Assembly: GCF_021513175.1 (NCBI RefSeq)
Contig: NZ_CP090953.1
Location: 1,941,001 to 2,005,000 of the forward strand
Length of the DNA: 64,000 bases
From: Sphingomonas sp. S2-65
GTDB taxonomy: Bacteria > Pseudomonadota > Alphaproteobacteria > Sphingomonadales > Sphingomonadaceae
Direction: 5' to 3'
A program made the position numbers and the translations under genes. Below, piece after piece: positions 1-64,000 of this stretch. Under the pieces are notes generated by a model. The model was not told where the DNA came from, did not search any database, and saw nothing but the letters and a program-made list of their open reading frames with translations. How positions within the stretch are numbered: position 1 is the stretch's first letter; each line of letters opens with the position of its first letter.

Positions 1-235
1 TGAAGAAGCCGCCGGGGATACGACCCGCGGCCGAGAACTTCTCCTGATAGTGAACGGTCAGCGGGAAGAAGTCCTGGCCTTCCTTCACCGACTTGGCGGC
101 AGTCACGGCGCAGAGCACCACGGTCTCGCCCAGCGTTGCGATGACGGCGCCATCGGCCTGGCGGGCAACCTTGCCCGTTTCGAGGGTCAGCGTCTTGCCG
201 CCCCACTCGATCGATACGGTTTTCTTGTCGAACAT
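1..235 (-). CDS. pnp: Polyribonucleotide nucleotidyltransferase (PNPase), N-terminal part
   Basis: Only the first 78 codons are present; the gene runs off the left edge. PNPase is the phosphorolytic 3'-5' exoribonuclease of the RNA degradosome. The product begins [16 protein letters not shown] and continues with [12 protein letters not shown] and [16 protein letters not shown], the standard start of the first RNase PH domain. The ATG has an AAGGAA ribosome-binding site 8 nt upstream. It follows rpsO, the usual rpsO-pnp order. The rest of the protein (second PH domain, KH, S1) cannot be judged here. Confidence 0.95.
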
Positions 236-380
236 AGATTTTCCTTCACTCCCGCTGCCCGATGCGAGCGGGGGCCTATTTGGTCGAGCCGATAGTGGCT
301 CGTGGGGACCAGCCGAATTGCCGCTCCCCTTTGTGCCCCCGCAATGGGGGACAATCCGGCGATAAAGCGCCGAAATGACA

Positions 381-405
381 AAAAGGCGACCCGAGGGCCG
401 CCTTT
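381..405 (-). terminator. rpsO-pnp intergenic terminator
   Basis: On the minus strand AAAGGCG pairs with CGCCTTT across a 10-nt loop and is followed by another T and GTC. It starts 5 nt after the rpsO stop. In many bacteria such a hairpin attenuates rpsO read-through into pnp. The 175-bp rpsO-pnp spacer also has a weaker CCCCC/GGGGG hairpin near 336-351. I see no confident pnp promoter. Confidence 0.7.
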
Positions 406-409
406 CCGG

Positions 410-679
410 TTACTTGCGAAGGCCGAGCTTGCCGATCAGATCGGTGTAGCGGGCCTGATCCTTCTTGCGAAGATAATCGAGGAGGCTGCGGCGCTTGTTG
501 ACCATCAGCAGCAGACCGCGGCGCGAATGATTGTCCTTCGCGTGGGTCTTGAAGTGCTCGGTCAGGTTCACGATGCGCTCGGTGAGGATCGCGATCTGAA
601 CTTCGGGGCTGCCGGTGTCACCGCTCTCGCGGCCATGTTCGGTGATAAGCGCTTCCTTGCGCTCTGCCGTGATCGTCAT
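410..679 (-). CDS. rpsO: 30S ribosomal protein S15
   Basis: An 89-residue protein, the exact usual length of S15. It contains the family signatures [28 protein letters not shown] and [18 protein letters not shown]15 binds the central domain of 16S rRNA early in 30S assembly. It lies 21 bp after truB in the conserved truB-rpsO-pnp order and is followed by a hairpin terminator. Confidence 0.98.
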
Positions 680-700
680 AGGCTTTCCTTCGACATCGTT

Positions 701-1699
701 CTACAGATTGAAACCGCGGACGACCCGGACCTCTCCGGAGCGGACCTCCACCAGCGCCACCGGGATTTCCCCGGAACAGCCGAAGTATTGGCCCTCGTCA
801 GCGTGTATCCCGGCCAGAACCCGCCCCTGTCGGAGCAGCCCTGCCTGGTCGGGGGTGAGGGATAGAGCCGGGATGTCGTCCAGCCCCGCCCTCAACGGCA
901 GGAGTATGCGTTCAAGCTGCCGCGCCTTAGCGGTATCGGCCAATTTGTCCAGCGGAATCGCGGATCCCAGCGTGAACGGGCCGGCCTTGATGCGGCGGAG
1001 CATGGTGACGTGGCCGACGGTGCCGAGCGCGAGCGCGATGTCGCGGGCGAGGCTGCGGATATAGGTGCCCTTGGAGACATGGGCGGTGAGGGTGATTTCA
1101 CGCAATTCCTCCCCGGCACGGGGAGGGGGACCATGCGGAGCATCGGGGAGGGGGTTTTCCCCAGGCGACTCCCTTGTGGAGCGCCCCCTCCACCCCTCGC
1201 CTTCGGCGAGCGGTCCCCCTCCCCGTACCGGGGAGGAATGAAGAGCATATATCGTCACGCTGCGGCTCGGGAGCACGACGTCCTCACCGGCGCGGGCGAG
1301 GTCGTAGGCGCGCTCGCCGTCGACCTTGAGCGCGGAATAGGCCGGGGGGACCTGCTCGATCGGGCCGGTGAAGCGCGGCAGGACGGCTTCGACCTGCGCC
1401 AGCGTCGGACGCACCGGGGATGCGGCGATCTCCACCCCCTCAAGGTCGAGCGTGTCGGTCTGCACCCCAAACGCAATCGTGAAGTCGTAGACCTTGTCGC
1501 TGTCGAGCATGCGGCCGGCGAGCTTGGTCGCCTCGCCGACTGCGATCGGCAGCACGCCGGTCGCCAGCGGATCGAGCGTGCCGCCATGCCCGACCTTGAA
1601 CTTGCCATAGCCGCCGTCGCGCAGCGCGCGCTTGACCGCGCTCACCCCCTGAGTGGAGCCGAGCCCCAGCGGCTTGTCGAGAATGATCCATCCATGCAT
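701..1699 (-). CDS. truB: tRNA pseudouridine(55) synthase TruB with an inserted repeat-encoded peptide
   Basis: TruB isomerises U55 in the T loop of tRNAs. The N-terminus (GWIILDKPLGLGST) and the catalytic region GGTLDPLATGVLPIAVGEATK, with its Asp, are intact, as is the downstream SKGTYIRSLARDI motif. The 332-residue product carries about 45 extra residues between TIYAL and REITLTAHVSKGTY. They are encoded exactly by the palindromic element at 1105-1239, read in frame. Without the insert the protein is about 287 residues. The insert falls before the SKGTYIRSLA strand, probably in a surface loop. It lies between tdk and rpsO. Confidence 0.96.
   Translation of the reverse strand: MHGWIILDKPLGLGSTQGVSAVKRALRDGGYGKFKVGHGGTLDPLATGVLPIAVGEATKLAGRMLDSDKVYDFTIAFGVQTDTLDLEGVEIAASPVRPTLAQVEAVLPRFTGPIEQVPPAYSALKVDGERAYDLARAGEDVVLPSRSVTIYALHSSPVRGGGPLAEGEGWRGRSTRESPGENPLPDAPHGPPPRAGEELREITLTAHVSKGTYIRSLARDIALALGTVGHVTMLRRIKAGPFTLGSAIPLDKLADTAKARQLERILLPLRAGLDDIPALSLTPDQAGLLRQGRVLAGIHADEGQYFGCSGEIPVALVEVRSGEVRVVRGFNL
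1105..1239. repeat. 135-bp palindromic element inside truB
   Basis: It begins ATTCCTCCCCGG and ends CCGGGGAGGAAT, perfect terminal inverted repeats. Internal arms include GGGGACC and GGTCCCCC and the CTTCGGCGAG hairpin. Its length is a multiple of three, and it adds a Gly/Pro/Arg-rich peptide to TruB without breaking the frame. Relatives occur at 21778-21912, 46203-46337 and 48754-49020. Confidence 0.85.
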
Positions 1700-1732
1700 C
1701 GCCCGGCGCCTATCGGAGCCGGCGGCGCGGCG

Positions 1733-2320
1733 CTACCGCGACGTGCGGCCCATGCGCTGCATGAAATGCTGGCGGCACAAGGCGACATAGCGCTCATTGC
1801 CGCCGATCTGCTTTTGCTCGCCTTCGCGGATCGCGCGGCCATAATCGTCGACGCGCAGGTTCATCGTCGCCTTGCGCCCGCATTCGCATACCGACTTGAT
1901 CTCGATGAGCGCGTCGGCGAGCGCGAGCAATTCGGCCGAGCCGGGGAACAGCGCCCCCTGAAAGTCAGTGCGCAGGCCGTAAGCGAGCACCGGAATATCA
2001 TCCTCGTCGCACAGCGCCGCCAATTGATGCACCTGTTGCGCGGTCAGGAACTGCGCCTCGTCCACCAGCACGCAGGCGAGCGGCGTCTGGAAATGCGCAT
2101 CCTGGGCGATGGTCTGAAGGTCGGTCTCGCTGTCGAACGGCACCGCCGCCGCTTGGATTCCGAGCCGCGAATCGATCACGCCTTTCCCGCCGCGATCATG
2201 CACCCCGGCGGTGAACAGCAGCGTCCGCATACCGCGTTCGCGATAATTGAAGTCGGCCTGGAGCAGCGTGGTCGATTTGCCCGCGTTCATCGAGGCGTAG
2301 TAGAAATAGAGCTTGGCCAT
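1733..2320 (-). CDS. tdk: Thymidine kinase (type II, Tdk)
   Basis: Phosphorylates thymidine to dTMP in pyrimidine salvage. The 195-residue protein has an N-terminal P-loop (ASMNAGKSTT), the VLVDEAQFL Walker B-like motif, a lasso-type nucleoside-binding region (GLRTDFQGALFPGS) and the CECG...C..H zinc-binding residues of the bacterial and viral type II family. It lies 31 bp after rbfA and 33 bp before truB on the same strand, so it probably shares their transcript. That is an unusual place for it (see findings). Confidence 0.96.
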   Translation of the reverse strand: MAKLYFYYASMNAGKSTTLLQADFNYRERGMRTLLFTAGVHDRGGKGVIDSRLGIQAAAVPFDSETDLQTIAQDAHFQTPLACVLVDEAQFLTAQQVHQLAALCDEDDIPVLAYGLRTDFQGALFPGSAELLALADALIEIKSVCECGRKATMNLRVDDYGRAIREGEQKQIGGNERYVALCRQHFMQRMGRTSR

Positions 2321-2351
2321 GCGAGGCTCCTAGGCGCAGCGGCTGCGTCTG

Positions 2352-2753
2352 TCAGTCCTGCGCCTCTTCGCCCAGATCCTGTGCGACCTTGGGATCGCGC
2401 AGCAGCTTGTCGATATGGCTGCCCTCGTCGAAGCTTTCGTCGGCCAGGAACTTGAGCTTGGCCGCGTACTTCATCTTCACGCGGGCCGCGACCTCGCGCT
2501 GAAGATAGGCGGTGTTGGTCCGAAGCGCCTTGAGCACCGCTTCCTCGTCCTTGCCGAGCAGCGGCTTCACGAACGCCGTGGCGTGGCGCAAATCCGGCGA
2601 CATCCGCACTTCGGTGACGGACACCATGTGCTTGGCCAGCACATCGTCATGCACGTCGCCGCGCTGGAGGATTTCGGACAGAATATGGCGCACCTGTTCG
2701 CCGACCTTGAGCAGGCGGACGGAGCGGGTTTCAGTGGTCTCGGCGTGTTTCAT
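2352..2753 (-). CDS. rbfA: 30S ribosome-binding factor A
   Basis: RbfA binds late 30S precursors and helps mature the 5' end of 16S rRNA. The 133-residue product contains [35 protein letters not shown] and [19 protein letters not shown], all family signatures, with the KH-like fold length expected. It follows infB in the usual order, separated by a 129-bp gap that holds a palindromic repeat. Confidence 0.96.
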
Positions 2754-2761
2754 TCTTCAGA

Positions 2762-2877
2762 CTCCCTCTCCCCTTCAGGGGAGAGGGCTGGGGAGAGGGG
2801 CAGTTCCGCACTGCCTGACTTGCCCCTCTCCCGCCTTCGCTTCGCTCGGCACCCTCTCCCCGCAAGCGGAGAGAGGG
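2762..2877. repeat. Palindromic repeat between infB and rbfA
   Basis: About 116 bp made of nested inverted repeats: CCCTCTCCCC..GGGGAGAGGG at one end and CCCTCTCCCCGC..GGAGAGAGGG at the other, with GGGGAGAGGGGCA/TGCCCCTCTCCC arms between. It is a CTCTCCCC-type variant of the family in truB. It would form a strong hairpin in the infB-rbfA transcript. Confidence 0.8.
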
Positions 2878-2882
2878 AAAAA

Positions 2883-5708
<2,826 letters not shown>

Positions 5709-5716
5709 GCGGGCCT

Positions 5717-6418
5717 TCAAAATCCTTCAGTCAGTCGTTCGTCTTGCGGCGCACCCTGCGGCAGCGCCGATGCGCCCTGCGAACCGGATTCGCAAGCGCT
5801 GGAGCCGAGATCGGGTCCGATAAAATGCAGCCATCGGTCGAGCACGTCGCTCACCCGCCTGGCGGCTTTGGCGTCTGTCACGCCGGCGTGTACCACATTT
5901 TCGCGGCCCAGCGCCAAGGACAATATGGTGCGTGGGAGCGGCAATGTTAAGCCCCTCTTCCCCGAACCTTCCGCGTCCGAGCCAACACGCCATGCCTGGG
6001 CGAGCTTGCCCGCCCCGTCGGCGCCGGCGTCGCTGGCGTGCAGCAACAGGTGAAGCTGGCCCGAACGCGCCGCGTTCTGGATGCGCTCGCCGCCTATCGC
6101 GACATGCCCGGCCTTGAACTCCAGGCCCAACCGGTCGAGTAACTGGCGCTCCAGCTGCGCGGCGATGCGGGCGCCCAGATCTTCCGGAATGCGCAGCTCG
6201 CCGGTCTTGAACGCGCGGGACAGCGCGCCCTTGAGCTTGCCCTTGGCCTGTGCCGCATCGAGCTCGGCCCGAGCCACGCCGATCCAGGCGCCGCGGCCCG
6301 GCGCCTTGGCGCGGACATCGGGCAGCACTTCGCCGTCCGGCGACAAGGCGAGCCGAATCAGCCCCTCACGCGGCGATTCCTCGCGCGCCAGGATGCAGGT
6401 GCGAATGGGATCACTCAT
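5717..6418 (-). CDS. YlxR (DUF448) RNA-binding protein with C-terminal L7Ae-like region
   Basis: The N-terminal ~80 residues match the YlxR family found between nusA and infB: RTCILAREESPREGLIRLAL, PDGEVLPDVRAKAPGRGAWIGV. The second half (from LLDRLGLEFKAGHVAIGGERI) has the look of an L7Ae/L30e-type RNA-binding fold, including LLHASDAGADGAGKL; this two-part architecture is common in alphaproteobacteria. The last ~25 residues are low complexity. The exact function is unknown, but the context points to transcription-translation or ribosome assembly. Confidence 0.88.
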   Translation of the reverse strand: MSDPIRTCILAREESPREGLIRLALSPDGEVLPDVRAKAPGRGAWIGVARAELDAAQAKGKLKGALSRAFKTGELRIPEDLGARIAAQLERQLLDRLGLEFKAGHVAIGGERIQNAARSGQLHLLLHASDAGADGAGKLAQAWRVGSDAEGSGKRGLTLPLPRTILSLALGRENVVHAGVTDAKAARRVSDVLDRWLHFIGPDLGSSACESGSQGASALPQGAPQDERLTEGF

Positions 6419-6423
6419 CCATG

Positions 6424-6445
6424 CCCCTCCCTTGCAAGGGAGGGG
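6424..6445. repeat. Perfect 22-bp palindrome between nusA and ylxR
   Basis: CCCCTCCCTTG followed by its exact complement CAAGGGAGGGG. It lies just 5' of the ylxR start and could fold in the nusA-ylxR message. It looks like a solo end hairpin of the larger palindromic family. Confidence 0.75.
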
Positions 6446-6477
6446 TTCGTTGGAATGCCGCTACTACGCGAGCCGTA

Positions 6478-8100
6478 TCATTGTTCGGATTCCGCAACAG
6501 CGTCCTCCGTAGCTTCGGGCGCTTCGTCCGCGAACCAGTGTGCGCGGGCGGCCATGATGATCTCGTTGCCCTGCTCGTCCGACAGGCCGTATTCGGCGAG
6601 GATCCCGCCCTTGTCCTCGGCCCGTTCGGAGCGCTGGCTGTCGTTGCCGCGACGGCGCGGCTCGGCGCGCTTCTTGGCAACTAGCTCGTCGGTGGCAAGG
6701 TCGGCCAGGTCGTCGAGCGTCTTGATGCCCGCCTTGCCCAGCGTGACCAGCATCGCTTCGGTCATGTAGGGGATGGTCGCCAGATCGTCCTCGACGCCCA
6801 GGCCGCGGCGCAGTTCGCGATTGGCTTCCTCGCGGCGGTCGAGCGCTTCCTGCGCGCGGCTCTGCAGCTCCTGGCCGAGTTCCTCGTCAAAGCCTTCGAT
6901 GCTCGCGATCTCGGCGAGCTCGACATAGGCGACTTCCTCGAGGCTCGAAAAGCCCTCGGCGACCAGCAGCTGGGCCAGCGTCTCGTCGACGTCCAGCTCG
7001 TTCTGGAAGCTCTCGGAATTCTGGACGAACTCCTGCTGACGCTTTTCGCTCGCGTCGGTCTCGGTCAGGATGTCGATCGCCTTGGCGGTCAGCTGGCTGG
7101 CGAGACGGACATTCTGGCCGCGACGGCCGATGGCGAGGCTCAGCTGGTCGTCGGGAACGACCACTTCGATGCGGTCCTCTTCCTCGTCGATCACCACGCG
7201 CGCGACGTTGGCCGGCTGGAGCGCGTTCACCACGAAGGTGGCGGTGTCGGGCGACCAGGGGATGATGTCGATCTTCTCGCCCTGCATCTCCTGCACGACG
7301 GCCTGCACGCGGCTGCCCTTCATGCCGACGCAGGCGCCGACCGGATCGATCGAGGAGTCGTGCGAGATGACGCCGATCTTGGCGCGCGAGCCCGGGTCGC
7401 GGGCAGCTGCCTTGATCTCGATGATGCCGTCGTAGATCTCGGGCACTTCCTGCGCGAACAGCTTCTTCATGAAGTCGGGATGCGCGCGGCTGAGGAAGAT
7501 CTGCGGGCCGCGGTTCTCGCGGCGGACGTTGAGCACGACCGAGCGGACGCGGTCGCCGACGCGGACCACTTCGCGCGGGATCTGCTGGTCGCGGCGGATC
7601 ACGCCCTCAGCGCGGCCCAGATCGACCACGACATGGCCGAACTCGACGCGCTTGACGACGCCGGTGATGATCTCACCGACGCGATCCTTGAACTCTTCAT
7701 GCTGGCGCTCGCGCTCGGCGTCGCGGACCTTCTGGAAGATGATCTGCTTCGAGGCCTGGGCCTGGATGCGGCCGAACTCGATCGGGGGCAGCGGATCGAC
7801 GATATAGTCGCCCAGCGCAGCGCCCTTCTGGAGCTTCTGCGCCTGGGCGACGTCGACCTGCTTGAAATAGTCATCGACCGCCTCGACCACTTCGACCACG
7901 CGCCACAGGCGGAGGTCGCCGGTGGTCGGGTCCAGCTTGGCGCGGATGTCGTTCTCGATGCCATAGCGGTTCTTGGCGGCGCGCTGGATCGCGTCCTCCA
8001 TCGCCTCGATGACGATGGCGCGGTCGATCAGCTTTTCCTTCGCGACCGAATCGGCGATCGCGATCAGTTCCGCCCGGTTGGCAGTGATGGCAGTGGCCAT
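6478..8100 (-). CDS. nusA: Transcription termination/antitermination protein NusA
   Basis: NusA binds RNA polymerase and nascent RNA and acts in pausing, termination and antitermination. The 540-residue product shows the N-terminal RNAP-binding domain (ELIAIADSVAKEKLIDRAIVI), the S1 domain (ITGVVKRVEFGHVVVDLG), and KH1/KH2 (ISHDSSIDPVGACVGMKGSRVQAV, LAIGRRGQNVRLASQL). Two C-terminal helix-hairpin-helix repeats follow (LLVAEGFSSLEEVAYV and TLGKAGIKTLDDLADL) and the tail is acidic. It starts 3 bp after the rimP stop. Confidence 0.98.
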   Translation of the reverse strand: MATAITANRAELIAIADSVAKEKLIDRAIVIEAMEDAIQRAAKNRYGIENDIRAKLDPTTGDLRLWRVVEVVEAVDDYFKQVDVAQAQKLQKGAALGDYIVDPLPPIEFGRIQAQASKQIIFQKVRDAERERQHEEFKDRVGEIITGVVKRVEFGHVVVDLGRAEGVIRRDQQIPREVVRVGDRVRSVVLNVRRENRGPQIFLSRAHPDFMKKLFAQEVPEIYDGIIEIKAAARDPGSRAKIGVISHDSSIDPVGACVGMKGSRVQAVVQEMQGEKIDIIPWSPDTATFVVNALQPANVARVVIDEEEDRIEVVVPDDQLSLAIGRRGQNVRLASQLTAKAIDILTETDASEKRQQEFVQNSESFQNELDVDETLAQLLVAEGFSSLEEVAYVELAEIASIEGFDEELGQELQSRAQEALDRREEANRELRRGLGVEDDLATIPYMTEAMLVTLGKAGIKTLDDLADLATDELVAKKRAEPRRRGNDSQRSERAEDKGGILAEYGLSDEQGNEIIMAARAHWFADEAPEATEDAVAESEQ

Positions 8101-8103
8101 GGC

Positions 8104-8649
8104 TTACCCTTCTACTTCGATGATGTCTTCGGCGCCCTCGGTGGAGAGCGGCGCGGTGGCGGCGATGAGCTTGTCGGTGATCAGCAGCTTGGCGTCGGCA
8201 ATCTGCGCGAACGGCACGGTAACGGCCTTGTGCTTGCGCACGTCGATCGAGACCTGGTCGCCCTCGGCGCCGATCAGGTCGCCGGTCAGCTGCTTGCGGT
8301 TGTCGGCGGTCGGCTCGGTCAGGTTGATCCGTGCCTCATGCCCCTTCCAGTCCTCGAAATCCTGGAGCCGCGTCAGCGGGCGGTCGATGCCCGGCGAGCT
8401 CACTTCGAGGCGATAGGCATAATCGAGCGGGTCGCGGCCCGCGGCCTCCAGTTCGTCCAGCCGGTCCGAGATGCGGCGCGACAGGTCGGCGCAATCGTCG
8501 ATGGTCAGCTGGCGGGTATCCGGGCGCTCGGCCATCACCTGCAACGTCGGATCGGACTGGCCGCCGAACATCTTGACGCGCACGAGCGCGAGCCCGAGCG
8601 CCTTGGCTTCGGGTTCGATCAGGGCAGTCAATGCGGCGATGTCCGCCAA
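8104..8649 (-). CDS. rimP: Ribosome maturation factor RimP
   Basis: RimP binds free 30S subunits and promotes assembly around S12 and S19. The 181-residue reading frame contains LTALIEPEAKALGLALVRVK, IDDCADLSRRISDRLDE and YRLEVSSPGIDRPL, all diagnostic. No ATG fits; a TTG at 8647-8649 with GGAG 9 nt upstream gives the family N-terminus. It is the first gene of the nusA-infB operon, and 8650-8863 is the divergent promoter region shared with the sugar dehydrogenase. Confidence 0.93.
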   Translation of the reverse strand: MADIAALTALIEPEAKALGLALVRVKMFGGQSDPTLQVMAERPDTRQLTIDDCADLSRRISDRLDELEAAGRDPLDYAYRLEVSSPGIDRPLTRLQDFEDWKGHEARINLTEPTADNRKQLTGDLIGAEGDQVSIDVRKHKAVTVPFAQIADAKLLITDKLIAATAPLSTEGAEDIIEVEG

Positions 8650-8863
8650 GCAGGGTCTCCGGCAATAGATAAGCAGGTTCGGCGCCGGAGCCCTGCGGGC
8701 CCCGACCTCGGCATGTTTGACGATGTCGAGAAAGCACGTGCGATATACGCGTTCCCTACCGGGTCGGCAAGAGCGGCTTCTGCACGGAAGACGCAAAGCG
8801 ATGACGGAGCCGTAACGGCGTCCATGCGTTGCGTAGCAACCAGCTCCGTGAGGACCAGCGTAT

Positions 8864-10006
8864 ATGACCGTCAAAGCTCGCCTTCTCCTCGTCCCGATCC
8901 TGCTCGCCGCATGCAATGCCGAAAGCGGCGCGAGTGCGAAAGAAGGCGCGGCGCAGCCGCAGGCCGCCGGCCAGCCGTTCACCGTCACGCCGGTGGCGGA
9001 CTTCGAATCGCCCTGGGCGATGACATTCCTCCCCGATGGCCGCATGCTGGTGACCGAAAAGGCCGGCACGCTGCTGCTCGTTTCCGCCGACGGTCGGCAG
9101 AAGACACCGGTCAGCGGCACGCCCCCGGTAATGAGCGAGGGCCAGGGCGGCCTCATGGACGTGGTCCTTCATCCCAAGTTCGCGCAGAATCGCTGGGTTT
9201 ATTTCAGCTATTCCGAAGCCAATGCCCAGGGGCTGAAGGGCGTGGTGCTCGCGCGCGGGAAGCTGGTCGACGGCGCCTCCCCCCGCCTCGACGGCGTGCA
9301 GACGCTGTTCCGCGCCAACAGCTATGTCGAGGGTAATGGCCATTTCTCCGGCCGCATCGCCTTTGCCAAGGACGGCAAGCTGTTCTTCACCAATGGCGAG
9401 CGCCAGAAGTTCACCCCCGCGCAGGATCCCAAGGTCACGCTGGGCAAGGTGTTGCGGCTCAACGACGACGGCACGCCGGCTGCGGGCAATCCGCTGGCAG
9501 CCAAGGGCTTCCACCCCGCGGTGTGGTCCTATGGCCACCGCAACCTGCTCGGCATCGCCTTCGATGGCGCCGGCAATCTGTGGGAACAGGAAATGGGGCC
9601 CAAGGGTGGCGACGAGGTCAACCTGGTCCTGCCCGGCCGCAACTATGGCTGGCCCAATGCCTCGAACGGCAGCCATTATGACGGCCGCGACATTCCCGAC
9701 CACAAGCCCGGCGACGGCTATGAGGCGCCCAAGGTCTGGTGGAACCCGGTGATCAGCCCGGGCGGCCTGATGGTCTATTCGGGCAGGATGTTCCCCCAAT
9801 GGAAAGGCGACCTGTTCATCGGCGGGCTCTCGAGCAAGTCGCTGGTCCGCGTCGACGTCAACGGCGCGAACGCAACGAAGGGCGACCAATGGCCGATGAA
9901 CGCGCGCATCCGCGAAGTGGAGGAAGGCCCCGACGGCGCGATCTGGTTGCTGGAGGATGGCGGCGACTCGCAGGGCCGCCTGCTCAAGCTGGAGCGCGCG
10001 AAGTGA
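8864..10006 (+). CDS. PQQ-type aldose sugar dehydrogenase, lipoprotein
   Basis: A 380-residue member of the soluble glucose/aldose dehydrogenase family (YliI/Asd-like six-bladed propeller), which oxidises sugars with pyrroloquinoline quinone. Signatures are SPWAMTFLPDGRMLVTEK, GGLMDVVLHPKF, YGHRNLLGIAFD and EMGPKGGDEVNL. The N-terminus is a lipoprotein signal (MTVKARLLLVPILLAAC) with Cys as the first mature residue, so it should be a membrane-anchored periplasmic enzyme. No PQQ synthesis genes are in the window, so cofactor supply cannot be judged. Confidence 0.9.
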   Translation: MTVKARLLLVPILLAACNAESGASAKEGAAQPQAAGQPFTVTPVADFESPWAMTFLPDGRMLVTEKAGTLLLVSADGRQKTPVSGTPPVMSEGQGGLMDVVLHPKFAQNRWVYFSYSEANAQGLKGVVLARGKLVDGASPRLDGVQTLFRANSYVEGNGHFSGRIAFAKDGKLFFTNGERQKFTPAQDPKVTLGKVLRLNDDGTPAAGNPLAAKGFHPAVWSYGHRNLLGIAFDGAGNLWEQEMGPKGGDEVNLVLPGRNYGWPNASNGSHYDGRDIPDHKPGDGYEAPKVWWNPVISPGGLMVYSGRMFPQWKGDLFIGGLSSKSLVRVDVNGANATKGDQWPMNARIREVEEGPDGAIWLLEDGGDSQGRLLKLERAK

Positions 10007-11193
10007 GCGCCGCCCGCTGGTTGGCAGCCGCGGCGCTGCTCGCCCTGACCGCGTGCGGCGGCAGCGACGGCAATGGCGCGGTCGTCGCGCCGACGCCGAC
10101 GCCGAGCCCGTCGCCAAGCCCGTCGCCCTCACCGACCTCCAGCCCGACGCCCGCGCCGCCGATCACCGCGGTGCAGTCGACGGTGGTTGCCAGCTTCGAC
10201 AGCCCTTGGGCGATGACCTTCCTGCCCGACGGGCGCATGCTGGTGACGGAGAAGGCCGGCACCCTGCGCATCGCCACCACCGCCGGGCTCAAGTCCGCGC
10301 CGCTTGGCGGCGTGCCCGCCGTGCGCAACCAGGAACAGGGCGGACTGCTGGACGTGGCGCTGCATCCCGGCTTCGCCACCAACCGCTTGGTGTATCTGAG
10401 CTACGCCGAGCCGCAGGGCGGCATCAGCGGGCTGGCGATCGCGCGCGGCACGCTGACCGAGGATGCCGGCGGCGCCCGCCTGGCCAATGTCACGGTGATC
10501 TGGCGCCAGACGCCCAAGGTCTCCGACCCCGGCCAATATGGCGGCCGCATGGCGTTCGGGCCCGACGGCAAGCTGTACGTCACTGCCGGCGATCGGCGGG
10601 CGATCAACCAGGTGCAGAGCAACGCCACCACCATCGGCAAGGTCGTCCGCCTGAATGACGACGGCACCCCCGCTTCGGGCAACCCGTTCGCGGGAACCGC
10701 CGGCGCGCTTGCCGAGATCTGGACGCTGGGTCACCGCAACCCGTATGGCCTCGCCTTCGACGCGGCGGGCCGGCTGTGGGAAAGCGAGATGGGCCCCGCG
10801 GGCGGCGACGAGCTCAACCTGATCACCGCGGGCCGCAACTATGGCTGGCCCAATGTCTCCAACGGCAACAATTACGACGGGAGCAATATCCCCGATCACA
10901 GCCCTGGCGACGGCTATGAGGCGCCGGTGGTATCGTGGAGCCCGGTCATCGCGCCGGGCGGCATGATCATCTACACCGGCGACCTGTTCGCCGCCTGGAA
11001 GGGCGATGCGATCCTGGCCGGACTGGTCGGCCAGGGGCTGATCCGCGTGGACCTGGACGGCACCAGCGGCCGCGAGGCGCAGCGCATCGGCCTGGGTCAA
11101 CGCATCCGCGAAGTCGAGCAGGGCCCCGACGGCGCGATCTGGGTATTGGAGGACAACGCCAACGGACGGCTGATTCGGCTGGTCCCGCGCTGA
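10003..11193 (+). CDS. Second PQQ-type sugar dehydrogenase, lipoprotein with Ser/Thr-Pro linker
   Basis: A close paralogue of the preceding gene (shared SPWAMTFLPDGRMLVTEKAG, GHRN..GLAFD, EMGPAGGDELNLI, GRNYGWPN). The GTG start overlaps the upstream stop in a GTGA tetranucleotide, so the two are translationally coupled; 396 residues. The lipobox is LALTAC. After the Cys comes a (T/S)P repeat stretch of about 25 residues, a likely flexible tether, before the propeller. The substrate is unknown. Confidence 0.9.
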   Translation: MSAARWLAAAALLALTACGGSDGNGAVVAPTPTPSPSPSPSPSPTSSPTPAPPITAVQSTVVASFDSPWAMTFLPDGRMLVTEKAGTLRIATTAGLKSAPLGGVPAVRNQEQGGLLDVALHPGFATNRLVYLSYAEPQGGISGLAIARGTLTEDAGGARLANVTVIWRQTPKVSDPGQYGGRMAFGPDGKLYVTAGDRRAINQVQSNATTIGKVVRLNDDGTPASGNPFAGTAGALAEIWTLGHRNPYGLAFDAAGRLWESEMGPAGGDELNLITAGRNYGWPNVSNGNNYDGSNIPDHSPGDGYEAPVVSWSPVIAPGGMIIYTGDLFAAWKGDAILAGLVGQGLIRVDLDGTSGREAQRIGLGQRIREVEQGPDGAIWVLEDNANGRLIRLVPR

Positions 11194-11250
11194 GGCGGGG
11201 CGTGGTAAGGCGCGGTTCGCTTCTCAGGGCGAGAACCGGACAGATCCTCC

Positions 11251-11327
11251 GTCATCCCGGCCTGGAGCCGGGATCCCGCTTCTTCTAATGGCGCTGCGCA
11301 GCGGCCCCGGCTCCAGGCCGGGGTGAC
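11251..11327. repeat. GTCATCCCGGCCTGG-type palindrome
   Basis: Starts GTCATCCCGGCCTGGAGCCG and ends with the near complement CGGCTCCAGGCCGGGGTGAC, with a GCGCTGCGCAGCGG hairpin in the middle. It lies between convergent genes and may serve as a two-way terminator. It belongs to the same sequence class as the palindromes in the 63-kb tandem array. Confidence 0.8.
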
Positions 11328-11358
11328 GAAGAAAAGGCGCTCCCTCGAACTGGCTTCC

Positions 11359-11736
11359 CTATCGCAGGATCAGGTAATTCGTCCGCGCCTTGGCGATCGG
11401 CTGGCCGGCATCGTCCTGCCAGGCGATCGCTTCCACGTTGGCGATACGCTTGCCCAGCCGCGTCACTGTCCCCCGGGCATGCGTCGGCTTGTCGCGGCCG
11501 CCGCGCATATAGTCGACGGTGATCCCGATCGGCTTGAAGCGGCCGCCGCCCTCTCGATCCAGCGCCTGATCCAGCGCGGTGATCGCCGCCATCTCCAGCA
11601 GCCCGCCGATCGCCCCGCCGTGCAGGAATCCCGGACGCCCGACCACGTCCATTGCGAAGGGCATCACCAGCGTCGGCGCGGTCTCGCCCGGCTCGATGCG
11701 CAGCCCCAGCAGCGCGGCATAAGGCGGAATGCTCAT
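11359..11736 (-). CDS. PaaI-family hotdog thioesterase
   Basis: A 125-residue single hotdog domain containing VGRPGFLHGGAIGGLLEMAA, where the HGG turn and following acidic residue are the PaaI/4HBT catalytic signature, and ITVDYMRGGRDK, the second family strand. It probably hydrolyses an acyl-CoA or aryl-CoA. The ATG overlaps the stop of the next upstream thioesterase (ATGA), so the pair is coupled and may form a heteromer. Confidence 0.85.
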   Translation of the reverse strand: MSIPPYAALLGLRIEPGETAPTLVMPFAMDVVGRPGFLHGGAIGGLLEMAAITALDQALDREGGGRFKPIGITVDYMRGGRDKPTHARGTVTRLGKRIANVEAIAWQDDAGQPIAKARTNYLILR

Positions 11737-12182
11737 CGATAGCTCTCCGCCGCCATGAAGGTCGCCGCGACGTTCGCAACCGGGTCGCCAGGGTCGCCGT
11801 CATGCGCCTGCCCCCGCACGAACGCGACCGATCGGGTGATGCGGTAGCACTCGCCGCGCCCGATCACCGTCCCCCCCGGCTTGGCGGGCCGCAGATAGTC
11901 GATGCGCAGGTCCAGCGTCGCGTGCGGCAAGAACATGCCGACCTTCAGCCACACCGCGACGCTCGTCGCCATGTCCATCAGCGCCAGGATCGGACCCGAG
12001 GCGATCACCCCCGAGGCCGGGTCACCGATCAGCTTCTCGGCATAAGGCAGCGCCAGTTCCGCCCAGTCGCTGCCATGGTCATGATAGTCGATGCCCAGGG
12101 TCGCGCCATGCCCGGCAAAGCGGCTTTCGAACAGGCGCTTGGGGTCGAACCGGCGGGCCCCGGCCGCTTCATCCTCGTTCAT
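11733..12182 (-). CDS. PaaI-family hotdog thioesterase
   Basis: A 149-residue hotdog-fold protein: SGPILALMDMATSVAVWLK occupies the catalytic helix and LDLRIDYLRPAKPGGTV the following strand. It lacks the HGG of its partner; the position reads ASGPI, so the active-site geometry may differ. It is transcribed divergently from an enoyl-CoA hydratase gene only 56 bp away, which fits a shared acyl-CoA role. Confidence 0.82.
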   Translation of the reverse strand: MNEDEAAGARRFDPKRLFESRFAGHGATLGIDYHDHGSDWAELALPYAEKLIGDPASGVIASGPILALMDMATSVAVWLKVGMFLPHATLDLRIDYLRPAKPGGTVIGRGECYRITRSVAFVRGQAHDGDPGDPVANVAATFMAAESYR

Positions 12183-12238
12183 CGCGGCTTGGTAGCATGC
12201 ACGCGCCGCGGTACGAAAGCGTCCAGAAGGAGCAGCGC

Positions 12239-13018
12239 ATGACCGAACCCCCCGTGACCATCGCTATCGAGGACGGCGTCGCCGATGTGCGCCTTGCCCG
12301 GCCCGACAAGCTCAACGCGCTCGACCCTGCGATGTTCGCCGAACTGGCGGCGGCGATCGACCGGCTGGGTGCCGCGCCCGGCCTGCGCGCGGTGGTGCTC
12401 TCGGGCGAGGGCCGCGGCTTCTGCGCCGGCCTCGACATGGCGAGTATGGCGGCGGGCAGCCCCGGCGCCTCGATCGAGGACCGAAGCCACGGCCCCGCCA
12501 ACCTGTTTCAGCAGGTCGCCTGGGGCTGGCGGACGCTGCGCGTGCCGGTGATCGCCGCATTGCACGGCATGGCGCTCGGCGGTGGGCTCCAGATCGCCAG
12601 CGGCGCCGATGTCCGGATCGCCGCACCTGGAACGAAGCTTTCGGTGATGGAGCTCAAATGGGGCATCGTCCCCGACATGGCGGGATTCGCGCTATGGCGC
12701 GGGCTGATCCGGGACGACGTGCTGCGCGAACTCACCTACACCGCCCGCACCTTCGAGGCGGAGGAGGCAGCACGGCTCGGCTTCGTCACTCGCATTGCCG
12801 AGGATCCGCATGCCGAGGCCCTGGCGCTGGCTCGCAGCATCGCCGCGCGCAGCCCGGATGCGATCCGCGCCGCCAAGCGGCTGGCCAACCAGGAGGGCGA
12901 TGCGGCGGCGATTCTTGCTGCCGAGAGCCGCGAACAGGCCGCGCTGCTCCGCACGCCCAACCAGATGGAGGCGGTAATGGCCAACCTCCAGAAGCGCGAC
13001 CCCGTCTTCACCGACTGA
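12239..13018 (+). CDS. Enoyl-CoA hydratase/isomerase (crotonase) family protein
   Basis: A 259-residue crotonase. The oxyanion-hole segments are GRGFCAGLDMASM and ALHGMALGGGLQIASGADVRI, and WGIVPDMAG matches the acidic active-site region. The ATG at 12239 has AGAAGGAG just upstream and was chosen over an earlier in-frame ATG. It may act on enoyl-CoA or another CoA ester; the substrate cannot be read from the sequence. It ends 2 bp from the convergent rarD-like gene. Confidence 0.87.
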   Translation: MTEPPVTIAIEDGVADVRLARPDKLNALDPAMFAELAAAIDRLGAAPGLRAVVLSGEGRGFCAGLDMASMAAGSPGASIEDRSHGPANLFQQVAWGWRTLRVPVIAALHGMALGGGLQIASGADVRIAAPGTKLSVMELKWGIVPDMAGFALWRGLIRDDVLRELTYTARTFEAEEAARLGFVTRIAEDPHAEALALARSIAARSPDAIRAAKRLANQEGDAAAILAAESREQAALLRTPNQMEAVMANLQKRDPVFTD

Positions 13019-13020
13019 AG

Positions 13021-13926
13021 TCAGCCCGGCTCCATCACCCCGCGTGCCCGCGCGGCCCTGAGGCTGTCCCAGGCGTAGATCGCGCACCCGCTCCAGATCA
13101 GCGCAAAGGTGACGATGTGGATCCTGGTCACCGGCTCGTGGAACAGGATCACCGCCTCGGCGAATTGCAGCGACGGCGCGATATATTGCAGCAGGCCAAT
13201 GGTCGCGAGCGGCATGCGCCGTGCCGCGGCCGCGAACATCAACAGCGGCGCGGTGGTGATCGCACCGGCCAGGACCAGCAGCATGTCGGTGCTCGAGGTC
13301 TGGCCGAAGGCGCTCTCGCCTTGCGCGCTGGCATGGGCCAGCACCAGGATCGCCAGCGGCGCCAGCAGCACGGTCTCGGCAGTCAATCCACCCAGCGCGT
13401 CGATCGCCACTACCTTGCGGATCAGCCCGTAGAAGCCGAAGCTAAGCGCCAGCGTCAGCGGGATCCAGATCGCGCCGCCGCCGGTCAGCGTCAGCACCAG
13501 CACGCCGGCAGCGGCGATCGCGATGGCGATCCCCTGCCACCGCCGCAAGCGTTCGCCAAGCAGCGCGACGCCCAGCCCGACGCTTACTAGGGGATTGATG
13601 AAATAGCCCAAGCTCGCCTCCAGCACATGCTCGTGCTGGACCGCCCAGATATAGACCAGCCAGTTGGTGGCGATCAGCACCGCGCTGGCGCACAACAGCA
13701 GCAGCGTACGACCGCGCACCGCCAGGAAGATCGCCCGCGCCCGGCGCAGCAGCAGCACCACGACCACCAGCAGGATCACCGACCAGACCACGCGGTGGCT
13801 GAGCACCTGCAGCGCCGGCACCGCCTTGAGCACATGGAAGTAGAGCGGCAGGAAGCCCCAGATGGTATAGGCACCGACCGCGAGCAGCAGCCCACCGGGT
13901 TCGCCCGAAGAAGTGGATGGTTTCAC
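13021..13926 (-). CDS. rarD: RarD-type EamA (DMT) permease
   Basis: A 301-residue inner-membrane protein with about ten hydrophobic segments. The N-terminus GAYTIWGFLPLYFHVLKAVPALQVLSHRVVWS is the RarD hallmark, with NWLVYIWAVQHEHVLEASLGYFINPL and LQYIAPSLQF downstream. RarD (chloramphenicol-sensitive protein) is thought to export small metabolites; the substrate is unknown. The 180 bp upstream (13927-14108) contain no recognisable gene. Confidence 0.9.
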   Translation of the reverse strand: MKPSTSSGEPGGLLLAVGAYTIWGFLPLYFHVLKAVPALQVLSHRVVWSVILLVVVVLLLRRARAIFLAVRGRTLLLLCASAVLIATNWLVYIWAVQHEHVLEASLGYFINPLVSVGLGVALLGERLRRWQGIAIAIAAAGVLVLTLTGGGAIWIPLTLALSFGFYGLIRKVVAIDALGGLTAETVLLAPLAILVLAHASAQGESAFGQTSSTDMLLVLAGAITTAPLLMFAAAARRMPLATIGLLQYIAPSLQFAEAVILFHEPVTRIHIVTFALIWSGCAIYAWDSLRAARARGVMEPG

Positions 13927-14108
13927 AGCTAGGAGTCATTGCCCAGCTTGTGCGGTGCGGCAAGCGGCAGGACGATAATAGCGCCCGCGCCAACCAAGGT
14001 CATGAACCATACCTCCCTCGCGAAGCGGGTGAGAGGGACCGCGCGCCGTCCAGGAATCTCGTCGGGTGCCAGAGCGCCTACACGCCACGTCCCCGGACCC
14101 CGGACCAA

Positions 14109-14600
14109 CTAGGAACCCGGAACCTCCCGCCGCATGTACCGCGCAGCATCCCCATAGCTGGCAAGCTTGCCGGCAGGCGCCGCGACGGCTTCAAAGCCAA
14201 GCCGCTCCCAGAAACCAGCCGAACCATTGACCGAAACCAGCGAAATCGTCGCCGCGCCCATCGTCTGGGCACGCTCGAGCAGCAGCGCGATACCCGCCGC
14301 CGCCTGCCCTCCGCCCCGCACCCTCGGCGACAGCGCCAGGTCGTGCAGGTACAGCGCGGTTCGATCCTCGGGCAGCCCACCCAGCAGCGTGTCGAGCGGC
14401 GGGATGGCGCCCTGGGGCCAGGGATAGGCGATCAGGTATCCGGCGACGGCGCCGTCATCGTCGAGGACGAAGCAGAGCTGCGGGCACAGTGCCAGCCGCT
14501 CGGCAAAACAGGCGCGTCCCTCGGGATGCTCGGGAAACGCCACTGCGGCGACCGCGACGACGCCGTCGAGATCGTCCGCCGTCATCGCCCGCCACTGCAT
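14109..14600 (-). CDS. GNAT-family N-acetyltransferase
   Basis: A 163-residue single-domain GNAT. The acetyl-CoA binding motif A reads LHDLALSPRVRGGGQAAAGI (R-x-x-G-x-G-like), followed by motif B at ISLVSVNGSAGFWERLGFE. The ATG at 14600 lies 1 nt after the bkdB stop, so it is the last gene of the bkd transcript. The acceptor substrate is unknown. Confidence 0.8.
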   Translation of the reverse strand: MQWRAMTADDLDGVVAVAAVAFPEHPEGRACFAERLALCPQLCFVLDDDGAVAGYLIAYPWPQGAIPPLDTLLGGLPEDRTALYLHDLALSPRVRGGGQAAAGIALLLERAQTMGAATISLVSVNGSAGFWERLGFEAVAAPAGKLASYGDAARYMRREVPGS

Positions 14601-14601
14601 C

Positions 14602-15918
14602 TCAGTCGGCGAACAGCAGCACGGGCGTTTCGAGCAGCTTGCGCACCGCCTGGACGAAGCTCGCCGCGTCATGCCCGTCGACCACGCGGTGATCGCAGCT
14701 GATCGACAGGTTCATCAGCTTGGCCCGCACGATGTCGTCCCCATGGAACATCGGCCGCTCGACGATCTTGTTGGGCCCGATGATCGCCACTTCGGGCCGG
14801 TTGATCACCGGCGTGGTGGCGATGCCGCCGAGCGGCCCGAGCGACGTGACCGTCAGCGTCGAGCCCGAAAGCTCCTCCGACTTGGCCTTGCCGGTCCGCG
14901 CCGCCTCGGCAAGCCGCGTGATCTCGGCGGCAAGCTGCCAGACATTCCTGTCCTGCGCGTCGCGGATCACCGGGACCATCAGCCCGGCATCGGTCTGCGC
15001 CGCCATGCCGAGATGGATGCGCCCATGGCGCGTGACCACGCCGGCCTCGTCGTCATAGCGCGCGTTGAGCATCGGGAAATCGGGGATCGCGCGGCAGATC
15101 GCGACGATCAGGAAGGGCAGCATGGTCAGCTTCGGACGCTGGCCGCGATTGGCGTTCAAGTCGCCGCGCATCGCCTCCAGCGCGGTCACGTCGATCTCGT
15201 CGACATAGGTGAAGTGCGGGATCGCGCGCTTCGACGCGGCCATGTTCTCGGCGATGCGCCGCCGCATGCCGATGACCTTGACGGGTTGATCCTCGCGCGC
15301 CCGCGATGCATGCGGCGCGTGATAGCCCTGCCCCTGCCCGTACCGCAGGAACGCGTCGAGATCGGCATGCCGCACGCGGTCGCCATCCGACTTCACTTCG
15401 GCCAGGTCGATGCCCAGGTCCGCAGCGCGCGCGCGGACCGCCGGCGAAGCGAGCACCTTCTCTTCTCCTCTCCCTGCAAGGGAGGGGCTGGGGGTGGGTG
15501 CCGGCGCCGAAGGAGCTGGCTGTGCTTCGGCTGCGGTAGGCTCGCTTTGCTCGCCACCCGCCCCCGGTCCCTCCCTGGAAGGAAGGAGAGTGGTCTCAGC
15601 CACCTCCTCGACCCCGGGATTCTCGGCCTCGATCTGCGCCTCTATCTCTTCGGGCACCGGCGCCGCCGCCACCTCGGCATCGGTTTCCACGATCATCAGC
15701 GCCGAGCCGATCGGCACTTGATCGCCGACCTCACCCGCGAGCTCGACGACGATCCCCGACACCGGCGATTCCATTTCGACTGTGGCCTTGTCGGTCATCA
15801 TGTCGGCGACCTGCTGGTCTTCCTCGACGCGTTCGCCGACGCGGACGTGCCAGGCGACGATCTCGGCCTCGGCAATGCCTTCGCCGATGTCCGGCAGACG
15901 GAAAGTGAAGCGTGCCAT
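14602..15918 (-). CDS. bkdB: Branched-chain 2-oxoacid dehydrogenase E2 (dihydrolipoyl acyltransferase)
   Basis: A 438-residue E2. The N-terminal lipoyl domain (residues 1-80) has the lipoylated lysine in MMTDKATVEM. A peripheral subunit-binding domain follows (LASPAVRARAADLGIDL), then the catalytic domain with SCDHRVVDGHDAASF, where His and Asp are catalytic. The linker after the lipoyl domain includes about 42 residues encoded by a palindromic repeat (15465-15590). E1 alpha and beta lie directly upstream; no E3 gene is in the operon. Confidence 0.95.
   Translation of the reverse strand: MARFTFRLPDIGEGIAEAEIVAWHVRVGERVEEDQQVADMMTDKATVEMESPVSGIVVELAGEVGDQVPIGSALMIVETDAEVAAAPVPEEIEAQIEAENPGVEEVAETTLLPSREGPGAGGEQSEPTAAEAQPAPSAPAPTPSPSLAGRGEEKVLASPAVRARAADLGIDLAEVKSDGDRVRHADLDAFLRYGQGQGYHAPHASRAREDQPVKVIGMRRRIAENMAASKRAIPHFTYVDEIDVTALEAMRGDLNANRGQRPKLTMLPFLIVAICRAIPDFPMLNARYDDEAGVVTRHGRIHLGMAAQTDAGLMVPVIRDAQDRNVWQLAAEITRLAEAARTGKAKSEELSGSTLTVTSLGPLGGIATTPVINRPEVAIIGPNKIVERPMFHGDDIVRAKLMNLSISCDHRVVDGHDAASFVQAVRKLLETPVLLFAD
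15465..15590. repeat. Palindromic element in the bkdB linker
   Basis: About 126 bp bounded by CCTCTCCCTGCAAGGGAGGG and CCCTCCCTGGAAGGAAGGAG, with GGGGGTGGGTG/CACCCGCCCCC inner arms. It is read in frame as a Pro/Ala/Glu-rich segment of E2, where an unstructured linker is tolerated. Confidence 0.7.
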
Positions 15919-15923
15919 GCCGA

Positions 15924-16964
15924 TCAGTCCTTCAGGATCTTCTTGAGTGCCTCGCCGATGCGGACCGGGCCCGGGAAATAGGCCCATTCGAGGCTGTGGG
16001 GATAAGGCGTGTCGAAGCCCGTGACGCGCTCGATCGGCGCTTCGAGATGGTAGAAGCAGCGTTCCTGGACCAATGCCGACAATTCGGCGCCGAAGCCCGA
16101 AGTGCGCGTCGCTTCGTGGACGATCATGCAGCGCCCGGTCTTCTTCACCGATGCCTCGATCGCCGCGATATCGAGCGGGACGAGCGTGCGCAGATCGATG
16201 ATCTCGGCATCGACGCCCATTTCCTCGACCGTGCTGGCGACGACATGCACCATCGTGCCGTAGCACAGGATGGTCACCGCCTCGCCCTCGCGGACCGTCG
16301 CCGCCTTGCCGAGTTCGACGCGGTAATGGCCGGCGGGAACGTCACTCGCGGGGTGCGCGGTCCAGTTGCGGGCCGGGCGGTCGTAATGCCCGTCGAACGG
16401 CCCGTTATAGATGCGCTTGGGCTCGAGGAAGAGCACCGGATCATTGTCCTCGATCGCGGCGATCAGCAGCCCCTTGGCGTCGTAGGGCGTCGACGGGATC
16501 ACCGTCTTGATGCCCGAAACGTGCGTGAAGATGCCCTCCGGCGATTGCGAATGCGTCTGCCCACCGAAGATGCCGCCGCCATAAGGCGAACGCACCGTGA
16601 TCGGCGAAATGAAGTCGCCGTTCGAGCGATAGCGCAGCCGCGCCGCCTCGCTCACCAGCTGGTCGAGCGCAGGATAGATGTAATCGGCGAACTGGATCTC
16701 CGGCACCGGCCGCAGCCCGTACGCGCCCATCCCGATCGCCACGCCGATGATGCCGATCTCGGTGATCGGGGTGTCGAACGCGCGGGTTTTGCCGTACTTG
16801 GCCTGGAGCCCGGCGGTCGCGCGAAACACACCCCCGAAATAGCCGACATCCTCACCCATCACGACCACGCCGGGGTCGCGTTCCATCATCACGTCCATGG
16901 CCGAATTGATCGCCTGGATCATGTTCATCCGCGGGGTCGCGCCCGCTTCTGCGGCGTCGCTCAT
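15924..16964 (-). CDS. bkdA2: Branched-chain 2-oxoacid dehydrogenase E1 component, beta subunit
   Basis: A 346-residue transketolase-like beta subunit: MGEDVGYFGGVFRAT, FDTPITEIGIIGVAIGMGAYGLRPVPEIQF, and SPYGGGIFGGQTHSQSPEGIF. It pairs with the alpha subunit to bind thiamine diphosphate and decarboxylate branched-chain 2-oxoacids. The start overlaps the alpha-subunit stop (ATGA) and the stop lies 5 bp before bkdB. The branched-chain rather than pyruvate type is inferred from overall resemblance. Confidence 0.94.
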   Translation of the reverse strand: MSDAAEAGATPRMNMIQAINSAMDVMMERDPGVVVMGEDVGYFGGVFRATAGLQAKYGKTRAFDTPITEIGIIGVAIGMGAYGLRPVPEIQFADYIYPALDQLVSEAARLRYRSNGDFISPITVRSPYGGGIFGGQTHSQSPEGIFTHVSGIKTVIPSTPYDAKGLLIAAIEDNDPVLFLEPKRIYNGPFDGHYDRPARNWTAHPASDVPAGHYRVELGKAATVREGEAVTILCYGTMVHVVASTVEEMGVDAEIIDLRTLVPLDIAAIEASVKKTGRCMIVHEATRTSGFGAELSALVQERCFYHLEAPIERVTGFDTPYPHSLEWAYFPGPVRIGEALKKILKD

Positions 16965-18226
16965 ATCCCCGCCGCCTTGCGCTCGGCGATCATCTGCTGC
17001 TGCTGTTCCTTCAAGTGCCAGGGTATGTCCTCGAACACGCCCTCGAACATAGTTTCGAAGGGCTGGTGCATGCCGTGGCCCAGGATGCCGTTCTTCTCGG
17101 CTTCCCTCTGCGCGCGCTTCACCTCCTCGGCGCAGTCGCGGTCCATCGCCACCTGCCGCGCCTCGTCCCACTCGCCGATCGCGATCAAATGATCCTTCAG
17201 CCGCCGGATCGGATCGCCCAGCGGCCACGCCGTCGGCTCGCCCGCCGAGCGATAGGCGGTGGGATCGTCCGAGGTCGAATGCCCTTCGGTGCGATAGGTG
17301 AAATGCTCGATCAGCGTTGGCCCCTGGTTGGTCCGCGCGCGCTCGGCCGCCCATTGCGTCGCGGCATAGACCGCCAGCGCGTCGTTGCCGTCCACCCGCA
17401 GCCCGGCGATGCCATAGCCGATAGCCCGCGCCGCGAAGGTCGTCGCCTCGGCGCCTGCAAAGCCGGAAAAGCTGGAGATCGCCCACTGGTTGTTGACGAC
17501 GTTGAGGATCACCGGCGCCTTGTACACCGTCGCGAAGATCATCGCCGAGTGGAAGTCGCCCTCGGCGGTCGAGCCGTCGCCGCACCAGGTCGCCGCGATG
17601 CGCGTATCGCCCTTGGCCGCGCTCGCCATCGCCCAGCCCACTGCCTGCGGATATTGGGTGGTGAGGTTGCCGGAGATCGAGAAGAACCCGTATTCCTTGG
17701 ACGAATACATGATCGGCAGCTGCCGTCCCTGGAGCGGATCGGCGCTGTTGGAATAGATCTGGTTCATCATGTCCACCAGCGGATAGCCGCGGGTGAGCAG
17801 GATGCCCTGCTGGCGATAGCTGGGGAAGCACATGTCGTCCGACGCCATCGCCATGGTGGCCGCAACCGACACCGCCTCCTCGCCGGTCGATTTCATGTAG
17901 AAGCTGGTCTTGCCCTGGCGCTGCGCGCGGAACATCCGCTCGTCGAACGCGCGGGTCAGCGCCATCGACCGCAGCATTTTCCGGAGCGCATCCGCATCCA
18001 GCCGCGGGTTCCACGGACCCACCGCCTGGCCGTTCTCGTCGAGCACCCGGATCAGCGTATAGGCAAGCTCGTGGAAACTGTCGGCCCGGTCGGCCGTATC
18101 TGGACGCCGCGCCGAACCCGCGGGCGGCACCTCGACATCGCTGAAATCGGCTTGGTCGCCCGGGCGGAACTTGGGCTCCGGCACGTGCAGCGAAAGCGGC
18201 GGCAGATTGGCGCGCGAGGCGTCCAT
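16961..18226 (-). CDS. bkdA1: Branched-chain 2-oxoacid dehydrogenase E1 component, alpha subunit
   Basis: A 421-residue protein with the thiamine diphosphate motif running from GDGSTAEGD to NVVNNQWAIS, the phosphorylation-loop region TYRTEGHSTSDD, and substrate-side TSFYMKSTGEEAVSV. The N-terminal ~70 residues are an extension typical of BkdA-type alpha subunits. The ATG at 18226 has GGAGAG upstream and was preferred to an in-frame start 78 nt earlier. It heads the bkdA1-bkdA2-bkdB-GNAT operon. Confidence 0.94.
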   Translation of the reverse strand: MDASRANLPPLSLHVPEPKFRPGDQADFSDVEVPPAGSARRPDTADRADSFHELAYTLIRVLDENGQAVGPWNPRLDADALRKMLRSMALTRAFDERMFRAQRQGKTSFYMKSTGEEAVSVAATMAMASDDMCFPSYRQQGILLTRGYPLVDMMNQIYSNSADPLQGRQLPIMYSSKEYGFFSISGNLTTQYPQAVGWAMASAAKGDTRIAATWCGDGSTAEGDFHSAMIFATVYKAPVILNVVNNQWAISSFSGFAGAEATTFAARAIGYGIAGLRVDGNDALAVYAATQWAAERARTNQGPTLIEHFTYRTEGHSTSDDPTAYRSAGEPTAWPLGDPIRRLKDHLIAIGEWDEARQVAMDRDCAEEVKRAQREAEKNGILGHGMHQPFETMFEGVFEDIPWHLKEQQQQMIAERKAAGI

Positions 18227-18289
18227 GGGCTCTCCAGAATGGATCCGTGTCGCCCAAGAAGAACGCTCGGAATCGTGTTTCTGATGCGT

Positions 18290-18316
18290 GTTATAAAATT
18301 TCAAACCCGCTGTCGA
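18290..18316 (-). promoter_or_regulatory. Possible promoter of the bkd operon
   Basis: On the minus strand TCGACA is followed 15 nt later by TATAAC, in an AT-rich patch unusual for this DNA. It lies about 65 bp before the bkdA1 start. The spacing is shorter than optimal. Confidence 0.35.
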
Positions 18317-18422
18317 GTTGGGACAGCAGCCCTGACATAGATAGTTTCACGAGAGACTTGTTTGGGAGAGGAGGAGAGAGGCTGCTTGTCGCAAGCTGTC
18401 TTGGGATCGCTCGCTTAATGCC

Positions 18423-18442
18423 CCTCTCCCCGGAGGGAGAGG
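18423..18442. repeat. Short CCTCTCCC hairpin repeat
   Basis: CCTCTCCC, loop CGGA, GGGAGAGG: an 8-bp perfect stem. It sits between the M3 peptidase stop and the upstream region of bkdA1, and looks like a solo arm of the palindromic family. Confidence 0.65.
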
Positions 18443-18460
18443 GAGATAGAAAGGACGGGT

Positions 18461-20629
18461 TTACTGCGTCGGGAAGCCTCGCCGCTTGAACAGCGCCTTC
18501 ACATCGGGATCGCGACCGCGGAACGCCTTGTACGCGTCCTTGCGGTCGGTCTCGTTCCCGGTCGACAGCAACGTCGCGCGGAACCGGTCGGCGGTCTTCT
18601 TGTCCCACGGGCTGCCGGCTTCCTGGAACGCGGCCCAAGTGTCGGCATCCATCGTCTCGGACCACAGATACGAATAATAGCCCGCCGAATAGGCGTCACT
18701 AGAGAACAGGTGATTGAACTGCGGCAACCGGTGCCGCATCACGATCTCCTGAGGCATGCCGATGCTGGCCAGCGTCTCGCGCTCGAACGCGTCCGGATCG
18801 GTGACCGCCACGTCGCGGTCGTGCAGCTTCATGTCGACGATGGCCGAGGACAGATATTCGACCGTGTCGAAGCCCTGGTTGAAGGTCGATGCCTTCTCGA
18901 TCTTCGCCACTAGGGCAGCCGGCATCGGCGCGCCGGTCTGGTAATGCTTCGCGAAGCGGTTGAGCACCTCGGGCGTCATCAGCCAGTTCTCGTTCACTTG
19001 GCTGGGATATTCGACGAAGTCGCGCGGCGTGCCGCCCAGCCCGGGGTAATAGACGTTGCTCAGCAGGCTGTGCAGCGCATGGCCAAACTCGTGGAACAGC
19101 GTCGTCGCATCGTCGATGCTGATCAGCGTCGGCTGCCCGGCGCCACCCTTGGTGAAGTTGTTGTTGTTCGACGCCAGCACGATGTGGTTGCCGCGCAGCC
19201 CCGAGCGCCCGCGATAGCTCGTCGCCCACGCGCCGGATCGCTTGCCGGCGCGGGCATAGCCATCGAAATAGAAGATGCCGACTTCCTTGCCGGTCTTGCG
19301 GTCGCTGACCTGGAAGGTGCGCACGTCGCTCTGGAACACCGGGATCTGGCCGGTATTCTCCTTGAAATCCAGGTCATAGAGCTGCCCCGCCGCCCAGAAG
19401 GCGCCCTGGAGGATGTTGCTCAACTCCAGATACGGCTTCACTTCATTCTCATCGAGGTCGTATTTCGCCTTGCGCACCTTCTCGGCGTAGAAGCGATAGT
19501 CCCAGGGCTCGATGGTGATCTTGGCGCTTTCCTGATTGGCCAACGCCTGCATGTCGGCGACTTCCTGGCGAACGCGGCCGACCGCGGCGGGCCATACCGA
19601 CATCATCAGCTTGGTCGCGTTCTCGGGCGTCTCTGCCATGGTATCGTCCATGCGCAGCCAGGCATGGTTCTTGAAGCCCAGGATCTTGGCGCGCTCCTGG
19701 CGCAGCTTCAGGATCTGGGCGATCGTCGCGTTGGTGTCGTTGGCGTCGCCATTGTCGCCGCGGTTGATGAACGCGTTGTAGATGCGCTGCCGCAGCGGCC
19801 GGTTGGTCGCGTACATCAGCAGCGGCTGGACCGACGAGCGCGTGTTCTTCACCGCCCACTTGCCCGGCTGGCCCATCGCCTTGGCCTCTTCGGCCAGGCT
19901 CGCCTTGAAGCTGTCGGACAGTCCGGCAAGCTCGGCTTCGTTGTCCAGGACGATCGCCTTTTCCTCGTCGGCCAGCACCTTGCGGCTGAACTCGGTATAG
20001 GCGCGCGACAGCTCCTGGTTGATGCGCTTCACTTCGGTCTTCTGCGCCTCGTTCAGCAGCGCCCCCGACGTCACGGCACTGCGATACTCGCGCTCGAGCA
20101 ACCGCATCTGCTGGGCGTTGAGGCCCAGGCTCTTGCGGCTGTCGTAGAGCGCCTTCACCCGCGCGAACATCTTGAGGTCCAGGCTCAGCTCGGTGAAGAA
20201 CGCCGAGATCCTGGGGCTCCATTCGGTGGCGATCGCCTGCACCTCGGGCGTCGCCAGGTTGCTCTGGTACACGCCCCACACCGCGAACAGCCGGCCCATC
20301 TGCTCGCCCGACAATTCACTCGCACGGATCGTGTTCTCGAACGTCGGCGCGGCGGAATTGTCGCGGATCTTCACGAACTCGGCGCGCGCCGTCGCCATCG
20401 CCTGCTCGAAGGCGGCCGGGAACATCGCCGGCTTCACCTTGTCCCAGGGCGGTACCCCTTCATGGCCGCCGGGCCAGGGCGCCAGCAGCGGCGCGGGATC
20501 GATTGCCGGCGTGGTCGCGGGCCTAGTGGCGGGGGCGGCTTGGGGGGCGGTCTGGGACATCGCGGCTCCGAAAGGCAGGGCGAGAAGTGCCGGGGATGCA
20601 AGCAACGCAAGACGCAGGCTGAGGATCAT
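18461..20629 (-). CDS. Exported M3-family zinc metallopeptidase (peptidyl-dipeptidase Dcp type)
   Basis: A 722-residue thimet-oligopeptidase family enzyme with the zinc site TTLFHEFGHALHSLLSN (HExxH) and the downstream family segments GGTPRDFVEYPSQVNENWL and YYSYLWSETMDADTW. It resembles Dcp, which removes C-terminal dipeptides. The N-terminus (MILSLRLALLASPALLALPFGAAMS) is a Sec signal peptide followed by a Pro/Ala-rich spacer, so it should act in the periplasm. It is transcribed divergently from the imuA operon. Confidence 0.93.
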   Translation of the reverse strand: MILSLRLALLASPALLALPFGAAMSQTAPQAAPATRPATTPAIDPAPLLAPWPGGHEGVPPWDKVKPAMFPAAFEQAMATARAEFVKIRDNSAAPTFENTIRASELSGEQMGRLFAVWGVYQSNLATPEVQAIATEWSPRISAFFTELSLDLKMFARVKALYDSRKSLGLNAQQMRLLEREYRSAVTSGALLNEAQKTEVKRINQELSRAYTEFSRKVLADEEKAIVLDNEAELAGLSDSFKASLAEEAKAMGQPGKWAVKNTRSSVQPLLMYATNRPLRQRIYNAFINRGDNGDANDTNATIAQILKLRQERAKILGFKNHAWLRMDDTMAETPENATKLMMSVWPAAVGRVRQEVADMQALANQESAKITIEPWDYRFYAEKVRKAKYDLDENEVKPYLELSNILQGAFWAAGQLYDLDFKENTGQIPVFQSDVRTFQVSDRKTGKEVGIFYFDGYARAGKRSGAWATSYRGRSGLRGNHIVLASNNNNFTKGGAGQPTLISIDDATTLFHEFGHALHSLLSNVYYPGLGGTPRDFVEYPSQVNENWLMTPEVLNRFAKHYQTGAPMPAALVAKIEKASTFNQGFDTVEYLSSAIVDMKLHDRDVAVTDPDAFERETLASIGMPQEIVMRHRLPQFNHLFSSDAYSAGYYSYLWSETMDADTWAAFQEAGSPWDKKTADRFRATLLSTGNETDRKDAYKAFRGRDPDVKALFKRRGFPTQ

Positions 20630-20739
20630 TCGGTCTGGCTCCAAAACCGGTGCGGAAAGCGCGCAGCCTAGGGAATATCCACTGCATGGCAATGGTTTGT
20701 GGATGAATCGCAATGGCTGGTTGACTCGGCGGCCGGTTG

Positions 20740-20754
20740 GAACAGAATAGGAAC
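20740..20754 (+). promoter_or_regulatory. LexA (SOS) box of the imuA-imuB-dnaE2 operon
   Basis: GAACAGAATAGGAAC is a perfect GAAC-N7-GAAC direct repeat, the LexA operator form known from alphaproteobacteria. It lies 35 bp before the imuA GTG. TTGACT at 20721-20726 is a plausible -35 element, which would place the operator over the -10 region. Confidence 0.8.
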
Positions 20755-20789
20755 ATACCAGTTCCCGAGTCCCCAGTTCGAGTCGCGCC

Positions 20790-21533
20790 GTGCCAGATCC
20801 CGCTATCCTGACCCAGCTTCGCGAGCAACTCCGCGCCATGGAAACCACGGGTTTCAAGCGCCGCCCGGTGCTGCCGTTCGGCATCGGCGCGCTGGATTCG
20901 CGGCTGGGCGATGGCGGCCTCAGGCTCGATGCGCTGCACGAGGTTGCCGGCACCACTCCCGACATGGGCGACGACTGCGCCGCGACTCTGTTCATGGCCG
21001 GCATCGCCGCGCGCGCCTGGGGACCGGTGCTCTGGGTGGTGCGCCGCCACGACCTGTTCGCGCCGGGGCTGTCGCAGGTCGGGCTCGATCACAAAAGGCT
21101 GATCTATGCCGAGGCGATGGATGATGCCGAAGCCTTGGCGATCATGGAGGAAGGGCTCCGGCACCGCGGCCTGGGCGCCGTGATTGGCGAAGTGAAGCGC
21201 GTGGCGATGCCCGCCACGCGGCGGCTGCAATTGGCGGCCGAGGGCGGGCGCACCATCGCCTTGCTCATGAAGCGCCACTCGCGCGAGGGCGTCGATCCGC
21301 TCGGCGTACCCTCGGCGGCGGTGACGCGCTGGCGAGTCGCCTCGGCGCCATCCACCCCCCTGCCCGTCGAGGGCATCGGTCGGCCGCGCTGGCGGCTCAG
21401 TGTCGCGCGGCAACGCGGCGGCGATTCATTCGAACTAGAAGTGGAGGCATGCGATGCAACGGGTCGCTGCGATCTTCCTGCCAAGCTGGCCAATCGACCG
21501 GCTGCGGCGGGCGGAACGACGCGCGTCGCCTGA
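20790..21533 (+). CDS. imuA: Mutasome accessory protein ImuA
   Basis: A 247-residue RecA/SulA-like protein that works with ImuB and DnaE2 in damage-induced mutagenesis. The family pattern is clear: PFGIGALDSRLGDGGLRLDALHEV, AARAWGPVLWVVRRHDLFAPGLSQVGLD and RRLQLAAEGGRTIALLM. It starts with GTG, 35 bp after a LexA box. Its 3' end overlaps the imuB start by 80 bp in another frame. Confidence 0.9.
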   Translation: MPDPAILTQLREQLRAMETTGFKRRPVLPFGIGALDSRLGDGGLRLDALHEVAGTTPDMGDDCAATLFMAGIAARAWGPVLWVVRRHDLFAPGLSQVGLDHKRLIYAEAMDDAEALAIMEEGLRHRGLGAVIGEVKRVAMPATRRLQLAAEGGRTIALLMKRHSREGVDPLGVPSAAVTRWRVASAPSTPLPVEGIGRPRWRLSVARQRGGDSFELEVEACDATGRCDLPAKLANRPAAAGGTTRVA

Positions 21534-23443
21534 GGCGCGCGCACCTGCCGATTTCACGGCGATCGGCGCGGCCATGGCCACCGAGCATGCCAAGGGCTGC
21601 TCGGTGCCGCGCGGCGGCGGCTGGCGTCCCGGCGCGCGCTGGGCCCGCGAGGAGCGGCAGCGCCACATCGACGCGCTGCCCCAGCACCAGCGCCCGCCGA
21701 TCCGCGACCTCGGCCGCTGCGACGTCGCGGCGGAGCATGCCTTCAAGCGGATCAAGTCAGACGCGTGGGGACACCCCAAAATCCTCCCCGGAACGGGGAG
21801 GGGGACCATGCGCAGCATGGTGGAGGGGGATCGCCGCGAGCGCGCCGCCCGTGGCGCCCCCTCCACCACTCGCTGACGCGAGCGGTCCCCCTCCCCGTGT
21901 CGGGGAGGATTTAAGTGCCCCGCTCGTCACTGCACTGCGCACCGCCAACCGCCAGATCGTCGCCGCCGCTTCCCCGGCTGCCCAGACGCTCGGTATCACG
22001 CCGGGCATGGCGCTGGCCCAGGCGCGCGCGCAGCTGGCGGGGCTCGACATCCGCCCGGCCGATCCCGACGGCGACCGCGCCGATCTCGAGCAGCTGGCGA
22101 TGGCGCTCGCCCGCCGCTGGTCGCCCACCGTCGCGGTCGAGGGCGACGACACGCTGTTCCTCGACCTGACCGGGGTCGCGCATCTGCATGGCGGAGAGGT
22201 GCGCATGGCGCGGCGGCTGGTGCGCATGCTCGCCCGGCTGGGCGTCACCGCGCGGCTGGCGGTGGCCGACACCCCGGGTGCCGCCTGGGCGCTCGCGCAT
22301 GCGGATTCTGCGGGAAATCAGTGCCAAAACAGCCGAAAAAGCGCGGTTTTGCATTGTCCGCCGGGTGAACACGCCGCCCTCTTGTCCAGATTTCCCATAG
22401 AATCCCTACGGTTGGAGCCCGCCCAGATCGAGCTCCTGCACCGCTTGGGCGTCAACGAGATGCTCCAATTGACCGCCCTGCCCCGTGGTCCTTTGGTGCG
22501 CCGCTTCGGCGCCAGCATCGTCCTGCGCCTCGACCAGGCGCTCGGTCATATCGCCGAACCCTTGCGGCCCGTGATCCCTCCCGACCCCATCGCCGTCTCC
22601 CAGCGCTTCGCCGAACCCATCGCCAGCCCAGAGGCGATTACCCATTGGCTAGGCGAACTGGTTCCCCGCCTCGCGACCGAACTCGCCCAGGCCGGCCTGG
22701 GCGCGCGACGCGTAGAACTGGTCGCCGACCGCATCGACGGGGTACCGCAGCGCATCGCGATCGGCCTCTCCCGACCCAACCGCGACTCCGCCCACCTGCT
22801 CCGCCTGCTCCTGCGCCGCATCGAGGAGATCGAGCCCGGCTACGGCATCGACGCGATGACGCTCCACCTGCGCCGCAGCGAGCGGCTAGGGCCAGAGCCC
22901 TTCAACGAACGCCTCGAAACCGAAAGCCCGCCCGACCTCGCCGCGCTGGTCGACACACTGGCCACGCGCATCGGCGAGCGCCGCATGTGGCGCACCCGCC
23001 CGGTCGAAAGCGACGTCCCCGAACGCAGCGCCGCCCGCGCCCCGGTGCTGGACCCGCCCGAACGCGCCGCGGCTGCGCTCAAGGCGCAGGACATTCGCCG
23101 GTTAGACCGCAACGCTGCGCTGCATCCCTGGCACCCGGGCTGGCCCAAGCCTGCCCGGCTGCTGCGCCGCCCTGAGCGGCTCGACCATGTCATGGCCGAA
23201 CTGCCCGACCAGCCGCCCCGGCGCTTCACCTGGCGCGGCCAGTCGCACAAGGTCATCCGCGCCGACGGCCCCGAGCGCGTGTTCGGCGAGTGGTGGAAGC
23301 GCGACGCCGAACGCCACGCCGTACGCGACTATTTCCATGTCGAGGACGATGCCGGCCACCGCTACTGGCTATTCCGCTCGGGCGACGGCGAGCGCCCGGT
23401 GACCGGCGACCTCAGCTGGTACCTGCACGGGGTGTTCGGATGA
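21454..23443 (+). CDS. imuB: Mutasome Y-family polymerase-like protein ImuB, with an apparent frameshift at a repeat insertion
   Basis: ImuB is a catalytically inactive Y-family homologue that bridges ImuA, DnaE2 and the beta clamp. The N-terminus MQRVAAIFLPSWPIDRLRR lies in one frame (ATG 21454, GGAGG 6 nt upstream) up to about 21775. The rest (TLGITPGMALAQARAQLAG, LFLDLTGVAHLHGGE, RLAVADTPGAAWALA, RYWLFRSGDGERP) lies in the +1 frame to 23443. The switch falls at GGGGACACCCCAAAA beside a palindromic element. Removing one base there would restore a continuous protein through the element. It is either a real lesion or a one-base sequence error. Confidence 0.82.
21778..21912. repeat. Palindromic element inside imuB
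   Basis: Starts AAAATCCTCCCCGG and ends CGGGGAGGATTT, with internal GGGGACC, GGTCCCCC, GCGCCCCCTCCACCACTCG and GGTGGAGGGGG arms. It is the same family and the same relative reading phase as the truB copy: both read as SSP.RGGGP...GPPPR.GE(D/E)L. It is one codon shorter between core arms than the truB copy. Confidence 0.85.
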
Positions 23444-26400
23444 CCTATTCCGAGCTCCAGGTAACCACGCATTATTCGTTCCTGCGCGGCGCGTCGGCAC
23501 CAGAGGAATTGTTCATAGCAGCAGCGGCGATGGGCATGCCGGCGCTGGGCGTCACCGACCGAAACTCCGTAGCGGGGGTGGTACGCGCGCTGCACGCAGC
23601 CGAGGAAATCAAGAAAAAAGAAGGGATCTGGGTTCGCCCGGTTCTAGGGTGTCGGCTCGATCTGGTGGACGGTACGTCGCTGTTGGTTTGGCCGGAGGAC
23701 GTAGCGGCTTGGAGCCGGCTGACGCGGATGCTCACCTTGGGCAAGGCTCGTGCCGACGCGCAGCATGGCGAGAAAGGAAAATGCTTCCTCCACTGGGAGG
23801 ATGTAGCTGCTCATGCCCAGGGTTTGGTCGGTGCCTTGGTGCCAGGCTTTGCCGATGCCGCCGATCCATTGTCCATGGAGTGGATGGCCGAAATCTTTGG
23901 CGCGCGTGGCCATGTCTGCCTGACGCGGCAACGCCGTCCAGGCGATGCGATGCGACTATATCAACTGAGTAGATCCGCACGCAGCCACGGTCTTGTTCCG
24001 CTCGCGACAGGCGACGTGCTTTACCATCATCTCGACAATCGCCTGCTCCAGGACGTGATGACTGCGATCCGGGAGAAGTGCACGATCGACGAACTGGGCT
24101 TTCGCCGAGAGCGGAATGCCGATCGCCACCTCAAGTCGCCTAAAGCGATGGACTGGCGTTTCCGCCACTATCCTGAAGCGCTAGCCGCAAGCGAAGCGAT
24201 CGTGGAGCGCTGTACCTTTTCGTTGCGGGATATAAGCTACCGATACCCCGACGAAATCGTGATGAGCGGCCAAACACCGCAGCGGGCGCTGGAAAAGCTC
24301 GCCTGGGCGGCGTTGCGACAGCAATTCAGTGGCCATAAGCCCCGCGCTTATTCCAAAATGCTCCACAAGGAGCTCCGCCTCGTGAAGCGGTTCGACTATG
24401 CGCCCTACTTCCTGACGGTCAACTCAATCGTTCGATATGCACGTAGTCAGGAAATCCTGTGCCAAGGCCGTGGATCCGCGGCCAACTCGCTGATTTGTTA
24501 TGTACTCGGGGTCACTTCGATCGATCCGATCAAGCATGAGCTACTGTTTGAGCGTTTCATCTCGGGTGAACGCAACGAGCCACCCGACATCGACATCGAT
24601 TTCGAGCATGAGCGTCGCGAAGAAGTGATCCAATGGATCTATCAGACCTACGGTCATGATCATGCTGCGTTGACCGCGGTGGTCAGCCGCTTCCGTACGC
24701 GTGGCGCAGTGCGCGAGGTCGGCAAGGTTCTGGGGCTGCCCGAGGACCTGACGGGCAGCCTAGTCAGCCAGGTATGGGGCTGGTCCGAGGCCGGCGTTCC
24801 GCAGGAACATCTCGATTCGCTGAACCTCGACGCGACGGACCCTCGGCTGGCCCTGACACTCGACCTCGCGCAACAGCTGATCGGCACGCCGCGCCATTTG
24901 TCCCAGCATCCCGGCGGGTTCGTGCTGGCGCAGCATCGCCTCGACGCGATCGTGCCGATCGAGCCGGCGACGATGGCGGAGCGCCGGGTCATCGAATGGG
25001 AGAAAGACGACATCCAGATGCTCGGCCTGATGAAGGTCGATGTCCTCGGTTTGGGCATGCTCGGCTGCATGCGCCGGGCATTCGAACTGCTCGAACAGCA
25101 TAAGGGCATCCGGCTGACGCTGGCTTCACGCCAGATGCAGGACGACGACGACACAACGTTCAAGATGATCCAGAAAGCCGACACGCTCGGCACTTTCCAG
25201 ATCGAGAGCCGGGCGCAGATGTCGATGCTGCCGCGGCTGAAGCCGAGGGAATTCTATGACCTCGTTATCCAGGTCGCAATCGTACGCCCTGGGCCGATCC
25301 AGGGTGACATGGTGCACCCCTATCTTCGCCGCCGCGAAGGCAAGGAGAAGCCCGAATATCCCAAGGCTGATCTGGAAGCGGTGCTCAAAAAGACTTTTGG
25401 CGTACCGCTGTTTCAAGAGCAGGCAATGAAGGTGGCGATCGTTGGCGCCGGCTTCACCCCGGCAGAGGCGGATGGACTGCGGCGCTCGATGGCCACGTTC
25501 AAAATGACCGGCGGCGTCACGCATTTCAAAGAGAAGATGGTCGAAGGCATGGTCGCAAATGATTACGGACGCGACTTCGCGGAACGAACTTTCCGACAAA
25601 TCGAAGGCTTTGGCAGCTACGGCTTTCCCGAAAGCCATGCGGCCAGCTTCGCCAAGATCGCCTATGCCTCGTCCTGGGTGAAGTGCCACCACCCGGACAT
25701 CTTCTGCGCGGCGCTGCTCAACGCCCAGCCGATGGGCTTCTACGCGCCTGCGCAGATCGTCCGCGACGCGCGTGAGCATGGCGTGGAGGTGCACCCCGTC
25801 TGCGTCAACGCCAGTGACTGGGATACCAGCGTGATGGAGGCGACCGCCCCGCTACGCGTGCCGCCGCTGCGCTTTGCCGGTACCGAGCAGGACTGGTGCG
25901 ATCTCCGGCCGCTGCGGCTCGGCATGCGTATCGTGCATGGCTTAGACGCCAAACAGGCTGCCAAGATCATCGATGCTCGCGCCTCCGGCTCCTTCACGTC
26001 GGTCCATGATGTCTGGCGGCGTGCCGGTGTGCCGGTGGCCGCTCTGGAGAAGCTCGCGCGCGCCGATGCGTTCCAATGCTTCGGGCACAACCGGCGCGAA
26101 GCCCTATGGGCGATCAAGGCGCTGGGTGACGCCCCGCTCCCCTTGTTTGCCGCGGCCGATGTGCGCGAAGGGCAGATCCAGCCCGAGGCAGCGGAGGCGC
26201 CGGTTGCCCTAGTACCGATGACTGCCGGCCGTGAAGTGGTCGAGGATTACCGCGCCACCCAGCTGACGCTGCGCGCGCATCCGATCGCCTTTCTCCGCCA
26301 GGGACTGGCGCGCGATCGCATCACGCCGTGCGGCAAGCTGGTTGAGGAGCATGGCGAGGGAAATTTCGTGCTCAAGGACGGCGCTCGGATCACCGTCGCC

Positions 26401-26802
26401 GGCATCATCCTGGTCCGCCAGAAGCCGGGCAGCGCCAAGAGCGTGTTCGTCACGATCGAGGACGAAACCGGCATCGCCAATACGATCGTATGGGAGCGCA
26501 ATTTCCGCATCTTCCGCCGCATCATCATGTCTGCGACGATGATCGCGGTGTGCGGCCGCGTGCAGCGCGAGGGGCTGGTGGTGCACGTCATCGCCGAAGA
26601 GGTGATCGACCTCACCCATTTGCTCCGCCAGGTCGGCAATGCCGATCTGCCGCGCATGACCGCGCCATCGGACGGCGCCCGCAATGGCGGTGCCGACCCC
26701 CGCACCCGGAAACACTGGAACCCGCCGCCCTCGCGCTACGCCGCGTTGGCCGGCCCCTATGACGACACGGTCATCCCCGTGAAGTCGCGCGATTTCCACT
26801 AG
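23440..26802 (+). CDS. dnaE2: Error-prone DNA polymerase DnaE2
   Basis: A 1120-residue C-family polymerase, close to the usual DnaE2 length. The PHP domain starts at YSELQVTTHYSFLRGASAPEE. The polymerase core shows CQGRGSAANSLICY and PPDIDIDFEHERREE with catalytic aspartates. The finger and thumb region is FQEQAMKVAIVGAGFTPAEAD, and an OB-fold follows near the C-terminus. It performs damage-induced translesion synthesis with ImuA and ImuB. The ATG overlaps the imuB stop (ATGA). Its first 2 kb look less GC-rich at third positions than imuB. Confidence 0.96.
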   Translation: MTYSELQVTTHYSFLRGASAPEELFIAAAAMGMPALGVTDRNSVAGVVRALHAAEEIKKKEGIWVRPVLGCRLDLVDGTSLLVWPEDVAAWSRLTRMLTLGKARADAQHGEKGKCFLHWEDVAAHAQGLVGALVPGFADAADPLSMEWMAEIFGARGHVCLTRQRRPGDAMRLYQLSRSARSHGLVPLATGDVLYHHLDNRLLQDVMTAIREKCTIDELGFRRERNADRHLKSPKAMDWRFRHYPEALAASEAIVERCTFSLRDISYRYPDEIVMSGQTPQRALEKLAWAALRQQFSGHKPRAYSKMLHKELRLVKRFDYAPYFLTVNSIVRYARSQEILCQGRGSAANSLICYVLGVTSIDPIKHELLFERFISGERNEPPDIDIDFEHERREEVIQWIYQTYGHDHAALTAVVSRFRTRGAVREVGKVLGLPEDLTGSLVSQVWGWSEAGVPQEHLDSLNLDATDPRLALTLDLAQQLIGTPRHLSQHPGGFVLAQHRLDAIVPIEPATMAERRVIEWEKDDIQMLGLMKVDVLGLGMLGCMRRAFELLEQHKGIRLTLASRQMQDDDDTTFKMIQKADTLGTFQIESRAQMSMLPRLKPREFYDLVIQVAIVRPGPIQGDMVHPYLRRREGKEKPEYPKADLEAVLKKTFGVPLFQEQAMKVAIVGAGFTPAEADGLRRSMATFKMTGGVTHFKEKMVEGMVANDYGRDFAERTFRQIEGFGSYGFPESHAASFAKIAYASSWVKCHHPDIFCAALLNAQPMGFYAPAQIVRDAREHGVEVHPVCVNASDWDTSVMEATAPLRVPPLRFAGTEQDWCDLRPLRLGMRIVHGLDAKQAAKIIDARASGSFTSVHDVWRRAGVPVAALEKLARADAFQCFGHNRREALWAIKALGDAPLPLFAAADVREGQIQPEAAEAPVALVPMTAGREVVEDYRATQLTLRAHPIAFLRQGLARDRITPCGKLVEEHGEGNFVLKDGARITVAGIILVRQKPGSAKSVFVTIEDETGIANTIVWERNFRIFRRIIMSATMIAVCGRVQREGLVVHVIAEEVIDLTHLLRQVGNADLPRMTAPSDGARNGGADPRTRKHWNPPPSRYAALAGPYDDTVIPVKSRDFH

Positions 26803-26813
26803 GAGTATCAAAC

Positions 26814-27386
26814 ATGCTTAGCGCCACGTCCGAAGCAACCACCCTTCCCCCATTCCATCGCGAACAACAGCTCTATCTCATGGCAAAGCCGCCGCATGCG
26901 CTGGCCTTAGAGATCGATCGAGAGCGTCGTCTGCTCGGCCTGCAAGCCAAGTACCCGCTGGAGCGCTTTCACATCACGCTCCAACCCTTTGGTGATATTA
27001 GAGCCTTATCTGCCACGCAGCTGGAACAGATTTGCTCCACGGTCGCCTCGCTACAAGCAGAACCACTCCTGGTTATGCTCAATCGACTGGAGGGCAATGC
27101 GCTCGTGAGTTCTAACGCGCGCGCGTTGCGCGCGCTGCAAAGAGAGCTTGTGCGGCGCCTAATCAGCCTGGATGTGCCCCTCCCTGAGTACGATTTCAAT
27201 CCGCACCTGACACTCGCTTACAGCGACTGGCAGAAGCGGAATGAAACAATCTCACCATTGCAGTGGCGCATGGATGAGTTGCTGCTCATCAACAGCATCC
27301 GTGGCGAAGGTCACCAGCTACTGGGTCGCTGGAAGCTAAAAGCCAGTCAAGGTGCGTTCGACTTCATGATCCCGACACAGGGCTGA
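26814..27386 (+). CDS. 2H phosphoesterase (2'-5' RNA ligase / cyclic phosphodiesterase family)
   Basis: A 190-residue protein with the two HxT motifs of the 2H superfamily, HITLQ (about residue 57) and HLTLA (about residue 137), spaced as in LigT/ThpR. Such enzymes open 2',3'-cyclic phosphates or act on 2'-5' linkages. It starts 11 bp after dnaE2 with AGGAG upstream, so it is probably co-transcribed with the SOS mutasome genes. Base composition is more AT-rich than its neighbours. The substrate is unknown. Confidence 0.85.
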   Translation: MLSATSEATTLPPFHREQQLYLMAKPPHALALEIDRERRLLGLQAKYPLERFHITLQPFGDIRALSATQLEQICSTVASLQAEPLLVMLNRLEGNALVSSNARALRALQRELVRRLISLDVPLPEYDFNPHLTLAYSDWQKRNETISPLQWRMDELLLINSIRGEGHQLLGRWKLKASQGAFDFMIPTQG

Positions 27387-27404
27387 GCGACTGACGCTCA
27401 GCCC
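27380..27404. terminator. Bidirectional hairpin spanning two convergent stop codons
   Basis: GGGCTGAGCG, loop ACTGA, CGCTCAGCCC: a perfect 10-bp stem. The left arm contains the stop codon of the 2H phosphoesterase gene and the right arm contains, on the other strand, the stop of the FAH-family gene. There is no T-run, so the efficiency is uncertain. Confidence 0.65.
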
Positions 27405-28405
27405 GCCTCCACTGCCTGTTCGATCACGCCGAAGATCGGGTGGTGCCGCTCGTCCTCCATCCAAATGCGCACGGTGTCGCCGCCCTTGAGAAATGGAGTC
27501 TCGGGCTTGCCGCGCAGGATCGTCTCCACCGTGCGCACCTCTGCGAGACAGGAATAGCCGACACCGCCCTCGGCAATCGGTTTGCCCGGGCCGCCGCCCG
27601 CGTCGCGGTTTGACACCGTGCCCGAGCCGATGATCGTGCCTGCGCCCAGCCGCCGCGTCCTGGCGGCATGGGCGATCAACGTACCGAAGTCGAACGTCAT
27701 GTCCTCGCCCGCCTCGGCACGGCCGAACGGTTGGCCGTTCAGATCGACCATCAACTTGCCATGCAGCTTGCCGTCCCGCCACCGTTCGCCGAGCGCATCG
27801 GGCGTCACGAATACCGGCGAGAAGCTGCTCGCCGGCTTGGATTGGAAGAAGCCGAATCCCTTGGCGAGCTCGCCGGGAATGAGATTGCGCAGCGAGACAT
27901 CGTTGGTGAGGCCGATCAGCCGCACCGCTGCCAGCGCCTCTTCCCGCGTCGCCCCCCGCGCCACGTCGCCGGTGACCACCACCACCTCTGCCTCCAGGTC
28001 ACAGCCCCAGGCTTCGTCGGCAAGCGGGATAGGGTCGCGCGCGCCGAGGAAACCGTCGGAACCGCCCTGGTACATCAGCGGGTCGTGCCAAAAGCTCTCC
28101 GGCATCTCGGCACCCCGCGCCTGACGCACCAGCGCGACATGGTTCACATAGGCCGAGCCATCCGCCCATTGATATGCGCGTGGCAGCGGTGCGGCGGCCA
28201 TCCGCTCATGAAAGCGCTCACGCGGGATCGTCTCGTGCGCCAGATCGGTGGCGAGATTGCGCAGATCGCCTTCAAGCAAGTCCCAGCCGTCGAGTGCGGC
28301 CTGTAGAGTCGGAGCGAGGTGACTGGCATCGGCACACCATGCCAGATCGTCGGACACCACCACGAGCTTACCGTCGCGTCCATGCTTGAGGCTAGCCAGC
28401 TTCAT
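27398..28405 (-). CDS. Fumarylacetoacetate hydrolase (FAH) family protein
   Basis: A 335-residue FAH-fold enzyme: YVNHVALVRQARGAEMPESFW and MYQGGSDGFLGARDPIPLAD at the start of the domain, metal-ligand region DLEAEVVVVTGDV, then IGLTNDVSLRNL, GSGTVSNRDAGG and SCLAEVRTVETI. Family members cleave C-C bonds in aromatic or acyl-pyruvate breakdown; this long form resembles tyrosine-pathway fumarylacetoacetases. AGGAG precedes the ATG at 28405. No other tyrosine-degradation gene is nearby, so the substrate is open. Confidence 0.87.
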   Translation of the reverse strand: MKLASLKHGRDGKLVVVSDDLAWCADASHLAPTLQAALDGWDLLEGDLRNLATDLAHETIPRERFHERMAAAPLPRAYQWADGSAYVNHVALVRQARGAEMPESFWHDPLMYQGGSDGFLGARDPIPLADEAWGCDLEAEVVVVTGDVARGATREEALAAVRLIGLTNDVSLRNLIPGELAKGFGFFQSKPASSFSPVFVTPDALGERWRDGKLHGKLMVDLNGQPFGRAEAGEDMTFDFGTLIAHAARTRRLGAGTIIGSGTVSNRDAGGGPGKPIAEGGVGYSCLAEVRTVETILRGKPETPFLKGGDTVRIWMEDERHHPIFGVIEQAVEAG

Positions 28406-28539
28406 CCACACTCTCCTTTCCCCAACCATAGTCCGGTCGCCGAAGGTGTCGAGTTCCCTCATGCGCGATGCCGCAAACCGCACAAGGACATGGACGCAGC
28501 CCCCGCAGACGATTAGGGCGCCCGCGAAAGGAAGCGGAC

Positions 28540-29829
28540 TTGGCAAACGTCGCAGTGATCGGCGCCCAATGGGGCGATGAGGGCAAGGGGAAGATCGTCG
28601 ACTGGCTGGCGGAGCGCGCCGACGTGGTCGTGCGCTTCCAGGGCGGGCACAATGCCGGCCACACGCTGGTGGTAGGCGAGAATGTCTACAAGCTCTCGCT
28701 GCTTCCTTCGGGCATCGTCCGCGGCACGCCAAGCGTGATCGGCAATGGCGTGGTCCTCGACCCCTGGGCGTTGCGCGACGAGGTTGAGCGCATTCGCGGC
28801 CAAGGCGTCGACGTCACGCCCCAGACACTGATGGTTGCCGACACTTGTCCGTTGATCCTGCCGTTTCACCGCGACCTGGATGCGCTGCGCGAAGATGCCA
28901 GCGGCGCGGGTAAGATCGGCACGACGCGGCGTGGCATCGGTCCAGCATATGAAGACAAGGTCGGTCGGCGCGCAATCCGGGTGTGCGACCTGGCGCACCT
29001 CGACGAGCTTGAGCCTCAGCTTGATCGTCTGGCTGCACATCACGACGCTTTGCGGGCGGGATTCGGAGAGCCGCCGATCGACCGTGCGGCGCTTGTCGAG
29101 GAACTGCGCGAGATCGCTGGCTTCGTGCTACCCTTTGCACAGCCAGTCTGGCGGATGCTGAACGAAGCGCGTTCGCGCGGCCGTCGCATTCTGTTCGAGG
29201 GCGCCCAAGGCGTGCTGCTCGACATCGATCACGGCACCTACCCGTTCGTGACGTCTTCCAACACCATTGCGGGAGCGGCCGCCGGCGGATCGGGTTTGGG
29301 GCCAAGCGCAGTCGGCTTCGTCCTGGGCATTGCCAAGGCCTATACTACCCGGGTGGGGTCGGGTCCGTTCCCGGCTGAGCAGGAAAACGATGTCGGCGAG
29401 CGGCTTGGCACGCGGGGCCGCGAGTTCGGGACGGTCACGGGTCGAAAGCGCCGCTGTGGGTGGCTGGACGCCGTACTGTTGCGCCAATCGGTGGCGGTAT
29501 CGGGCATCACGGGCATCGCGCTGACGAAGCTGGACGTGCTGGACGGCTTCGAGGAGATCCAGGTATGCACCGGCTACCGGCTGCGCGGCGAAGCACTCGA
29601 CTATTATCCCGCCAATGCCGCGGATCAGGCTTTGGTCGAGGCAGTGTACGAGACGATGCCAGGCTGGACGGAATCGACCGCCGGCGCGCGTAGCTGGGCC
29701 GAGCTTCCGGCCGCTGCGATCAAGTATATCCGGCGCGTCGAGGAATTGATCCAGTGCCCGGTGGCATTGGTCTCGACGAGCCCGGAGCGCGAGGACACCA
29801 TCCTGGTCCGGGATCCGTTCGCCGACTGA
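28540..29829 (+). CDS. purA: Adenylosuccinate synthetase
   Basis: Joins IMP and aspartate using GTP in the first committed step to AMP. The 429-residue length is normal. Motifs are [18 protein letters not shown] (GTP loop), GGHNAGHT (catalytic His), [35 protein letters not shown] and [10 protein letters not shown]. No ATG fits; TTG at 28540 with AAGGA upstream gives the standard N-terminus ([14 protein letters not shown]). It is divergent from the FAH gene with a 134-bp shared upstream region. Confidence 0.97.
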
Positions 29830-29859
29830 GGAGTCCGGCGGCCGATGCCGCCGAACTCC
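29830..29859. terminator. Hairpin between purA and the Thr/Gly-rich gene
   Basis: GGAGT-C-CGGCGGC, loop CGAT, GCCGCCG-A-ACTCC, a 12-bp stem with one mismatch, directly after the purA stop. It lies between convergent genes and has no clear T-tract. Confidence 0.5.
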
Positions 29860-29868
29860 CCTGAAGCC

Positions 29869-30306
29869 TTAGCGCTGCGGCACAGTGCCGGTCGTAGTGG
29901 TGGTCCCGGTGGTCGTGCCCGGATTGGTGGTGGTCCCGGTCGTGCCGGTGCCCGTGCTCGTGTCTGGACGGCCAAGCGTGTCGCTGCCGGAGTCCATGGT
30001 ATCAGGAGCAGTCGTCGTCGTTCCCGACCCGGTCGTACCGTGCGTACCGGTAGTTCCAGTCGTGCCGGCGCGGCCGCCGCGGCGGGTGCTGGTCGTGCCT
30101 GTGCGGTCGCCCTGGCGCCGATTGGCGCTGGTGCCGGTAGTGGGCTGGCCCTGCGGGCTGGCGGTCGTGGTGCTCTGGTCGGAGCCAGTAGTGCCCATGG
30201 TGCTGCTACCCGTCGTTCCGGTGGTGCTGCCGCCAGTAGTCGACTGAGCAAATGCAGCCGCCGGGAGCAACAACGCGCCTGCGGCGATCAAATAAAAGTT
30301 TCGCAT
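29869..30306 (-). CDS. Secreted Thr/Gly/Ser-rich low-complexity protein
   Basis: Unrecognised family; 145 residues. A Sec signal peptide (MRNFYLIAAGALLLPAAAFA) is followed by a mature region almost entirely of Thr, Gly, Ser, Asp and Gln in TTGTTG-like repeats, with a short basic patch (RRQGDRTGTTSTRRGGRAG) in the middle. There are no cysteines and no predicted fold. Similar proteins are scattered in sphingomonads. It could be an extracytoplasmic spacer or matrix-like protein, but no function can be assigned. Confidence 0.75.
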   Translation of the reverse strand: MRNFYLIAAGALLLPAAAFAQSTTGGSTTGTTGSSTMGTTGSDQSTTTASPQGQPTTGTSANRRQGDRTGTTSTRRGGRAGTTGTTGTHGTTGSGTTTTAPDTMDSGSDTLGRPDTSTGTGTTGTTTNPGTTTGTTTTTGTVPQR

Positions 30307-30437
30307 AAATCCGACTCCTGCGTTTATCAAAGCTTGCAAGTGTCGAACGGACTAGCGGCGCCTTAAGTTGCAACCCTTTGAATACTCGCCGCATGTTACG
30401 CCCCGCTTATCGCAGGATCTACACTTTAGTTAGGATA

Positions 30438-31505
30438 TCAACCGACCTGGGCGCGGTGCAACAGCTTCTGATCCGCCAGCACCAACGCCATCATGGCCTC
30501 CACCACGGGTGCACCGCGAATACCGACACAAGGGTCATGCCGCCCCTTCGTCACGATCTCGGTTGCCGCCCCCGCGCGGTCGATCGTCGGAACAGGCGTC
30601 AGGATCGAACTGGTGGGCTTGAAGGCCACCCGCACCAGCACAGGCTGGCCGGTCGAGATGCCGCCAGCGATGCCCCCGGCGTGGTTCGCGAGGAACTCAG
30701 GGCCGTCATTTCCGGGACGCATCGCGTCGGCATTCTGTTCGCCGGTCAAGGCGGCGGCAGCGAACCCGTCGCCGATCTCAACGCCCTTCACGGCGTTGAT
30801 CGACATGCAAGCGGCAGCCAGCTCACTGTCGAGCTTCGCGTACAATGGCGCCCCCCAGCCCGCGGGAACGCCAGTGGCTTCGCACGTTATGACAGCTCCG
30901 AGCGACGATCCCGCCTTACGCGCGCCATCAATCAGCGTTTCCCAACGCTTAGCCGCCTGCGCATCGGGACAGAAGAACGGGTTTCGGTCGATCTCGTCCG
31001 CATCGAAGGCAGAAGGATCGATGGAGTCGCCGCCGATCGATTCGACCCAGGCGCGGATGCGCACCTCCGGGATCACAAGCCGCCCAACTGTCCCAGCCGC
31101 TACGCGAGCCGCGGTCTCGCGGGCGGACGAACGGCCGCCGCCGCGATGGTCGCGGAAGCCGTACTTCTGGTCGTAGGCATAGTCAGCATGGCCCGGCCGA
31201 TACGCCCGCGCGACTTCCGAATAATCCTTTGAGCGCTGGTCGACATTCTCGATCAGCAGACTGATCGGCGTTCCGGTCGTACGCCCTTCGAACACGCCCG
31301 AAAGGATACGAACCTCATCCGGCTCCTGACGTTGGGTGGTGAAGCGGGACTGACCGGGGCGGCGCTTATCGAGAAACGGCTGGATGTCGGCTTCGGACAA
31401 GTGCAGCCCAGGCGGGCAGCCATCGATCACGGCGCCCAGCGCCGGCCCGTGGCTCTCGCCCCAGGTGGTGAAACGGAATACCCGTCCAAAGCTGTTGTAG
31501 CTCAC
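30438..31505 (-). CDS. aroC: Chorismate synthase
   Basis: Converts EPSP to chorismate, the last shikimate step, using reduced FMN. The 355-residue protein has [63 protein letters not shown] and the C-terminal [18 protein letters not shown]. The GTG start overlaps the stop of the GNAT gene upstream (GTGA), putting it last in a five-gene operon with fabI. Confidence 0.97.
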
Positions 31506-32029
31506 CAGTCCCCGCTCAGTTGCTCGAACGCCGCGGCATGCGTCGCTGCACCGCGCTCGCCGCACGGCATGGCACCGTCCTGCAACGGCAGCGCCATCAA
31601 ATAGTCACCGGCATAAGGAGAGGCAAATCCGCGCGCCCAATCGGCCGAGAAGCCGAACCGCTCATAGAAGCCCGGCTCTCCTAAGACGAAGCAGAGCATG
31701 GCTCCCGCCGCCTTCAATTGTGAAAGGCCGGCCTGTACCAAGGCCTCGCCAATGCCTTGGTCGCGATACTCGGCTGCCACGGCAAGCGGTGCCAGCGCGA
31801 CCGCGGCGATCGGCTTGCCATCGATATCGGCGCCCATCCGGCTAAAGACCACTGCGCCAGTCAATGCGCCGCTTTCCTCGTCATCGGCGACGAGCATGAG
31901 CACCATGTCGCCGTCCACGCACAGGCGCTGGACGAAGACCGCTTCCTCGGCCTTTGAGAAGACCTGGCGCAGTAGCGCATCGATCGCCGCCACATCGCCG
32001 CCCGTCGCCGGGCGGATCGCGATGCTCAC
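31502..32029 (-). CDS. GNAT-family N-acetyltransferase
   Basis: A 175-residue YhbS-like acetyltransferase. It shows motif A at [20 protein letters not shown], followed by [17 protein letters not shown]. The GTG start overlaps the fabI stop (GTGA) and its own stop overlaps the aroC start in the same way. The acceptor is unknown; its position between fabI and aroC gives no firm clue. Confidence 0.88.
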
Positions 32030-32829
32030 GCGAGTGCGATGTCGGGGGCGTCTTCGGCCTTCATGCCGATGACGTTGTAACCCGCATCGACATGGTGGGT
32101 CTCGCCGGTGACGCCGCTCGACAAATCGCTGAGCAGATACAGGCCCGCGCCGCCGACATCTTCGATCGTGACGTTGCGCTTGAGCGGCGAATTTAGTTCG
32201 TTCCACTTGAGGATCAGGCGGAAATCGCCGATCCCGCTCGCCGCCAGCGTCTTGATCGGGCCGGCCGAGATCGCATTGACGCGGATCTTGTCGCGACCGA
32301 GATCGACCGCGAGATACTGGACGCTCGTTTCCAGAGCGGCCTTGGCGACACCCATCACATTGTAGTGCGGGATCACCTTTTCCGCGCCGTAATAGCTCAG
32401 CGTCAACAGGCTGCCGCCGTTCGGCATCATCTTCGACGCGCGGTTTGCCACCGCCACGAACGAATAGACGCTGATGTTCATCGTCATGAGGAAGTTGTCG
32501 AGGCTGGTGTCGACATAGCCGCCGCGCAACTCGTTCTTGTCGGAGAAGCCGATGGCGTGCACGACGAAGTCGATCGTCGGCCAGCGTGCCGCCAACGTCT
32601 CGAACGCAGCATCCAGCGCCCCCATATCGGCGACATCGCAATCGATCAGGAAGTCGCTGCCCAGCTGCTCTGCCAGCGGACGCACGCGCTTTTCAAGCGA
32701 ATCGCCCTGATAGCTGAACGCGAGTTCTGCGCCTTGTTCATGCAGCTTCTGCGCGATGCCCCAAGCGAGCGAACGATCGTTGGCGAGCCCCATGATCAGC
32801 CCGCGCTTACCCTGCATCAATCCTGTCAC
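32026..32829 (-). CDS. fabI: Enoyl-[acyl-carrier-protein] reductase (NADH)
   Basis: Reduces trans-2-enoyl-ACP in the last step of fatty-acid elongation; the FabI isozyme is the usual target of triclosan. The 267-residue SDR has GKRGLIMGLANDRSLAWGIA (the FabI-type nucleotide loop) and the Tyr-x6-Lys pair in YNVMGVAK. SAGPIKTLAASGI follows the catalytic pair. The ATG overlaps the YihY-like stop (ATGA). Confidence 0.96.
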   Translation of the reverse strand: MTGLMQGKRGLIMGLANDRSLAWGIAQKLHEQGAELAFSYQGDSLEKRVRPLAEQLGSDFLIDCDVADMGALDAAFETLAARWPTIDFVVHAIGFSDKNELRGGYVDTSLDNFLMTMNISVYSFVAVANRASKMMPNGGSLLTLSYYGAEKVIPHYNVMGVAKAALETSVQYLAVDLGRDKIRVNAISAGPIKTLAASGIGDFRLILKWNELNSPLKRNVTIEDVGGAGLYLLSDLSSGVTGETHHVDAGYNVIGMKAEDAPDIALA

Positions 32830-33782
32830 GACGCCACTTCCTCCTTCTCAGGAGCTTCCCCTAGCTTGTCGGGGGGCACTTCCGCCAGAGCCGCGTTCAG
32901 TTCGGCGCCAATCACCACGCCCAGACCGATTATGTAGAAGAAGATGAGCGCGATCATCACGCCAGCCAAGCTGCCGTAAGTCAGGTCATATCCGCCAAGG
33001 GTGGAGAGGCTGAGCGGCAAAGCCCAGGTGGTCGCCAGCCACCAGATCGTGACGAACGCGGGCCCCGGCCATTTCGGAAAGCTACGCTTGCGGTATCGAT
33101 GGGGCGTAAGCGAGTAGAATAGCAGGTACAGCGCACCGAACAATGCAAGGGAGGGCGCGTAGCGCGAAAGCGATACGAGCTTCTGCGCATCGGTCGCAAG
33201 CGGCAGGATCTTGTAGAGAAACTGCTCCGCTGCGCTGAGAATGACCTGGAGACTGAGCGCCGCCATTGCGAGCATCACCGCCGCGACGATCATTCCGACT
33301 GCCCCCAGGCGATAGCGCCAGAAGGGCGTGCTCGACTGCGTTCCGTACGCCGAGCGGAGGATCCCGCGCAGCGTCTCGATAAAGCCGGCGGTCGTCCACA
33401 GTCCGACAAGGCCGCCGAACCAAAGCAGGTTGCCAGTCCGCGCCTGAAGCACGTCCGAGACCGGTTTGCGCAGCACGTCCGCGACATCGGGAGGCACGGT
33501 CTGCAGGAACACCTCGAGTGTCCGTATGCCTTCGCTGCTGCGGCCGACCAATTGCGCGATCGCGGCCGCCACGATGAAGAAGGGAAACAGCGTGACCAGC
33601 GACAGATAGGCGAGGTTGCCCGCGTAGGTGAACCCGTCGGTGTAGGTTCCAACCGCCACGCGCTTAAGCACGACGAAGAAGCGCTCCGACAGACCCATCT
33701 GACTGAGTCGTCCATGCAGCGTGCTGCCGAGCCCTCGCCGACGTGCTTCCGGCGATTCCGGCGATATCCCCTGTTCTATCAC
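32826..33782 (-). CDS. YihY/BrkB family inner-membrane protein
   Basis: A 318-residue protein with about six transmembrane segments. The family region is YTDGFTYAGNLAYLSLVTLFPFFIVAAAIAQLVG, and WPGPAFVTIWWLATTWALPLSLSTLGGYDLTYGSLAGVMIALIFFYIIGLGVVIGAELNAAL marks the C-terminal half. It was once called ribonuclease BN, which is not correct for this family; the function is unknown. It starts 6 bp after the DnaJ-like stop and overlaps fabI. Confidence 0.9.
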   Translation of the reverse strand: MIEQGISPESPEARRRGLGSTLHGRLSQMGLSERFFVVLKRVAVGTYTDGFTYAGNLAYLSLVTLFPFFIVAAAIAQLVGRSSEGIRTLEVFLQTVPPDVADVLRKPVSDVLQARTGNLLWFGGLVGLWTTAGFIETLRGILRSAYGTQSSTPFWRYRLGAVGMIVAAVMLAMAALSLQVILSAAEQFLYKILPLATDAQKLVSLSRYAPSLALFGALYLLFYSLTPHRYRKRSFPKWPGPAFVTIWWLATTWALPLSLSTLGGYDLTYGSLAGVMIALIFFYIIGLGVVIGAELNAALAEVPPDKLGEAPEKEEVAS

Positions 33783-33788
33783 ATGGGC

Positions 33789-34712
33789 TCAGACGCCCAT
33801 GCGACCCCGCGGGTTCCCCTTATCTTGCCAACCTTGCGCGAACTCGATCAGCGCGTCGTCATCGACCGGCAGATCGACCATGAGCGTCACCAGCAGGTCG
33901 CCACGTCCGCCGCCCTTCTTGTGAAAGCCACGCCCCTTGAGGCGCAGCGTCTTGCCCGACGTCGACCCCTTCGGCACCCGAAGCATCACTGGGCCGTCGG
34001 GAGTGGGCACGCGCACTTCGGCGCCGAGCACAGCCTCGGACAGGCTGATCGGAAGATCGAGGCGGATGTCGTCCTCGATACGGGTGTAGAAGCGGTGCGG
34101 CTGGACTTCGATAGTGACGATCGCGTCGCCGGGTCCGCCTGGCCCCTCTTCGCCCTTGCCGCCAAGGCGCATCTGGGTTCCGCTTTCAACCCCTGCAGGC
34201 AATTTCAGATCGATCGTCTTGCCATCGCGTAGCGTGATGCGCTGCGGGCTGAGCTTGGCCGCATCTTCGAAGGTGACGGCCAGGCGATAGGCAACATTCG
34301 CCCCTTTCGGCGCCGCGCGGCGGCCGAAGCCGCCAAAGCCGCCGCTGAAGCCGCTTCCACTGCCACGGCGCGCGCCGCCGCCGAACAACCCGTCGAAGAT
34401 GTCGCTGAAGTCGCCGCCTTCGCCGTTGAAGTCGGCCTGGAAGCCGCCCTGCGGTGCGCCACCGCCGCCATAGCCGAACGGCGAGGTCGGATTACCATCG
34501 CCATCGATCTCACCGCGATCGAACCGGGCTCGCTTGTCCTTGTCAGTGAGCAGGTCATAGGCGTGGGTCACGCTGCTGAACCGCTCCGAAGCCTGGGGAT
34601 TGTCCTTGTTGCGGTCGGGATGAAGTTCCTTGGCGAGCTTGCGATACGCCTTCTTGATGTCGGCTTCGCTCGCGCCTCGCGCCACGCCCAGAGTTGCGTA
34701 AGGATCGGCCAC
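33789..34712 (-). CDS. DnaJ-class co-chaperone, CbpA-like (no zinc finger)
   Basis: A 307-residue protein with an N-terminal J domain (YATLGVARGASEADIKKAYRKLAKELHPDRNKD, including the HPD motif). A Gly/Phe-rich region of about 70 residues follows, then the C-terminal substrate-binding domains (GVESGTQMRLGGKGEEG, VPKGSTSGKTLRLKGRGF). It lacks the CxxCxGxG zinc repeats of DnaJ proper, so it is the CbpA/DjlA-like type B form. It should stimulate DnaK. It is the first gene of the operon that ends in aroC. Confidence 0.92.
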   Translation of the reverse strand: MADPYATLGVARGASEADIKKAYRKLAKELHPDRNKDNPQASERFSSVTHAYDLLTDKDKRARFDRGEIDGDGNPTSPFGYGGGGAPQGGFQADFNGEGGDFSDIFDGLFGGGARRGSGSGFSGGFGGFGRRAAPKGANVAYRLAVTFEDAAKLSPQRITLRDGKTIDLKLPAGVESGTQMRLGGKGEEGPGGPGDAIVTIEVQPHRFYTRIEDDIRLDLPISLSEAVLGAEVRVPTPDGPVMLRVPKGSTSGKTLRLKGRGFHKKGGGRGDLLVTLMVDLPVDDDALIEFAQGWQDKGNPRGRMGV

Positions 34713-34807
34713 TAAATTCCCCGTCGGACAAACGAATGCATATCCGCTCTTAGAGGCGGATGGTTTGAATGGAAGATTGTCGCGCGCGGCGCGTTACGCA
34801 AGGCTCG

Positions 34808-35701
34808 TCAAGCGGCGACCGCCTTTTCGAGCGGCTCCACGTCCACCGACACGCTCATCTTCTGCGCGCCGGCGCCCAGCACGATGCCGTCGATCGGCGC
34901 GATGTCGGCATAGTCCCGGCCGATGGCGACGACGACATGGTCCTCGGCCATCCAGATACCGTTTGTCGGATCGACCCCCACCCAGCCGAGTTGCGGGCCA
35001 CCCCAGACCAGGACCCAGGCATGCGTAGCGTCGGCACCAACAAGGCGGGGCTGACCCGGAGGGGGCAAGGTGCGAAGATACCCAGAGACATAGGCGGCGG
35101 GAAGACCGGCTGCGCGCAGGCCGGCGATCATGATCTGAGCGAAGTCCTGGCAGACACCGCCGCGCTTGGAAAAAGCTTCACTGGGAGAAGTGTCGACCAG
35201 CGTGGCATGGGGGTCAAAGGCGAACTCGCGCTGGATCCGGTGTGCCAGGGCCATCGCGGCTTCGAGTATCCCGCGGCTCGGGGAAAGATCGGGCGCACAC
35301 CAGGCGGCTATGTCCCGGTCGAGCGCGATGAGGGGCGACGGGAACAGATAGGCCGCCGGGCTGGCGGGCGACGCATCGTGGCTCGCACGAGCCCAAGCGG
35401 CGATCTGCTCCAGGCTGGGATCGTCGGGGCGCGGGATCGGGATCGGGCGCTCGACCCGCACGCGGGCACGGCTTTCGATCGTCAGGGAATCGGAAGGCGC
35501 GTCGAGTACGAGACGGACCACATTGGCGAGACCGGCCTCGGCGCGGGCGGGATAGGTTCGGGCCTGCGGGTCGATCAGGAGTTGGTAGTCCTCGACCTGC
35601 TGACCCGACCAGAGGATGGGCTTGAGGCGCAGGTTGTTTCGGGCGAACGCGACCGGTCGGGCATATTGAAACCGAGTGACGTGGCAAATTTGGTAGAGCA
35701 T
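34808..35701 (-). CDS. Transglutaminase-like cysteine peptidase-fold protein
   Basis: A 297-residue protein with the bacterial transglutaminase N-terminal domain (residues 1-90: HVTRFQYARPVAFARNNLRLKP) and a transglutaminase core. The catalytic triad is visible: Cys in RGGVCQDFAQIMIAGLR, His in ATHAWVLVWG, Asp in GVDPTNGIW. It starts 6 bp after the ATP-grasp/alpha-E stop, the usual pairing. Such sets are thought to build or trim an unknown amide-linked product, but the substrate is not known. Confidence 0.9.
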   Translation of the reverse strand: MLYQICHVTRFQYARPVAFARNNLRLKPILWSGQQVEDYQLLIDPQARTYPARAEAGLANVVRLVLDAPSDSLTIESRARVRVERPIPIPRPDDPSLEQIAAWARASHDASPASPAAYLFPSPLIALDRDIAAWCAPDLSPSRGILEAAMALAHRIQREFAFDPHATLVDTSPSEAFSKRGGVCQDFAQIMIAGLRAAGLPAAYVSGYLRTLPPPGQPRLVGADATHAWVLVWGGPQLGWVGVDPTNGIWMAEDHVVVAIGRDYADIAPIDGIVLGAGAQKMSVSVDVEPLEKAVAA

Positions 35702-35707
35702 CCCGAT

Positions 35708-38251
35708 CTACACCCAAATCAGTGAAGCTGACCGCAGCGGCTCTGGGCCTTGCAGAAAATATCGCTTTGATATCGCTTCGGAAAGTTCACCCAGCCGCAG
35801 CAACAACGAATCAATGACAGGCGCGTCGAACACATTGACCTTTGTCGTGACGAAGCTGGCTGCGAGTGACCTGGCCAGTTCCTGTTGCGGCTCGGCCAAC
35901 CCATCGTCCGACAGCACTGGAAGCGTGTTCAAATGCGCCGAGATCGCCGCTACCTGGAAAGCGACGCCACGCGGATTGCCGGGGTCGAGGGCGACCAGAT
36001 CCACCACCGCCGCCCGGGCGATGCCGGCCAGGTAGCGCTGGCGATAGCTGATCTGGCTGTCGGCGAGGTCCAACAAGGTCGAGAGATCGTCCGCGGTCGC
36101 ATCCTTGCCACCGAACGCGCGGAGGAAACGAAGCATCGCCGACGCCCGCTCGACCCGCCGGCCGAGGTCGTGGAAGCGCCAGGAATCGGTGCGTGCCATA
36201 TGCTCGGCGGCGAGTCCTGCGAGCGCCGAATAGCGACGCTGAAGCGAGCCGGCCCGATCGAGCAGCACGCCACGTTCCGGAAAAGGCGCATCGAGCAAGC
36301 GGATCATGTCTGCCGAGAGCCGATCGCGGGACACCTGGCCGATGAAACGGGCCTGCGTGTTGATCTTGCGGACGCTGTGCCAGCGGTCCTCGGCTTCCAT
36401 CGCCGTGCGCACGAGCTGCGTCAGGTCCGCGCGGCGCAGGCCCTTGGGCGCGGGCGCTGCATCGGCGGCAACGACGAGACGGGCGAGCCGTTCGACGGTA
36501 TCGGCTGAAAGCGCCGCCCCGGTGTCCGCGCTGATCGAGTGGCCGAGCAGCACGCGCAACACGCCGAGCAGCGCCTCTCCGCGTTCCAGATAGCGGCCGA
36601 GCCAGAAGAGGTTGTCGGCAACGCGCGACGGCAATGTGCCTGGATTCCGACGGAGGCGTACGCCCTCCTGCGCCGGCAGCAGCGAAACCGGCGCGACCGG
36701 ATCAGGACCGTGGACGCAGACATCGGCCGACAAACTGCCCTCCCCCATCGCTGCGGCGCGGACATCCTCGTGCATGCCGATCCGGGCGAAGCCGCCGGGA
36801 AGCACCGACCAGCCGCCATCGGCACCTCGGGCGGCGAAGACCCGCAGCGTGAAAGGACGTGACACCAGGTCGCCGTGATCGGGCACTGGCATCGTCGAGA
36901 GTTGGACGGCTTCCTGGCCGACATAGTCCTGCGGACGGCGCGTGAGATCGTCGAGCAGCGCGGCACGCTGAACGACGCTCAGCGATGCGCCGAGAACCGG
37001 CTTGTCGCCGGGCAAGCCGAGCGGCGCTGGACCGAATGCGGGTCCAATGACCAACTCGTCGAGATGATCGGCGACATACCCGCGTTCCGCATCGCCGCCG
37101 CACCACCACGTGGCGATGTTCGGTAGTGAAAGCGGTTCGCCTAGCAGGCGTTCCGCCAGCGAGGGCAGGAAGGCAGCGAAGGCGGGAGCTTCCAGCAGGG
37201 CCGCCCCGGGAGCGTTGGCGACGACGACGTTTCCGGCCGCCATCGCGTCGACGAGACCCGCCACGCCGATGGTCGAATGCGAGTCGAGGGCGAGCGGATC
37301 GAGCAGCCGCGGATCCAGGCGGTGCCACAGCGCGTCGATACGCTTGAGCCCGGCGATCGTGCGGACATAGAGCTGGTCGTCGAGCACAACGAGATCCGGC
37401 CCTTCGACCAGCAGAAAGCCGAGATAACGCGCGAGGTGCGCCTGTTCGGCATAGCTCGGATTGAGCCGGCCCGGCGTTAGCAGCGCGATCCGCGGGTCGA
37501 CGCGGCGGCAGCGCGCGGCGAGCCCGTCGCGGAACGCGGCAAAGAAGGGCGCATGGCGCTCGATATTGAGGCGCGATTGGAGCCCGCCGACGGTCCGTGA
37601 CATCGCCAGGCGGTTCTCAAGTGCGAAGCCGGCGCCGGCCGGTGCGCGGAGATGATCGGCGAGGACCCGCCATTCGCCACTGGGGCCACGGCAAAGATCG
37701 AAGGCGACGAAATGGAGGTGCCGCCCTCCCGGCGGCTCCAGCCGGTCCAGCGGCCGGAGGAAATAAGGGCTGCCGGTGACCAGCATGGCGGGGACATGCC
37801 CCTCGCCGACGAGATCGCCGGGGCCGTAAAGGTCGGCAAGCACCGCCTCGAGCAGGTCCGCGCGCTGCACAACGCCAGCGACGATGTCCTGCCATTCGGC
37901 CTTTTCCAAGAGGAGCGGTACGGGGGAGAGCGGCCAGGGACGTTCCTCGCCCTCACCTACGACGCGAAAGCCGGTCCCGATATCGTCAGCATGACGCCGG
38001 GCGCGTTCGCGTACCAAGCCCCAGTCGTCACCGCCGATCGTCGCCAGTTCTTCGAACAGCGCCGTCCATGCAGCGTCCTGACCTTTAGAGCACAGTACGT
38101 CGCCCGTCGCGGCACGGGCGCAATAATCGGCCATCCAGCGATCGGCGATGGTCGCAGCGTCGAACAAAGGCGCGGCACGGCTGGCCAAGAACGCTTCCCC
38201 AAATGGGCTGAGTACGTGCGTGATGCGGGAAAGCAGGTGGGCTGGCAACAA
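35708..38251 (-). CDS. Fused circularly permuted ATP-grasp and alpha-E domain protein
   Basis: An 847-residue fusion. Residues about 1-500 form the circularly permuted ATP-grasp (DUF404/DUF407) domain, with FVAFDLCRGPSGEWRVLADH, LLTPGRLNPSYAEQAHLARYLG and LDPLALDSHSTIGVAGLVDA. From about 535 the alpha-E (DUF403) domain begins at SRVADNLFWLGRYLERGEALLG. In many genomes these are two separate genes. Together with the downstream transglutaminase they resemble amidoligase-type peptide-modifying systems, inferred from context. No signal peptide is seen. Confidence 0.9.
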   Translation of the reverse strand: MLPAHLLSRITHVLSPFGEAFLASRAAPLFDAATIADRWMADYCARAATGDVLCSKGQDAAWTALFEELATIGGDDWGLVRERARRHADDIGTGFRVVGEGEERPWPLSPVPLLLEKAEWQDIVAGVVQRADLLEAVLADLYGPGDLVGEGHVPAMLVTGSPYFLRPLDRLEPPGGRHLHFVAFDLCRGPSGEWRVLADHLRAPAGAGFALENRLAMSRTVGGLQSRLNIERHAPFFAAFRDGLAARCRRVDPRIALLTPGRLNPSYAEQAHLARYLGFLLVEGPDLVVLDDQLYVRTIAGLKRIDALWHRLDPRLLDPLALDSHSTIGVAGLVDAMAAGNVVVANAPGAALLEAPAFAAFLPSLAERLLGEPLSLPNIATWWCGGDAERGYVADHLDELVIGPAFGPAPLGLPGDKPVLGASLSVVQRAALLDDLTRRPQDYVGQEAVQLSTMPVPDHGDLVSRPFTLRVFAARGADGGWSVLPGGFARIGMHEDVRAAAMGEGSLSADVCVHGPDPVAPVSLLPAQEGVRLRRNPGTLPSRVADNLFWLGRYLERGEALLGVLRVLLGHSISADTGAALSADTVERLARLVVAADAAPAPKGLRRADLTQLVRTAMEAEDRWHSVRKINTQARFIGQVSRDRLSADMIRLLDAPFPERGVLLDRAGSLQRRYSALAGLAAEHMARTDSWRFHDLGRRVERASAMLRFLRAFGGKDATADDLSTLLDLADSQISYRQRYLAGIARAAVVDLVALDPGNPRGVAFQVAAISAHLNTLPVLSDDGLAEPQQELARSLAASFVTTKVNVFDAPVIDSLLLRLGELSEAISKRYFLQGPEPLRSASLIWV

Positions 38252-38346
38252 GGGATCGGCGCGAAGGAGCGCGGCTTACATGCCGACAAGCATCACAAGT
38301 TCATCGGCCGCTTGCGTAGCCGCTGATGGCGGCACCCACGGAAAGA

Positions 38347-38372
38347 GCCCTCTCCCACAAGCGGGAGAGGGC
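38347..38372. terminator. GCCCTCTCCC hairpin after the glycine-zipper gene
   Basis: GCCCTCTCCC, loop ACAAGC, GGGAGAGGGC: a perfect 10-bp stem, followed on the minus strand by TCTTTCC. It separates the glycine-zipper gene from the ATP-grasp gene and also matches the arms of the palindromic repeat family. Confidence 0.6.
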
Positions 38373-38391
38373 GATTGGATCTTTACTTAGC

Positions 38392-38793
38392 TTAGCGGCA
38401 GCGAACGTTGCCGCGATCGACTTCGCGACCGAGGAGCGCACCGCCGCCGGCGCCGAGCAGCGTACCGAGCGTGCCGCCGCCGACCAGGTTGCCGAGCACG
38501 CCGCCGCCGATGCCGCCGATCACCAGACCAGTGGTGCCGTCGTTACGGCGGCAATAGGCGCGGCCGTCACGGCCCTTGTAGATGCGGTCGTTGCGGCCAA
38601 GGCGGCGTTCGCGGTCGCGGCGGCCTTCACGGTAGCTGCGCGTCGGCTCCCAGTTGCGGTCGTTGTCGCGCCAGCGATAATCACGGTTGTTGCTCTGCGA
38701 ACGATATTCACGATTCGACTGAGCGTCGGCCGGAGCTGCCATCGCCGGCACGGCCATAGATGCCATTACGAATGCGGCCAGAAACTTCTTCAT
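38392..38793 (-). CDS. Exported glycine-zipper 2TM domain protein
   Basis: A 133-residue protein with a signal peptide (MKKFLAAFVMASMAVPAMAA), a highly charged Arg/Asn/Asp/Tyr-rich middle (residues 25-75) and a C-terminal glycine zipper (GLVIGGIGGGVLGNLVGGGTLGTLLGAGGGALLGREVDRG). Related glycine-zipper proteins are envelope or outer-membrane associated. The role is unknown. An earlier in-frame start is possible but would remove the clear signal peptide from the N-terminus. Confidence 0.85.
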   Translation of the reverse strand: MKKFLAAFVMASMAVPAMAAPADAQSNREYRSQSNNRDYRWRDNDRNWEPTRSYREGRRDRERRLGRNDRIYKGRDGRAYCRRNDGTTGLVIGGIGGGVLGNLVGGGTLGTLLGAGGGALLGREVDRGNVRCR

Positions 38794-38995
38794 ATACTGA
38801 ACTCCCTCAGGACGGCGCACGGCAGGGGGGCAGGCCGCAGCACCAGGCGGACATATGTCCGAGGTCTGAGGAACGGAGTTGACTGGGTTAGGGTTCCGCA
38901 GCGTGGGAATAGATCGTCCGGAGACTGCCGAGCTTCCACGCGAAAAGCGTGAGGCACCCTGACGAACGGGCAATATGCGCGCTAAAGGGTTTCAG

Positions 38996-39964
38996 ATGAA
39001 TTCAACCGAGATATTGATCACCGCCCCGCTGCTCCCGTCGGTGATGGACGCGCTGGAATCAGCGTTCACGACCCACCGGCTATGGGAACAACCCGATAGG
39101 CACGCATTTCTCGACAGTGTGGGCCCGCATATTAGAGGCGCCGCGACGAGCACCTATCACGGCCGAATCGACGATGCGTTTCTGGCGCAGCTGCCCGCGC
39201 TGGAGATCGTCGCAAGCTTCGGGGTCGGGTATGACAATGTCGATGCTGCCGCCGCCGCGGCGCGGGGCGTGGTGGTCACAAACACCCCAGGCGTTCTGGA
39301 TGAGGAAGTCGCCGACCTGACCATTGGCTTGCTGCTCGCCACGGTGCGACAGATACCGCAGGCCGAGCGCTTTCTACGTGAGGGGCAGTGGCTGAAGGGG
39401 GCATTTCCGCTGTCGCCGACGCTGCGCGGACGCCGGATCGGTATCGTCGGGCTGGGTAATATCGGCAAGGCAGTGGCCCGCCGACTGGAAGGGTTCGACG
39501 TCGCGGTCGCCTATCACGGTCGGTCCAAGCAGGAAGACGTGCTGTTCGACTATCATCCGACATTGGTCGGCCTGACGGAAGCGTCCGACGTGCTGATCGC
39601 GATCGTGCCGGGTGGCGCTGGAACGCGGAACCTGATTGATGCCGAGGTGCTGGCGGCGCTGGGTCCCCAGGGCATCCTGATCAACGTCGCACGCGGAAGC
39701 GTAGTCGACGAAGCGGCGCTGATCGCGGCGTTGCAGTCGGGGACGATCCTGTCCGCAGGGCTGGACGTCTATGCCGACGAGCCCCGCGTGCCGCAGGCGC
39801 TGCTCGATCTGCCCAACCTGGTGCTGCTGCCGCATATCGGGTCGGGATCGGTGCAGACCCGGGCCGCAATGGGGCAGTTGCTGGTAGATAATCTGGTGCA
39901 GTGGTTCGCCGAAGGGCGCCCGGTGACCAGCGTGCCGGAGACCGCGCATCTGTTTGCCGGATAG
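38996..39964 (+). CDS. D-2-hydroxyacid dehydrogenase (hydroxypyruvate/glyoxylate reductase type)
   Basis: A 322-residue NAD(P)-dependent D-isomer-specific dehydrogenase. It has substrate-domain VASFGVGYDNVDAAAA, nucleotide-binding GIVGLGNIGKAVARRL, catalytic Arg in LINVARGSVVDEAALI, acidic DVYADEPRVP and catalytic His in LLPHIGSGS. It probably reduces hydroxypyruvate or glyoxylate. The ATG at 38996 has AAAGGG upstream; an in-frame start 21 nt earlier is less likely. It is divergent from the glycine-zipper gene. Confidence 0.9.
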   Translation: MNSTEILITAPLLPSVMDALESAFTTHRLWEQPDRHAFLDSVGPHIRGAATSTYHGRIDDAFLAQLPALEIVASFGVGYDNVDAAAAAARGVVVTNTPGVLDEEVADLTIGLLLATVRQIPQAERFLREGQWLKGAFPLSPTLRGRRIGIVGLGNIGKAVARRLEGFDVAVAYHGRSKQEDVLFDYHPTLVGLTEASDVLIAIVPGGAGTRNLIDAEVLAALGPQGILINVARGSVVDEAALIAALQSGTILSAGLDVYADEPRVPQALLDLPNLVLLPHIGSGSVQTRAAMGQLLVDNLVQWFAEGRPVTSVPETAHLFAG

Positions 39965-40093
39965 GTACCAGGGTTCGATCCACCTGCAATAAGCCTGCTC
40001 CCCGGCGGAGGCCGGGCCCGGTCGCAGTGGCGTTCGCGAGAAGCTGGCTCCCGCCCCCGCGGGGGACGGGTCGGTTACTGGTCAAGTTAGAGT

Positions 40094-42610
40094 TCAGGCG
40101 TGTACGCGCCTTGCCTTGGTGAGAGCTTCGGCGATAGCGGGGCCGTCATAGGGTTTGCGCAGCAGCACCGCGCCCTCGCCCTCCAACCCGGCGACATGAT
40201 CGTTGCCGGTGGCGAAGATCACGCCGACATGGGGGCGCAGTTCGCGGGCGCGGGTCGCCAGCACGGAGCCCGAAATGCCGGGAAGTTCGACGTCGGTGAA
40301 CAGGATGTCGATCGGCACGGTCTGGAGTGCGGTCGTCGCATCCTCGGCACTGGCAGCTTCCACCACGGTGTGCCCGAGATGCTGGAGCAGTTCGGCGGTG
40401 TTGGCGCGGATCAGTGTGTCGTCCTCGACCAGCAGGATGCTGAGGCGGGCCGGCGCAGCGTCGGGCGCGGACATGTTGGAGAGCGCCAGCTTCTGCTCGG
40501 ATACGCTCGCGCCGCGCTGACGCTGGTTGGCGAGGACGTAGCGCACCTTTCGTGCCAGCATCTCGCGGGTATAGGGTTTCGAAAGGAGATCGACGCCTTC
40601 GTCCAGACGCCCGCCATGGACGATCGAGTTCTCGGTGTAGCCGGACGTGAACAGGACGGCGACGTCTGGGTAACGATCGCGGGTGATACGGGCGAGCTCG
40701 GGACTCTTGAGCGTTCCAGGCATGACGACGTCGGTGAAGAGCAGGTCGATCGCCACGCCGCTTTCGACGATGGCGAGCGCGGAAGCCGCGTCCCGCGCCT
40801 TGAGCACGCGGTAGCCCAGTTCAGTGAGCAGGTCGATTGCGGTGGCGCGGACCTCGTCATCGTCCTCGGCGACCAGGATCGTCTCGCTGCCACCGACCAC
40901 CGGGCCAGTATCGGCCAGTTCGCCGACTTCTTCGGCCTGGAGTGCGCGGGGGAGGTAGAGCTTCACGGTCGTGCCCTGCCCCACCTCCGAATAGATCTTC
41001 ACATGGCCGCCGGATTGCTTGACGAAACCATAGACCATCGAAAGGCCGAGCCCGGTGCCCTTGCCCTCCGGCTTCGTGGAGAAGAACGGCTCGAACACCT
41101 GGGTCAAGATGTCAGGGCCGATGCCCTGACCGGTGTCGGTGACGGCGAGCAGGACGTATTGGCCTGGCGTCACTTCGGCATGGGTACGGGCATAATTGTC
41201 ATCCAGATGGGCGTTGCCGACTTCGATCGTCAGCTTGCCCTGGCCATCCATGGCGTCGCGCGCGTTGATTGCGAGGTTGAGCAAGGCGTTCTCGACCTGG
41301 CCCGGATCGACAAAGGTGTTCCACAAGCCGCCCGACACGACGGTCTCGACTTCGACCGCATCGCCGATGGCCCGGCGGAGCATGTCCTCCATCCCGTAGA
41401 CAAAGCGGCCGATGTTCACGACCTTGGGCTCGAGCGGCTGGCGACGACCGAAGGCGAGCAGCTGGGCGGCAAGCTTGGCGCCGCGGCTGACCCCAGCGAG
41501 CGCGTTGGTCACGCGGCGCTCGGCACGGTCGTTCCCGGCCACGTCCTTCGCGAGCAGCTGGAGATTCCCTGAGACGACCTGGAGCAAATTGTTGAAGTCG
41601 TGCGCGACACCGCCCGTAAGCTTGCCGATCGCCTCCATTTTCTGCGCCTGCTGGAGTGCGGCTTCGGCTTGGCGGCGTTCGGCGATTTCCGTGACGATCC
41701 GCGTTTCGAGCGTTTCGTTCAAGCGACGCAGTTGCTCGGTCGCGTAGTGCTGCTCGGTGACGTCGTTGCCTTGGACGAAGATACCGGTCACCGCCCCCGT
41801 CGGGTCGAGGATCGGCTGATAGATAAAGTCGATGTAGCGCTCCGCGGCTGGGGAGCCGGCATCGGAGAGCACCAGGCGCACCCCTCGCCCGACAAAGGGC
41901 TGGCCGGTCTGGTAAACCCGGTCAAGCAGATCGAGAAAGCCCTGCTCCACGACTTCGGGCAGCGCCTCGCGCACGGATTGGCCGACTACGTTTTCGCGGC
42001 CGACGACACGGTGATATGCGTCGTTTGCGAGCGTGAAGACATGATCAGGGCCGCTTAGCACCGCGATGAAGCCGGGGGTCTGAACAAACAGGCTGCGGAG
42101 AAAGGCGCGTTCCTGTTCGAGTGCCAGATTGTCCCGCTGTACCGCCTGCGCCCGCTGGAAGACGCCGGCTTCGACCAGATTGTTGCTGCTGCCGGCATCC
42201 CGGGCGAGCGCGCGTAGCCGCTGGAGCTCGGTGACGTCGACGGTGTGCTGAAGGATGTACGCGGTTTCACCCGCACGGTTGGGAACCGGGGTGTGGGTGG
42301 CGCTCCAATAGCGCTCTTCCGAGCCGAGGCCACCGGCCAGCGGGATATCGTAGCGGATGAGCGGGAGGTGGTCCGGCGCGCCGCTTTCCGCGACCCGGCT
42401 GAGCGAGCCATGAAGCAGACGGTAGCTTTCCGAACCGGGATCGCTCGGGAACGCCTCGAACATATTGCGGCCGAGAAGATCGGCACGGGCGCGGCCGGTC
42501 GCGATGCAATATGCGTCGTTCATCGCGATCAGCGTGAACTGGCGGTCCACCAGAACATAAGGGTTGGCGGAGCGCGAAAATACGGCTTCGAAATCAACGG
42601 ATTGCGGCAT
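40094..42610 (-). CDS. PAS-containing hybrid histidine kinase with two receiver domains
   Basis: An 838-residue soluble hybrid kinase. Two PAS domains occupy about residues 5-310 (SANPYVLVDRQFTLIAMNDAY; TPGFIAVLSGPDHVFTLANDAY). The HisKA box is GGVAHDFNNLLQ and the ATPase domain has NLAINARDAMDG, DTGQGI and GTGLGLSMVYGF. Two receiver domains follow, with phospho-acceptor Asp in LLFTDVVMPG and ILFTDVELPG. No transmembrane segment is present, so it should sense an intracellular cue. An in-frame GTG 48 nt upstream is an alternative start. No partner regulator gene is adjacent. Confidence 0.92.
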   Translation of the reverse strand: MPQSVDFEAVFSRSANPYVLVDRQFTLIAMNDAYCIATGRARADLLGRNMFEAFPSDPGSESYRLLHGSLSRVAESGAPDHLPLIRYDIPLAGGLGSEERYWSATHTPVPNRAGETAYILQHTVDVTELQRLRALARDAGSSNNLVEAGVFQRAQAVQRDNLALEQERAFLRSLFVQTPGFIAVLSGPDHVFTLANDAYHRVVGRENVVGQSVREALPEVVEQGFLDLLDRVYQTGQPFVGRGVRLVLSDAGSPAAERYIDFIYQPILDPTGAVTGIFVQGNDVTEQHYATEQLRRLNETLETRIVTEIAERRQAEAALQQAQKMEAIGKLTGGVAHDFNNLLQVVSGNLQLLAKDVAGNDRAERRVTNALAGVSRGAKLAAQLLAFGRRQPLEPKVVNIGRFVYGMEDMLRRAIGDAVEVETVVSGGLWNTFVDPGQVENALLNLAINARDAMDGQGKLTIEVGNAHLDDNYARTHAEVTPGQYVLLAVTDTGQGIGPDILTQVFEPFFSTKPEGKGTGLGLSMVYGFVKQSGGHVKIYSEVGQGTTVKLYLPRALQAEEVGELADTGPVVGGSETILVAEDDDEVRATAIDLLTELGYRVLKARDAASALAIVESGVAIDLLFTDVVMPGTLKSPELARITRDRYPDVAVLFTSGYTENSIVHGGRLDEGVDLLSKPYTREMLARKVRYVLANQRQRGASVSEQKLALSNMSAPDAAPARLSILLVEDDTLIRANTAELLQHLGHTVVEAASAEDATTALQTVPIDILFTDVELPGISGSVLATRARELRPHVGVIFATGNDHVAGLEGEGAVLLRKPYDGPAIAEALTKARRVHA

Positions 42611-42738
42611 AATGAGCGTTGATCTTCCAGTTGCGGCGCTGGGATCCCGTTTGAGCACGGGTGTACTTGGTGGTTCGCTATCGCGGAAGAACGTTGAAGT
42701 TCAAGAAGATTGTAGACCGTCACACGCAGGCCGGTGGC

Positions 42739-45204
42739 TCAAAGGTCCGGCAAGGTTTGGTCGGCTTCGCCCCAGCCGGCGAGCGCACGGCTGGCGGCGC
42801 GTTCGAGCAGCTCGGGCGCGTCGCGGATGGTGAAGCGCTTGGCAGATTCGAGGTCCCGCAGTTCGCTCCAGGTGATGGGCGCGGAAACTGGCGCATTCTC
42901 CCGAGCGCGGGCGACATAAGGAAGGACGGCGGTGGCGCCGCGCTGATTGCGAAGATAGTCGATGAAGATCTTGCCCTTGCGCGTGACCTTTTTGAGGTTG
43001 GCGGTGTAGCGATCGGGATCGGCTTGGGCGAGGGCGCGGGCGAAGCGCTCGGCGAAGGAGCGGACTTCGGGCCAGTCGGCTTTCGGCACGAGGGGCACGA
43101 CGACATGGACGCCCTTGCCGCCGGAGAGCAGCGGCCAACTGGTCAGGCCGATATCGGCGAGATGGCCCTTCAGGTCTTCCGCCGCCTTCTTCACGAGCTC
43201 GAAGTCTAGCCCCTCGTCGGGATCGAGATCGAAGACGAGGCGGTCCGGCTTCTCGATGTCTGCGACCAGGCTGCCCCAGCCATGGAATTCGATCGTGCCC
43301 ATCTGGACGCAGGCCATGATGCCGTCGACATCGTCCAGATATAGGTAGGGCTGCACCGAGCCATCCTTCTCGCGTACGTCGACGTGGTGGACGTCCTCAC
43401 CGAAGCTGCCGGCATCGTGCTTCTGGAAGAAGCAATGCTTGGCGCGGCCCTGGGGACAGCGGACCAGGCTGATCGGCCGGTTGGCGAGCCAGCGCAGCGC
43501 AGCGGGGGCGATCGCCTGGTAATAATCGGCGAGTTCGCCCTTGGTAAGACCAGACTCGGGGTAGATCACGCGCTCGCGATTGCTGATCTTGATGTGGGTC
43601 TCGGGCAGCGTCGGCGCTGCGGGTAGCGGCGTGGGTGTTTCCGGGACGACCTCACTGGCCTTCTTGTCCTCGCGCAGGCCGAGGAAGCTGGCGTGGCGGA
43701 CGACATTCTCGGCGGTAAATTCGGCAAAGGCGATTTCGGCCACGAGCTCTGGCTTGATCCACTGCGCGCCGCGGGCCTCCGCCCTGGGTACAGCAGCGGC
43801 GGGCTTGTCTGTCGCGATCTTGTCGAAGCGTTCGCGCAGGTCGTGGAGCGTAGCCGTGCTGAAGCCGGTGCCGACCTTGCCGGCATAGCGAAGGCCCTCG
43901 GGCGCGTTTAGCCCGAGCAGCAGCGAGCGGAAGCCGCGTCCCTTGGCGGCGGAGGGCGTCCAGCCGATGATCACGAATTCCTGCCGCCGCGTACATTTGA
44001 TCTTGAGCCAGGACTTGGTGCGGGTGCCGCGGTAGGGCGCGTCGGCGCGTTTGGAGACGACGCCCTCATATCCTTGGGCACACATAGTTTCGAACAACTT
44101 TTCGCCGTTGCCGATGATGTGTTCGGAGAATTGGATACGCGGGTTGACGTTCTCGATGACGCTGCGGAGACGTTCCTTGCGCTCTAGCTGGGGGAGCTTG
44201 GTGACGTCCTCGCCGCCACTTGCCAGCAGGTCGAAAGCGAAGAGAGTCAGGTCGTTACCGCCAGCAGAGATGGCTTCCTGGAGCGTCGAGAAGTCGGGCT
44301 TGCCGTCCTTGAAGGCGACGATTTCGCCGTCGAGGAGCGTTCCGGACGGCAATTTGGCGGCGGATTGCGCGATTCCGGGAAATTTTTCCGTCCAATCCAG
44401 CCCTGAACGCGTGTAAATCCGCGCGGATTCACCGTTCGACGCGACCAGCGCGCGGTATCCGTCATACTTTACTTCGTGCAGCCAGGCGGTGCCGGTGGGG
44501 ACGGTGTCGACCAGCGTAGCGAGCTGCGGGGCAGTGAAATCGGGGAGCTTGACGCTGGCTGCGCGCTTGCGCGGGGATGACGGAGCGGCAGGCGCGGCAC
44601 GGGTAGCCGGCTTCTTCTTGGCGACCTTCTTGCCCTCGGCGATTTCCTGCATGGTGCGCCCGGTGTGGACGCTGGTCAGGCCGGTTTCGACCAGCACGTC
44701 GGTCGCACCGGCAAAGCCGTCGTTGATCTTGCGCAGCAGCCAGTTCTCGTTCTTCTCCTTGCCCCGGGGCTTGAGGCGGATCAGCAGCCACTCGCCCTTC
44801 ATCCGCTCGCCATCCAGGCGAAAATGGAGATGGCCTTTCTCCAGGTCCTTGGCCGACTTGCCCTCGATCGGCTCCCAGAAACCATCATCCCACAGCATGA
44901 CCGTGCCGCCGCCATATTCGCCCTTGGGGATCGTCCCCTCGAAATCGGCGTAGGAGAGCGGGTGGTCTTCGGTGCGGACGGCGAGGCGCTTTTCGTCGGG
45001 GTCGAGGCTCGGCCCGCGGGTGACCGCCCAGCTCTTGAGCACGCCGTCGACTTCGAGGCGGAAGTCCCAGTGCAGGCGCGTGGCGTCGTGCTTCTGGACG
45101 ATGAAGCGGTTGCCGCCGGTCGAGGCTACCGCACCCGAAGGCTCGGCGGTCTTGGTGAAGTCGCGCTTGGCATTGTATCGGGCGAGAGGGTCCAGCTTGG
45201 CCAT
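42739..45204 (-). CDS. ligD: NHEJ DNA ligase D
   Basis: A multidomain end-joining enzyme of about 821 residues. The 3'-phosphoesterase domain (about 30-165) contains QKHDATRLHWDFRLEVDGVL and GTIPKGEYGGGTVMLWD. The ATP-dependent ligase domain has its nucleotidyl lysine in WLHEVKYDGYRALV (K246). The C-terminal polymerase domain starts near 560 (VIYPESGLTKGELADYY) and has the catalytic LVFDLDPDEGLDF. A GTG at 45213 overlapping the ku stop (GTGA) is an equally possible start. It works with the Ku protein encoded just upstream. Confidence 0.96.
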   Translation of the reverse strand: MAKLDPLARYNAKRDFTKTAEPSGAVASTGGNRFIVQKHDATRLHWDFRLEVDGVLKSWAVTRGPSLDPDEKRLAVRTEDHPLSYADFEGTIPKGEYGGGTVMLWDDGFWEPIEGKSAKDLEKGHLHFRLDGERMKGEWLLIRLKPRGKEKNENWLLRKINDGFAGATDVLVETGLTSVHTGRTMQEIAEGKKVAKKKPATRAAPAAPSSPRKRAASVKLPDFTAPQLATLVDTVPTGTAWLHEVKYDGYRALVASNGESARIYTRSGLDWTEKFPGIAQSAAKLPSGTLLDGEIVAFKDGKPDFSTLQEAISAGGNDLTLFAFDLLASGGEDVTKLPQLERKERLRSVIENVNPRIQFSEHIIGNGEKLFETMCAQGYEGVVSKRADAPYRGTRTKSWLKIKCTRRQEFVIIGWTPSAAKGRGFRSLLLGLNAPEGLRYAGKVGTGFSTATLHDLRERFDKIATDKPAAAVPRAEARGAQWIKPELVAEIAFAEFTAENVVRHASFLGLREDKKASEVVPETPTPLPAAPTLPETHIKISNRERVIYPESGLTKGELADYYQAIAPAALRWLANRPISLVRCPQGRAKHCFFQKHDAGSFGEDVHHVDVREKDGSVQPYLYLDDVDGIMACVQMGTIEFHGWGSLVADIEKPDRLVFDLDPDEGLDFELVKKAAEDLKGHLADIGLTSWPLLSGGKGVHVVVPLVPKADWPEVRSFAERFARALAQADPDRYTANLKKVTRKGKIFIDYLRNQRGATAVLPYVARARENAPVSAPITWSELRDLESAKRFTIRDAPELLERAASRALAGWGEADQTLPDL

Positions 45205-45209
45205 CCGCG

Positions 45210-46139
45210 TCACGCCCGCTTGCGCGCCGGCGCCTTTTTGGCGGCGGTGCTGCGGCTGCCCGCACGCGGGGCCGCAGGCTTGTCATTGGCGGCCTTGGGC
45301 GTGCTCTTCTTGGCCGGCGCCTTCTTGACCTCCGGGTCCTTGGCGGCGCCGGGCTTCTCGAGCGACTTCTTGAGCGCGGCCATCAGATCGACCACGTTGG
45401 AGCCGCGGCTGGGCGCCTCGTCGCCGACGTCCTCCAGGATCTTCTTGCCCTTGGCCTTTTTCTTGCGCTCGATCAGTTCCTTGAGCGCGTCGACATAGCG
45501 GTCGTGGAATTCCTGAGGATCGAACTTCGACGCCTTCTTGTCGATCAGCGTGGTGGCCAAATCGAGCAGTTCGGCATCCGGCTCCGAATCGGGAATGTCG
45601 CGAAAATAACCCTGGGCCTTGTTGACCTCGTCAGCGTAGCGCAGCGTCTCCAGCACCATGCCGCGGCCGCACGGCTTGAGGCTGACGACATATTCGCGGC
45701 CCCGCATGGCGAGCTGGCCGAGCCCGACTTTTCGGGCGCGGCGGAGCGCTTCGCGCAGCACGATGAAGGCTTCCTCGGCGAGGTCGTCTGCGGGCACGAC
45801 GAAATAGGGCTTCTCGTAATAGAGCACGTCGATCTCGTCGGCGTCGACGAACTGGGTGAGCTCCAGAGTCTTTTTGGACTCGAGCTTCACCGCGTCGATC
45901 TCGTCCTGCTCGAGCAGGACATACTCGCCCTTCTCCACCTCGAAGCCCTTCACGATCTCGTCGACATCGACCGCGCCGATGCCGGGGGCGACCTTTTCGT
46001 ACTTGATCCGCTTGCCGCTGGGTTCGTGGATCTGGTGGAAGCTGATCTGCGCGCCGGATTTGGTGGCGGAATAGATTTCGACGGGAATGGAGACCAGCGC
46101 CAACCGGATCTGTCCCTGCCAATAGGCGCGTGCGGCCAT
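45210..46139 (-). CDS. ku: NHEJ DNA end-binding protein Ku
   Basis: A 309-residue bacterial Ku. The core domain shows YWQGQIRLALVSIPVEIYSAT, FHQIHEPSGKRIKYEKV and YVLLEQDEIDAVKLESKKTLEL, and MVLETLRYADEV lies at its C-terminal part. A Lys/Ala-rich tail of about 60 residues follows, as in other Ku proteins that bind DNA or LigD. The ATG at 46139 has GGAG upstream. It is directly upstream of ligD. Confidence 0.95.
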   Translation of the reverse strand: MAARAYWQGQIRLALVSIPVEIYSATKSGAQISFHQIHEPSGKRIKYEKVAPGIGAVDVDEIVKGFEVEKGEYVLLEQDEIDAVKLESKKTLELTQFVDADEIDVLYYEKPYFVVPADDLAEEAFIVLREALRRARKVGLGQLAMRGREYVVSLKPCGRGMVLETLRYADEVNKAQGYFRDIPDSEPDAELLDLATTLIDKKASKFDPQEFHDRYVDALKELIERKKKAKGKKILEDVGDEAPSRGSNVVDLMAALKKSLEKPGAAKDPEVKKAPAKKSTPKAANDKPAAPRAGSRSTAAKKAPARKRA

Positions 46140-46202
46140 TCCCGTTCTCCGTCGTTGCGAGGCCGATTCAAAGCGCGAGGGAGGGAGTCGTTCCGCATTA
46201 CT

Positions 46203-46337
46203 AATCCTCCCCCGCAAGGGGGAGGGGAACCGCGGCGCAGGCGCGTGGTGGAGGGGTAATCGCCACAAGCCGTGTCGCCCGTGGACACTACCCCTCCACC
46301 AGCTTCGCTGGTCCCCCTCCCCCTCCGGGGGAGGATT
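46203..46337. repeat. 135-bp palindromic element between ku and pdxH
   Basis: Starts AATCCTCCCCC and ends GGGGGAGGATT, with GGTGGAGGGGTA/TACCCCTCCACC inner arms and an AGCTTCGCT hairpin. It has the same length as the truB copy. It occupies half of the divergent 268-bp ku-pdxH spacer, so it sits among both promoters. Confidence 0.85.
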
Positions 46338-46407
46338 TGGGAAACTGGCGGGGGAGGATCGAAGTGCGCCCCTCCCCCTTTTGGGGGAGATTGTGTAAGG
46401 GGCTCGC

Positions 46408-46983
46408 ATGACCGATCCCATCAGCCTGTTCGACGCCTGGTTCGCCGAGGCGCAGGCGAGCGAGCCCAACGATCCGAATGCCATGGCGCTGGCGACGGTG
46501 GACGGGCGCGGGCAGCCTGCGGTGCGCATGGTGCTGCTGAAGGGGCATGGAGCCGATGGCTTCGTGTTCTACACCAATGGCGAGAGCCGCAAGGCGGCCG
46601 ACCTGGCGACCAGCCCGCGGGCGGCGCTGCTGTTCCACTGGAAGTCGCTGCGGCGCCAGGTGCGCATCGAGGGTGCCGTTACGCAAGCAAGCGATGCGGA
46701 GTCCGACGCCTATTTCGCCAGCCGTGGGCGCGACTCGCAACTGGGGGCATGGGCATCGGACCAGTCGCGGCCGCTGGATGCTCGCGCTACCTTCGAGGCG
46801 CGCTTTGTAGAGGTACAGGCGCGGTTCGAAGGCGGCGACGTGCCGCGCCCGCCGCATTGGGGCGGATATCGGGTAGTCCCGGAGCGGATCGAGTTCTGGC
46901 AGGACCGTGCGCACCGGCTGCACGAGCGGCGTTTGTTCGTGCGCGACGGCGCAGGCTGGAGCGAAGGGTTGCTGTTTCCGTGA
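46408..46983 (+). CDS. pdxH: Pyridoxine/pyridoxamine 5'-phosphate oxidase
   Basis: Oxidises PNP or PMP to pyridoxal 5'-phosphate with FMN. The 191-residue length fits. Motifs are [59 protein letters not shown] and the C-terminal [27 protein letters not shown], which contains the PLP-binding residues. It is first of three overlapping genes (pdxH, a CDF transporter, a PhzF protein). Confidence 0.95.
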
Positions 46984-47948
46984 ACGCGCCGGTTCATCTG
47001 GAAGCGCCCAAGCCCAAGCGGAGCCTGCTGAGCGAGACCACGGCACGCGCGGCGGTGGCCAGCGCGACCACTGCCATCCTGCTGCTGACCCTCAAGGCGA
47101 TCGCCGCATGGCAGACCAATTCGGTCGCCCTGCTGGGCAGTCTGGCGGATTCGAGCCTGGACGTGCTGGCGTCGCTGGTGACGTTGTACGGCGTGCGGCT
47201 GGCGGCGACTCCGGCAGATCACGACCACCGGTTCGGCCATGGCAAGGCCGAAGCGCTGGCGGCGCTGTTCCAGGTGGCTTTGGTGACGGCATCGGCGGGC
47301 GCGATCGGCTGGCGGGCGATCCAGTCGTTCCAGCGCGAGGCGCCGGTGTCCGATCCCGGGCTGGGCATTGCGGTGTCGATCGTGGCGATCGCCGCGACCT
47401 TGGTCTTGGTGTCGTACCAGCGGCGGATCATCGCCGAGACCGGATCGGTCGCGATCCAGGCGGACAGCCTGCACTATCAGGGCGACATCCTGCTCAACCT
47501 GTCGGTGATCCTGGCGCTGGTGCTGGAACGGTATCTGGCGCTGAACGGAGCCGACGCGGTGTTCGGCATCGTCATCGCGGTGTGGCTCGGCTGGGGCGCG
47601 TTCAAGGCGTCCGCCGAGGCGATCGACCAGTTGATGGACAAGGAATGGCCCGAAGACGAGCGGGCCCGCTTCGTCGAAGTGGCGATCGGCAATCCCGAAG
47701 TGCGCGGCATTCACGATTTCCGCACGCGGCGATCGGGCGGGCACGCCTTTGCGCAGTTCCACATGGTGGTCGCGCGCGACATGAACGTCGCCGACGCACA
47801 TGATGTGGTGGAGGAAGTGGAGGACGCGCTGCATGCCGCCTTCCCGCGTACCGAAGTGCTGATCCACCTCGATCCAGAGGGTCATGTCGATACCGACAAT
47901 CCGCTGGTCGAGCAGGACGTAACGCCACACTGGTTCCGGAAGCGCTGA
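46980..47948 (+). CDS. Cation diffusion facilitator (FieF-like metal exporter)
   Basis: A 322-residue CDF protein with about six transmembrane segments and a cytoplasmic tail. Metal-site pattern: [42 protein letters not shown] and later [19 protein letters not shown], the two HxxxD/DxxxD sites of Zn/Fe/Cd exporters. The C-terminal domain has [31 protein letters not shown]. It has a GTG start overlapping the pdxH stop (GTGA). The metal preference is not determinable. Confidence 0.92.
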
Positions 47949-48748
47949 TGCCTGCCCTGCCCTTTGCCCAGATCGATGCCTTTGCCGATCGGGCGTTCAC
48001 CGGCAATCCTGCGGCGGTGGTGCCGCTGGAGGCCTGGCTGGACGACGCGGTGCTGCAGCGGATCGCGGCGGAAAACAATTTGTCGGAAACGGCCTTCTTC
48101 GTCGCCGATGCGAGCGGAGAAGCCGATTTCGAGCTGCGCTGGTTCACCCCGGCGGTGGAAGTCGAGCTGTGTGGCCATGCGACGCTGGCGAGCGGGCACT
48201 ATCTGCTGTCGAGTGACGCGGCACGCGAGCGCGTGACGTTCCGCACTCGCCAGTCCGGCGTGCTGGAGGTAGCCCGCGACGGCGACGGCGACGGCTATGC
48301 CATGGCGCTGCCGGCTTATCCGCCCGAGCCGGCCGAGGTGCCTGGACTGCTCGACGCGCTGAGGGTCGAGGGCGAGACGCTGTGGCATCCGCGCGGCTAC
48401 GATCTGACCGTGGTCGAGAGCGCCGAGATCGTGCGGGGCCTGACCCCCGACTTCCGCGCGCTGGCGGCGACGGGCAACACGCTCAACATCGTGACCGCAC
48501 CGGGCGACGGTGGCGTGGACGTGGTGAGCCGCGTGTTCGCGCCGGCGGTAGGGCTGGACGAGGATCCGGTGACCGGATCGGCACATGCGGTGCTCGCACC
48601 TTATTGGGCGAAGCGGCTGGGGCGGAACCGGTTCACGGCGTTTCAGGCGAGCGCGCGTGGTGGGCATGTCGGGTGTCTGGTCGAGGGGAACCGGGTGGTG
48701 CTGGGCGGTCGCTGTGTGACCGTGATCGAAGGGCGGTTTTTCGCCTGA
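47948..48748 (+). CDS. PhzF-family isomerase
   Basis: A 266-residue protein of the phenazine-biosynthesis PhzF fold (diaminopimelate epimerase-like). The N-terminus IDAFADRAFTGNPAAVV and the catalytic Glu region NNLSETAFFV are intact, as are ELRWFTPAVEVELCGHATLASGHYLL and DPVTGSAHAVLAPYWAKRLG. No phenazine genes are nearby; most such proteins have unknown substrates. The ATG shares a base with the CDF stop (TGATG). Confidence 0.9.
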   Translation: MPALPFAQIDAFADRAFTGNPAAVVPLEAWLDDAVLQRIAAENNLSETAFFVADASGEADFELRWFTPAVEVELCGHATLASGHYLLSSDAARERVTFRTRQSGVLEVARDGDGDGYAMALPAYPPEPAEVPGLLDALRVEGETLWHPRGYDLTVVESAEIVRGLTPDFRALAATGNTLNIVTAPGDGGVDVVSRVFAPAVGLDEDPVTGSAHAVLAPYWAKRLGRNRFTAFQASARGGHVGCLVEGNRVVLGGRCVTVIEGRFFA

Positions 48749-48753
48749 GCCAG

Positions 48754-48888
48754 TCCTCCTCCCGCAAGGGGGAGGTGACGCGGACTGGCGCGAGCGAGGC
48801 GTATTCTCCTCATGGCCCATCGCCTGTGGAAACTACCCCCCCACCAGCTTCGCTGGTCCCCCTCCCCCTTCCCCTCCGGGGGAGGAGT
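48754..48888. repeat. Palindromic element after the PhzF gene, copy 1
   Basis: Runs from TCCTCCTCCCGC to CCGGGGGAGGAG with a CCAGCTTCGCTGG hairpin, the same family as the truB element. Its interior contains a segment (TATTCTCCTCATGG) that recurs in the next copy. Confidence 0.8.
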
Positions 48889-48913
48889 TTGTTGGGCGCG
48901 CCCCGTGTGGACC

Positions 48914-49020
48914 AATCCTCCCCCGGAGGGGGAGGTGGCGCGCGCTAGCGTGACGGAGGGGTATTCTCCTCATGGGGCGGCGCTGGCGGGGCCTACCCCT
49001 CACCGCTTTTGGCGGAGTGA
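48914..49020. repeat. Palindromic element after the PhzF gene, truncated copy 2
   Basis: Starts AATCCTCCCCCGGAGGGGGA, continues through TATTCTCCTCATGG like copy 1, and loses the right arm near 49020, where CACCGCTTTTGGCGGAGTGA forms a shorter hairpin. The pair fills most of the 287-bp space between convergent PhzF and mnmA genes. Confidence 0.75.
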
Positions 49021-49035
49021 CTTTCCCGAAGGATT

Positions 49036-50145
49036 TCAAGCCAGCGCGAGTTCGGCGCGTTCGGTTTGCTGGATCCAGCCGCCGCCGAGGACGCGGTCGC
49101 CGGCGTAGAGCACCGCGGCCTGCCCCGGGGCCACGCCATATTCGGGGAGCTCGAACACCACGCGATCGCCGTCGAAGCGGGCAGGCACTGGCTTGGCGAG
49201 GCTGCGGACCTTGACGGTCATTTCGCCGCGATAATCCCCGGCCAGCCAATTGACCTTGTCGATGCGCGCGGCGCGGACGGCGAGGGCGCGCTTGGGGCCG
49301 ACGATCACCTGGCGAGACTGCGCGTCGAGGCGAAGCACGTAATAGGGCTCGGCGGCGCCGCCGATCTCGAGCCCGCGGCGCTGGCCGACGGTGAAGTGGA
49401 TCAGCCCCTTATGCTGGCCGAGCACGCGTCCGCTCTCATCGACGATGTCGCCGCTGGTTTCGGCCTCCGGCCGCAGCTTCTTGACCAGGCTGGCATAGTC
49501 GCGGTCGGGAACGAAGCAGATGTCCTGGCTGTCAGGCTTGGCCGCGACGCCCAGGCCCAGTTCGGCAGCGAGTTCGCGCACCTGGGCCTTGGGCATGCCG
49601 CCGAGAGGAAAGCGCAGGAAATCTAGCTGCGCGGCAGTTGTGGCGAACAGGAAGTAGCTCTGGTCGCGCGCGGGATCGATCGCGCGGTGGAGTTCGGGAC
49701 CCTGCGCGCCCTGGACCCGGCGGACATAATGACCGGTCGCCAGGCAATCGGCACCAAGATCGCGGGCAAGCGCGAACAGATCGGTGAATTTGGGGCCCAT
49801 GTTGCACTTCACGCACGGGATCGGGGTGCGGCCAGCGAGATACTCGTCGGCGAAATCGTCGATCACGGTCTCCTTGAAGCTCGACGCATGATCGAAGACG
49901 TAGTGCGCGATGCCAAGCTTGTCGCAGACGGCGCGAGCATCGCGGATGTCGCGTCCGGCACAGCAGGAGCCTGCGCGGCCCACCGCTTCGCCATGATCAT
50001 AGAGCTGGAGCGTGACGCCGATCGTCTCCGCCCCGCTCGCCGCGGCCAAGGCGGCCACGACCGAGGAGTCGACCCCGCCCGACATGGCGACGACGATGCG
50101 CCGCGCGGCAAGCGGCTGGGGAAGCTGGAAATCGGCGGGGATCAT
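49036..50145 (-). CDS. mnmA: tRNA-specific 2-thiouridylase MnmA
   Basis: Makes 2-thiouridine at wobble U34 of Lys, Glu and Gln tRNAs. The 369-residue protein has the PP-loop [34 protein letters not shown] with the first catalytic Cys, and [17 protein letters not shown] with the second. The C-terminal barrel includes [13 protein letters not shown] and [18 protein letters not shown]. Its sulfur donors are not encoded here. Confidence 0.96.
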
Positions 50146-50636
50146 CGTCCACGCACATAGGCTTTCCCGCCGGATTGTTCCAGCGCGCGCAGCCTAACCC
50201 AATGGCAACGTAAGTTAAGCGATCGTGTGCGTCGCCTTTACCGCGCTTTCACTCGGGATCGCTAGAGCCGGTGATCCCACGAAGTCGCACGGGAATGAAT
50301 TGCCTTGGACCTGAGCTTTGCCAGACTGGATCGCGATGTGGCGGTCACCGCCATGCCGACCGAACTGGCGGTGCTGCTGGTGGGCGTGGCGGCACGCCAG
50401 GCGGCAAGCCCTACGGCACGGGTCCAGGCGCGCATCGGCAGGGCAGCGCCTGCCGACACGTTGCTGGCGCCGGGTCATGGCTGTTTCCACCGTACGGCCG
50501 CCTGGGCGCTGAGAGGCCGACCAGAGGAATGAAGATGGCGTTTACCTAGGCGTTTTAGCCGATGTTCAAGCACCGGCGGATACCTAGGGGATGCGAGTTG
50601 CGTAGCTGGGGCAGAAGCCCCGAAGAGGCAGTAGAA
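50146..50636. other. 491-bp region between mnmA and sciP
   Basis: No well-supported gene. One open frame (50305-50532, +) has normal GC-rich codons but no known relative. TACCTAGG occurs twice at 50543-50550 and 50581-50588, 38 bp apart. A GTTAAGC sequence near 50213 resembles half a CtrA site. The region may hold promoters for both flanking genes; nothing else is recognised. Confidence 0.5.
50305..50532 (+). CDS. Possible small protein, unrecognised
   Basis: A 75-codon frame starting with TTG, rich in Ala, Val and Leu. It has high third-position GC, but no signal peptide, motif or recognised family. GGAATG lies about 9 nt before the TTG. It could be a remnant or chance frame. Confidence 0.2.
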   Translation: MDLSFARLDRDVAVTAMPTELAVLLVGVAARQAASPTARVQARIGRAAPADTLLAPGHGCFHRTAAWALRGRPEE

Positions 50637-50936
50637 ATGATTGAAAATCAGAAGATCCGTCCCGCAAAGGTCATCGGCCCCCTCGGCGAGCCGCTGACCC
50701 TCGATACGCTGCCCCCGCCCAGCACCACCCGCTGGGTCGTGCGGCGCAAGGCAGAAGTCGTGGCCGCGGTGAATGGCGGATTGCTGAGCGTGGATGAAGT
50801 CTGCGAACGCTACGGACTGACCGTGGAAGAGTTCGCTGGCTGGCAGCGGGCGATCGACCGCTCGGGCATGCCGGGACTACGCGTGACGCGCATCCAGCAT
50901 TACCGCTCCTTGTACGAGCGCCAGCAGAAGTTCTGA
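50637..50936 (+). CDS. sciP: SciP-type cell-cycle regulator (DUF1153)
   Basis: A 99-residue protein matching Caulobacter SciP, which binds CtrA and blocks its activation of target promoters. The conserved core is GPLGEPLTLDTLPPPSTTRWVVRRKAEVVAAVNGGLLSVDEVCERYGLTVEEFAGWQRAID, a winged-helix-like DNA- or CtrA-binding region. The ATG at 50637 was chosen because the product begins MIENQKIRPAKVIGP, like relatives. AGAGG lies about 9 nt upstream. The gene stands alone. Confidence 0.9.
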   Translation: MIENQKIRPAKVIGPLGEPLTLDTLPPPSTTRWVVRRKAEVVAAVNGGLLSVDEVCERYGLTVEEFAGWQRAIDRSGMPGLRVTRIQHYRSLYERQQKF

Positions 50937-51142
50937 GCGCCAGGGAGGGTTACCGCAGCCGGCTTGGGTTGGGCTGGTTCTGGCCGCATCTCGCCGCTTC
51001 GAGCCGCTTTTACAGCGCTCTCAAGTTGACAATCCGAAGGTTCCGCGACCCCGGTCAAAATTTCGTGACGGAACCAACATGAGTGATGACGATTTCTCCC
51101 TACATCGCCCGGCCCGCCGGGCTAACAACGGAGGGACTAGTC

Positions 51143-51394
51143 ATGGGTCTTATTGTTTGGCTCGTCATCGGCGGCGTTGTCGGCTGGCTGGCAAGCATCG
51201 TGATGCGCACTGATGCTTCGCAGGGCATCTTCCTGAACGTCATCGTCGGCATCGTCGGCGCGTTCATTGCCAGCCTGCTGTTCGGCGCCGGCATCAACGA
51301 CGGTATCACCGTCACCACGTTCCTGACTTCGCTGGTGGGTGCGATCATCCTCCTCGCGATCGTCAACCTCGTTCGTCGCGGCTCCGTTCGCTAA
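51143..51394 (+). CDS. GlsB/YeaQ/YmgE family stress-associated membrane protein
   Basis: An 83-residue protein with three hydrophobic segments: MGLIVWLVIGGVVGWLASIVM, GIFLNVIVGIVGAFIASLLF and FLTSLVGAIILLAIVNLVRR. This matches the transglycosylase-associated (GlsB/YeaQ) family, which is often induced in general stress. CGGAGGGA precedes the ATG. GGAAC at 51070-51074 is followed 15 nt later by CGAT, a weak resemblance to an EcfG-type promoter. A strong terminator follows. The function is unknown. Confidence 0.88.
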   Translation: MGLIVWLVIGGVVGWLASIVMRTDASQGIFLNVIVGIVGAFIASLLFGAGINDGITVTTFLTSLVGAIILLAIVNLVRRGSVR

Positions 51395-51412
51395 GCACGA
51401 GACTTGGTAACA

Positions 51413-51447
51413 AAAAAGGGGCTGCCCTTGATGGGCGGCCCCTTTTT
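51413..51447. terminator. Strong bidirectional intrinsic terminator
   Basis: A run of five A, GGGGCTGCCC, loop TTGAT, GGGCGGCCCC, then five T. The 15-bp stem has only one G-T wobble, and T-tracts lie on both strands. It serves the GlsB-like gene and the convergent SIMPL gene. Confidence 0.9.
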
Positions 51448-51473
51448 CATGCGTGCTCCGCCTGGGTCCCTGA

Positions 51474-52199
51474 TTACTTCAGGAGGAAGCGGACGGAGAC
51501 GTTGATGCTGACCTCGCGCTCGCCGGGCAGCACTTGCGTGTCGGCCGCGGCGAACGCGCCGCGGCGGGTTCCGGACACGATGATCTCCTGCGGCCCGATC
51601 GAGCCACCTTCGGAAATCGCCAGGATACGATCCACGCGCAGCCCCGCGGCGCGGGCGTAAAGCTCGGCGCGGGCGCGGGCCTTTGCGATGGCATCGGCGC
51701 GCGCCTCGTCCATCGCGGCTTCCGGCTTGTCGAGCGTCAGGTTGGGACCCGAGATGTTGTTTGCGCCCTGCCGCACCAGCGTGTCGAGGATCGCGCCGCT
51801 CTTGGCGATCTCGCGAAAGCGCACGGTGAGCTGGTTCGACGCCTGGTAGCCGGTGATCACCGGGGGCTGATTATCCTCGTTGCGATAGACGGGGTTGAGC
51901 GAAACCGCGGCAGTCTGGAGGTCGCGTTCGGCGACACCGGCCTTGCGCAATGCCGCGATGACGCTCGCCATCCGCGCGCTGTTCTGTTGCATCGCCTCCG
52001 CCGCGCTGCCCGCCTGGGTGACGACCCCGGCCTGGATCAGCGCGAGATCGGGCACGCGCGTGGTGCTGCCCTCGGCCGCCACGTCCAGCACCGCCCCATC
52101 GGCTGGCAGAAACGGGCGCATGTCCTGCGCGGCTGCGGGCAGGCTTGCGGCTGCCGCGCCGAGCGCGGCGGTGGTAGCTAGCAACGCGAGGCGGATCAT
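51474..52199 (-). CDS. SIMPL domain (DUF541) periplasmic protein
   Basis: A 241-residue exported protein. The signal peptide is MIRLALLATTAALGAAAASLPAAAQ. The SIMPL domain has DVAAEGSTTRVPDLALIQAGVVTQ, LNPVYRNEDNQPPVITGYQASNQLTVRFREI and DEARADAIAKARARAELYARAAGL, with strand-rich ends. Relatives (E. coli YggE, BP26) are periplasmic and linked to oxidative stress or oligomer formation. It ends at the strong terminator shared with the GlsB-like gene. Confidence 0.92.
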   Translation of the reverse strand: MIRLALLATTAALGAAAASLPAAAQDMRPFLPADGAVLDVAAEGSTTRVPDLALIQAGVVTQAGSAAEAMQQNSARMASVIAALRKAGVAERDLQTAAVSLNPVYRNEDNQPPVITGYQASNQLTVRFREIAKSGAILDTLVRQGANNISGPNLTLDKPEAAMDEARADAIAKARARAELYARAAGLRVDRILAISEGGSIGPQEIIVSGTRRGAFAAADTQVLPGEREVSINVSVRFLLK

Positions 52200-52407
52200 C
52201 GATATTTCTCCCTTGAAAGTCAGTGCAAGCGGATCGTGCCGGGGCCGGACCGAACGGCGGCTGAACGAGGCGGCGATAGGGTGGACGTAACGCCGGCGAA
52301 AGGGTGAATGCCCAGAGGAGCCGTGCCCCCCCTCGCAGCGATCGAACCACTGGCACTTGCGGAAAACGCACGACACGGGCAAGCCATGGGCAGGGCGCGA
52401 AACGGCA

Positions 52408-52435
52408 CTTGTAGAGGGTGCCTTATTCATATAAT
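52408..52435 (+). promoter_or_regulatory. Likely promoter of the RND pump operon
   Basis: A perfect TATAAT at 52430-52435 in an AT-rich patch, with a weak CTTGTA at 52408-52413 as -35 (16-bp spacing). It lies about 50-70 bp before the adaptor gene. The rest of the 302-bp spacer (52200-52501) shows nothing else recognisable and no linked TetR-type regulator. Confidence 0.45.
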
Positions 52436-52501
52436 ACAGTTCTGCACAAGCGGGGGGCGGCCTCTGGCCGTGTGGATGCGCACATGAACTATGAGGGTAG
52501 G

Positions 52502-53683
52502 ATGTTCGGACGGCAGGATCGGCTGGAGTATACGGGCGAAGAGACGCCGCGGCGCAGCCGCCGCTGGATCTGGATCCTCGGCATCGCGATCGTGGTGGTC
52601 GGCATTGTCGCCGTCCTAGCCGTGAGCCGCAAGGACGGCGCTGCGCCCAAGGGAGCAGCTAAGGGCGCCGCGGCCGCCCAGGGTAGTTCACAGAACCCGA
52701 CGGTGACCGTCGCGGTTCCGGGCAAGACGACGATGGAGACGGTGGTGACCGGCACCGGCAGCCTGGCGGCGCGCCGCGAGATGCCGGTAGGAGTCGCCGG
52801 CGAAGGTGGCATCGTCACGCGCGTTCTGGTCGAGCCGGGCAGCTGGGTCGGCGCAGGCCAGGTGCTGGCGACGGTAGACCGGTCGGTACAGACGCAGACT
52901 GCCGAATCGCTGGCCGCCTCGATCCGGGTGGCGCAGGCCGATCTTCGCCTCGCCCAGGCGGAACTGGACCGCGCCCAGCGGCTTGTCGCGAACGGGTTCA
53001 TCTCCAAGGCGGACATCGACCGCAAGACCGCGGCGCGCGACCAGGCGCAGGCGCGGCTGCGCGTGTCGCAGGCGCAGTTCTCGGAAACCCAGGCTCGCAA
53101 CCGGCGCTTGGACGTTCGCGCGCCGGCGGCCGGGCTGGTGCTGACGCGCCAGGTGGAGCCAGGCCAGATCGTCAGTTCCGGATCGGGTGTCCTTTTCCGC
53201 ATGGCGATGGGCGGGCAGATGGAGCTGCGTACGCAGCTGGCCGAAACCGACCTTCAGAAGCTGCGCGTCGGCGCGCGTGCCGAAGTGACGCCGACCGGGA
53301 TGAGCCAGACCTTCACGGGCGAAGTGTGGCAGGTATCTCCCATCATCGACCCTCAATCGCGCCAGGGCATCGCCCGAGTGTCCCTGAAGTATAATCCGGC
53401 ATTGCGCCCCGGCGGGTTTGCCAGCGCGCGGATCGTCGCCGGCGGCGTCACCGCCGTCGTGCTGCCGCAGTCAGCGGTTCAGAGCGACGGGCAGGGAAAT
53501 TACGTGTACACGGTCAATGCCCAGAATGTGGCGGTACGCGCACCCGTTACCACCGGAGACGTGACCGAACAGGGCGTGGCGATCACCAGCGGGCTTTCGG
53601 GCAACGAACGCGTGGTGCTGACCGCCGGCGCCTTCCTCAATCCAGGCCAGAAGGTCATCCCGAACCTTCAGAAGCTGAAATAA
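52502..53683 (+). CDS. RND efflux periplasmic adaptor (membrane fusion protein)
   Basis: A 393-residue adaptor. One transmembrane helix near the N-terminus (WIWILGIAIVVVGIVAVLAVS) is followed by a lipoyl-like half (TGTGSLAARREMPVGVAGEGGIV), a coiled-coil hairpin (VAQADLRLAQAELDRAQRLVANGFISKADIDRK), the second lipoyl half (RAPAAGLVLTRQVEPGQIVSSG) and beta-barrel domains. GAGGG precedes the ATG at 52502; an ATG at 52484 is also possible. It links the permease directly downstream to an outer-membrane channel not encoded here. Confidence 0.92.
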   Translation: MFGRQDRLEYTGEETPRRSRRWIWILGIAIVVVGIVAVLAVSRKDGAAPKGAAKGAAAAQGSSQNPTVTVAVPGKTTMETVVTGTGSLAARREMPVGVAGEGGIVTRVLVEPGSWVGAGQVLATVDRSVQTQTAESLAASIRVAQADLRLAQAELDRAQRLVANGFISKADIDRKTAARDQAQARLRVSQAQFSETQARNRRLDVRAPAAGLVLTRQVEPGQIVSSGSGVLFRMAMGGQMELRTQLAETDLQKLRVGARAEVTPTGMSQTFTGEVWQVSPIIDPQSRQGIARVSLKYNPALRPGGFASARIVAGGVTAVVLPQSAVQSDGQGNYVYTVNAQNVAVRAPVTTGDVTEQGVAITSGLSGNERVVLTAGAFLNPGQKVIPNLQKLK

Positions 53684-53696
53684 GGGCGACGCTGCC

Positions 53697-56600
53697 ATGA
53701 GCTTCCGGAACATCTCGGCCTGGGCGATCCGCAACCCGGTGCCCCCTATCGTGCTGTTCATCGCGCTGACCATCGCGGGGCTCGTCAGCTTCGCGCGGAT
53801 GGACGTGAACAACGATCCCGACATCGACTTCCCCATCGTGTGGATCGCGATCAGCCAGCCGGGCGCCGCGCCCAGCGAACTCGAGAACCAGATCACGCAG
53901 AAGGTCGAATCGGCGGTCCGCAGCCTGCAGGGCATCGACGAGATCAACTCCACCGTTTCGGAAGGCAGCACCCAGACGGTCGTCCAGCTCGACATCGGCA
54001 CCCCGATCGACCGGGCAGTCGAGGACGTGCGTTCCGCTATCCAGCAGATCCGCGGCGACTTGCCCGACGGCATCCTGGAGCCGCAGGTCGGCCGAGTGGA
54101 CACCGCCAGCGACAACGACATTGCCAGCTTCACCGCCGTCGCGCCTGACATGACGGTGGAAGAGCTCAGCTGGTACATCGACAATCAGGTGTCCAAGGAG
54201 CTGCTGTCGGTTTCCGGCATGAGCGCGGTGGACCGCAATGGCGGCGTCAACCGCGAGATCCGCGTGATCCTGGACCCCGCCAAGTTGCAGGGCGTCGGGC
54301 TGACTGCCAGCCAAGTGAATCAGCAGCTGCGCCAGGTCAACCTGAACGCTGCGGGCGGCCGCGCCGAAATCTCGGGCTTCGAACAGTCTGTACGCGTCAT
54401 CGGCAACGCCAAGGATGCTTATTCGCTGGGTCAGTCTCAAATCTCGACCGGAGCGGGCCGCACCGTGCGGCTGGCCGACATCGCGATGGTGAAGGATGCC
54501 TATGCCGAGCAGCGCAGCGCTGCCGAATATAATGGCCATCCGGTGATCTCGTTCGATATCAAGCGCGCCAAGGGTGCCTCGGACGTCGAAGTGTTTCACG
54601 ACGCCGAGAAGAAGCTCCAGGAACTGGAAAAGCGCAATCCGAAGGTGCACTTCGAGCTACTCAACAACAATTCCAAATATGCCGAGGAGCAGTTCCACAC
54701 CGCCATGGAGGCGATGGTGGAAGGCGCAGTGCTGGCGGTCATCGTCGTGTTCCTGTTCCTGCGCGACTGGCGTGCGACGCTGATCTCGGCCTTGGCGATC
54801 CCCCTCTCGGCGATCCCCAGCTTCTGGTTCATGGAGATGCTGGGCTTCACGCTGAACCAGATGACGCTGCTCGCGCTCAGCCTGGTGGCGGGCGTGCTGG
54901 TCGACGACGCGATCGTGGAAATCGAGAACATCGTCCGCCACATGCGGATGGGTAAATCGGCCTACCAGGCATCGATCGACGCCGCCGACGAGATCGGCGT
55001 CGCCGTGCTGGCCACCACCATGTCGATCGTCGCGGTGTTCCTGCCGGTTGGACTGATGCCCGGGATCTCCGGCCAGTTCTTCAAGAACTTCGGCCTGACC
55101 GTCGTCGCATCGGTGCTGATGAGCCTTGCCGTCGCGCGTCTGCTGACGCCGATGATTGCCGCCTATTTCCTCAAGGCGCACGGCCATGCCAGCCACGGCG
55201 AAGGCATGCTGATGAACGGCTATATGAAGCTGTTGCGCTGGACGCTGCTGCACCGCTGGTCGGCGGTGCTGAGCTTCGTGATCGCGTTCGGCGCGACGAT
55301 CGCCTGCTTTGCGATGCTGCCGATGACCTTCCAGCCCGCTCAGGACCAGGAGAGCGTGACCGCCACGATCGAGATGGTGCCGGGGACACCATTGGAGGCG
55401 ACGGAGCAAGTCGTGACGCGCGTTGCGGATCTGCTTCAGGGTCAGCCGAACGTCGCCAATGTCTATGCCCGCAGCTTCGTCGGCAATGGCCGAGTGACCG
55501 CGAACCTGAAGGAAGACCGTACCGAAACCTCGACCGAATTCGAGAAGCGGCTGGCGCCGCAGCTCATCGCGATTCCCGATGCGCGCGTGAACTTCCGCTC
55601 GCAGTTCGGCTGGGGCTCGTCGGGACGCGACCTGACCGTGACGCTGGGCGGCGAGGATCCCGCGCTGCTCAACGCGACGGCCAACCAGCTTGTCAAGCAG
55701 ATGGCCAGCATGCCGGAAGTCGTGGCCCCGCGGATCAGCGGCGACCTGCAGCGGCCTGAGATTATCATCAAGCCGCGGCTCGACTTGGCCGCGAACCTGG
55801 GCGTGACCACCTCGGCGCTGTCGAGTGCGATCCGGATCGCGACGCTGGGCGACATCGATCAGAACAGCGCCAAATTCTCGCTGTCGGATCGCCAGATCCC
55901 GATCCGGGTGGCGATCAACGAAGACGCCCGTGCCCGCCTCTCCACGATCCAGAACATGCCGGTGCAGACCCAGACCGGCGGATCGGTGCCGCTGTCGGTA
56001 GTGGCCGAAATCGGCTTCGGCGCTGGCCCGACCAAGATCGAGCGACTGAACCTGCAGCGCCGCCTCATCGTCGGCGCCGACCTGGCGATGAACCCGGCGA
56101 CGGGCAAGCCGTACGTCAACAACGAGGTGATGCAGAAGATCAACCAGCTGCCGATCATGAAGAACCTTCCGGTCGGGGTCGGCCAGATGACGGTCGGCCA
56201 AGCCAAGTGGCAGGCGGAGATGCTGAACAACTTCTTCGTCGCGCTCGCATCGGGCATCTTCCTGGTCTTCGCGGTCCTGGTGCTGCTGTACCGCCGCTTC
56301 ATGTCGCCGCTGGTCAACATGGGGTCGCTGCTGCTCGCACCACTGGGCGGGCTGATCGCGCTGATGCTCACCGGTAATCCGCTGTCGCTGCCGGTGTTCA
56401 TCGGGATCCTGATGCTGTTCGGCATCGTCGCCAAGAACTCGATCCTGCTGATCGACTTCGCGCTGGAGGAAATGGACAAAGGGGTGCGCAAGTTCGACGC
56501 GGTCCTGGATGCGGGTCACAAGCGTGCTCAGCCGATCGTCATGACGACGGTGGCGATGGTCGCGGGCATGGTCCCGACGGCGCTGTCGCTGAGCGGCGAC

Positions 56601-56843
56601 TCGTCCTGGCGGGCGCCGATGGGCATCGTCGTGATCGGCGGGCTGATCGTATCCACGGTGCTGACGTTGGTGATCGTTCCGGCGATCTTCAGCCTTGCGG
56701 TGGGTCTCGAGCAGTGGCTGGGGCCGCGCCTCGGCAAGCGGCTGCTCACGTTCCGCCCGGGGGACGATGGCAAGCTGATCGGAACGCATGGCGGTCTGAT
56801 CGAGCACAAGCCTGGGGACGACACGCCGCAACCTGCGGAATGA
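53697..56843 (+). CDS. RND-family multidrug efflux permease
   Basis: A 1048-residue proton-driven HAE1-type transporter. The N-terminal helix region reads [27 protein letters not shown]. The periplasmic porter domains follow, with repeated large loops at about 35-330 and 560-860. TM4 has [23 protein letters not shown], with the paired Asp of the proton relay, and the C-terminal half has [21 protein letters not shown]. The pump substrates cannot be inferred. It lies 13 bp after the adaptor. Confidence 0.95.
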
Positions 56844-56865
56844 ACTTGCCGGCGGTTCGAGAATT

Positions 56866-56900
56866 GGGGAGCGGGTGAGACCATCACCCGCTCCCCTTTC
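56866..56900 (+). terminator. 13-bp stem hairpin at the end of the RND operon
   Basis: GGGGAGCGGGTGA, loop GACCA, TCACCCGCTCCCC, then TTTC. It is a perfect stem 22 bp after the permease stop. It also covers the ribosome-binding site and the GTG start (56875) assigned to the DUF445 gene. Confidence 0.7.
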
Positions 56901-58137
56901 CGTTGATGCCGTGCCCGAGGGGCTGAGGCGGGTGCGAATGCTCGCCACCGGACTGCTGGTGCTGATGGCGGCGGTATTCCTGACGAGCCGACATTATGAG
57001 GGCGTGCATCCCGCGATCGGGTTCGTGCGGGCATTTGCCGAAGCGGCGATGGTGGGCGGGCTGGCCGATTGGTTCGCCGTGACTGCGCTGTTCCGGCACC
57101 CGCTCCACCTGCCCATCCCGCACACCGCGATCATTCCCCGCAACAAGGATCGCATCGCCGATACGCTGGGTGCATTCCTCCGCGACAATTTCCTAATCCC
57201 TTCGGTCGTGGCGCGGAGGATGCAGCGGGTCGATGTGGCGCGGGCTGCCGGGCGCTGGCTAGCAGATCCGAGTGGCGGGCGCGGGCGGCTGCGCGCGGGC
57301 ATCGGGCGGCTGGCGGCGGACATGCTCGAGGCGCTGGACCAGGAGCGGCTTGGCGGCATGGCCAAGCAGGCGCTCGCCGGCCGGCTGCGGGCCTTGGAAA
57401 TCGCGCCGCTGCTTGGCCGGGCGCTGGAAACCGCGATGCGCGAGGATCGCCACCGCCCACTGCTCGACGGCATGATCCGTTGGGCCGCCAAGGTGCTGGA
57501 GGCCAACGAGCATCTGATCCGGGCGATGGTCCACGAACGTTCCGGCGCGGTGATGCGGTGGACGGGATTGGACGAAACGCTGGCCAACAAGATCATCGAC
57601 GGGCTGAACAAGCTGATCGCGGCGATGGCGGAGGAGCCCGATCATCCGCTGCGTGCGAAAGCGGAAGAGGGATTGGCGCAGTTCGCGCAGGATCTGCAGC
57701 ACGATGCCGAAAAACGCGCGCGGGTCGAGGCGTTCAAGAACGAGCTGCTCGACAATCCGGCGCTGGCCGACTGGTGGCTGGGGATCTGGGAATCAGGGCG
57801 CGCGGCGCTGCTGCGGGTCGCGCGCAATCCCGATGCGCTGCTGACCGGCGCGTTCGGCGGAACGATGCGCCAGCTTGGCGAAACCTTGCAGGCCGACGCG
57901 CGGCTGGCGGCGACGATCAACCGATTCACCCGCCGGGCGGCGGTGGGCGCGGCGTCGGACTATGGCGACGGCATCGTGCGGCTGGTGTCGGATACCATCC
58001 GCGGCTGGGACGCCGACACGGTGACGGGGCGCCTGGAAAACGCGGTTGGGCGCGATTTGCAATATATCAGGATCAACGGGACGGTGGTCGGCGGACTAGT
58101 GGGAATGGGGATCCATGCGGTGGATGTGCTGGTCTAG
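56875..58137 (+). CDS. DUF445 family membrane-anchored protein
   Basis: A 420-residue member of the DUF445 (YjiN/YheB-like) family: MLATGLLVLMAAVFL as the membrane helix, then AFAEAAMVGGLADWFAVTALFRHPLHLPIPHTAIIPRNKDRIADTLGAFLRDNFL, the family hallmark. A long helical region follows, and GTVVGGLVGMGIHAVDVL forms a C-terminal hydrophobic segment. The function is unknown. The GTG at 56875 lies inside a hairpin; GTG 56911 or ATG 56938 (with GAGG upstream) are credible alternative starts. Confidence 0.85.
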   Translation: MRPSPAPLSVDAVPEGLRRVRMLATGLLVLMAAVFLTSRHYEGVHPAIGFVRAFAEAAMVGGLADWFAVTALFRHPLHLPIPHTAIIPRNKDRIADTLGAFLRDNFLIPSVVARRMQRVDVARAAGRWLADPSGGRGRLRAGIGRLAADMLEALDQERLGGMAKQALAGRLRALEIAPLLGRALETAMREDRHRPLLDGMIRWAAKVLEANEHLIRAMVHERSGAVMRWTGLDETLANKIIDGLNKLIAAMAEEPDHPLRAKAEEGLAQFAQDLQHDAEKRARVEAFKNELLDNPALADWWLGIWESGRAALLRVARNPDALLTGAFGGTMRQLGETLQADARLAATINRFTRRAAVGAASDYGDGIVRLVSDTIRGWDADTVTGRLENAVGRDLQYIRINGTVVGGLVGMGIHAVDVLV

Positions 58138-58161
58138 GCGACTATCTTGTTGAGCCTGGAG

Positions 58162-58188
58162 CAAGAGGGCGGCGCTTGCCGCCCCTTG
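58162..58188. terminator. Hairpin between convergent DUF445 and PNPOx genes
   Basis: CAAG-A-GGGCGGC, loop GCTT, GCCGCCC-CTTG: 7 perfect GC pairs extended by 4 more after a bulged A. It lies 25 bp after one stop and 22 bp after the other. Confidence 0.6.
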
Positions 58189-58209
58189 CCGTTATCCCGT
58201 TGAATTCTT

Positions 58210-58680
58210 TCAGCTAGTGGGCGTCGCGACGGTGTCGGCGGTGGCGCCGGCCAGCACCAGTTCCCCCTGTTCCTCGCCATCCCAATAGTGAAGACGCGTC
58301 CCGCGCACGTGAATCAGCGCCAAACCCGGCGTTTCGACGCCGTTTTCGAACCAGCGCTCAAGATCCGAGGTCCAATGCGCCTCGAACTGCGCCTTGTCCT
58401 GGATGATCGTGGCCTCGCCCTCGACATGGAGGAACACCGGCTTCATGCCGAGCATCCCGCCCTTACCATGGAAGCCGAGCCCGACCCGGGGATTGGCGCG
58501 GAGCTCGCGGACGACGCGGGTATCGGCATAGGCGAAATACCAGCTGTCGCCGTCATAGGCGACGTCGCGGTTGTTGCTCATCGGCCGGCCGGCGATGGTG
58601 CCGCCGTCGGAATGGGTGGAGAGCATCGCGAAGTCGATGTCCTTCATGATGCCGGCGAGTTCGCCAAGGGTCTTGGGCAT
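58210..58680 (-). CDS. PNPOx-fold general stress protein
   Basis: A 156-residue split-barrel flavin-binding protein of the general stress protein 26 type: GIMKDIDFAMLSTHSDGGTIAGRPMSNNRDV, DSWYFAYADTRVVRELRANPRVGLGF and VEGEATIIQDKAQFEAHW. It is distinct from true PdxH (the other copy at 46408). AAGGAG precedes the ATG. A candidate EcfG-type promoter lies just upstream. Flavin or deazaflavin redox chemistry is possible, but the substrate is unknown. Confidence 0.88.
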   Translation of the reverse strand: MPKTLGELAGIMKDIDFAMLSTHSDGGTIAGRPMSNNRDVAYDGDSWYFAYADTRVVRELRANPRVGLGFHGKGGMLGMKPVFLHVEGEATIIQDKAQFEAHWTSDLERWFENGVETPGLALIHVRGTRLHYWDGEEQGELVLAGATADTVATPTS

Positions 58681-58708
58681 GCGCAACTCCTTCAAGGTTC
58701 CGCAGCCT

Positions 58709-58734
58709 AACGCGTGCCGCACGCCGAAGGTTCT
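58709..58734 (-). promoter_or_regulatory. Candidate EcfG (general stress) promoter
   Basis: On the minus strand AGAAC is followed 17 nt later by CGTT. The alphaproteobacterial EcfG consensus is GGAAC-N16/17-CGTT, so there is one mismatch. It sits about 30 bp before the PNPOx start and within the last bases of the HAD gene. Confidence 0.4.
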
Positions 58735-59405
58735 TACCGCCAGTCGAGCAGCGGCCAGCCCTGCACCGCCGCCATCGTCCGCAGCGGGGCGTGCGCGTTG
58801 ACCGCGAAGGGCTCGTCGGCCCAGGCGAGCAGCGGCGCGTCCGAAACGTGATCCGAATAAGCGCGGACGTGGCAGTCGGCGCGCGCGATCCCCTGCCCCG
58901 CCAGCCACGCCTCGACCATGCGGAGCTTGGCCGCGCCGTAGCAATTCTCGCCGTCGAGCAGCGAAAGGATGTCGCCGCGGGGATCGCGCCGCGCCTGGGT
59001 GGCGACGACGTCATCGAAGCCGAGCCGGCGGCCAATGGCTTCGGCATAATAGCCATGCGACGCGGTCGCGAGGACGAGGCGATAGCCCGCGGCGCGATCC
59101 GCAGCGATGCGATCGAGCGCGCCGTGCAGCACGCCATGTTCGGCCTCATGCTCGGCGAAACTGTCCGACACCCCCGCGAGATCGGCGGCAGAAAGGGTCC
59201 GGCCGAGCAGCAGGCGGTGCGACCATTGCTTGAGCGCGGCGCGATTAATGCGGCGGAGCGCATAGGCCAGCGCCCCCGCTCCGGCGACCGGCAGCAGCGC
59301 GAGACGCCACGGCGCGCGCTGGCGGGCGGCGTGGACCAGGAACCGCGTCCAGGTCGGCGCCGCGGTGATGGTCTTGTCCATGTCGTAGATCGCCAGGTGC
59401 TGCAT
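58734..59405 (-). CDS. HAD-superfamily phosphatase (HAD-IB, SerB-like)
   Basis: A 223-residue HAD-IB protein. Motif I is IYDMDKTIT (nucleophile Asp at residue 8), motif II ATASHGYY, and the acidic motif III/IV region is YSDHVSDAPLLAWADEPFAVN. A helical cap lies at about residues 20-95, with a hydrophobic stretch LALLPVAGAGALAYAL. Relatives dephosphorylate phosphoserine-like or lipid-phosphate substrates; the substrate here is unknown. It is followed by the PNPOx gene on the same strand. Confidence 0.87.
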   Translation of the reverse strand: MQHLAIYDMDKTITAAPTWTRFLVHAARQRAPWRLALLPVAGAGALAYALRRINRAALKQWSHRLLLGRTLSAADLAGVSDSFAEHEAEHGVLHGALDRIAADRAAGYRLVLATASHGYYAEAIGRRLGFDDVVATQARRDPRGDILSLLDGENCYGAAKLRMVEAWLAGQGIARADCHVRAYSDHVSDAPLLAWADEPFAVNAHAPLRTMAAVQGWPLLDWR

Positions 59406-59487
59406 CGGCGCATCTAGGCGCGGCCGCGCGGGGCATGCCAGCGCTTATGCTTGCCGTGGCGCGGCAAATCGCCGAAAGGTGCAGGTC

Positions 59488-60594
59488 ATGAGGGGCAGCG
59501 CCGATTTTGAACGAATCGAGGACGGAGGCGGCACGCTCCGTTTCTCCGGAAATCTGTCACTCGCCTGTTTGCGCGATCTGCCGCAGCGGCTCGACGCCGT
59601 GGAAGGCCCGGTTGCACGGCTGGACCTGAGCGGTGTGGAGCGACTCGACACGGTCGGCGCGTGGCTGATCCACCGCTTCGCGCGCGATCACCACAGCGAA
59701 GTGGCCGGGCTGGAGCCCGACGAGCAGCATTTGCTGGAGCAGGTCGCCGCCGCCGAACATCCGGTGGAGCTGGCCCCCAGGGCGGCCGATCCGTTCACCC
59801 GGATGCTGGGCGAAGTCGGCGACGCGGTGGTCCAGTCGGGGCGCACCATGGTCGGCCTGCTCGGCTTTCTGGGCGCGACGCTGATCGCGTTCTGGAACGT
59901 GTTCACCCACCCCAAGCGCTTCCGCTTCAACGCGACGGTGCAGCGGTTCGAAGTGGTCGGCGTATCGGCGCTGGGCATCATCGGGCTGATGAGCTTCCTG
60001 ATCGGCATCGTCATCGCCCAGCAAGGCGCGGTGCAGCTTCGCCAGTTCGGCGCCGAGGTCTATACGATCAACCTGGTCGGGCGGATCACGCTGCGCGAGC
60101 TTGGCGTGCTGATGACCGCGATCATGGTCGCCGGACGATCGGGCTCCGCGTTCGCCGCGCAGCTCGGCACGATGAAGCTGACCGAAGAGATCGACGCGAT
60201 GCGCACGATCGGCGTGTCGCCGATGGAGGCGCTGGTGGTGCCGCGCACGCTGTCGGTCGTGCTGATGATGCCGCTGCTCGGATTCTATGCCTCGCTGATC
60301 GCGATCATGGGCGGGTGCCTGCTGTCCTGGGTCAGCCTGGGGATCCCGCCGGTCACCTTCATCCAGCGCATCCGCGAAGTGGTGCCGCTGACCGACCTGT
60401 GGGTCGGGCTGGTCAAGGCGCCGGTGTTCGGATTGATCATCGCCGTATCGGGATGCTTCCAGGGCATGCAGGTCGAAGGCGACGCCGAACAGGTGGGCAA
60501 CCGCACCACCACCGCCGTGGTCCAGGCGATCTTCCTGGTGATCGTGGTGGACGCGTTCTTCGCGGTGTTCTTCAGCGAGATCGGTTGGATCTGA
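59488..60594 (+). CDS. mlaE: Mla-type lipid transport permease with N-terminal STAS domain
   Basis: A 368-residue ABC permease. The first ~100 residues resemble a STAS/MlaB domain (GGTLRFSGNLSLACLRDLPQ, VARLDLSGVERLDTVGAWLIHRF). The MlaE fold follows, with QQGAVQLRQFGAEVYTINLVG and RELGVLMTAIMVAGRSGSAFAAQLGTMKLTEEIDAMRTIG, the family's cytoplasmic signature helices. The operon moves phospholipids across the envelope. ATG 59488 was preferred to GTG 59479. The MlaB partner is fused in, not separate. Confidence 0.93.
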   Translation: MRGSADFERIEDGGGTLRFSGNLSLACLRDLPQRLDAVEGPVARLDLSGVERLDTVGAWLIHRFARDHHSEVAGLEPDEQHLLEQVAAAEHPVELAPRAADPFTRMLGEVGDAVVQSGRTMVGLLGFLGATLIAFWNVFTHPKRFRFNATVQRFEVVGVSALGIIGLMSFLIGIVIAQQGAVQLRQFGAEVYTINLVGRITLRELGVLMTAIMVAGRSGSAFAAQLGTMKLTEEIDAMRTIGVSPMEALVVPRTLSVVLMMPLLGFYASLIAIMGGCLLSWVSLGIPPVTFIQRIREVVPLTDLWVGLVKAPVFGLIIAVSGCFQGMQVEGDAEQVGNRTTTAVVQAIFLVIVVDAFFAVFFSEIGWI

Positions 60595-61409
60595 TGGCGC
60601 GCGGCGAACAGCAAGAAACGCTTATCCGCGTACGCGGCCTCAAGAACGGCTTTGGCGAGCAGATCGTTCATGACGGGCTGGACCTGGACGTGCGCCGGGG
60701 CGAGATCCTGGGCGTGGTCGGCGGATCGGGTACCGGCAAGTCGGTGCTGATGCGGTCGATTGTCGGGCTGCAGACTCCGATCGAAGGGACGATCGAAGTG
60801 TTCGGCGAGAACACGATCGGCCGCGAAGAGACCGAAGCGATCAACATCCGCAAGCGATGGGGCGTGCTGTTCCAGGGCGGCGCGCTGTTCTCGACGCTGA
60901 CGGTGTCCGAGAATGTCCAGGTGCCGATCAAGGAATTCTACCCCGGGCTCAACGAAGCGCTGCTCCAGGAAATCGCCGCGTACAAGGTGGTGATGACCGG
61001 GCTGCAGCCGAACGCCGCGCCCAAATATCCGTCCGAGCTGTCGGGCGGCATGAAGAAGCGCGCCGGCCTGGCGCGGGCGCTGGCGCTCGATCCCGAATTG
61101 CTGTTCCTCGACGAGCCGACCGCCGGGCTGGACCCGATCGGCGCGGCGGCGTTCGACGAATTGACGCTGTCGCTCCAGAAGACGCTGGGGCTGACCGTGT
61201 TCCTGATCACCCATGACCTGGATTCGCTATACGCGATCTGCGACCGGGTGGCGGTGCTCGCCGACAAGAAGGTGATCGCCGTGGGCACGATCGACGAACT
61301 GCTCGCGCTGGATCATCCCTGGATCCAGGAATATTTCAACGGTCCGCGCGGTCGCGCCGCGGTCGCCAGTGCCGGCAACCAGCCGGCGTCGCAGGACAAG
61401 AGGCTCTGA
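60594..61409 (+). CDS. mlaF: Mla-type ABC transporter ATP-binding protein
   Basis: A 271-residue ATPase with Walker A GGSGTGKSVLMRSI, Q-loop WGVLFQGGALFSTLTVSENV, signature LSGGMKKRAGLARAL, Walker B ELLFLDEPTAGLDPIG and H-loop LITHDLDSL. It powers the MlaE permease. The ATG shares a base with the mlaE stop (TGATG). The C-terminal ~30 residues, rich in Ala, Arg and Gln, are variable. Confidence 0.95.
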   Translation: MARGEQQETLIRVRGLKNGFGEQIVHDGLDLDVRRGEILGVVGGSGTGKSVLMRSIVGLQTPIEGTIEVFGENTIGREETEAINIRKRWGVLFQGGALFSTLTVSENVQVPIKEFYPGLNEALLQEIAAYKVVMTGLQPNAAPKYPSELSGGMKKRAGLARALALDPELLFLDEPTAGLDPIGAAAFDELTLSLQKTLGLTVFLITHDLDSLYAICDRVAVLADKKVIAVGTIDELLALDHPWIQEYFNGPRGRAAVASAGNQPASQDKRL

Positions 61410-62377
61410 TGGAAACGCGTTCGAACCATGTACTGGTCGGCAGCGTCGTGCTGATCCTGCTGGCGGTGCTGGCATTGTTCATCGTCTGGCTCGCCAGGCT
61501 GAGCGGCGGCGACGAGCGGCAATACGACATCTTCTTCAAGCAGGCGGTGGACGGGCTGAGCGCAGGCTCGGCGGTCAACTTCTCGGGCGTGCCATCGGGC
61601 CAGGTGAAGGAAATATCCTTCTGGGCACCCGATCCCAGCCTGGTGCGGGTACGCATCAGCGTGAAGCCCGAGGTGCCGATCCTGGAAGGGACCACCGCGT
61701 CGATCCAGGGCAGCTTCACCGGGCCGAGCACGGTCCAGCTGGACGGCGCGACCAAGGGCGCGCCACCGATCCGCTGCCCCGAACAGAACCCCAGGGTGGC
61801 CTGCCCGCTGGGCGTGCCGATCATCCCGACCAAGGCGGGTGGCCTTGGCGCGCTGCTGAGCTCGGCGCCGCGGCTGCTCGAGCGCATCTCGACGCTGACC
61901 GAGCGGCTGGGCGACTTGCTCGGCGACCGCAACCAGAATTCGATCGCCGGCATCCTGGCCAACACCAACCGCCTGACTCGCGCGCTGGCCGACCGCGGGC
62001 CCGAGATCGCCGCAACGCTGGCCGAGACGCGGATCGCGATCCAGAAGGCAGGCATCGCCTCGCAACAGATCGGCGAACTGGCGGCAACCACCAACGGCGT
62101 GCTGGCCGAGGACATCAAGCCGACCATCGCGAACCTGAACAAGACCATCCAGGCCGCCGGCCGCAGCGTCGAGACGCTGGATTCGACGATCGGCGATGCG
62201 CGGCCGGGGCTTCAGGCATTCTCGAAGAAGACGATCCCCGAGGTCGGCCAGCTGGTGCAGGACCTGCGCATCATGTCGACGTCGCTTGCCTCGGTGGCGG
62301 AGAAACTCGACCAGGGCGGCGCATCGAGCCTGATCGGCTCGCCCAAGCTGCCCGATTATGAGCCGAAGAAGAAGTGA
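61409..62377 (+). CDS. mlaD: MCE-domain lipid-binding protein (MlaD-type)
   Basis: A 322-residue periplasmic protein anchored by one N-terminal helix (VLVGSVVLILLAVLALFIVWLARL). One MCE domain spans about residues 35-120 (QAVDGLSAGSAVNFSGVPSGQVKEISFW). A long helical region with repeated leucines follows to the C-terminus. It forms the lipid-carrying ring on the ABC transporter. The start overlaps the mlaF stop (TGATG). Confidence 0.93.
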   Translation: METRSNHVLVGSVVLILLAVLALFIVWLARLSGGDERQYDIFFKQAVDGLSAGSAVNFSGVPSGQVKEISFWAPDPSLVRVRISVKPEVPILEGTTASIQGSFTGPSTVQLDGATKGAPPIRCPEQNPRVACPLGVPIIPTKAGGLGALLSSAPRLLERISTLTERLGDLLGDRNQNSIAGILANTNRLTRALADRGPEIAATLAETRIAIQKAGIASQQIGELAATTNGVLAEDIKPTIANLNKTIQAAGRSVETLDSTIGDARPGLQAFSKKTIPEVGQLVQDLRIMSTSLASVAEKLDQGGASSLIGSPKLPDYEPKKK

Positions 62378-62385
62378 GGACCCCC

Positions 62386-62976
62386 ATGAAGAAGCTCGCC
62401 CCGCTCCTCGCCCTTCCGCTTGCCGCGCTGCTGTCGGGCTGCATCTCGTTCGGCGCGAAGACGCCCGAATCGCTGCTGACGCTGAACCCGGCGGTGCAGC
62501 TGCCGGTGGGCGAATCGCAGCGCTCCAACATCGCCGCGACCATCACCATTTCGGTGCCCTCGGTTCCGCAGGAGCTCGCCGCGTCGCGGGTTCCGGTGCG
62601 CTCGGGCGGGACGGCGGTCGCGTACGTCAAGGACGCGCAATGGGTGGAGCGGCCTTCGCAGCTGTTCGCACGGCTGCTCGGCGACACGATCACCGCGCAG
62701 ACCGGGCGGCTGGTGCTGAGCACGCGGCAATCGCAGCTCGACCCCGGCGCGTACCTCCAGGGCGAGCTGCGCGCCTTCGGCATCGATGCCGACACCAACG
62801 AGGCGGTGGTGACCTATGACGCGGCGCTGACCCGCGGGCCCGAGACCGTGATCGAGAAGCGCCGCTTCGAGGCGCGCGTGCCGGTGGCGGCGATCGAGCC
62901 GGCGCCGGTGGGCGCGGCGCTCAACCAAGCCGCCAACCAGGTTTCGGCACAAGTGGCAGAGTGGGTCGGGCGCTGA
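62386..62976 (+). CDS. ABC-type transport auxiliary lipoprotein (PqiC-like)
   Basis: A 196-residue lipoprotein of the COG3218 family often found with Mce/Mla operons. The signal peptide ends in LLSGC (MKKLAPLLALPLAALLSGC). Family segments are VPSVPQELAASRVPVRSGGTAVAYVKDAQWVERPSQLFARLLGDTI. Its last ~38 codons are copied three more times downstream in the tandem array. The ATG at 62386 lies 8 bp after mlaD. Confidence 0.9.
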   Translation: MKKLAPLLALPLAALLSGCISFGAKTPESLLTLNPAVQLPVGESQRSNIAATITISVPSVPQELAASRVPVRSGGTAVAYVKDAQWVERPSQLFARLLGDTITAQTGRLVLSTRQSQLDPGAYLQGELRAFGIDADTNEAVVTYDAALTRGPETVIEKRRFEARVPVAAIEPAPVGAALNQAANQVSAQVAEWVGR

Positions 62977-63025
62977 GGCGCTAGGGCGGTACGGGAGGGC
63001 GCGGAGGCTCCACAACTCCGCCGCG

Positions 63026-63126
63026 GTCACCCGGCCTGGTGCCGGGGTCCACTTCCCGCCTGCGATCCCTTTGCCGATCGTTCGGCGCCTGCCGCGCGGT
63101 GGACCCCGGCACAAGGCCGGGGTGAC
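63026..63126. repeat. GTCACCCGGCC palindrome, array copy 1
   Basis: Left arm GGTGCCGGGGTCCAC and right arm GTGGACCCCGGCAC are complementary (TG-to-CA ends match) and are flanked by GTCACCCGGCC and GGCCGGGGTGAC. The middle has GCGCCTGCCGCGCG. Equivalent copies lie at 63303-63405, 63590-63692 and 63873-63974. Confidence 0.8.
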
Positions 63127-63146
63127 GGCTTGGGGGTGGCTTAGCG

Positions 63147-63257
63147 GACTTCAAGGCGCGGGTGCCGGTGGCGATCGAGCCGGCATCGGTGGGCGCGGCG
63201 CTCAACCAGGCTGCCGACCAGGTTTCGGCGCAAGTGGCGGAGTGGGTCGGGCGTTGA
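63147..63257 (+). pseudogene. Duplicated C-terminal fragment of the auxiliary lipoprotein, copy 2
   Basis: Reads DFKARVPVAIEPASVGAALN and continues to AQVAEWVGR followed by a stop, in the original frame. It lacks one Ala codon relative to the intact gene and has no start codon or ribosome-binding site. Confidence 0.8.
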
Positions 63258-63302
63258 GGCGCTAGGGCGGTACGGGCGCGGAGGCTCCACAACTCCGCCG
63301 CG

Positions 63303-63405
63303 GTCACCCGGCCTGGTGCCGGGGTCCACTTTCCCCCCTGCGATGCCCTTTGCCGATTGTTCGGCGCCTGCCGCGCGGTGGACCCCGGCACAAGGCCGGG
63401 GTGAC
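63303..63405. repeat. GTCACCCGGCC palindrome, array copy 2
   Basis: Nearly identical to copy 1, with GGTGCCGGGGTCCAC and GTGGACCCCGGCAC arms and the GATTGTTCGGCGCCTGCCGC centre. Confidence 0.8.
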
Positions 63406-63425
63406 GGCTTGGGGTTGGCTTGGCG

Positions 63426-63539
63426 GACTTCGAGGCGCGGGTGCCGGTGGCGGTGATCGCGCCGGCATTGGTGGGCGCGGCGCTAAACCAGGTTGCCCAT
63501 CAGGTTTCGGGGCAGGTGGCGGAGTGGGTCGGGCGTTGA
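63426..63539 (+). pseudogene. Duplicated C-terminal fragment of the auxiliary lipoprotein, copy 3
   Basis: Reads DFEARVPVAVIAPALVGAAL and continues to GQVAEWVGR and a stop, still in frame but with several changed residues. It has no start codon or ribosome-binding site. Confidence 0.8.
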
Positions 63540-63589
63540 GGCGCCAGGGCGGTACGGTAAGGCGCGGAGGCTCCACAACTCCCGCCGCG

Positions 63590-63692
63590 GTCACCACGGC
63601 CCGGTGCTGGGGCCGCTTCCCGGCCTGCGATGCCCTTTGCCGATTGTCCGGCGCCTGCCGCGCGGTGGACCCCGGCACAGGGCCGGGGTGAC
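63590..63692. repeat. GTCACC palindrome, array copy 3
   Basis: The left arm is degraded (CACGGCCCGGTGCTGGGGCCG), while the right arm GTGGACCCCGGCAC remains intact, so the hairpin is weaker than in copies 1 and 2. Confidence 0.7.
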
Positions 63693-63713
63693 GGCTTTGG
63701 GGGTGGCTTGGCG

Positions 63714-63836
63714 GACTTCGAGGCGCGGGTGTCGGTGGTGGTGATAGCGCCGGCACTGGTGGGCGCGGCGCTGAATCAGGCCGCCAACCAGGTTCCGGCA
63801 GGTGGCGGAGTGGGTCGGGCGTTGGCGCTAGAGCGG
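63714..63836 (+). pseudogene. Duplicated C-terminal fragment of the auxiliary lipoprotein, copy 4
   Basis: Starts DFEARVSVVVIAPALVGAAL, but a 4-nt deletion near 63800 (GTTCCGGCAGGTGG) shifts the frame and removes the stop. It is the most decayed copy. Confidence 0.75.
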
Positions 63837-63872
63837 TGCGGGAGGGCGCCGAGGCTCCACAACTCCGACGCG

Positions 63873-63974
63873 GGCACCCGGCCTGGTGCCGGGGTCCGCT
63901 TCCTCGCCTGCGATGCCTTTGCCGATCGTTCGGCGCCTGCCGCGCGGTGGACCCCGGCACAAGGCCAGGGTGAC
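63873..63974. repeat. GCACCCGGCC palindrome, array copy 4
   Basis: The left arm GGTGCCGGGGTCC and right arm GTGGACCCCGGCAC still pair over most of their length; the last bases read AGGCCAGGGTGAC. Confidence 0.7.
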
Positions 63975-64000
63975 GGCTTAGGGGTGGCTTGGCGGACGGG

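Follow-up and report, generated by a model that had tools for sequence, protein, structure and literature searches.

A frame break within a multi-copy palindromic element in imuB of a Sphingomonas-related genome with two imuA-imuB-dnaE2 cassettes

The imuA-imuB-dnaE2 locus and the two frames of imuB

The window analysed here is a stretch of 64,000 nucleotides (C1:1941001-2005000) of a 3.80-Mb genome (G000; single contig, completeness 100), the closest named relatives of which are Sphingomonas. It contains imuA, imuB, and dnaE2 in that order, all on the plus strand, and was compared with two sister species, Sphingomonas sp. IC-56 (locus L001) and S. xinjiangensis (L002), and with a metagenomic protein (P0001). 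ImuB proteins are characterized by a clamp-binding motif and missing catalytic acids. The features of the locus are:

20740-20754, plus strand: GAAC-N7-GAAC box 5′ of imuA (motif match)
20790-21533, plus strand: imuA (open reading frame; NCBIfam NF033429 ImuA, E 2.9e-16, under the curated cut-off)
21454-21876, plus strand: native imuB frame of 140 codons, terminating within the palindromic element (open reading frame and identity to sister species)
21779-21912, plus strand: palindromic element with arms at 21779-21807 and 21884-21912 (repeat and fold analysis)
21856-21868, plus strand: stretch in which the frame changes over relative to intact P0001 (inferred from the P0001 protein)
21869-23443, plus strand: remainder of imuB in the downstream frame, with IMS, IMS_C, and DUF6504 (open reading frame and Pfam)
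23440-26802, plus strand: dnaE2, its start overlapping the imuB stop as ATGA (open reading frame and domain matches)

The box upstream of imuA has the form GAAC-N7-GAAC, which we take to be the alphaproteobacterial LexA-type box; the window holds 2 such boxes against 1.55 expected by chance, and it is only the position of the one at 20740-20754 that argues for a real site.

Native imuB starts at ATG 21454, six bases downstream of a GGAGG at 21443-21447, and ends at a stop codon at 21874-21876, whereas Pfam places the IMS, IMS_C, and DUF6504 domains in another frame, which ends at 23443; the N-terminus of ImuB and the rest of the protein are in different frames, as the original prediction had it. 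Open reading frame analysis likewise bears out that the element lies between the two halves and is open in the downstream frame, which runs through it from ATG 21449 to 23443 (664 residues). No Pfam domain was found in the 140-residue product of the native frame (21454-21876). Over 106 codons the native upstream frame encodes a protein 90.6% and 86.8% identical to those of the two sister species, compared with 79.2% to both for the overlapping frame, and is therefore the coding one; its pairwise dN/dS is 0.31 and 0.37. The comparison with sister species that had been called for finds their imuB to be one continuous gene in which the insert is translated. As sequenced, imuB of the window is thus broken in association with the palindromic element.

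The palindromic element in the genome and in imuB of relatives

The element is 134 nt long, with 29-nt arms that are 93% complementary and 76 nt between them, and it folds as a single long hairpin (−116.4 kcal/mol, z −12.4). The region 20700-23500 has no match in Rfam up to E 1. A search of its own genome gave at least 85 matches (from 40 scored of 116 candidates), which merge into at least 46 places; 46 places were counted in genome G209 and 29 in G289, fragments included, and the full-length copies number 31, 29, and 13, respectively. These family counts cover the retrieved stretches, 11 further stretches of G289 being left out. By eye, the arm begins with AAATCCTCCCC in both the window copy and the family consensus, and neither an unpaired CGTC nor TGTC or CCTC, the tag of CGTC-type REPs, is seen at one end; the other REP trait, an inverted dimer with a spacer of 20-100 bp, is present. 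Elsewhere in the window, an inverted pair with CGTCATCCCGG at 11247-11331 looks like a classical CGTC-type REP dimer, and 62846-63997 is a tandem repeat of ~282 bp with at least 4 copies.

At least two members of the family are clearly intragenic in the window genome, as judged by a rough estimate of GC by codon position: one in truB, in frame, as originally noted, and one in imuB, out of frame. In truB (704-1732, minus strand) the in-frame element occupies 1104-1237 and has the orientation opposite to that in the IC-56 orthologue (L163), despite which the open frame is 343 codons long in both. A third host gene is ligD of IC-56 (ORF o217), residues 219-262 of which match, in translation, the element copy at 46203-46338 of the window. 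The window's own ligD (42742-45282, minus strand) has at that place a different and shorter linker that does not have the element-coded insert of IC-56, an insertion difference in another repair gene.

Occupation of imuB by the element is common among relatives. It lies at the same imuB site in IC-56 and S. xinjiangensis, where one frame runs throughout, and P0001 carries it in frame and, as judged from its residues, in the window's orientation. The Sphingomonas imuB loci examined, 46 in all and including the two sister species, comprised the best 19 of 80 (L001-L019, all titled Sphingomonas) and 27 of a second set of 30, from which L081 (the window) and L082 and L083 (repeats of L001 and L002) were left out. 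The conserved N-terminus shares the open frame of the rest of the gene in 45 of them, the remaining locus, L105, ending at a contig end. With a threshold of 20 bits, against at most 3.5 bits for shuffled linkers, the element was found in 17 of the 46 linkers (16 distinct ones, L094 and L003 being alike); 6 copies are oriented as in the window, 7 are opposite, and 4 are undecided.

An AlphaFold2 model of IC-56 ImuB built from 24 sequences, of only moderate quality overall (mean pLDDT 69.4, pTM 0.48), predicts residues 86-153 to be disordered (pLDDT below 50) and the first 20 residues to be ordered (pLDDT 87-90). The element codes for residues about 109-154, between the strands at 4-8 and 157-162. 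A disordered linker of this predicted kind would account for the freedom of sequence and orientation alongside a fixed frame. Other repeat-like peptides stand in frame in the imuB linkers of L102, L104, L105, L106, L108, and L110 (e.g., SSRRKPGSS...MDPGFRRDDE); several families of repeats thus seem to accumulate in the linker. In L084 and L085 a short SGRSGEE before PLVT looks, by eye, like a leftover right arm.

Place of the frame break and orientation of the element

The residues of P0001 match the native frame of the window up to R-G at 21850-21855 and its downstream frame from L at 21869; to judge from this protein, the two genes must differ in length across 21856-21868, by a number of bases that is not a multiple of three. 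For the left arm, the native frame is in use in all four sequences (window, IC-56, S. xinjiangensis, and P0001), and since both arms are read in the frames of the relatives, the fault lies in the middle of the element and not at its left edge. The switch had originally been mapped to that edge, at GGGGACACCCCAAAA, about 80 bases away from the changeover, and put down to a single extra base in a homopolymer run. Neither part is supported: IC-56, with its gene in frame, has G4, C4, and A4 runs of the same length at the left edge, and each run of the window is at consensus length in the element family, so that a left-edge homopolymer was rejected as the cause. The same applies to every homopolymer run of 4 or more in the window copy, according to an alignment of 41 of the 73 full-length copies (at least 100 bits, plus the IC-56 imuB copy; window included), and the length differences of the window copy from the consensus sit in the variable spacer.

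The imuB element of the window runs the other way from its counterparts in both sister species, its reverse complement being the better match to S. xinjiangensis (83.9% vs. 72.3% direct) and to IC-56 (77.4% vs. 69.5%). Among 21 listed pairs of orthologous copies, 20 of which were scored, 6 are flipped (at 4 sites), 12 have the same orientation, and 2 are ambiguous. Unrelated copies, however, give a background (2608 pairs) with a median of 72% and a 95th percentile of 82%, and when copies are ranked by likeness to those of the window, the truB orthologue is 60th of 72 and the imuB copies of S. xinjiangensis and IC-56 are 4th and 40th. Because orthologues resemble each other barely more than unrelated copies do, in-place inversion looks the same as replacement here, and it was set aside as a general property of the family. 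The imuB copy of the window scores 102, 97.5, and 92.5 against other family copies and 91 and 68 against the orthologous imuB copies, as replacement would give; this sign is weak, since the imuB copies of IC-56 and S. xinjiangensis are likewise fairly close to unrelated copies.

In a tree of the C-terminal part the window is joined with P0004 (support 96), and P0001, IC-56, and S. xinjiangensis stand apart from the window group (89), IC-56 with S. xinjiangensis (65). P0001 thus shares the window's orientation but groups with the two sister species, so the flip probably occurred in the line of IC-56 and S. xinjiangensis. Inversion in the window line was accordingly set aside as the cause of the break, since P0001, to judge from its protein, stays in frame with the element oriented as in the window.

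The second cassette, explanations of the break, and known systems

Besides imuB of the window, a search for the IMS domain found two further loci in the genome, one of them a full-length match of 177.9 bits that we infer to be DinB-like. The other is the imuB of a second complete imuA-imuB-dnaE2 cassette, which lies at about C1:2295979-2302445 (L217 3480-9946) and encodes ImuA (243 residues), ImuB (514 residues, counted from the native start), and an error-prone DnaE2 (1114 residues). Its ImuB has a short linker without such an insert and is about 45% identical to the first ImuB; GAAC-N7-GAAC boxes stand at L217 3435-3449 and 6126-6140, 2 being found against 0.15 expected. Relatives of this ImuB, at 82% and 70%, occur in two of seven other genomes searched, and IC-56 and S. 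xinjiangensis hold additional, different imuB-like genes, 46-47% identical to it. Because a second complete cassette is present, the loss of the SOS mutasome envisaged in the original prediction does not follow from the break; a loss of imuB would probably be buffered by this cassette. Translation of dnaE2 might suffer too, since its start overlaps the imuB stop.

We consider it fairly probable that the break is a recent, buffered inactivation caused when a rapidly evolving palindrome inside the gene changed its length. The insert would be a member of a dispersed, REP-dimer-like palindrome family that is common in Sphingomonas imuB, where it would be translated as in-frame filler of a disordered linker that separates the first strand of the Y-family fold from the remainder. 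In the lineage of the window the copy would have altered its length mid-element by a number not divisible by three, through slippage or template switching in the hairpin or through replacement by another genomic copy. The two halves of ImuB would then have come to lie out of frame, with the protein from the native start ending after 140 residues inside the element, and the second imuA-imuB-dnaE2 cassette would have buffered the loss. The recency of the loss is suggested by the C-terminal part, for which dN/dS is 0.143 and 0.165 in comparisons with the window and 0.102 between the sister species; three-point arithmetic assigns ~0.19 to the window side and 0.08 and 0.13 to the others. The C-terminal part of the window therefore has a slightly raised dN/dS and is still constrained, and as constraint persists, the loss would be recent.

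The main rival, possible although we give it clearly less weight, is an error of assembly or base calling inside the GC-rich hairpin, with imuB intact in the organism; the sequence comes from a single assembly. The very stable hairpin is a plausible spot for base-calling trouble, the 511 codons contain no other lesion and continue under constraint, and every relative that could be tested is in frame. The assembly, however, is a single complete contig, the homopolymer runs are at family consensus length, and a synteny control against IC-56 revealed no other interior frame break. In that control, two-frame matches were obtained for 4 of 49 IC-56 genes on the window and for 6 of 46 window genes on IC-56; apart from imuB, these matches are attributed to an antisense ORF, to stop-to-stop ORFs that extend upstream, or to repeats matched a second time, presumptively so for 27401-28813, where the first 130 residues match at 68% and the remainder at 94%. 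The list of IC-56 genes does not include imuB, presumably lost in a GC-based selection; imuB was covered by the list of window genes and by an unselected run.

A further reading, which we regard as improbable, makes the palindrome in the imuB linker an evolutionary switch, the turnover of which (by a change of orientation, by slippage, or by conversion with any of the dozens of copies in the genome) would repeatedly alter the length and turn the adaptor off and on in lineages with a spare cassette. A working imuB rescued by frameshifting at the element, whether ribosomal or transcriptional, is very doubtful. The native frame does contain CCC followed by T at 21859-21862, a +1-prone context, and a strong hairpin surrounds it, but the relatives do not conserve this context as such, since imuB of IC-56, S. 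xinjiangensis, and P0001 is simply in frame, and the longest homopolymer run is 5; no positive sign was found of the programmed frameshifting that the original prediction named as one of two outcomes. Equally hard to credit is a full-length protein with a new N-terminus of ~140 residues from ATG 21449: that frame is open to 23443 and might be taken by a gene caller for an intact imuB, but its ATG has the GGAGG only one base away (six for ATG 21454), it is less conserved (79.2% vs. 86.8-90.6% for the native frame), and its product would not have the first strand and helix, predicted with a mean pLDDT of 87-90. ATG 21449, five bases 5′ of the true start, is rather an annotation trap, since it opens an apparently intact imuB of 664 residues, the first ~140 of which are out of frame relative to native ImuB.

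Overall, imuB of the window is a well-bounded oddity, for which recent, buffered inactivation is the likeliest account and an assembly error the chief competitor. It illustrates the cost of translated palindromes: the linker tolerates many sequences, in either orientation, but no change of length other than by multiples of three.

The locus resembles known imuA-imuB-dnaE2 mutasome cassettes in gene order, in the domains of ImuB, and in the upstream GAAC-N7-GAAC box; it differs in that imuB has no intact frame, being spread over two, and in the presence of a second complete cassette in the genome. Among palindromic repeats, the closest parallel is with intragenic REPs, often inverted dimers with spacers of 20-100 bp, which according to Di Nocera et al. 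(2013, PMC3733652) occur inside truB of the sphingomonad-related E. litoralis and S. alaskensis (names as printed) and inside genes for DNA synthesis and repair, dnaE2 among them. Short inverted-dimer palindromes in repair genes and truB are common to both, but the family described here does not have the CGTC tag at its arm ends, the imuB copy of the window is out of frame, and imuB does not appear as a host gene in the excerpts of that paper; with the element in imuB, truB, and IC-56 ligD, the published pattern, which covers truB and repair genes, now includes the partner of DnaE2. Rickettsia palindromic elements, described in the review PMC10969869 as palindromes of ~100-150 bp translated in frame inside unrelated genes, are similar in that members of the present family are translated in frame in imuB of relatives, truB, and IC-56 ligD; they come from another organism and would be a different sequence family, and the window copy breaks the frame of its host. 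With the Correia elements of Neisseria, for which the same review cites inversion, the family shares the occurrence of palindromic repeats in opposite orientations at one site, although here the opposite orientations are seen only between species, where inversion and replacement look alike. Among the titles and abstract openings listed in a literature search, none describes the imuB case found here. Both this type of insert and its preference for such host genes have precedents; the frame-broken copy in imuB is a new instance.
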